33,900 bases of DNA from Candidatus Martarchaeota archaeon (GTDB taxonomy: Archaea > Micrarchaeota > Micrarchaeia > Micrarchaeales > Micrarchaeaceae). Under the pieces are notes generated by a model. It was not told the DNA's origin. It did not search any database and saw only the letters and a program-made list of their open reading frames with translations. A program made the translations under genes and the position numbers. Shown piece by piece: positions 1-33,900 of the stretch. The DNA is taken from contig JAMCYO010000041.1 of assembly GCA_023473395.1 (NCBI GenBank), positions 1-33,900 of the forward strand, in the 5' to 3' direction. Position 1 is the stretch's first letter, and each line of letters opens with the position of its first letter.

Positions 1-17
1 GTTGACATGACGGGATA

Positions 18-1103
18 ATGGAACGGGTAAGCACCGATCTTTCAATCGCTTACATAAACAAGACAGGGAAAATACTCCATCACAATGTAGACAAAGGGCT
101 TATAATAGGCGGCGCTTCCGAGGTCGGATTTGGGACAGGGAAGATTATGAAGCCCATAGAAGTCATACTTGCAGGCAGGGCGGCAAGGAGCTACCAAGGC
201 ATCGATATAGACGTGGATGGCATAGCCTTGAAAGCCGCCAGGGATTATCTGAAGGAGAATACGAGGTTCTTGGACCTTGACAACGAGGTAACCTTCCAAT
301 CAAAGATACTCAAAGGATCGGCAGATCTGAGTGAAATATTCGATAGGAGCATAGACGTCCCGTTGGCAAATGACACCTCTTTCGGAATAGGCTTTGCGCC
401 TTTTACAATAACAGAGAATCTTGTCCTTGAAACGGAAAGGATGCTCAATGGCAAGGCGTACAAGGAAAAACACCCCGAGGTTGGAGAGGATATAAAAGTA
501 ATGGGAATAAGGGATATGGAAGACATAGGCCTCACCGTGGCAATAGCCTTCGTTTCTGGAAAGGTTGCCAACAGCGAGGATTATGAAAATAAGAAAGAAG
601 AGATAACGCATGATATAAAGGAATTCGCAAAAAAGTTCACAGGCAGGGATGTTGAGGTAGTGGTGAACAATGGAGATACAAAAAACGGAAAGGTATACCT
701 GACAAAAACTGGGCTGAGCTGCGAGGCAGGAGATGACGGCTCTGTAGGGAGGGGCAACAGGGTAAACGGGCTTATAACTCCGTTCAGGAAAATGAGCCTC
801 GAGGCTGCGGCAGGCAAGAATCCCGTAAACCACATAGGAAAGATATACAATGTGTTGGCAAACGAGATAGCTTCAGACATAGTAAAATTGTACCCCCAAG
901 TAAAAGAATGCAACGTATCTATAGTATCGCAAATAGGAAGGAAAATAGACGACCCCAGGCATTTGGATATAAAGATAAGCACAGAAAAGCCCGAGGAGTT
1001 GGACAACCTGAGAAAGAAAGTGTATGACGTGGCAGAGCAGGGCCTTGACAACATCGCTTACCTTACCCAGGAAATAATCTCGGGAAAGCATACAATGTTT
1101 TAA
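18..1103 (+). CDS. metK: S-adenosylmethionine synthetase, archaeal type; 5' end outside the window and apparently frameshifted near nt 10-14
   Basis: Protein contains LHHNVDKG, PLANDTSFGIGFAP, VGEDIKVMG, AGDDGSVGRGNRVNGLITP and AAAGKNPVNHIGKIYN, typical of archaeal MAT. The N-terminal HPD region is missing from this frame. Confidence 0.93.
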   Translation: MERVSTDLSIAYINKTGKILHHNVDKGLIIGGASEVGFGTGKIMKPIEVILAGRAARSYQGIDIDVDGIALKAARDYLKENTRFLDLDNEVTFQSKILKGSADLSEIFDRSIDVPLANDTSFGIGFAPFTITENLVLETERMLNGKAYKEKHPEVGEDIKVMGIRDMEDIGLTVAIAFVSGKVANSEDYENKKEEITHDIKEFAKKFTGRDVEVVVNNGDTKNGKVYLTKTGLSCEAGDDGSVGRGNRVNGLITPFRKMSLEAAAGKNPVNHIGKIYNVLANEIASDIVKLYPQVKECNVSIVSQIGRKIDDPRHLDIKISTEKPEELDNLRKKVYDVAEQGLDNIAYLTQEIISGKHTMF

Positions 1104-1111
1104 AAAAAATA

Positions 1112-1128
1112 TGAGGGAATTTCCCTCA
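1112..1128 (-). terminator. Hairpin plus T-run terminator for the minus-strand gene at 1138-1887
   Basis: tgagggaa-t-ttccctca inverted repeat (8-bp arms). On the minus strand it is followed by a T-run (complement of the A-run at about 1102-1109). Confidence 0.6.
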
Positions 1129-1137
1129 ATATAGGAT

Positions 1138-1887
1138 TTAGTTAAAAATCCTATTCTTGCACGCAACTCCACTCGGCACCGTTGCATTTATTCCGAAGAA
1201 CTGCATGGCCTTCGCGTCCGTGCAATAGCCGCTGTCAAGACCTTGCTTAAGGTTGTTTACTGCAGTCTGGTTGATGGTATATGTATAGTTAAATGCTGGT
1301 ATAATCACGGTACCGTTGGATGAACTGTAGCTGTACCCCGATATTTGCCCGTTCGAAACCTCGGCAAGTGCGCACGGATCCCCCAAGGCTATTTCAGAAA
1401 CCGTATTTTGCATATCCGACACATTTTCGCTCTTGTTTATTATGATTGCAGGGCATGCCTCGCTCGTTAAGCCGCTGGTATTCAAGCTAGGGGTTGTTGT
1501 AATGTTTGCGTGGGCCGTTGAATTGATAGTCGTTGTTATTTGCTTAATTGGCGCATGGTTGCCGTTCAATGCAATGCCCGAAATTATGATTATTGCAGCT
1601 ATTGCAACCACGATGGGTATTAGCACCCTGCTAGCAGCCCTGCTGCCCCGTAGTACTCCTTCGTTTTGGTTTGGGGCTTGTGCTTTTTGCAACAGCCTGT
1701 AATATTTTACCTTCTTATAATGCGAATTGTCTATTGGCTCTATCATTGACATTCCTTCCAGTTCTGAAAGGTGCTGGCTTACCGTAGCCTTTGAAAGGCC
1801 AAGCGCTGCGCTTATTTCTGTTAGGTTCATATTGCCATTCTTCAGGAGGTTTAGTATCCTCTTCTTTGTTCCGAAGGTCTTTGACAT
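1138..1887 (-). CDS. Membrane-tethered winged-helix (ArsR-like) regulator: N-terminal HTH, one TM helix, Cys-containing ectodomain
   Basis: N-term KKRILNLLKNGNMNLTEISAALGLSKATVSQHLSELE is wHTH-like. TM is VLIPIVVAIAAIIIISGIAL. The C-terminal part has many N-x-S/T sequons and 4 Cys. Confidence 0.75.
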   Translation of the reverse strand: MSKTFGTKKRILNLLKNGNMNLTEISAALGLSKATVSQHLSELEGMSMIEPIDNSHYKKVKYYRLLQKAQAPNQNEGVLRGSRAASRVLIPIVVAIAAIIIISGIALNGNHAPIKQITTTINSTAHANITTTPSLNTSGLTSEACPAIIINKSENVSDMQNTVSEIALGDPCALAEVSNGQISGYSYSSSNGTVIIPAFNYTYTINQTAVNNLKQGLDSGYCTDAKAMQFFGINATVPSGVACKNRIFN

Positions 1888-2015
1888 TTTATCACAAAAA
1901 TTTATTGAAATGGTATTATATTAAGAGTTTTTATAGGATTAGGTTTTTGTTAGGTTTTTCGACGTTAGAATAAAACTTAACAGCATTGGCAATAAGTAAA
2001 AATAAACCGAAATGC

Positions 2016-2567
2016 TCAATCAACGTTTGGAACCGGGCTGCGAATTTTGGATTTTTGGGCGTTTTCCCTGGCAGTTTTGTGCGCGTATTTTTCAGTCAGG
2101 TTTTTGATTTGCTCCCTTACTATCCTTGCATCTATTTCAGTAAGAACAAACTCCCCTTTCCCACGCATCAGTTCCATAGACCTAAGCGCATCGATCTCCA
2201 TTGCCCTTTTTGCCGAATGCTCTTCCGGGAATACGCGCACATCGTTTATGCTTAGGTTAGAATCCTGCATTGAGTAGAGCCAAACCCTATAATCCGTGCC
2301 GTTAAGGTTATGGCTGAAGTCTAGTATATATTCCAAATCATTTCCATTCACAGTTATTCCTGTTTCTTCCTTCAACTCCCTGACTGCCGCAGCGAGGTTG
2401 GCTTCGCCAGCTTCAACGTGCCCTGATGGCAAACACCATTTACCTGGTTCTATGTCGTCGTCTTCTCTCCTCTTTAGGTATACCAATCCGTCTCCCGTAA
2501 ACAATGCTATGAATACTACATCGACTTCTTTAGGTTTTGAATCCGATATGCTTGATTCTGTCTCCAT
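2016..2567 (-). CDS. NUDIX hydrolase
   Basis: Nudix box GHVEAGEANLAAAVRELKEETGI matches GX5EX7REUXEEXGU. Confidence 0.9.
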   Translation of the reverse strand: METESSISDSKPKEVDVVFIALFTGDGLVYLKRREDDDIEPGKWCLPSGHVEAGEANLAAAVRELKEETGITVNGNDLEYILDFSHNLNGTDYRVWLYSMQDSNLSINDVRVFPEEHSAKRAMEIDALRSMELMRGKGEFVLTEIDARIVREQIKNLTEKYAHKTARENAQKSKIRSPVPNVD

Positions 2568-2645
2568 TTACATCAGGAAAGCGTTGACTCGTGTAAGGTA
2601 TTTAACCTTTCCATGAGGTTCGTTTATAGACGTTGCAGTGATACA

Positions 2646-3569
2646 ATGAAAAGGATGCTAGTTGCAATAGGCGGCAATGCCTTGCTTAAGAAGGGGGAGA
2701 AACCGGATTTTAAGACCCACCTAAAAAATGCCAATGATACCGCAGGAAAAATAATGGATATCCTTGCTGGAACCAATATGGAATTAGTCCTAACGCATGG
2801 CAACGGGCCGCAGGTAGGCGATGAATTCATAAGGAATGAAAGGGCAAAAAAGTATATGCCAAAACTGCCTTTGCATATACTCACAGCAGAAACACAGGCC
2901 TATATTGGCGCGATAATCTCGAATTCTTTGAACCCAATGCTTAGGGAAGCGGGAAAAGGAAATTCCGCGGTTATAATAACCAACGCGATTGTGTCTGGGA
3001 CTGATCCAGCAATCAAAAAACCCACGAAGCAGATAGGGCCTTACTACACAAAGGAACAGCTAATGCGGGAGCTCAAACTGGAAAGGTTTGATTATGTAAA
3101 AGAAAAAAACAGCTATCGCATGGTTGTACCGTCTCCTAAACCCATAAGGATAATTGAAATAGACGCAATAAAATCGATGCTGTCTGCAGGATTTTTAACG
3201 ATATGCGGGGGTGGGGGTGGCATACCTGTAGTCAAGAAAGGCAATTCTTACGTAGGCATAAACGCTGTGATAGACAAGGACGCTACAAGCGCGCTCATAG
3301 CTGAAAATATAGGCGCAAGCGAACTTGTAATCCTTACGGATACGGACTACCTGTATTCGGACTTTGATGACCAGAACAGCAGAATCCGAAGCATTACGGC
3401 CAAGGATTCGTCAAAGCTTCTTCCAAAACTTGAAGCAGGGACGATAAGGCCAAAGCTTGAAGCGTGCATGGAGTTTGTTTTAAAGACTGGAAAGCCTGCA
3501 AGAATAGGGGCATTGGAAAATGCTTATGAAGTAGCAAGGGGCAAATCAGGGACAGTTATAACCCCCTAA
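2646..3569 (+). CDS. arcC: Carbamate kinase (amino acid kinase fold)
   Basis: MKRMLVAIGGNALLKKGEKP, LTHGNGPQVGDEF, CGGGGGIPVV, VIDKDATSALIAENIGASELVILTDTDYLY, and C-terminal GTVI. ATG at 2646 preferred over the upstream 2613 start. Confidence 0.88.
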   Translation: MKRMLVAIGGNALLKKGEKPDFKTHLKNANDTAGKIMDILAGTNMELVLTHGNGPQVGDEFIRNERAKKYMPKLPLHILTAETQAYIGAIISNSLNPMLREAGKGNSAVIITNAIVSGTDPAIKKPTKQIGPYYTKEQLMRELKLERFDYVKEKNSYRMVVPSPKPIRIIEIDAIKSMLSAGFLTICGGGGGIPVVKKGNSYVGINAVIDKDATSALIAENIGASELVILTDTDYLYSDFDDQNSRIRSITAKDSSKLLPKLEAGTIRPKLEACMEFVLKTGKPARIGALENAYEVARGKSGTVITP

Positions 3570-3570
3570 T

Positions 3571-4125
3571 TCATTGTGGCAACAAGCTAAGCTTGTCGAG
3601 TTTTACAAGCTTTAGGTAGCTGAGCCTTTCTGATTTTATTATTTCCGCCTTGGAAAAGTTGGTGGCTGCGTATTTCTTCAAAAGTTCTGCTATGCCTTCT
3701 CCCGTTACTATTACTATGCCATCGGGTTTTGTTATCCTGTAAAATTCTTTGAGCTGCGATATTGACTTTTTTATGCCAAAACCCTTGAAATAATCGTATG
3801 CAAGGATAAGGCCGAACTCTTCATCAGGAAGGCCAGTGTAGCAATCCACAGACAACGCGTATCTTAATCCTTTCAGTTTTGAGGTAGAATTTATAATGGA
3901 AATTAGTTCCTTTTTCGAACGCGTCAGTACTGTTAGCTTTGATTTTTTGTTTTTATTCTGAAAATAGCGTATCGAATCCAAAACCTCTGCTTTTTCTCCA
4001 GAAATAAGCACCTGTGACTTCTTCAGATATGAAAGTTCCGAACTTGCAAGGCTTCTCATCAGTCCATAATGCAATTGTGGTTTTACCTTCTTGGCTGGTA
4101 TCTTGACTGGTATTTTTTTGTGCAT
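3571..4125 (-). CDS. Hypothetical protein, possibly a degenerate class I methyltransferase-like fold
   Basis: Complete 184-aa ORF, convergent with arcC. Contains a DEEFGLILAYDYFKGFG...FYRITKPDGIVIVTGEG stretch resembling the second half of Rossmann methyltransferases. Confidence 0.55.
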   Translation of the reverse strand: MHKKIPVKIPAKKVKPQLHYGLMRSLASSELSYLKKSQVLISGEKAEVLDSIRYFQNKNKKSKLTVLTRSKKELISIINSTSKLKGLRYALSVDCYTGLPDEEFGLILAYDYFKGFGIKKSISQLKEFYRITKPDGIVIVTGEGIAELLKKYAATNFSKAEIIKSERLSYLKLVKLDKLSLLPQ

Positions 4126-4233
4126 ACGTTAGTATTGTAGGATTCCAGGTTTAAAAACATATACGTGCGAATCTTACCAGAAAAGGATAAATATTTGGTA
4201 AAATCCAAGTAGAAAACTAGGTAGAATGATTCC

Positions 4234-4842
4234 ATGGAAAAACAAAAGGATGGTAATTGCAGTTTTGGCCATATATTGGAGCTTGCAAAGGGAAATAGGG
4301 ATGCGTACGAGATTCTGGCCCAGGTAAGCAATTCCAAGTATGGGAACTCGGCAATCAACGGGATAGCAAAGTTGAATCTTGGCCCTGAAACAATCTTGGA
4401 GATTTATAAGCATGGCTCCGATTCCAAGATAGACAAGTTTTCCGAAGTGATGGGCTTCTATTCGATTTTCAACCAAGGGGAGCTTGATGCGCTTAGGTTA
4501 CTATGTACCGACAGTAAAGGAATTGATGCCAGATCGTTGCTACTTTTAACTACCATAGCAGTACTTGAAAGCTTGGACAATGACAGGAATGCGATAGAGG
4601 TAATGAACCAGATAATCTATGATGTCTCCTTAGATGGCGCGAGGGGATCGGAATTATACGAATATTTTGAAGAGATTTTTGTTGGCTATATTGGTAATAT
4701 AGTGCTTGCAAATCTGATGGCTGGAACGAATCCTTACAGGGATTTGGAGGCGTTTGGAACCCCGGACCAAGCAATAAATAAATTGCCTGACTTAATAAAC
4801 GAGTATGTTGGTAAGAGCATTTCCAAAATCAAAAGGGAATGA
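4234..4842 (+). CDS. Hypothetical protein with an L-A-K-G-N-x-D-A motif
   Basis: 202-aa ORF with upstream AT-rich promoter-like sequence. Shares LAKGNRDAYEIL-type motif with the ORF at 24015. Confidence 0.7.
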   Translation: MEKQKDGNCSFGHILELAKGNRDAYEILAQVSNSKYGNSAINGIAKLNLGPETILEIYKHGSDSKIDKFSEVMGFYSIFNQGELDALRLLCTDSKGIDARSLLLLTTIAVLESLDNDRNAIEVMNQIIYDVSLDGARGSELYEYFEEIFVGYIGNIVLANLMAGTNPYRDLEAFGTPDQAINKLPDLINEYVGKSISKIKRE

Positions 4843-4866
4843 GCCAAAACCATAAGGTGTAGATTA

Positions 4867-5847
4867 ATGGCTTTTAAGGACAAGGTAATATTAAGCCATA
4901 GAAGGGACTTCGACGGAATTGCGAGCGCGGCAGAGCTATTGAGGCTATTTAGGGGCAGCGTCGAAAGGGCCATTTTTACAAATCCCAATAAGGGGCTTAT
5001 GCTTGGCGCATTGTCCGAATTGAAGGGCATGCGCAACATGGAGCTGTACATAACCGACCTTTCCTTATCTGAAGACGGAATGCTTGAAATTTGCAACAGC
5101 ATAGATGAAATCAGGCGCAACAAAAACAAGATATTTTGGCTGGACCACCACCCATGGCCTGAAGGCGCAATACAGCTGGCCAGGGCTTCTACGGAAATGC
5201 TGATAGCAGGTGAAAACAAGGACTATTGCGCAGCAGAGCTCGTATATACTAACCTTGTAAAGGATGACGCGGTGTCCAAGCGCATAGCCGAGCTTGCCCA
5301 CCTTACCGATTTTAACATAAGGCCGAATGATAGCGCATTGGACGGACAGCTGATCAAGATATCGAAATGCATTGCCTTCCTTGACGAAAGCGACAGAAGA
5401 TCGAACGAGTTAAGGGAAAGGCTGATGCTTAGGGTGTCTGAAGGGGAAATATCCGGAGAAGTTATAGATGAGGTTTATGCGATTTACAAGGAATCCGAAG
5501 AGAAAAACCTCTCCCAGCTAAAGGAAACGATGGATAGCTTTTCCGTAGGCAATATAAGAATCGGAATCGCATTCGCAGAGAATTTGCAAAGCAACATGGC
5601 ATGCAGCGTCATAAAGGAGGCGACTGGCGCCAACGTACAAGTTTTTGTAACTACAAAGGACTGGGCTGCGCACGTAAGGAGCGATAGTGGCATAGACTCG
5701 TCAATTCTGTCTAAGGCGTTTGGAGGCAACGGGCACGCCCAGGCTTCCGGATTCACGCTCAATCCAACAAGCAAAGAACTGGGCGAAGCAATAAAATGGT
5801 ATAAAAATACCGTAAAGGATTCTGCCATGCGCGCCTTTGCACGTTAA
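4867..5847 (+). CDS. DHH/DHHA1 family phosphoesterase
   Basis: HRRDFDGIASA (motif I), WLDHHPW (DHH), and FGGNGHAQASGF (DHHA1). Confidence 0.88.
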   Translation: MAFKDKVILSHRRDFDGIASAAELLRLFRGSVERAIFTNPNKGLMLGALSELKGMRNMELYITDLSLSEDGMLEICNSIDEIRRNKNKIFWLDHHPWPEGAIQLARASTEMLIAGENKDYCAAELVYTNLVKDDAVSKRIAELAHLTDFNIRPNDSALDGQLIKISKCIAFLDESDRRSNELRERLMLRVSEGEISGEVIDEVYAIYKESEEKNLSQLKETMDSFSVGNIRIGIAFAENLQSNMACSVIKEATGANVQVFVTTKDWAAHVRSDSGIDSSILSKAFGGNGHAQASGFTLNPTSKELGEAIKWYKNTVKDSAMRAFAR

Positions 5848-5893
5848 TCATGCTTTGATAACCGTTGGATGTGCCATTCAAAAGATGTAAATT

Positions 5894-6259
5894 TCAAATC
5901 TTGCTTTTCAATTCTATTATAGGGCATCCGGAAGAAAAAAGTTTACGGCCCAAATCGGTGGCAGTATATTTGACGCGAACTGGACTTGTATCAAAAACCT
6001 TCCTGCTTACCATCTTATCAGACTGCAGGGATTTTAAGACCGCAGAAAGAGTTTTGGCGGTTAAGCCTGACTTTGAAAGTATATCGTTGAAGAACATTCC
6101 TGTTTCTTTGGAATTTATTATCGAAACTACCACGAGTTGCCAATTTGATTCTATAAGCGACTTGAGTGTTTTGGGTGGCAGCTCGTTATAATTCATCATG
6201 CCCTCTATAATGCAATCCCTTCCTTTTACTAGGTGTGATTCAGTGCGTTTCTTGGCCAT
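5894..6259 (-). CDS. HxlR-like winged-helix transcriptional regulator
   Basis: WQLVVVSIINSKETGMFFNDILSKSGLTAKTLSAVLKSLQSDKMVSRKVFDTSPVRVKYTATDLGRKL resembles the HxlR pattern. Confidence 0.7.
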   Translation of the reverse strand: MAKKRTESHLVKGRDCIIEGMMNYNELPPKTLKSLIESNWQLVVVSIINSKETGMFFNDILSKSGLTAKTLSAVLKSLQSDKMVSRKVFDTSPVRVKYTATDLGRKLFSSGCPIIELKSKI

Positions 6260-6428
6260 GGCAGCACCCCATTATAGTAAGTATATACCACGTAACTTTA
6301 ATTATTAATAACTTTCTTTTCGTATTTTACTTTTTTGAATATTTTAGACAATAATCGTATACTTGAATTCCTAAATCAACATATTTAAATCCAACATAGC
6401 ATTAGTAGATAAGCAAATAGGTGATTAA

Positions 6429-6998
6429 ATGGCAGTTTTTGTAGACTCGCTTGCGGTAATGTTGCTGGCACTAGGTTCCAGCGCATCCCTGTTAGCGCTG
6501 TATTTCTTGTACGCAGTAAAGCAAAAAAAGAGCATAGGCAATCTCGCAGTACCGATGATGGGTTTCGGGCTGTTCGATTTCGCGAGCGGTTTCCTGATGT
6601 CCTTTACATGGCCGCTGCCACCCGCATATAACATGCTTTTCGGAGACCCCATGTTATTCTTGGGCATGCTCATGACAATCGGAGGGTATATGCTTTACAG
6701 GAACATGGACCTCAGGATATTGTCAGTATTCGGCTTCTTCCTAGGCATATACATATTGGTAGAGGCTGTGGCCATACCGAGCTTTGGGCTTGAAACCGGG
6801 GCAGATCTGATTAGCGCAATGGGATTGTTTGTAGTATCTGGAGCAGCCGCGATTCTTTCGCCCCTTGTATACCTTAACCCGAAAGGGGATGGAAAATGGG
6901 CGTATTACCTGCTTGCGGCATTGTTGATACTGGCAGCATTCGCAGCACTCTTCATAGGATATGCAGGAATATACGGGCACTTGAAGTCTCCGCCCTGA
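6429..6998 (+). CDS. Polytopic membrane protein, DUF981-like
   Basis: Multiple hydrophobic helices in 189 aa. Arrangement resembles archaeal DUF981 from memory. TATA-like box (atatttaaat) upstream. Confidence 0.6.
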   Translation: MAVFVDSLAVMLLALGSSASLLALYFLYAVKQKKSIGNLAVPMMGFGLFDFASGFLMSFTWPLPPAYNMLFGDPMLFLGMLMTIGGYMLYRNMDLRILSVFGFFLGIYILVEAVAIPSFGLETGADLISAMGLFVVSGAAAILSPLVYLNPKGDGKWAYYLLAALLILAAFAALFIGYAGIYGHLKSPP

Positions 6999-7009
6999 TC
7001 TCATCTTTT

Positions 7010-7035
7010 GCGCCATGGATTTCCATGGCGCTTTT
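7010..7035 (+). terminator. Intrinsic-terminator-like hairpin after the DUF981-like gene
   Basis: gcgccatgg-attt-ccatggcgc, a perfect 9-bp stem with 4-nt loop, followed by tttt and a second T-rich stretch. Confidence 0.6.
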
Positions 7036-7083
7036 GCCTATTTTTAAAACTCGTTCTTAATGGATTCAAATATGTGATATTAA

Positions 7084-7581
7084 ATGCGCAATATGTCGCG
7101 GAGGGAATTCGCAATCCTTACTGCAATGTCAATAATAGGGTTGATAGCCTCAGGGATAGTACTATACGAACTTTACGTGATACACAACCCTCCGCCGTTT
7201 TGCACGATAGACGCAACGTTGGCCTCAACGCCGTTCAATTGCATGAAGGTTTTGACTAGCAGCTATTCGGACGTGTTCGGAGTTTCGCTTGATTTCCTCG
7301 CAGCATTATGGTTCATAATAAACATTGCATTTGTGTCAATCTTGACGTTTGCAGACAAGCAGTTGGCCAAGCGCATATTCTATGTGTTATTTGTATGGCG
7401 TTTTTTCGGTATAGCAATAGTGCCATACTTAATATACCTGGAATTCTTTGTAGTGCATTCGATATGCCTTTATTGCACGATAATGCACGGCGCAATAATA
7501 ATAGACTTCGTTATAGTTTCTTATTTCCTGTTTTCAAGGCATTCGAATATAAGACATACCATCTTCCAAACCACAGTATGA
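7084..7581 (+). CDS. Vitamin K epoxide reductase (VKOR) family membrane protein
   Basis: 165 aa, multi-TM. N-proximal Cys pair (PFCTIDATLASTPFNCMKVLTSSYSDVFGVSLDFLAALWF) and C-x-x-C in SICLYCTIMHG, as in VKOR. Confidence 0.85.
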   Translation: MRNMSRREFAILTAMSIIGLIASGIVLYELYVIHNPPPFCTIDATLASTPFNCMKVLTSSYSDVFGVSLDFLAALWFIINIAFVSILTFADKQLAKRIFYVLFVWRFFGIAIVPYLIYLEFFVVHSICLYCTIMHGAIIIDFVIVSYFLFSRHSNIRHTIFQTTV

Positions 7582-7714
7582 GGATGTTGGAATATTCTTA
7601 GGGCGTCGTCACGAAATTAGAAAAAAATTAGTAAGTAGAACAAAGGCAGTAAACGATATGACTTTGTTAGCTTAAGATTTATAATTTGCAGTTGGAATTT
7701 TTGAATAAGACAAA

Positions 7715-7787
7715 TGGGGAGTAGGAGATTTGGACTCCTATCGCGAGCGCCCAAGGCTCGCAGTCTGCCAGGTTAGCGTAACTCCCC
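7715..7787 (-). tRNA. tRNA-Pro (anticodon UGG), structurally divergent
   Basis: Minus strand: GGGGAGT-TA-CGCTAACCTGGCAGACT-G-CGAGC-CTTGGGC-GCTCG-CGAT-AGGAG-TCCAAAT-CTCCT-ACTCCCC-A. Acceptor 7 bp, anticodon stem 5 bp, T stem 5 bp, G37 and A73. D-stem poorly paired. Confidence 0.75.
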
Positions 7788-7850
7788 GCTAAAAAAATGC
7801 AGTATTTATTCTAACAGTTTTTATATATAGGTTTCGGAATCGATTTATTT

Positions 7851-9818
7851 TTACCAGACCCCTGTTTTCGACAACTTTTGCTTTGGTTCTTTGAGCTTGC
7901 TTATTTTTCTGAAGTTAGTTTCAAAATCCTTGTGTGTTAATACCGGGACAGTTGCACGGAATTTAGCAGGGGAGTGCGGATCTATCGTTGCAAGGAGCTT
8001 TTGCGTTTCGGGCTTGGTCAGGTTCTTCCACAGCTGCGACCATGATATGAAAAACCTCTGCTCCTGCGTGAAGCCGTCTATAAGTTTTTTGTGTTCGCCC
8101 GATTTTTCCATTGCCTTATGCAATGCGTCGTATGCTATGCTTATGCCACCAAGGTCAGCGATATTTTCACCTAGGGTAAGTTTGCCGTTTACTTTTATTC
8201 CTGGCATTATTTCCAAGCTGCCGTAAAGTTTTTCCACGCCTTTTGCCTTTGCCTCAAAGTTTCTTCTGTCGTTTTTAGTCCACCATTCTTTGAGGTTGCC
8301 ATATTTGTCGTACTTGCTTCCTTGGTCATCAAACCCGTGCGTGAGTTCGTGGCCTATTACGCCCCCTATTGCCGCATAGTTCACGGCATTGTCAAGATTT
8401 TCGTCAAAGAATGGAGGCTGTAGTATTCCTGCAGGTATTACTATTTCGTTCATCGACGGGTCGTAGTAGGCGTTTACCGTTGGCGCGGTCATTCCCCATT
8501 CCGACTTATCAACCTTTTTGCCTATCCTTTTTATGTCCCTTTCAAAATCGAAGCTTATAGACCTCATTATATTTCCAACGAGATCGTTCGGGTCTATTTT
8601 GAGCCTGGAATAATCCCTTGGCTTCTTTGGATATCCTATCTTCACATTTATTGAATCAAGCTTTTCCAAAGCCTTTATTTTGGTTTCTTCCGTCATCCAC
8701 TTCGAATGCTTGAGCCTTTCCCTAAAAGCGACCCTTATGTCTGAAACAAGGCTTTCGGCCATATGCATGGATTTGTCGCCGAAATTATGCTTTGCATAGA
8801 TGCTTCCCAAGGCTTCGCCAACGCACATGTTTACAAGGGAAACACCCCTTTTCCACCTAGGCCGGGGCTTGGATTGCCCTTGGAGCGTTTTATTGAAAAA
8901 GCCAAACATCAACTTGTATATTTCTTCATGCAGGCTATGGCCATAAACCATTAGAACGTTCCATGCAATATACGCTTTTATGGAATCAATGCTTTCGGTT
9001 TTAAGCATGTTTTCAAGGCGCTTGAAAAATTCCGGCTGGCCAACTATGGCGTAGCTTAAACGCTTTGCCCCCATGCCTTTGAAAAATGTTTCGAAATCCA
9101 AACCCTTGTATGTTTCAATTAGCTTTGAATAGCTGAATTTGTTGTAGTTTTTTATGTCGTCCCTTAGTTCGGCCCTGCTCCTTGAAAATCTTGCCAATTT
9201 GGTTTCGATCCTTAGGATTTCCTCTGCATCCTTTGAAGCCTGCCCGGGATTTGCGCCGTAAAGCAGGAATAACTTTTTTAGGAATTCGGAGTATTTCTTC
9301 CTTACCTCTGCAAATTTCTCGTTTAGGTAATACTCCCTGTCAGGCAAGCCTAGGCCGCCCTGCCAAAGGTAAACAGCATAGGTAGACGAATCCATAAGGT
9401 CAGGGCTTACGTGAAAGCTGAAAAATGGGCTAACGCCGATTGTTGAGAGATTGGCTAGCAGTTTTGTCAGCTCTTTCTTTGAAGCCATATCCCTTACCTT
9501 TTTTATAATTGGGTTTATGGGCTTGAATTCTAGCTTCTCTAGCAAGGTTGTGTTCATCAGGGATTTATACAGGTCCCCGATTTTTTGCTCTTCTGGGCTT
9601 CTGGTGGCCTTTTCGGAGCATTTTGTAACTATTGATTTTAGCGTTTTTGTGTTTTTGTCGTAAAGTTCTTCGAAGGAACCTATACGGCTCTTGTCTTCCG
9701 GGATTTTCTTGCGCTTTAGCCAATTGCCGCATGAATATGAATAAAAGTCCGCAAACGGGTCTACCGACCGATCCATGCTTCTTATGGAGAATCCTATGCT
9801 TTCCTTGCTAGTTGCCAT
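7851..9818 (-). CDS. M13 family metallopeptidase (neprilysin/PepO-like)
   Basis: VIGHELTHGFDDQGSKYD (HExxH), ENIADLGGISIAYDA, NAYYDPSMNEIVIPAGILQPPFFD. Confidence 0.92.
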   Translation of the reverse strand: MATSKESIGFSIRSMDRSVDPFADFYSYSCGNWLKRKKIPEDKSRIGSFEELYDKNTKTLKSIVTKCSEKATRSPEEQKIGDLYKSLMNTTLLEKLEFKPINPIIKKVRDMASKKELTKLLANLSTIGVSPFFSFHVSPDLMDSSTYAVYLWQGGLGLPDREYYLNEKFAEVRKKYSEFLKKLFLLYGANPGQASKDAEEILRIETKLARFSRSRAELRDDIKNYNKFSYSKLIETYKGLDFETFFKGMGAKRLSYAIVGQPEFFKRLENMLKTESIDSIKAYIAWNVLMVYGHSLHEEIYKLMFGFFNKTLQGQSKPRPRWKRGVSLVNMCVGEALGSIYAKHNFGDKSMHMAESLVSDIRVAFRERLKHSKWMTEETKIKALEKLDSINVKIGYPKKPRDYSRLKIDPNDLVGNIMRSISFDFERDIKRIGKKVDKSEWGMTAPTVNAYYDPSMNEIVIPAGILQPPFFDENLDNAVNYAAIGGVIGHELTHGFDDQGSKYDKYGNLKEWWTKNDRRNFEAKAKGVEKLYGSLEIMPGIKVNGKLTLGENIADLGGISIAYDALHKAMEKSGEHKKLIDGFTQEQRFFISWSQLWKNLTKPETQKLLATIDPHSPAKFRATVPVLTHKDFETNFRKISKLKEPKQKLSKTGVW

Positions 9819-9830
9819 GATTGCACCACG

Positions 9831-10004
9831 TCAACCCATGCCGCACCTTTCCAGATGCTGGGGTTCGCTTTTTTCATCCTTCCTTAATATTTGACTGCCG
9901 TTTTCCTTTGAAATGATATAATCGTTAATTCCGTTGCTAGATGCTTCAAGAGCCTTTCCCAAATCAGAAGTTTGTTCTTTCTTGCATGGTTTCTGCGATT
10001 CCAT
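9831..10004 (-). CDS. Small hypothetical protein (57 aa), below the ORF-track cutoff
   Basis: Open frame MESQKPCKKEQTSDLGKALEASSNGINDYIISKENGSQILRKDEKSEPQHLERCGMG in the gap between the M13 gene and rfcS. Confidence 0.35.
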   Translation of the reverse strand: MESQKPCKKEQTSDLGKALEASSNGINDYIISKENGSQILRKDEKSEPQHLERCGMG

Positions 10005-10139
10005 AAACGCACATCCACATATTATCCGTTTATCAATTTAAAACTTTACTGCTTTATGGCGCGGCAAATGCCATGGCGGTAAAGGGTAAGCTCATGGTTA
10101 AATATTTTTAGTTGGAAATCTAGCTGTAGGAACTCGTTA

Positions 10140-11114
10140 TTGGTGATTATTGTGCCGAATCTTGATTTGCCTTGGACGGAGAAATACAGGCCTGAAAGCT
10201 TGGATGAGGTAATAGGCCAAAAACCCATAGTGGAAAGGCTAAAATCTTTCATAAAAGGGAGCAATTTCCCAAACATGATATTCGCAGGCAGCGCAGGAAT
10301 AGGAAAGACGACCTGTGCCATAGCCCTTGCAAAAGACCTTTACGGCGACGATTTCTCCGGTGCCTTCAAGGAGCTCAATGCGAGCGACGCAAGGGGAATA
10401 GACGTTATAAGGGGAGAGGTTAAGAACTTCGCAAGGACCATGTCCATAGCCAAGGTACCTGTGAAGATAATATTCCTGGACGAGGCCGATTCGCTGACAG
10501 CAGATGCACAGCACGCGCTTAGAAGAACCATGGAGAAATACTCATCGGAAACCAGGTTTATACTCAGCGCCAACTACGCGAGCAAGATAATTGAGCCTAT
10601 ACAGAGCAGGTGCGTAGTGTTCAGGTTCAAGCAGCTGACATCGGCTGACATGCGCAGCTATGTGGAAAGGATTGCCAAGGAGGAAGGCTTGGAAATGGAC
10701 GACAAAGCGATAGAGGCATTGGTGTACGTCGGCGACGGGGACATGAGAAAGCTTACTAACGTGCTCCAGAGCGCAGCCATGTTCTCCAAGAAGGTAACGG
10801 AGTCTGAAGTTTACAACGTAGCTTCAAGGGCGCGCCCTACCGAAATAATATCCATGCTCAAATACAGCATAGAGGGCAACTTCGACAGGGCAAGAGAGGA
10901 GCTTGACACCCTTATGCTCAAGCACGGCCTCAGCGCTGAAGACATACTGACGCAGTGTTATAGGGAAATACAGGGGATAAATATAGACGAAAGGGCAAAG
11001 CTGAAGACCATAAGCTACATAGGCGAATGCAACTTCAGGGTGGTAGAAGGCGCAAACGAGCGCATACAGCTCGAGGCGTTCCTTGCAAACCTGGCATTGA
11101 TATCCAAGGGTTGA
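10140..11114 (+). CDS. rfcS: Replication factor C small subunit
   Basis: PWTEKYRPESLDEVIGQ, AGSAGIGKTT (Walker A), IIFLDEADSLT (Walker B), ILSANYASKIIEPIQSRC. No intein. Confidence 0.95.
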   Translation: MVIIVPNLDLPWTEKYRPESLDEVIGQKPIVERLKSFIKGSNFPNMIFAGSAGIGKTTCAIALAKDLYGDDFSGAFKELNASDARGIDVIRGEVKNFARTMSIAKVPVKIIFLDEADSLTADAQHALRRTMEKYSSETRFILSANYASKIIEPIQSRCVVFRFKQLTSADMRSYVERIAKEEGLEMDDKAIEALVYVGDGDMRKLTNVLQSAAMFSKKVTESEVYNVASRARPTEIISMLKYSIEGNFDRAREELDTLMLKHGLSAEDILTQCYREIQGINIDERAKLKTISYIGECNFRVVEGANERIQLEAFLANLALISKG

Positions 11115-11117
11115 GCT

Positions 11118-11795
11118 TCACTTCTCGAACGTGAGCTCGAGGTTTCCTGCGTAGTCGAAATCCGGCGCCTTTATGTAAAAGCTCGCTACGTAGCTGCTTT
11201 TGTCATCTATGGTGAATGGCAGTTTCGGATCGCTTCCGAAGAATTCAAAGGGCTTGTTCACCCTTACCGATTTTACGGTGTCGTTGTAGGTAAAAACCCT
11301 GTACATCTGCATCGACACCTCGAAGTTCGAACCTTTTTCGAGGCTTTTGACTTCCCCGTGCTCATTTACCTTTACCCTTTTGGCGCCGTTCACCGCTATT
11401 ATCTCTGGAAGTTCTATGTGTACCATTTCGGCCGGCTTTTGCACAAATTTTACCACCATTGGGCCGCTGTAGTTGTAATCTGGGGCCTTTATTCTTAGAA
11501 TGAATTCCATTGATTCGCCAGATTTTACAGAAACTGGAGGGTTCGGATTTACCGATATCAGCTTAAATGGCTCCCTTACCTCTATGTTGGTTATGGTTTC
11601 CGTGTTATCCTGCTTTTTCAGGAACGATAGCTCCTCGTAGTTCTTGTTGGAAAATGGTATCTTGAGTTCGAATTCTTGGGAGTCGAGCTTCCTTCCGGGC
11701 AAGCCGTGCATAGAATTCTTCCAATATAAGCTTATCCCGGTTATTTCCCCGGAGTATTTGGGTTTTTTGTTAAGGAAACCCAGGCCAATCTTCAT
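11118..11795 (-). CDS. Hypothetical beta-rich protein with two related C-terminal modules
   Basis: Internal repeat: SVNPNPPVSVKSGESMEFILRIKAPDYNYSGPMVVKF and GSDPKLPFTIDDKSSYVASFYIKAPDFDYAGNLELTF. No signal peptide or TM. Confidence 0.65.
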   Translation of the reverse strand: MKIGLGFLNKKPKYSGEITGISLYWKNSMHGLPGRKLDSQEFELKIPFSNKNYEELSFLKKQDNTETITNIEVREPFKLISVNPNPPVSVKSGESMEFILRIKAPDYNYSGPMVVKFVQKPAEMVHIELPEIIAVNGAKRVKVNEHGEVKSLEKGSNFEVSMQMYRVFTYNDTVKSVRVNKPFEFFGSDPKLPFTIDDKSSYVASFYIKAPDFDYAGNLELTFEK

Positions 11796-11854
11796 TTTTA
11801 CACCAGAATTAGATTTGTCACATCAAGATATATAACCGCTTTGAACGCATGAGC

Positions 11855-12196
11855 TCATTCCAAGCGCACACGCCTTAGGACTATCCTTGATTCGGAACTT
11901 TTTCGCACGATGCGCCTCCTTTTGATTTTGCGCGCATATAATATGTGCTTCGAGCCAGTCTTGGCCTTTGCCAGCTCCAAATCACTGCTCTTTATCATAT
12001 TGCTCCTTCCGGCATAATTAGCATAAAACGACGCTTCGCCGACCAATTCCTTTACCGTATCCTCTAACTCCTGTTCAAGTGATATGACTGCTTTTTCGTT
12101 TATCTTTTCCGCACCCGCCTGTTTGAGAAATTCCTCGATGTCGTATAGACTGAAACTCCTTTGTTTTACCAATAAAGCACCCCTTAAAACAGCCAT
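11855..12196 (-). CDS. Archaeal histone-fold protein with basic C-terminal tail
   Basis: IEEFLKQAGAEKINEKAVISLEQELEDTVKELVGEASFYANYAGRSNMIKSSDLELAKA aligns by eye with archaeal histones. ATG at 12196 chosen because a TTTAAAAA box lies just upstream on the minus strand. Confidence 0.75.
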   Translation of the reverse strand: MAVLRGALLVKQRSFSLYDIEEFLKQAGAEKINEKAVISLEQELEDTVKELVGEASFYANYAGRSNMIKSSDLELAKAKTGSKHILYARKIKRRRIVRKSSESRIVLRRVRLE

Positions 12197-12276
12197 AAGA
12201 ATTTGGCAAATAGTTATTAAAACGAAGGTTTTTAAATGGGCGCAAGATATCCGAAATAGCGGCAGTATGCAATTTC

Positions 12277-13221
12277 TCACGCCAGAAGCGCGCCAACGAT
12301 TCCGTATACCACAGCCACACTGACGTTGTCATCAATCTTGTTGCTCAGGCTCTCAAGGAACGCTAGCAGAAAAATTATAGGCAGGCTTATGTACCCTATC
12401 AGAACCACACCGAATATAGCCCCTACTGCAAAATACCCGATAGTACCTGCATAGCTTTTCTTGCGGTTGTATGGCAGCTTGAGGCGCCCCAGTTTCAGGC
12501 CTATTATTGTCGCCGCAGGATCGCAGAACAACAGCACTGCAATCCCGAAAAGCGCGATGCGCATTGAAGGGTACAACGATTCTAAAATCGTAAAGCCCAC
12601 CGCAAGGAATATTGCTCCCCTGCCGAAGAATACGCCATCCTTTTCAAGCGTGCGGAAAAACGACAGCGCCTCGCTTTTGGAGTTCAGGGAATAACCTATC
12701 CCAAGCACCCCTAACAGCGTTAGGTAGAACGATGCGTATATACCGTATTTTCCGAATACTGCTATGACTACAACCAATATCAGGCCAAGGGCCACCTGCA
12801 GATAGTCCCTTTTTAATTCGGCTGCGATGTTTTTGTTTTGGACCTTGGCCTTACCGTATCTCGTTTCTATCCCTGAATGCATTATTCCAAACATTGCGCC
12901 TATGCCGAATGCCATTGTTTCGTATGGGGATTTCGGGCCATAATAGAGATAGACTGAAAACAGCATAGCCGCTGCGATTATCATCGCGTAAAAATAGGAA
13001 AAGCGCTTTTTTGCATATAGGAACATAGCAAGGAATGATATTACTGACATTGCTATAAGCAGGATTGAATTATACGCAGTTGCGGTGTCGAATGCTGATA
13101 TTATTATGAATAGCGCGAGCCCGATGACCGAGAAATCCCTTTTTGTATAGTATTGCAATATTGTGGCAATTGCGAATAGGGCAAGGGATGCAATATAGTA
13201 GTACAACTTAACACCATGCAT
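12277..13221 (-). CDS. Dolichol kinase/phytol kinase-like CTP-dependent membrane protein
   Basis: Many TM helices. CDPAATIIGLKLGRLKLPYNRKKSYAGTIGYFAVG resembles the DGK1/SEC59/VTE5 signature. Confidence 0.7.
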   Translation of the reverse strand: MHGVKLYYYIASLALFAIATILQYYTKRDFSVIGLALFIIISAFDTATAYNSILLIAMSVISFLAMFLYAKKRFSYFYAMIIAAAMLFSVYLYYGPKSPYETMAFGIGAMFGIMHSGIETRYGKAKVQNKNIAAELKRDYLQVALGLILVVVIAVFGKYGIYASFYLTLLGVLGIGYSLNSKSEALSFFRTLEKDGVFFGRGAIFLAVGFTILESLYPSMRIALFGIAVLLFCDPAATIIGLKLGRLKLPYNRKKSYAGTIGYFAVGAIFGVVLIGYISLPIIFLLAFLESLSNKIDDNVSVAVVYGIVGALLA

Positions 13222-13273
13222 GGGTTTGGGATCGGCTATCCCGAGGCTTTGGCAATTTTTATGTAGATTTAGC

Positions 13274-15136
13274 TTATATTAATGTTATTATCCATGCTGC
13301 GATAAGGAATCCCACTGCTATTATAGTAGGGACCAGCACTTTGTCAGTAGCTATCATGGAATCAAGTGCCGCGAGCATCTTTTCCCTCTGGTTTATGCCC
13401 CATACGGAAAAATTCTTCACCTTGGAGAATTGGAATATTAGGCTTGCGTCGGACATGTCTGAAATGGCTGATTTTACCATTTCTTCGAGCTTCTTCTCTG
13501 TCTGCTTTAGCGTAGTGGTGGTGCCAAGCACATTGCTTGCCGTATGCCTCAGCGAGTTTACATAGTGCGTGTCGGTAGTATACAGCTCAAAGTCGGCGTT
13601 GAACTTGCTGTTCAGGTAGGAAAGCAGCTTTGTTCGGAACTGGGGGTTTGCGTTGTTGGCGTTGAATTCTATCATGCCGAACATCTTTCCTCCTATATCG
13701 TATACAAGCACATTGACGTTCCCCGGAGCCATGTCTGCCGGCCTTCCAAAGGCGTCGAAAAGATTCGATGATGACTTGCCAACCCTTATTTTGTCGCTTT
13801 CCGATATTACCGAAATGTTTTTTATTGCATCCATGTAGTCCTTCATTACCGCTGAATCGAATTTTACAGCGCTTAGCTCAACTTTCGGGGCGCTTTCGTA
13901 CCTTGAATTATGTGCGTCTACTATTATGACGTTCTTTGCTATTTGGGACAGAGCGTTTTTTATGAGAACTGACGCCTCCGGGGTTATGTCTTCGGTTACC
14001 CTAGGGGCCCTTGACAGCGTAGCAATCGCCGAGTCTCCGAATTTTATAAGCCTTATACGTGCACCGTTGCTCTCGCCATAGTAATAAGCGTATTTGTGGC
14101 CCGTGCCGGCCTTCATTGGTTTCGGATTCTTGAGCATTTCATCGATTGCGCGCTTGAGTTGTGCAAACTGGTCGCTCGATACGGCGTTGTAGTCCTCATT
14201 TATGGCAGAGTGCAGCACCACAGCCTGTGACTTGTAAGCCTGAATCACGTGCCTTTCTATCAAGTAGGGAAAATTGCTGCTGCCCAGGGTTCCAACCGGG
14301 CCGAAATGTATGTTAGGAACTATTATAGAGGATATCTGCTTTCCGGATTTTCCAACGACCGTGACTGTGCTAAGGTCTATGTCAATCTTTTCGCCGAATT
14401 GCTTTTTCGTCTTTCTGTCAGGTATGGAAACGTTTATGTTGAACAGCCAGTTCTGCATCATCTGCGAGAACGTGTCTATGCCGCTGAAACCTAGGCTCCT
14501 TTTTATCGGCGAATCCACGAAGTATATTATGGTGTAGCTTACCAGCAGGAATACGAATATTGCGGCGTAGAGCTTTACCAGCAGGATGCCTAGCGGCACC
14601 GTGACCCCAAAGAATATTGCACTGGCCGGAAGGAAGAACACGAGGTTTATTGTTGGCTGCAGGAGCGCGAACATAGAAGCGTTCTTTGACCTGTTCATCA
14701 TGAGCTTGTTTACAAAAACCCACCATGCGAATATGCTTGCGTCGCCCACTATTATTACCGCCAGCGCAAGCGCATACGAATGGGATATGTAGTATACGGC
14801 GCCGGAGAATATCAGGAATATGCCGTAGGTGAGCTCGGCAAGGAACGACACGAATATTATGTACTTGAAACGTATGTAGCTGCGCAGCGCCTTGAACAAT
14901 ATTATGGTTATTGTGGTAGGTATTATTATCGCGAGTATGCCGCCTATCGCTCCGCTAACGGCAGCGTATTCTATGCCATATAGTGGATGCGCCAGGTGCG
15001 CTACGTATGATGTCAAAAGACCTGAGACTATTCCAAGCAGCACAAGCATTACGTAAAGCCTTTTCGAATTCGGCAGGCTTTTGGCGAACAGGCTTACGTG
15101 GCTAAGCGCACCTGAATAACTTTTGTTTTGCTGCAT
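13274..15136 (-). CDS. DUF2070 family membrane protein
   Basis: 620 aa, N-terminal multi-TM region followed by a soluble domain with LHSAINEDYN, IIVDAHNSRYES and NVLVYDIGGKMFGMIEFNANN, C-terminal TM. Matches the DUF2070/COG3356 layout as I recall it. Confidence 0.75.
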   Translation of the reverse strand: MQQNKSYSGALSHVSLFAKSLPNSKRLYVMLVLLGIVSGLLTSYVAHLAHPLYGIEYAAVSGAIGGILAIIIPTTITIILFKALRSYIRFKYIIFVSFLAELTYGIFLIFSGAVYYISHSYALALAVIIVGDASIFAWWVFVNKLMMNRSKNASMFALLQPTINLVFFLPASAIFFGVTVPLGILLVKLYAAIFVFLLVSYTIIYFVDSPIKRSLGFSGIDTFSQMMQNWLFNINVSIPDRKTKKQFGEKIDIDLSTVTVVGKSGKQISSIIVPNIHFGPVGTLGSSNFPYLIERHVIQAYKSQAVVLHSAINEDYNAVSSDQFAQLKRAIDEMLKNPKPMKAGTGHKYAYYYGESNGARIRLIKFGDSAIATLSRAPRVTEDITPEASVLIKNALSQIAKNVIIVDAHNSRYESAPKVELSAVKFDSAVMKDYMDAIKNISVISESDKIRVGKSSSNLFDAFGRPADMAPGNVNVLVYDIGGKMFGMIEFNANNANPQFRTKLLSYLNSKFNADFELYTTDTHYVNSLRHTASNVLGTTTTLKQTEKKLEEMVKSAISDMSDASLIFQFSKVKNFSVWGINQREKMLAALDSMIATDKVLVPTIIAVGFLIAAWIITLI

Positions 15137-15214
15137 TCAAAGCACTGAATTATGAAAATATACCCTAACAGTGGCAAGATAGGATGGCAGGCAAATTATT
15201 TATCGTTTTTGAAG

Positions 15215-15922
15215 TTACTTTCCGTATCTTCTCTTGCGCCTTGAAAATTCGTTTATTGCGTTGTTGAGATCCTTCTTTTCGAACTCCGGCCAGTACTTGC
15301 GGCTGAAGTAGAGTTCCGAATATGCCGATTGCCATGGCAAAAGCCCAGAAAGCCTTTCCTCCCCGGATGTCCTTATTATAAGGTCCGGATTTACTATGGA
15401 TGAGGACCTTAGGGATTTATTCAACAGCGCTTCTGTTATATTATTTGGCGATATTTTGGAACGTGTAATCTTTTTTACAGCATAGACCAAATCGTCATGG
15501 CCGCCATACGCCAAAAGTATGTTTATCTGGAACCTATTGTACTTGGAAGTATGCTTTTCTATGCCCTTAAGCGCATTGTCTAGCGCCTTCGGAAGAAGCT
15601 TCCTGTTGCCTATTATATTTACCTTGGCCTGGTTCTCGTCGAGAGTCCTTATTATGCTTTTGTCTGTTGCGGCCCTTAAATATAGCTTATAGAGTATGCT
15701 AAGCTCTGTGGAAGTCCTTTTTTGTATGTTTTCGGTAGAAAGCGCCCATACTGTAAGGCTTTTAGCCCCGAACCCTTTCAGCCAGATGGCGAATTTTATG
15801 AGTTTCTTAATCCCCAAACCATAACCGTTTAGCAGCCTTACTCTGTTCTGCTTTGCCCATCTTCTGTTGCCGTCGGGAATCAAGGCTACATTTGCAGGGA
15901 TAATAAGTTCTCTTCTACGCAT
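15215..15922 (-). CDS. uppS: cis-prenyltransferase (polyprenyl diphosphate synthase)
   Basis: NVALIPDGNRRWAKQ, LTVWALSTENIQKR, DLIIRTSGEERLSGLLPWQSAYSELYF. Confidence 0.93.
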   Translation of the reverse strand: MRRRELIIPANVALIPDGNRRWAKQNRVRLLNGYGLGIKKLIKFAIWLKGFGAKSLTVWALSTENIQKRTSTELSILYKLYLRAATDKSIIRTLDENQAKVNIIGNRKLLPKALDNALKGIEKHTSKYNRFQINILLAYGGHDDLVYAVKKITRSKISPNNITEALLNKSLRSSSIVNPDLIIRTSGEERLSGLLPWQSAYSELYFSRKYWPEFEKKDLNNAINEFSRRKRRYGK

Positions 15923-16129
15923 TAACGCACCTGGTACGCAACAATCTAATACCTTTTTATTGGTACTCCTTTAAATTCTTTTCTTAGTGTATTGGATTTT
16001 GCTAAAACCACGTAAATATTTTATTTGTGCAATTATATATTAATTGCAGTTGCAAATCCTACGCACAGTATCGCAGGCACCGGCACTGCAGCGGTTATGA
16101 CTTGTGAGGCTATGGCAAGGTGAACGTTT

Positions 16130-16894
16130 TTGATAAAAGGAATGCTTTTTTACGAACCTGAAAAGCTCGATGATATAAAAGGAAACGAGTCGGCGATAGC
16201 CGAGCTCAGGCGCTTTGCCATGTCATTCAAGCTTGGCAAATACGAAAGGCCGCTGCTTGTATACGGGCCCACAGGGATCGGAAAAAGCTCCGCAGTAAGG
16301 ATGCTTGCAAAGGAAAACGGCTGGAACGTCATAGAACTGAATGCGAGCGATTACAGAGACAAGGAAAGCATAAGCAAGCTTCTCATGGCGGCATCGCAGT
16401 CCAGGGGGCTTTTCGGAGGCAGGAATATGGTACTGCTTGACGAGGTGGACGAGCTCAGCGCAAGGTTCGACAAGGGTGCCTCTTCAGCGATAACGGAGCT
16501 CATAACGAAGTCCAAAAACCCGATAATAATGATTGCGAACGACATGTGGGACCAGAAGATTGCATTTCTAAGGAATTCCACCACCCCGGTTGAGTTCAAG
16601 AGGCCGAAGCAGTTTGTGGTAGAGGAGGTATTGAAAGGCGTTGCCAGCGAGGCGGGAATAACTCCAAACGCCGACGTGATAACCGCAATCGCAAGGCGCT
16701 CCGGAGGCGATATAAGGAGCGCCATAAGCGACATGCTTATACTCGGAAATTCCCCTGACGAAGCCCTGGATTACATAGGGCTTAGGGACAAGAAGGGCTA
16801 CATATTCGAGACCTTGGATAGGATATTTCTTTCTAACACCATAGCCGCGCCGCTAAGGGCGATCACAAATTCTTATACTCGGAAATGCCCCTGA
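16130..16894 (+). pseudogene. rfcL: Replication factor C large subunit, N-terminal part, interrupted by a frameshifting tandem duplication
   Basis: LLVYGPTGIGKSS, NMVLLDEVDELS, RRSGGDIRSAISDM. Frame ends in YTRKCP immediately after the duplication junction. Confidence 0.88.
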
Positions 16895-17009
16895 CGAAGC
16901 CCTGGATTACATAGGGCTTAGGGACAAGAAGGGCTACATATTCGAGACCTTGGATAGGATATTTCTTTCTAACACCATAGCCGCGCCGCTAAGGGCGATC
17001 ACAAATTCT
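16736..17009 (+). repeat. 136-bp direct tandem duplication, one mismatch (t16751/g16887)
   Basis: cttatactcggaaat[t/g]cccctgacgaagcc...gcgatcacaaattct occurs twice with a 136-nt offset. Confidence 0.97.
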
Positions 17010-17486
17010 GAAGACACTGGAGACATGCTGATAAAGTGGATAGACCAGAACATAACGAAACGCTACACGTACATTGCGGACATAGCAGTAGCCTACGAGA
17101 ACCTGGCCGATGCGACGGTCTATTACACCAGGGCGATAAGGTCGCAATATTACATATACTGGAGGTATATGAACGTAATGATGTCCAGCGGCGTAGCGCT
17201 TTCGAAGAGTTCATACCCACAGGTAAAGCTTAGATACGAATTTCCGAAAACGATAAAGGAGCTGAGCGCGAGCAAGGGAGACAGGTCTTCGTCAACAGAG
17301 ATTGCGAAGCTTATGCAGAAACGCATACATGAGAGCATTTTCACCATAAAGGAGCATTACATTCCAATGCTCAAAGAGATGCTCAAGGGTTCCAGCGAGG
17401 AGGAAATAGAGGGCTTCCTTGAAAGCAGGTACGGCCTCGAGCGCAAGCAGATAGATTACATCATGGGAAAACAGGTCAAGCGCTGA
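16950..17486 (+). pseudogene. rfcL: Replication factor C large subunit, C-terminal part
   Basis: MDRIFLSNTIAAPLRAITNSEDTGDMLIKWIDQN...; removing one 136-bp copy restores one continuous frame with the upstream ORF. Confidence 0.85.
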
Positions 17487-18864
17487 GCCTGGACTCAATC
17501 TCCTTTATGAATATGTTGGTGAATTCGCCAGCGGAAAACTCGTCATCGAGCTTTATGCTTGCGGCTTCATTGTGGCCCCCTCCGTTGGTTATGTAATCGG
17601 TTTCTTCTTTCATCTTGGATATGAGCGATAGCAGCGCGAGCTTTTCGGAAAGCTCCTTGCTTACCCTTATCGAGTAAAGGCTTTTGTTGTATACTACAGT
17701 TATCGAAGGTCCGTATTTCTGCTCTACGCGGTCGCTGAATATTGATGTAAACCTCCCATGGCGCACGTACGGATACCGGTTATCGGATATGCTGGAATAG
17801 TCTAGCACGGCAAGCGTTATTCCTGCCACTTTGCGCGGTTTGGCGTGCCTCATTCCGGTGGCAAGCGCCTCTTCCATCTGCTCGTTCGCCTCAGAAAATA
17901 TCCTTTCGTATTTGGGCTTGTCTTCCATTATTGCAACTATTGACTTGGGATTGACGTTGGCGCTGCGGTAGCTCGCCTCCGTGGTTATGGCATCAAGCAC
18001 CGACGCCAGCTTGACCTGCGCTTTGTCATCCTGTGCATATTCGCTGTGGTCGCTTATGAGCGACGCTCCCACAAGCTCCTTTATCTTGGCATTTGATATA
18101 ACTGCTGCAATCTCGCATGCGAGCGCGCCTGCAGTTACATCGGATGTAAAACCCTCGAGCCACGGGTTGAGGTAATGCTTTGAGATAGATGGATCAAAAT
18201 CTTCTTGCACTGGGTGATGGTCTATTAATATTGCATCTATCGAACCAGAAGCGCGTTTCAATGCGGAGGAGCTTTCCCCGACCGAACCAAAATCGATAAT
18301 GCAAAGCAAGGGCTTCATGACCGAATTGTACTGGGAAAAGCGCAGCCTGTCGTATTCCAGCGACTGCATTGTATAGGCTACGCCCTTGTTCATTGTCCAT
18401 AGGCAGTTTGAGGTATCGAACCTTAATTCCTTTGCGAGCTTTTCGAGGGCTCTGTATATTGCGATAGCGCCAGAAGTCCCGTCACCGTCATTGTGGAACC
18501 TGAACATAATTGGGGCACCCGCAACGAAGCTTGCAGTTATGCTTTCTGCGATTTCACCTATTTTTCCGGACATCGCGTTTATTGCGGAATCAAGGGGGTT
18601 TATTCCAAGCTTTTTTATTTTTCCAGGTTTTACTCCCTGCAATGAGCTTTGCAGCCCCTTCAGGTATTCTTCTTTTGTTGCCTTTAAGCCCGTAATGTTG
18701 CTTGCCTTTATACTGTCGGAATAGTCCTGCCCTGAAAGCTCAACTATGTCTAACGGCTCGGCTATCGCAGATGAATACAACTGCACAGGCACTTTGCCGA
18801 ACAGCGTACAGAACTGCATATTGTTTGGTGCATTCCTCGTACTTGAAACTATGAATTTTGGCAT
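17476..18864 (-). CDS. DHH family phosphoesterase (RecJ-like)
   Basis: FRFHNDGDGTSGA, ILIDHHPVQ, TNGGGHNEAASI. Confidence 0.85.
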   Translation of the reverse strand: MPKFIVSSTRNAPNNMQFCTLFGKVPVQLYSSAIAEPLDIVELSGQDYSDSIKASNITGLKATKEEYLKGLQSSLQGVKPGKIKKLGINPLDSAINAMSGKIGEIAESITASFVAGAPIMFRFHNDGDGTSGAIAIYRALEKLAKELRFDTSNCLWTMNKGVAYTMQSLEYDRLRFSQYNSVMKPLLCIIDFGSVGESSSALKRASGSIDAILIDHHPVQEDFDPSISKHYLNPWLEGFTSDVTAGALACEIAAVISNAKIKELVGASLISDHSEYAQDDKAQVKLASVLDAITTEASYRSANVNPKSIVAIMEDKPKYERIFSEANEQMEEALATGMRHAKPRKVAGITLAVLDYSSISDNRYPYVRHGRFTSIFSDRVEQKYGPSITVVYNKSLYSIRVSKELSEKLALLSLISKMKEETDYITNGGGHNEAASIKLDDEFSAGEFTNIFIKEIESRLSA

Positions 18865-18942
18865 TCGGATTCCTTTAAAACCAATAGATTGCGATACTTG
18901 ATTGTAGATTTAGATATTTGTATTTATGCGAACTCCGGCCAG

Positions 18943-19974
18943 TCAAGCGGTTGAATTGGCTGATGTTTGCGAAACCTCGGATTCGCAGTTTGCTCTTGTC
19001 GTTGAGTTGGATATCTGGCCGCAGTACGTGCTATTATGGTATGATATTGCAAAGCCGATGAAGCATGCATCTGTAGCAACCGAACCGCCATAGACGCTTA
19101 TAGAATCGCATTTCGACACTACTTCAGTAAGGTTTAAAGGGGGTTCCTTGGCAGTTGTTACATTCAGGCTTGAACTGCAGTACGAGGCTATTGGGCCGCT
19201 CAGCATTCCGCATAGGGAAGCATTCTTGAATTTCGTTGCGGTTGTATAATAGCATAGGCCCCTGTCTGAGATATTCAACAGGCTTAGCTCGTATAGCGAT
19301 TGCAGGCTGGAGTTTTGGCCTTCGGCTTTCAACAGTGCGGAGAGGGGAACCCCTTCGCCCGCGGTCGCGTTGAGAATTGAACAATATGAGGCGTTTCCGG
19401 TAGAGTACGCGTGCGCGTAATAGCTTATCCCATCGCAGTATGCAGATTCGTTAGGAATTGATATCCCCGAACAATATGAAGGATTGCTAAAGTTCATCGC
19501 CTTGGCAAAAGAGTAAAGGCACTCTGATTTGTAAGATGAATTTGTTATAGAATTGCAGTATGTTTCATTGGATTCCGTTATGCTTACGTTGCTTATGCAC
19601 GAATATTCAAGCTGGCCTGCAGGGAGGGAAGAGCATAAGGATACATTGGCAGTCGATTCCGCCACGGCGCTTATGCATTCATCGGAAAGGGAAACCTGGG
19701 ATATCTTTAGGCAGGCCGTGGCGTTGCCGGACGACAGCGCCTCGCTGTCGAAACAGGAATTCCTTTGGCTTGAAAACGCTATGCTGGAGCATCCCTTGTG
19801 CGAGCCTATGTATAAAGACGAGATTATAGCCAACACCACTATTACCCCAACCAGCAACAGGATTCTAATATATTCCTTGCCTGTTTTTGAACTTCGTTCC
19901 TGTTCCCGCTTTTGATCCTTGGCAGGTTTTGCTTGAGCATCCGCTTGAGCCTTTGCTTGCGCTTTTGACTGCAT
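18943..19974 (-). CDS. Bitopic surface protein with Cys/N-glycosylation-sequon repeats
   Basis: Cytoplasmic Ala/Lys/Gln-rich N-terminus, TM ILLLVGVIVVLAIISSLYI, then repeated N-x-S/T-x-C...C units. Confidence 0.8.
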   Translation of the reverse strand: MQSKAQAKAQADAQAKPAKDQKREQERSSKTGKEYIRILLLVGVIVVLAIISSLYIGSHKGCSSIAFSSQRNSCFDSEALSSGNATACLKISQVSLSDECISAVAESTANVSLCSSLPAGQLEYSCISNVSITESNETYCNSITNSSYKSECLYSFAKAMNFSNPSYCSGISIPNESAYCDGISYYAHAYSTGNASYCSILNATAGEGVPLSALLKAEGQNSSLQSLYELSLLNISDRGLCYYTTATKFKNASLCGMLSGPIASYCSSSLNVTTAKEPPLNLTEVVSKCDSISVYGGSVATDACFIGFAISYHNSTYCGQISNSTTRANCESEVSQTSANSTA

Positions 19975-20447
19975 TATGGAGCGTCACCCATCTGATCTAC
20001 AGTGTAAACGTTTATGCCGGAAGAGGTAACCTCGTAAGGGGCAAGGGCCCAACTATGGTCCGTACCCCTCATTTTGACCACTTCCGCAGTTAGGGTCCTT
20101 CTATCCTCTCTGCTCATCTGATAAAGCATTATTATCCCGTCAAATATGAAAAATTCCGGCGAGTATTTGAGCTTTTCCCTGTCAGCGAAGTTTATTTCCA
20201 CCGTTAGGAATGTGGTGACGTTCAGCCTCCTCAAGTTTGACATAAGCATAAGCATGGACCTCCTATAGTGGTATTTGTCCACGAGCATTAGCTTGAGCAA
20301 CGATATCGAATCTATGACAACGCATTTCGCGTTGTTGCGTTTTATTATGCCTTCCATGTCGGCAATCATGTTTCCAAACGAGTACGAGGCCGAATCGCTT
20401 TCGGTTTTTATCCTTGCAGAGGGGTCTTCCCCGTCTATTATTATCAT
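19974..20447 (-). pseudogene. KaiC/RAD55-like ATPase, C-terminal part
   Basis: CVVIDSISLLKLML (Walker B-like), VVKMRGTDHSWALAPYEVTSSGINVY. Fuses with the next ORF when the 17-bp duplication is removed. Stop overlaps the start of the downstream gene (TAATG). Confidence 0.82.
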
Positions 20448-20467
20448 CTGCTTCTTCAGGAGGTCGT

Positions 20468-20737
20468 CTATATCCTTGAAGTTTTTGAATGCCTGCTTGA
20501 CGTTGTTCCCTGCTTGACGTTGTTCAACAGGACTTCGGGCTTTTCTTCCAGCGCTATGAAAGCCCCGGGAATCCCCGCTTTGGCATTGTGGTAAAGTATC
20601 TCGAACGAGAGCAGAGTCTTGCCTGCGCCAGGGCCTCCTGCTATTATGGTCTGGTTATATTCAGGAACGCCGCCGTCTAACATCGAATCCAGACCGCTAA
20701 CCCCCGTTTTTATCCTGTTAATATCATCCATTGTCAT
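20468..20737 (-). pseudogene. KaiC/RAD55-like ATPase, N-terminal part, frameshifted
   Basis: KTGVSGLDSMLDGGVPEYNQTIIAGGPGAGKTLLSFEILYHNA...FIALEEKPEVLLNNVKQ, then frame loss. Confidence 0.85.
20491..20524 (-). repeat. 17-bp tandem duplication in the KaiC-like gene
   Basis: gcctgcttgacgttgtt (20491-20507) followed by ccctgcttgacgttgtt (20508-20524). Confidence 0.95.
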
Positions 20738-20804
20738 CGCCGTTTCCCATTCTCATAGCACATTTAAATAGGTTTTTAACGAATATAAATATTGCAGTGC
20801 TTGA

Positions 20805-21587
20805 ATGATTAAGAAGATAGTTTACATAGGGCTCATCCTGCTCGCAGTGAGCATAGTATCTTATTACGCAGTATTCTCAAATACGTTTAATTATGTAGGA
20901 TACCCTAACGCTTACACTAAGGTTTACAATAACTACACGCTAAGCGGCAACGCCACCGATGTGTTCGTATTCAATTCTACTTACAACACTTCGAATGTTT
21001 ATATAGAAACCTCGCATTCCAGGATAAACGCCTTCCTTGCAAACAGTTCGGGATATTCCGAATGGAAAGCCCTGCTTGGCAATTCCACAGGAACGGCAAA
21101 GGAGCTGCAAACCGCAAAGGCGCTTGAAGGAAAGGGAGTACTGATATTGTACGAAAACGTCACCAACGCCACAGTTCCCGCTTACAGCGGTGCGGCATAT
21201 TACACCAACAATTCCTACCTTTCTTTGGGGGTGTTAGGCAAAGGCAGCTTTTACTTTGTTTCCACGCTTTACAACCCAAGCATAGAGGGCAAAAGCGTTG
21301 TCAACGGGACTCTGGTCAACAACATAAGCATAGGAAACCTGGCAGGAAAGGCAAGGTCATTTAGCGAAATGAGCATACTCGTGACAATATTGTTCATGAT
21401 AAGCCTGGTAATATTGCTCGTCGGGATAATCAAGCAAGACAAGAGCAAGCAAAATGAAGATATAAAGCCCGAGGTAGTAGACGAGCTTTACAAAAACATA
21501 GGCAAACCTGACAGGGGAAGGCATCATGCTGCCAAAAGCACCGGAAGCAATAGAGTAAATGACAGAAAGGGCGCGAAAAAGGCGTAA
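20805..21587 (+). CDS. Membrane protein with two TM helices, sequon-rich ectodomain and basic cytoplasmic tail
   Basis: N-terminal TM IVYIGLILLAVSIVSYYAV, C-proximal TM ILVTILFMISLVILLVGII, about 10 N-x-S/T sequons between them. TATA-like aaatataaa nearby. Confidence 0.7.
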   Translation: MIKKIVYIGLILLAVSIVSYYAVFSNTFNYVGYPNAYTKVYNNYTLSGNATDVFVFNSTYNTSNVYIETSHSRINAFLANSSGYSEWKALLGNSTGTAKELQTAKALEGKGVLILYENVTNATVPAYSGAAYYTNNSYLSLGVLGKGSFYFVSTLYNPSIEGKSVVNGTLVNNISIGNLAGKARSFSEMSILVTILFMISLVILLVGIIKQDKSKQNEDIKPEVVDELYKNIGKPDRGRHHAAKSTGSNRVNDRKGAKKA

Positions 21588-21642
21588 GCTATTTATTCGT
21601 TTTCTGTCTAAATAGAGTTAGACAAAAGCCAAAGTTGATACA

Positions 21643-22335
21643 ATGGACGAGTTGGCAGAAAAAATAGCAGGAGAGATTGCTTTATCGGAAAGCCCTGGGA
21701 GCGTAATGAAGAAGTGGAGGGAGCTTTTCGGCGTCACACAGGCAGAACTCTCCAAGGTAATAGATATATCAGCTTCAACGATAAGCGATTACGAAAGCAA
21801 CAGGAGGCTAAGCCCAGGAGTAGCGATAATAAAGAGGTTCGTCGGAGCGCTTTTCGAGATAGATGAGAGCAAGGGCAGCACTATCAAAGCCAGCCTCGAG
21901 AAGTTCGCAGGCCAGCAAAAGGACGAGGGGCTTCCGTATGTGATACATGATTTCAGCACGCCAATAACCGGGACCGACTTCAACAGGATAATAGAGGGAA
22001 AAGTGATAGCAAATCCAGGGCCTCTCGACAGCATAAAGCTTTTCGGCTACACGAAAATGGACAGCCTTAGGGTCATACTGGAAATGCAGCCAGCAGATTA
22101 TCCGAAGCTTTTCGGCTCGACAACGGAAAGGGTATTTATATTCCAGAACGTAAGCACTGGGAGGTCGCCACTCGTTGTGATAAGGGTAGCACCAATAAAG
22201 CCAAGGATAGTGGTCATACACAACCTAACCAGCATAGACAAGCTCGCAGTAAAGATTGCGCAGATAGAGAAGATACCGCTGCTAACGAGCAAGCTGTCGA
22301 TGGAAGAAATAGAGGAAAGGCTCAGCAAGGTATAG
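21643..22335 (+). CDS. Archaeal XRE-type HTH transcriptional regulator (COG1709-like)
   Basis: KKWRELFGVTQAELSKVIDISASTISDYESNRRLSPGVAIIKRFVGALFEID followed by an archaeal-type effector domain. Confidence 0.82.
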   Translation: MDELAEKIAGEIALSESPGSVMKKWRELFGVTQAELSKVIDISASTISDYESNRRLSPGVAIIKRFVGALFEIDESKGSTIKASLEKFAGQQKDEGLPYVIHDFSTPITGTDFNRIIEGKVIANPGPLDSIKLFGYTKMDSLRVILEMQPADYPKLFGSTTERVFIFQNVSTGRSPLVVIRVAPIKPRIVVIHNLTSIDKLAVKIAQIEKIPLLTSKLSMEEIEERLSKV

Positions 22336-22350
22336 TTGGCATAGCCATGT

Positions 22351-22367
22351 GCCGCAATAAATGCGGC
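22351..22367. terminator. Hairpin in the convergent intergenic region
   Basis: gccgca-ataaa-tgcggc, perfect 6-bp stem, 16 nt after the HTH gene stop. Confidence 0.35.
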
Positions 22368-22472
22368 TGGTTTCGTTATAAGAGCAACAGGTAGCAAATA
22401 GATTTTGGGTTTGCATTGATATAGTTTCTATGGCGCTGGAGCCGCGCCGAAATTGGCGATATGTTTATCGGT

Positions 22473-23216
22473 TCAGCCCCAGACGTCAGCCTTTATCTCA
22501 TCCTTTGGCACATTGAGCTTGACGAGCGCATCCTTTACAGCCTGCACGAAAGGCAACGGGCCGCAGACATAAGTAGTCCTGTCATTAATGTCCGGCGCCG
22601 CCTCCTTTATCATGTTTGCATCTACGTGCCCAGTTTTGCCAGTCCAGCCATCGCCTTCCTGCGGCCTTGTCACAGTTATGAGCAGTTTTATGCCAAGCTC
22701 TTCCTTGAGCTGCATAAGCTCGTCTTTCCTTATTATTTCCGTTGGAAACTTTACACTGTAAATGAGTATTACATCGGTACCGGCATTTATTTTTTTTATG
22801 TGCCTGAGCATTGACATGAACGGCGCAAAACCGGTTCCGCCTGCAATGAAAACCACTTTTTTGTTCTCTTCCGGTACGAATTTGAACTGGCCGTACGGAC
22901 CCATTACCTGATATCTGTCCCCGGGCTTTGATTGCAGGAAATAAGAGGTGTGGCCTCCGTGTTCCTTTACAACATAGTATTCCATTTCTTCCGAATTCGG
23001 CTCGGATGCTATTGAAAAGGCCCTTCCTACCATGATTTTGCCAGTATCTTTTTCAATACCTGATATCATGGCAAACATACCGGCGTCGAAGGCCATGGTA
23101 CTGCCGTCGACAGCTTTTAGCCTGACAAGCTGGACCTCTGGCGTTTCGCTCTGTGACAAAGTGAGCTCGTAAATCTTCTTTGATACTGGATAGATTTTTC
23201 CTTCCATTTTGACCAC
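22473..23216 (-). CDS. FAD/NAD(P)-binding oxidoreductase (ferredoxin-NADP+ reductase-like)
   Basis: GRAFSIASEP, GDRYQVMGPYGQF, VVFIAGGTGFAPFMSMLRHI, TYVCGPLPFVQAVKDAL. Confidence 0.88.
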   Translation of the reverse strand: MVKMEGKIYPVSKKIYELTLSQSETPEVQLVRLKAVDGSTMAFDAGMFAMISGIEKDTGKIMVGRAFSIASEPNSEEMEYYVVKEHGGHTSYFLQSKPGDRYQVMGPYGQFKFVPEENKKVVFIAGGTGFAPFMSMLRHIKKINAGTDVILIYSVKFPTEIIRKDELMQLKEELGIKLLITVTRPQEGDGWTGKTGHVDANMIKEAAPDINDRTTYVCGPLPFVQAVKDALVKLNVPKDEIKADVWG

Positions 23217-23387
23217 TAACGTTTTGCAATTAGACTATTAGCAATAAAAACAATATAAAGGATTTAGGTATTCTGCACAGATTTTAGCGAAATTTACGAA
23301 TCGATGCAAGCCAATCGTGTTGGGTGAAACATTTAAATATTAGGTTCGAAGTTTAATTATTCGTTCCTTTTATGGGACGGTGAAAAT

Positions 23388-23990
23388 ATGGAAACGTTCA
23401 ACAACCGAAAGAATGCTGATTATAATGGTGCCCAAATAACTTCCAATTCAAAAAATAACCTTTTTAACCTAAGGGAATTTGGTATAAAAAAGGAGTACCT
23501 TGTTGAACTGGTGCTTCCGTTTGCAAAAAAACTGATGGATGAAAATACAGATATAAGCAAAGGAGACCAAAATTTAGAAAAGACAATATTGGTCAAAGAC
23601 AATTCAAAGTTTAGTTATATGATAAGCTTGGTGGCAATGGCGAGCCCAAATGGGCTCATACTCCTTTACGATTCCAATAATATTGGTAAAATCAAGAGGT
23701 TCATAGGAACTTACACTATGCATTTCGACCAAGATTCGAATATAATAGGGGCAACGGAAGACAGGGAGATCGGAGACAAACACATAAACGTTTATTATGA
23801 AACAGGCTTTAGCAAGAACGGTGAGGCCGAAGCAAAGGTAAAAACCGTTCTGATAAGTGGGATAAAAGGAAAAACAGATAGCAAGTTTTTCGTAGGCAAA
23901 GAAGTGAGAGCAGAAGATATAGTGGAAGAGATAAAGCAGCCAGCAGACTTTGCCTTGGTAACGCAATTGCCAGTTGATTTAAGGGAATGA
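23388..23990 (+). CDS. Hypothetical protein (200 aa)
   Basis: Complete ORF with TATA-like tttaaatat upstream. No recognised domain. Confidence 0.6.
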   Translation: METFNNRKNADYNGAQITSNSKNNLFNLREFGIKKEYLVELVLPFAKKLMDENTDISKGDQNLEKTILVKDNSKFSYMISLVAMASPNGLILLYDSNNIGKIKRFIGTYTMHFDQDSNIIGATEDREIGDKHINVYYETGFSKNGEAEAKVKTVLISGIKGKTDSKFFVGKEVRAEDIVEEIKQPADFALVTQLPVDLRE

Positions 23991-24014
23991 TTAGCACGTC
24001 TATGGTGAAGATAA

Positions 24015-24350
24015 ATGAAAACCAAAACCACCAAAGAAAATCTTGTAATGGCAAGAGTGCTTGAAGGCACCCCAAAGGCAGTTGTTGAATTCGATCAGGA
24101 TGAAGTCAAAACAATAAAATCGCTTGCTGAGGGCAGTAGCGATGCGCTTGGAGTGATAAACGAAATGCTGTTGCACTTTGGAGATAAAGATTATTTTCTG
24201 GAAGTTTCTGATGAGCTCCTTAAAAACGGTTTCTCAGGCAAAAAGCTTGTAGAACTTTATAATGACATGGAAAAGGACTTTGAGTACATATTGAGCTACA
24301 TGGAAAACGATAAAATGTCCCTTTTAAGGAGAGATTACAGTTACCAGTAA
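24015..24350 (+). CDS. Hypothetical protein (111 aa), L-A-E-G-S-x-D-A motif family
   Basis: IKSLAEGSSDALGVINEML... resembles the ORF at 4234. Confidence 0.65.
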   Translation: MKTKTTKENLVMARVLEGTPKAVVEFDQDEVKTIKSLAEGSSDALGVINEMLLHFGDKDYFLEVSDELLKNGFSGKKLVELYNDMEKDFEYILSYMENDKMSLLRRDYSYQ

Positions 24351-24373
24351 TTTAAATTGGAAATTAGCCCGTA

Positions 24374-25624
24374 CTAAATGTACGAGCTTATCTTTTTCTG
24401 CATTATTATTTCGCGCAGCAGCCTGCTGTTTGCTATCCAGTTCTTTGGGCTTATCTCCATTTTTTGCGATATGAATTGTAGCATTTCAGTAGTGTCGTGG
24501 AGTATTGTGGGTTTTGTCTCCAGAGTTTCGCGAACGTGCTCTCTAACGTTCCATACTCCTACTGGCATCATATAGCCCTCATGTACTTCCCTTAATATTA
24601 AAGCCATTGCCTGCTTTTTCATGTCATTGAGCTTTTCGGTTGTAGCCAATCTTCCCGAATAGTAGCAGCCACCTATCTCTGCATATGTCTTCCTGCCCTT
24701 GTAACCTTCGTAGGAACCATATATGGAAATGCTTTTTCCATCGGCATTCCATACTGTTTTTGGATAGAAGGCTTCTATGGATTCGTATTGCCATGAACCG
24801 GGAATCAGGAATATCAGCCACCTGTTGTCTAAGGCCACGTTGTAGAAGGCATGTATCGAGTCTATGATTTCATATTCTTTTACTTCTTCGCGTATATTCT
24901 TCGATATAGTGTCATCGACGGCCGTTATGCTCCACCTTGTTGGCACGAATTTCCGCGAGTTCTTAAGCCCGAAAAGCCCTGCAGAGAGTGCCTTTTGTAT
25001 TGATGAAACTTCAAGCCCCTTATTATACAACTCCAATATTGCTGTGGACGCCTTGGCATCAGTGTCGAAATGCATTGACTCAATCTTCCTGTCGGCCTTG
25101 AAGTTGTAAAGCCTGAAATCCCTGATTTTGGCACTAGGCCCAAAAGGCTGGGCTTCGTCGAGCACTTCGGGTTTCATGAATGGCTTGCCTGCAAAACCGA
25201 GCTCCGAATCCGCCGGCTTTTCCGCCATGCCAAGGTTCTGCACTAATTCCGGAACGCCCCTCTTCTCAACGTCATGGATGTTTGCTATCTGCATTCCGCG
25301 GACAAGCTTCGAGCGCATTTCTACAACTTTTTCAATGTCAAAAGGCCTCCACCTCTCCGGCATACCCATTATCGATGTATCGCCGAATTCAGGAGGCACC
25401 ATTGGGCCGATATATACCTTTGGATAGCCGAACCTGCCTATGAATATGTCAGTAGGTGAGCTTCCAACAATCTCTGTAGATTTCAGTATGTGCATCGTTT
25501 TTGCATTGTAATAATACCTCAACAAAGCCGGATCTCGCATGTGTGCATAGGCTATCGCCGACCTTTTGACCGGAATATCCATTTCGCCTATCTCCTTTAT
25601 TGCAGAATACCTATCGAATGCCAC
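24374..25624 (-). CDS. nreA: Nre family DNA repair protein with C-terminal PIP-box-like motif
   Basis: SPTDIFIGRFGYPKVYIGPMVPP, SRKFVPTRWSITAVDDTIS, C-term QKKISSYI. Confidence 0.82.
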   Translation of the reverse strand: MAFDRYSAIKEIGEMDIPVKRSAIAYAHMRDPALLRYYYNAKTMHILKSTEIVGSSPTDIFIGRFGYPKVYIGPMVPPEFGDTSIMGMPERWRPFDIEKVVEMRSKLVRGMQIANIHDVEKRGVPELVQNLGMAEKPADSELGFAGKPFMKPEVLDEAQPFGPSAKIRDFRLYNFKADRKIESMHFDTDAKASTAILELYNKGLEVSSIQKALSAGLFGLKNSRKFVPTRWSITAVDDTISKNIREEVKEYEIIDSIHAFYNVALDNRWLIFLIPGSWQYESIEAFYPKTVWNADGKSISIYGSYEGYKGRKTYAEIGGCYYSGRLATTEKLNDMKKQAMALILREVHEGYMMPVGVWNVREHVRETLETKPTILHDTTEMLQFISQKMEISPKNWIANSRLLREIIMQKKISSYI

Positions 25625-25719
25625 GCTTTACATTTGCACTTCAATATATTTATCGCTTGGCTTTGGGCCCAAAGAAACCTTTTAAATTTAAATTGCGAAG
25701 AGTTTTTGCGGTGCATTTT

Positions 25720-26808
25720 ATGAAAAATGGACCAGATATAGATGGCAGGCTGAAAAAGGTTTTTTCAGGTTCGAAATTCGATTCCATAATAATAATGAAT
25801 ACCAAGGAAAAGGACAGCAATTTCCTGTACCTTACCGGGTTCACGAGCGGGGTTTTCGAGGACACGATTCTTCTTGCAGACAAGAAAAGGCTTATGCTGC
25901 TCACGAGCGAGCTTGAATACGATACTGCAATAGGGCAAGCGCCGCACAACATGGAAGTAAAATGCATCAAAAGTGAAAAAGACGTAAAGGAAAGCATAAA
26001 AGACTTTGTCGGTAGCGGAAATGTTGGCTTGAACTACGGATTCATACCGTACAGTTACGCTGAAATGCTTAAGAAAAACATTGGGGAAAGCAAAATTATC
26101 GACGCCGAAACCAAACTGGCAGAAGCCAGGGAAATAAAGGATATATTCGAAATAGAGTCGATGAAAAAGGCGGTAGAGATAACAAAAAGGTCTTTGACTG
26201 AAATAAGCGATTATTTCAAGAAGGGGATAACTGAAAAACAGCTTAGAGCCAGATTTGAATTCATTTTAGGGGAAAACGGCGGGGAAGGTTTGGCCTTTGA
26301 AAGCATTGTTTCGTTCGGCGCGAATGCGGCCCTGCCTCACCATACCCCTGACGACACGAAACTCAAGGAAAACGAGTTTGTGCTGCTTGACGTTGGGGCC
26401 AGGTACAGGAACTACTGCGCAGACATGACCAGGACTTTTATATACGCACCAGACAAGAAAACCATGAAGTACAAGCGCATGGAGGCTATAATAGATACTG
26501 TTAAGGAGGCGCAAAAGATAGGATTGTCACGCATAAAGGACGGAGCTGACGGAAGCGCTGCGCATATGGAAGTCGCAGATTTCATAAACAAAGCAAAAGG
26601 TGGAATTTACAAAGGGCGCTTCATACACTCTTTGGGCCACCAGATAGGAATAGACGTCCATGATGGAGTAGGGCTTACCACAATCAGCAAGAAGCTGCGT
26701 TCTGGAATGGTGGTTAGCGACGAACCGGGCATATATATAACAGGTTTCGGCGGGGCGCGTTTCGAGGACGATGTGCTAGTCGGAAAAGGGCATTCCAAAT
26801 TCCTATGA
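25720..26808 (+). CDS. M24 family Xaa-Pro aminopeptidase
   Basis: LLDVGARYRNYCADMTRTF, FIHSLGHQIGIDVHDG, VVSDEPGIYITGFGGARFEDDVLV. ATG at 25720 lies downstream of a tttaaatttaaatt box. Confidence 0.88.
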   Translation: MKNGPDIDGRLKKVFSGSKFDSIIIMNTKEKDSNFLYLTGFTSGVFEDTILLADKKRLMLLTSELEYDTAIGQAPHNMEVKCIKSEKDVKESIKDFVGSGNVGLNYGFIPYSYAEMLKKNIGESKIIDAETKLAEAREIKDIFEIESMKKAVEITKRSLTEISDYFKKGITEKQLRARFEFILGENGGEGLAFESIVSFGANAALPHHTPDDTKLKENEFVLLDVGARYRNYCADMTRTFIYAPDKKTMKYKRMEAIIDTVKEAQKIGLSRIKDGADGSAAHMEVADFINKAKGGIYKGRFIHSLGHQIGIDVHDGVGLTTISKKLRSGMVVSDEPGIYITGFGGARFEDDVLVGKGHSKFL

Positions 26809-26818
26809 ATCCAAAGGC

Positions 26819-28690
26819 TCAACGCTTTGCTTTTTTCAGCACTTCATTAAGCTCTTGGCCGTCTACGTTCAGCCTGTACTTCGACATGAATGACTTTATA
26901 AAAGTAGCGTCGTTGCCTTTGGAAGAAGCCAATTCCTTCGAAACGAGTTGCTCCAGTTCCTTTCCGCTTATGCGGTAAAGCGAGTTCTTTTCCGCGAGGT
27001 CCGTTATGCTTGAAGAGCCGTCTTTGGCCGCTACCCTTATTAGGGATTCGACAGCCTGTTTGGTTATCTGCCTTGAATTGAAAAGCGAGAATATCTCTTC
27101 CATGCGTTTCGGCTCTATGCTTTCCACATCGACGCCGTCGCGCTGCATCTCCCTAAATTTCTGCAGCAACATGTTAGCAATGAAGGGCTTGTCAGCATCC
27201 TTCATTGAGGAGAGTTCCTTGTACAGCGGCAACATTGGCGAGAGCATCATCCTTTCGGCCATGTCTTCCGACCCTAGTTCGGCCTTGAGCCTTTCCCTTT
27301 CCTTGGAAACGCTTATGGCGTTTTCCTTTCCGTATTTCAGCATTTCCGAAGTAACTTTTATCGGCCTTGTGTCGGTTTCCGGGTACATTCTAGAACCTCC
27401 CGGAAGAGGCCTCATGAACCTAGTGGTGTATAGGTCCCTATCCGCGACCGCCCGTGTTTCAGGGGGCACTTGTTCCATTGCAAGGCTTGCCCTTTCCATT
27501 GCGAGTTCTATCGCTTTTGCCACAGTATTTCTGCTTCCTGCTATAAGTATGAATGAGTCCTTATCGGTTGTGCCAAGCTCCTCTTTTATTTTTAAAACCT
27601 CCCCTTCCGAAATCTTGTATTTTTGCATTTCCTCGTCGCTGTGTATTATGCCTTTGACGCCTGCCATTTTTGCATAGTCGCTTATCTCTGTCCCTAGCCT
27701 CCTGTTTGGGTTGACTTCCATCCCTATTACGCCAGAGAAATTAGAAAGCTTGAATCCCATTACGCAACCGCCAGCAGATAATGCGCTTGATATGAGCTTA
27801 GATTCTGTCGAAGCGAATATTTCTGTAAGGTCCTTTGCGCCCCGGCTGACTTTTGCACCCCTTGATTTCAAAAGCTTTATTATTTCTATTAGCTTTTGCT
27901 GCCTCTTTACCTCGTTTTCTATATACTTGTCCATGTCGTAGAGTTCTTGAAGCCCTTTTATCTCTATCCTTGAACCTCCTTTTATCGAGACATTTACGTC
28001 CTGCCTTATCGAGCCTATTCCCCTTTGTACAAGGCCAGTAAGCCTCAACAGCGTGCCTATGTACAACGCTACATCCTTTGCATCGGCAGGGCTTTTTATG
28101 TACGGAAACGTGTCTATTTCTATCAGCGGTATGCCAATCCTTGAGGTATCATACTTTGTCGATAGTTCGGAATTGGATATTATGCCGGCGCTTTCCTCTT
28201 CTAGGAACATAGAGGGAATGAGAATATCGTTTCCATTTACATTTATGTTTCCATTGAGGCCGATAAGGGTGCTCCTTTGGAAGGCGCTAGGGTTGCTACC
28301 GTCGACTACCTCCTTCCTCATGGGCTCAAATTCTGCAGTCACTTTCATTTTCATCGATGCAGCAAGTAATAGGGCTATGTTGAGCGCCTGCCTGTTCATC
28401 TCATGCGGGGGCTCTTCATCTATATCGACAAGGCACGCATGCCCCTCGCTTATCACATACTTGAAGCTCCTGTCCTTCAGCTCTTCGAATTTCGCCGACC
28501 TGTCTATTTCCCCGAGCTCCCCTGCGACAGCACGCTGCTTCCTCGTAAGCTCAACCCCCGAAGTCTGCTCCTCGAGTTTTGCGCTGCAGCTGCAGAAAAG
28601 CTTCTCCACGGTTGCGAGCCTTTGGTGTATCTCCAACCCGCACATGAAACCCAGGCTTTTGTAATATTCGTAATCATTGTCTTTTTGCAT
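26819..28690 (-). CDS. gatE: Glutamyl-tRNA(Gln) amidotransferase subunit E
   Basis: GLEIHQRLAT.KLFCSC, DIDEEPPHEMNRQAL, STLIGLNGNI, GIGSIRQDVNVSI. Start at 28690 or 28699. Confidence 0.93.
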   Translation of the reverse strand: MQKDNDYEYYKSLGFMCGLEIHQRLATVEKLFCSCSAKLEEQTSGVELTRKQRAVAGELGEIDRSAKFEELKDRSFKYVISEGHACLVDIDEEPPHEMNRQALNIALLLAASMKMKVTAEFEPMRKEVVDGSNPSAFQRSTLIGLNGNINVNGNDILIPSMFLEEESAGIISNSELSTKYDTSRIGIPLIEIDTFPYIKSPADAKDVALYIGTLLRLTGLVQRGIGSIRQDVNVSIKGGSRIEIKGLQELYDMDKYIENEVKRQQKLIEIIKLLKSRGAKVSRGAKDLTEIFASTESKLISSALSAGGCVMGFKLSNFSGVIGMEVNPNRRLGTEISDYAKMAGVKGIIHSDEEMQKYKISEGEVLKIKEELGTTDKDSFILIAGSRNTVAKAIELAMERASLAMEQVPPETRAVADRDLYTTRFMRPLPGGSRMYPETDTRPIKVTSEMLKYGKENAISVSKERERLKAELGSEDMAERMMLSPMLPLYKELSSMKDADKPFIANMLLQKFREMQRDGVDVESIEPKRMEEIFSLFNSRQITKQAVESLIRVAAKDGSSSITDLAEKNSLYRISGKELEQLVSKELASSKGNDATFIKSFMSKYRLNVDGQELNEVLKKAKR

Positions 28691-29045
28691 TCTTAGCACC
28701 TGCTGCCGCGGCTTCGGCCCTTCTTGAAGAATTCATATGCACCCCAAGAATAGCCACCTTATAGCCTATGTTTGCTAGAAGGAAAAGCAGTATTATTTCT
28801 ATTATGTAAAGGAAGTCCTGATTTGACGGAAGGTGCTGCCCTATGGCTTCGCTTACCGCAGAAGATATTGCCTGTACGGTTGCATTGTTCTGCGAAGCGG
28901 AAACCGCAACTTGGGGCGATGCAGCCTGCGCTTTTATGCTGTCGTACAATCCGTAACCGAAATATAGGGTCACGAGCAGAATGGCTAGGCCCAATATAAA
29001 TACGGCATAACCCAAAGCTTTTTCAGATTGCATTCCATCACTCAC
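28674..29045 (-). CDS. Small membrane protein between gatD and gatE
   Basis: 123 aa with two hydrophobic segments (AVFILGLAILLVTLYFGYGLY; FLYIIEIILLFLLANIGYKVAIL). Overlaps both neighbouring genes by a few nt. Confidence 0.65.
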   Translation of the reverse strand: MSDGMQSEKALGYAVFILGLAILLVTLYFGYGLYDSIKAQAASPQVAVSASQNNATVQAISSAVSEAIGQHLPSNQDFLYIIEIILLFLLANIGYKVAILGVHMNSSRRAEAAAAGAKNAKRQ

Positions 29046-30226
29046 TCCAAAAATTCCTCGTATAGGCTCCTGTCCTTCAGCTCGCCCGCAACATTCTTAG
29101 AAAGCATCCTTTTTGCGTCTGCCGATTTGAAGTTTCCAAGTAGCCAGCCCAATTTGACGTATGCAGTTTCGGGCAGCATATCCTCGCAGTATACAACCCC
29201 TGAACCGCTCAAGAGCCTGAGATTCCTGTAGACATTAGGGTTGACCCTTCCGTATAGGCATTGGGAGGTCATGCCAACTATTACGCCCTTTTCAACCGCT
29301 TTTTTTATCTCCGGAAGCCATGAATAACCCTCGTGTTCGGTAGATACGGGCGTATGGCCCAGCCCGGTGCCTTCTATTATTATGCCCTTGTAGCCTTTCT
29401 CAGCGTAATGGCTTATTATTTCCGGATCCGAATTTGGGTAAGCTTTAATCAGCGCCACTTTTTTATCGAAGCCGGTTTTTAGCGCTGCCTGCTTTTCTCC
29501 ATTTAGCTTTCTGTAGTTTGATTTGCCGTATTTTATTTCTCCCTTGTACGAGACTGTAGCTATATATTCCGAATTTATGGGCCTGAAAGCATCCCTTCTT
29601 GAGGTGTGCATCTTCCTTGCCCTTGTTCCAAGTATAAAACCGCATTCGTCATCGGACGAATTTTTATGCATGCAGATTCCCACTTCCGCTATGTCTGACT
29701 TTGCCGCGAGCACAACAGAGCAATAAAGGTTCATGAACGCGTCGGAAGAACCCCTGTCGCTGCTCCTCTGCGCTCCGGTCAGCACAACAGGCATTCCAAT
29801 CCCGTTCAGCATGAATGAGAGCGCAGCAGAAGCATAATGCATAGTGTCGGTGCCTATTGTCACGACAACGCCCCTAAATCCCTCCTTGCGCGCTTCGGCT
29901 ACGCGCTCCGCTATTTTCTGCCATTCATGGTATGACATGTCCTCGCTCGATATGCTGAACAATGGCTCCACTTCAATGTCTGCAATGCCAGCGAGTTCAG
30001 GCACTTCATAGAGCAGCTCCTCGGGCTTGAGCAGCATGTAGACCCCGCCGGTTTTGTAGTCGAGCTTGCTCCCTATCGTGCCTCCTGTGTAGATAAGCTT
30101 TACCTTGGGCAGCGACTTTGTTTTTGGCAGCTCAGCCTTTGGAAATTCGTGTGATGGAACGCCCTTGCCCAGCTTTGTTATTTTTGAGCCTTCAAAAGAT
30201 ATGCCTATGTTGTAGCCGTTCTTCAT
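29042..30226 (-). pseudogene. gatD: Glutamyl-tRNA(Gln) amidotransferase subunit D, main part
   Basis: VKLIYTGGTIGSKLDYKTGGV, VVVTIGTDTMHYASAALSFML, GTGLGHTP, TSQCLYGRVN (asparaginase-like). Confidence 0.9.
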
Positions 30227-30294
30227 TTTCAGTATTATTATATCATCGGAATTTGCTTCGTTTCAGTATTATTATATCATCGGAATTTGCTTCG
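30227..30294 (-). repeat. 34-bp perfect tandem duplication in gatD
   Basis: tttcagtattattatatcatcggaatttgcttcg present twice back to back (30227-30260 and 30261-30294). Confidence 0.97.
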
Positions 30295-30407
30295 GTGCTC
30301 GGCATGAGCTCTCCCTCCTCGCTTATGCCTTCGGCTTCGACTTTTATCATGTCGCCAAATGAAATCCCGTTTGATTTGAAGAATTCTTCTATTTTTTTGC
30401 TGTACAT
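30243..30407 (-). pseudogene. gatD: GatD N-terminal fragment (54 codons then frameshift stop)
   Basis: MYSKKIEEFFKSNGISFGDMIKVEAEGISEEGELMPSTEANSDDIIILK then RSKFR*. Removing one repeat joins it to MKNGYNIGISFEG. Confidence 0.85.
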
Positions 30408-30423
30408 TCCTTATTACCAGTGT

Positions 30424-31704
30424 TCAGGCACCAAGCCTTGCATACAATGCATTGGATGTTGAATTATAAATTATTACCTTGGCCCTTGAGCCGATTGCCG
30501 GGATTTCGGAATCGCGCTTCGGGACAACTACCTGCCGATATGAATCGCTTCTCCCGTTTACGGAAGCGTTGTTTTCCTCTGTGAATAATACTTGCATAGT
30601 TTCGCCTACCTTTTTTGCGTTGTTTTCCGCTTGCAAAGCCCTGACAATCCTCGAAAGCTCAGAGCTCCTTTCATTTATGGTCTCGTTAGGAAGCTGCTTC
30701 ATCCTCGAAGCCGAAGCGTGGGGCCTCCTTGCGAACTTTGATATGTTTGTTACGTCGGGGCGGAATTCATTTATGGCATTTATAGTTGCCTCGAAATCAG
30801 AATCTGTTTCATTGGGGTAACCCACTATTATGTCTGTTTCTATGGTTATGCCCTTTACCCTTGACCTTATCTCGCGCGCCATTTCCAGATATTTTTCCAC
30901 GGTGTATGCCCTCCTCATCGATTCCAGCACGGAATCGCTTCCCGATTGCAGCGGCAGGTGCAGGAACTTGTACGCGTGCTCGCTCTGCAAGGCTTCTATG
31001 AGCTCGCCCATGTACTTATGGAGGTGTTCCGGATTGAGCATGCCGACCCTTATCCTGTAGTCCCCATCAATCGCGCAAGCCTTCTTCAAAAGCTCCGCTA
31101 TGTTCGTTCCTTTGTCTATGCCATAAGCGCCTGTGTCCTGGGCCGTAAGCTCTATCTCCTTTGAGCCGTTCCTTATGCTGTAAGCAATGGCGTTGAGTAT
31201 GCCCTGCTCGGAAAAGCTGTTGAGCGAACCCCTTGCGAACTTTGTCTCGCAGAACGAGCACGAGCTCAGGCAGCCGTCGCTGAGCGGTATTTTAGCTATG
31301 ACAGAGCCCTTCGGGTTGTAGAACCCTATCCTGTCGGATTTCCGCTTCTCCAGCATTGCAACCCTGCTGCCGGAAACGGTATTCCTGGCTATCGATGGCA
31401 TTGAAGCTATGTTCTGGGTCGTCGCTATGCTGGCGCTTGGAGCGAATTTTTCTATTATGTCGCTGTTTGCGCCTGCCATGCACCCTGTAACGAGCAGCTT
31501 TTTGCCCTTCCTTTCAAGGTTGGCGAGCCTGTATGTTATCCTGTTCTGCGTTGCGCCCTTGACTGTGCAGGTATTCATTATTATTATATCGGCTTCTTCC
31601 GCAGAACCGCATGTCTCTATGCCATCCTTTTGCAGGGCATTGGCAATAAGCTCGCTGTCGGCCTGGTTGAAAGTGCATCCGTACGTCTCTATGAAAGCCT
31701 TCAA
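30424..31704 (-). CDS. MiaB-like radical SAM tRNA methylthiotransferase (archaeal/eukaryotic MtaB/CDKAL1 type)
   Basis: FIETYGCTFNQADSE, MNTCTVK, CSFCETKFARG (radical SAM Cys), ETDIIVGYPNETDSDF, C-terminal TRAM-like region. Likely TTG start at 31704; the track extends to 31794. Confidence 0.88.
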   Translation of the reverse strand: MKAFIETYGCTFNQADSELIANALQKDGIETCGSAEEADIIIMNTCTVKGATQNRITYRLANLERKGKKLLVTGCMAGANSDIIEKFAPSASIATTQNIASMPSIARNTVSGSRVAMLEKRKSDRIGFYNPKGSVIAKIPLSDGCLSSCSFCETKFARGSLNSFSEQGILNAIAYSIRNGSKEIELTAQDTGAYGIDKGTNIAELLKKACAIDGDYRIRVGMLNPEHLHKYMGELIEALQSEHAYKFLHLPLQSGSDSVLESMRRAYTVEKYLEMAREIRSRVKGITIETDIIVGYPNETDSDFEATINAINEFRPDVTNISKFARRPHASASRMKQLPNETINERSSELSRIVRALQAENNAKKVGETMQVLFTEENNASVNGRSDSYRQVVVPKRDSEIPAIGSRAKVIIYNSTSNALYARLGA

Positions 31705-31839
31705 AAGAGCACCTGACAGATTTAACCCTTTAAAATATAAAATCCTTAGGTATCCAAAAGCCCCAAACATCGCATGATTACGCGAGCCTGTCATGCGCCA
31801 TTGCGGTTTTTTCTGTTTTAGATGTATTTTACTGATTTG

Positions 31840-31915
31840 TTAGCGCACCTCGGCTTTGCGATTTCCTCCCTTTCGCAAACCGTGGCACCACCAGATTAAA
31901 GATCCCTTAGCCAAT
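31840..31915 (-). ncRNA. Candidate structured small RNA
   Basis: Non-coding gap with a TATA-like box on the minus strand (ttttttataat, about 31935) followed by paired elements, including TTTGCGA-(11 nt)-TCGCAAA at 31855-31879. Confidence 0.3.
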
Positions 31916-32107
31916 CTATGCACTTGCATATTATAAAAAATACATAGAAGAAAAGCAAAGAAACGTTCGCTAACTAGCATTAACGATGAGAAAATAGCCC
32001 GCACCGGCTTCAAGCTTGGCAGCTTAAGGAACCTATTTATTATTTGCCATGCCAAAAGATATGCTATAGTGAAAGGCTATAATTTATGCTCTAAAAGGTA
32101 AGATATA

Positions 32108-32320
32108 ATGGCTACATATTGCGAAAGATGCAAAAAGGAGATATACAGGCAGTACAAGTGCAACTATTGTGGAAGGACTATCTGCAGCAGCTGCATAAAG
32201 AGCTCGCAGACCGCTACAAAGATACTGAAGCTCACCATATGCAAGGACTGCTGGAGCAATATGCCGAAGCGCAAGGCCTACAAGTCGAAGAGGCTTGTGG
32301 CAGTGCAAACCGGCAATTAG
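32108..32320 (+). CDS. Small zinc-ribbon protein (70 aa)
   Basis: MATYCERCKKEIYRQYKCNYCGRTICSSCIKSSQ...TICKDCWSN, with four C-x-x-C pairs. Confidence 0.78.
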   Translation: MATYCERCKKEIYRQYKCNYCGRTICSSCIKSSQTATKILKLTICKDCWSNMPKRKAYKSKRLVAVQTGN

Positions 32321-32371
32321 TTGCACATAGGATTTTTATAGGATTAATCCCTAATCCTTTCGGTGCTTTGA

Positions 32372-33900
32372 GTGCTGGACCTTAATGCTAACGAGCTTGA
32401 AATGCTTGCTTATTGGAAGGAAAAGGATGTCCTAGGAAGGCTGAGGGCAAGGAACAAGGGAAGAAAACCATTCTATTTCTTGGACGGGCCACCTTATGTC
32501 AGCGGGCAGCTTCATCCTGGCCAGATGTGGGTAAAGGCAGTCAAGGACATATCGCTGAGATACAAAAGGATGCGTGGCTACGACGTCAGGGACATACCTG
32601 GATACGACGTGCATGGATTGCCTATAGAGAACAAGGTCGAGAAGAAGCTCGAGCTCAAGTCCAAACAGGACATAGAGAACAAGATAGGAGTAGAAGAGTT
32701 CATAAAGCAGTGCAAGGCCTTCGTAGATGAGGGCATAGGGATGATGGACAACGACTTCGAGCGCTTTGGCATAACGCTCGATTTTGCCAACCCGTACATA
32801 CCATTCAAGATGCCTTACATAGAGGCAGGCTGGGAAATGTTCAAGAGAATAAGCGACAACGGGCTGCTTTATTCCGATACCAAGGCAACTCTTTACTGCC
32901 CGCACTGCCAGACTTCTGTTTCGCAGGGCACTATGGAAGCGGAGTACATGCAGGACAACGACCCTTCCATAGCGGTCCCTTTCAAGGTAGTTAAGAACAG
33001 CTCCAAGGCCAGGATAAGCTTGGAGGACGGCAGCTACTCTTTGCTGATATGGACTACAACCCCGTGGACGCTTCCTGCCAACGTAACGATAGCAGTAAAC
33101 CCCAAGGAACTTTACGAGCTAGCCAAGTTCGGCGACCGAAACCTGATAGTTGCAAAGAAAAGGCTCGATGCGGTATCTGCCATGCTCGGCGAAAGCGCGA
33201 TAATTTTGGAGGAATTCTACGGCTCGGAATTGGAAGGCATGGAGTACGCAAGCCCCCTAGAGGAAAACGTTCCGAAGCAGAAGGAGCTCAGGAAATACCA
33301 CAAGGTTGTGGCATCCGAGGAACTTGTCACAATGGACGACGGAACCGGCTTGGTCCACATAGCGCCAGGCCACGGCATGGAGGATTACCGCCTCGGAAAG
33401 AGCAAGGGCCTGCCTATATTCTCCCCTGTAAACGGCGATGCGACGTATAACGACGACGCTGGGAAATACAAAGGGCTTGCCGTACCTGCGGAAGCCAACA
33501 AGGCGGTGATGGACGACCTGAAAGCCATGGGCGCATTGCTTTACAAGGGCAGCATAACGCACAGCTACCCCCATTGCTGGAGGTGCGATTCGAAGCTCAT
33601 ATTCATAGCTACGCCGCAATGGTTCTTCAACATAATGAAAGTAAAGAAGAAACTGCTGTCGGAAAACTCCAAGGTCATATGGCATCCGAAAGAGGCGATG
33701 GGTTGGCAGGCTGACGTGCTAAAGAATTCCCCTGATTGGTGCATTTCCAGGCAGAGGTACTGGGGCATACCGATACCAATATGGCAGTGCGACAAATGTG
33801 GAGAAACTGCAGTAATAGGCTCCCTGAAAGAGCTCAGGGAGAAGGCGGAAAACCTGAATGTTGTTGAAAAGCTCGGCGACTTGCACAGGCCGTACATAGA
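32372..33900 (+). CDS. ileS: Isoleucyl-tRNA synthetase, 5' part, running off the window
   Basis: Frame from GTG 32372: MLDLNANELEMLAYWKEKDVLGRLRARNKGRKPFYFLDGPPYVSGQLHPGQMWVKAVKDISLRYKRMRGYDVRDIPGYDVHGLPIENKVE... No stop before 33900, which is why the ORF track omits it. Confidence 0.93.
   Translation, partial: MLDLNANELEMLAYWKEKDVLGRLRARNKGRKPFYFLDGPPYVSGQLHPGQMWVKAVKDISLRYKRMRGYDVRDIPGYDVHGLPIENKVEKKLELKSKQDIENKIGVEEFIKQCKAFVDEGIGMMDNDFERFGITLDFANPYIPFKMPYIEAGWEMFKRISDNGLLYSDTKATLYCPHCQTSVSQGTMEAEYMQDNDPSIAVPFKVVKNSSKARISLEDGSYSLLIWTTTPWTLPANVTIAVNPKELYELAKFGDRNLIVAKKRLDAVSAMLGESAIILEEFYGSELEGMEYASPLEENVPKQKELRKYHKVVASEELVTMDDGTGLVHIAPGHGMEDYRLGKSKGLPIFSPVNGDATYNDDAGKYKGLAVPAEANKAVMDDLKAMGALLYKGSITHSYPHCWRCDSKLIFIATPQWFFNIMKVKKKLLSENSKVIWHPKEAMGWQADVLKNSPDWCISRQRYWGIPIPIWQCDKCGETAVIGSLKELREKAENLNVVEKLGDLHRPYI

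Follow-up and report, generated by a model that had tools for sequence, protein, structure and literature searches.

The window, 33,900 nucleotides long, is the whole of contig C28 of the metagenome-assembled genome (MAG) G000, an assembly of 665,741 bases in 41 contigs that is 79.5% complete; its genus also includes Ca. Micrarchaeum sp. A_DKE. The contig carries rfcL, the gene for the large subunit of the RFC clamp loader, in two fragments that meet at a 136-bp tandem doubling. The gene for the small subunit lies intact upstream.

10140..11114, + strand: RFC small subunit, intact, on the same contig (NF001679, 466 bits against a cut-off of 303)
16142..16894, + strand: rfcL 5' fragment with the AAA+ domain, 250 aa by translation (NF003229 positions 11-259)
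16736..16871, + strand: copy 1 of the 136-bp doubling (TRF, repeat finder), in which T at 16751 codes Ser
16872..17007, + strand: copy 2 of the 136-bp doubling (TRF, repeat finder), in which G at 16887 codes Ala
16872..17486, + strand: 3' fragment of rfcL, which translates in the native frame (NF003229 positions 224-411)

Two repeat searches agree on the structure of the doubling. Both TRF and the repeat finder recovered a two-copy array at 16736-17009 with a period of 136 and a single mismatch, as the initial annotation had reported. The copies lie head to tail and are identical at 135 of 136 positions, differing at T16751/G16887, and the 'CT' at 17008-17009 is a 2-bp identity common to both borders. 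A repeat of this length cannot have arisen by chance, and a search across the genome found no occurrence of the 136-bp sequence outside the rfcL doubling. At the mismatch, the Ala of copy 2 matches six of seven congeners and the Ser of copy 1 matches one of the seven, as would be expected from strain variation or a base error.

The doubling shifts the reading frame of rfcL. Translations of both frames bear out a frame shift through the second copy, as the text of the initial annotation stated, although its title had called the break 'in frame'. The frame at 16142-16894 terminates in ...AITNSYTRKCP*, 23 bases beyond the copy junction, with its last few codons outside the native frame. Translation from 16872 reads LILGNAPDEA...AITNSEDTGDMLIKWIDQN... 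and stays open through to 17486. The same ~45 residues are encoded by both copies. The only early start-like codons of the 3' fragment are TTG 16950 and ATG 17025; position 16950 had been read as an ATG, and the first in-frame ATG downstream of it is the one at 17025.

Removing one copy yields an ordinary RFC large subunit, as had been predicted. The fragments align to successive stretches of NCBIfam NF003229, scoring 202 and 118 bits separately, and the gene with a single copy gives one full-length match of 312 bits (curated cut-off 280) over positions 11-411 of 413. Its AAA+ core is recognized by PF00004 at 8e-13, and its translation contains GPTGIGKSS and LLDEVDE as Walker A and B motifs. 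At 402 aa, the single-copy product is a typical full-length member of the archaeal RFC large subunits (NF003229, PRK04195), 77-79% identical to those of six of the seven congeners; it departs from them only by the apparent frameshift, which occurs in no relative. A check of rfcL in sister genomes, proposed with the initial annotation, found the gene unbroken in all 40 relatives searched among genomes of the order, including the seven congeners at 59-79% identity, and the duplication in none of them. The flanks on both sides of the doubling are collinear with congener rfcL. Because the small subunit is intact, a complete clamp loader is expected.

These observations bear directly on a further proposal of the initial annotation, that the clamp-loader large subunit is genuinely split and its C-terminal half translated separately by reinitiation at 16950. 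The 3' half is indeed open for 178 codons from that position, yet the codon there is not an ATG and the first ATG lies beyond the second copy. The gene is split in none of the 40 relatives, a split product would have ~45 residues coded twice, and the upstream fragment stops shortly after the junction, as a random frameshift would. Moreover, the copies are near-identical, so the break is too young for a fixed arrangement. We regard a split subunit as exceedingly improbable.

Doublings across the assembly and its relatives

The rfcL doubling is one of many in this assembly. We scanned all contigs (665,741 bases) for head-to-tail copies of at least 95% identity with periods of 15-3000, which returned ten doublings of 152, 136, 99, 70, 45, 34, 20, 18, 17 and 15 bp. 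lysS is frameshifted by an eleventh, whose 17-bp copies differ by a 1-bp indel. The 70-bp doubling frameshifts tyrS (NF006330, 364 bits). Two further doublings lie in the window contig, and three stand out on other contigs:

20492..20525, - strand: second doubling in the window contig, 17 bp x 2, perfect, frameshifting a KaiC-like ATPase gene
30227..30294, - strand: third doubling in the window contig, 34 bp x 2, perfect, frameshifting gatD (Glu-tRNA(Gln) amidotransferase subunit D)
Contig C21 (L065), 7135-7335: 99-bp in-frame doubling in CDC48, repeating 33 residues that include the Walker A motif
Contig C21 (L065), 9809-9898: 45-bp in-frame doubling in EF-1A, repeating 15 residues (+15 aa)
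Contig C17 (L061), 3333-3636: 152-bp doubling with 3 mismatches

The open reading frame listed at 29042-30226 is only the 3' part of gatD. On C17, the 152-bp doubling runs from the last part of a membrane-protein ORF into the beginning of an arginine-deiminase-like gene.

Comparison with congeners places the anomaly in this assembly. In the complete genome of the congener G002, the indispensable genes are continuous and single-copy: the EF-1A and CDC48 orthologues are without precisely the segment repeated here, and tyrS, gatD and lysS run uninterrupted, as does the KaiC-like gene. As a control we scanned the whole of G002 (918 kb once N were excluded, with periods up to 1500) and three other congeneric MAGs, sampling 150-180 kb from each, for a total of 1.40 Mb from four congeners with N excluded. 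Doublings of at least 30 bp number six in G000 and none in the 1.40 Mb of control sequence (one-sided binomial p about 0.001); those of at least 15 bp number ten and two, respectively (one-sided binomial p about 0.0004). Rates of 9-14 bp doublings are roughly alike in controls and G000, and these were left out of the counts. The excess of longer doublings over the controls thus belongs to this assembly.

Could the doublings be real? A recent tandem duplication may have knocked out rfcL in some or all cells, in a lineage undergoing a burst of short tandem duplications. As in a young duplication, the copies adjoin without a gap and are almost identical, and the genome does hold an excess of such doublings. 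A recent lesion, which the initial annotation had offered for rfcL, would then be one of many: rfcL, tyrS, lysS, gatD, EF-1A and CDC48 would have to be damaged or lost simultaneously in a small-genome archaeon, and a search for a second intact rfcL elsewhere in this 79.5%-complete MAG found none. Slippage usually leaves microhomology. Here, microhomology at the doubling borders is at chance level: shared bases average 0.6 over the ten doublings, against about 0.67 expected for blunt random joins. Because it would need at least six indispensable genes to be hit recently, together and by one rare route, a real lesion is disfavoured, and we judge it unlikely. A more specific version, in which the lineage underwent a real burst of short, blunt tandem duplications and its broken essential genes survived through mixed genotypes or complementation by a host or partner, appears very unlikely.

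Unmerged contig ends

Contig ends in the same assembly overlap without having been merged. Eight such overlaps measure 67, 127, 127, 182, 187, 187, 256 and 639 bp, and three more, of 126-127 bp, lie within 17 bases of a contig end. All eleven show 0-3% mismatches, and five are 126-127 bp long, a recurrence that suggests a k=127 graph. One of them involves the window itself:

9..135: unmerged overlap of 127 bp, with 1 mismatch, between the window contig at its 5' end and the end of C21

In length and mismatch rate, these end overlaps resemble the doublings. Among the sampled 5' ends of the control MAGs we found no contig-end overlaps, a comparison with little power.

Origin of the rfcL doubling

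On the sequence evidence, the rfcL doubling is very probably an artefact of short-read metagenome assembly. Two pieces of assembled sequence with an end overlap of ~136 bp, differing there by one strain SNP or base error, would have been joined end to end without the overlap being collapsed. The overlap would then have been written twice, making rfcL appear frameshifted, while the organism itself most likely carries one continuous gene for an ordinary RFC large subunit. The flanks of the doubling are correct, similar doublings recur irrespective of gene function and are rare in relatives, and contig ends remain unmerged. From this we infer that an overlap-joining step gave rise to the doublings. 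Among the three readings put forward in the initial annotation, the join of overlapping contig ends is thus the one that gained strong support, from about ten more doublings, several of them in essential genes, and from the unmerged ends. The rfcL doubling is almost certainly not a real biological feature.

Errors of this kind have precedent. A guide to genome curation (Genome Res. 2020, PMC7111523) describes assemblers that keep overlaps about as long as the largest k-mer at the ends of scaffolds, and scaffolders that duplicate overlapping flanks, for which the correction is to remove the duplicate. The likeness lies in overlapping flank sequence written twice and in end overlaps left in place. 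The cases differ in that Ns separate the duplicated flanks there and none lie between the copies here, and in that the doublings here range in length between 15 and 152 bp and sometimes contain mismatches. The assembly has three gaps of exactly 10 N each; checking their flanks revealed no overlap across any of the three, so the doublings are not of the N-gap type described in that paper. Doublings of 15-34 bp are shorter than the usual k, and more than one error process may therefore be involved.

Alternatively, the doubling could have arisen in vitro, with chimeric molecules from library preparation or amplification giving true junction reads that the assembler followed. Chimeras would account for doublings of any length, including those of 15-20 bp, without Ns. 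Taken alone, they leave unexplained why contig ends carry unmerged overlaps of a similar kind, and we hold this account of the rfcL doubling to be highly improbable.

Reading the doublings as an assembly artefact carries a warning: broken genes in this MAG should not be read as biology. About ten genes or gene borders look broken or lengthened, most likely for technical reasons, and those affected include tyrS, EF-1A, rfcL and lysS, universal genes on which trees and completeness estimates draw. The caution matters for a symbiotic, small-genome archaeon, a setting in which drafts of this sort are often the basis for inferring gene loss. Errors of this kind can be picked up without reads by a simple scan for near-exact tandem doublings and for contig ends that overlap.

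The unmerged end overlaps also suggest that several contigs of the MAG are adjacent. The overlapping pairs include C1/C17 (256 bp), C26/C38 (187 bp) and C4/C25 (639 bp).
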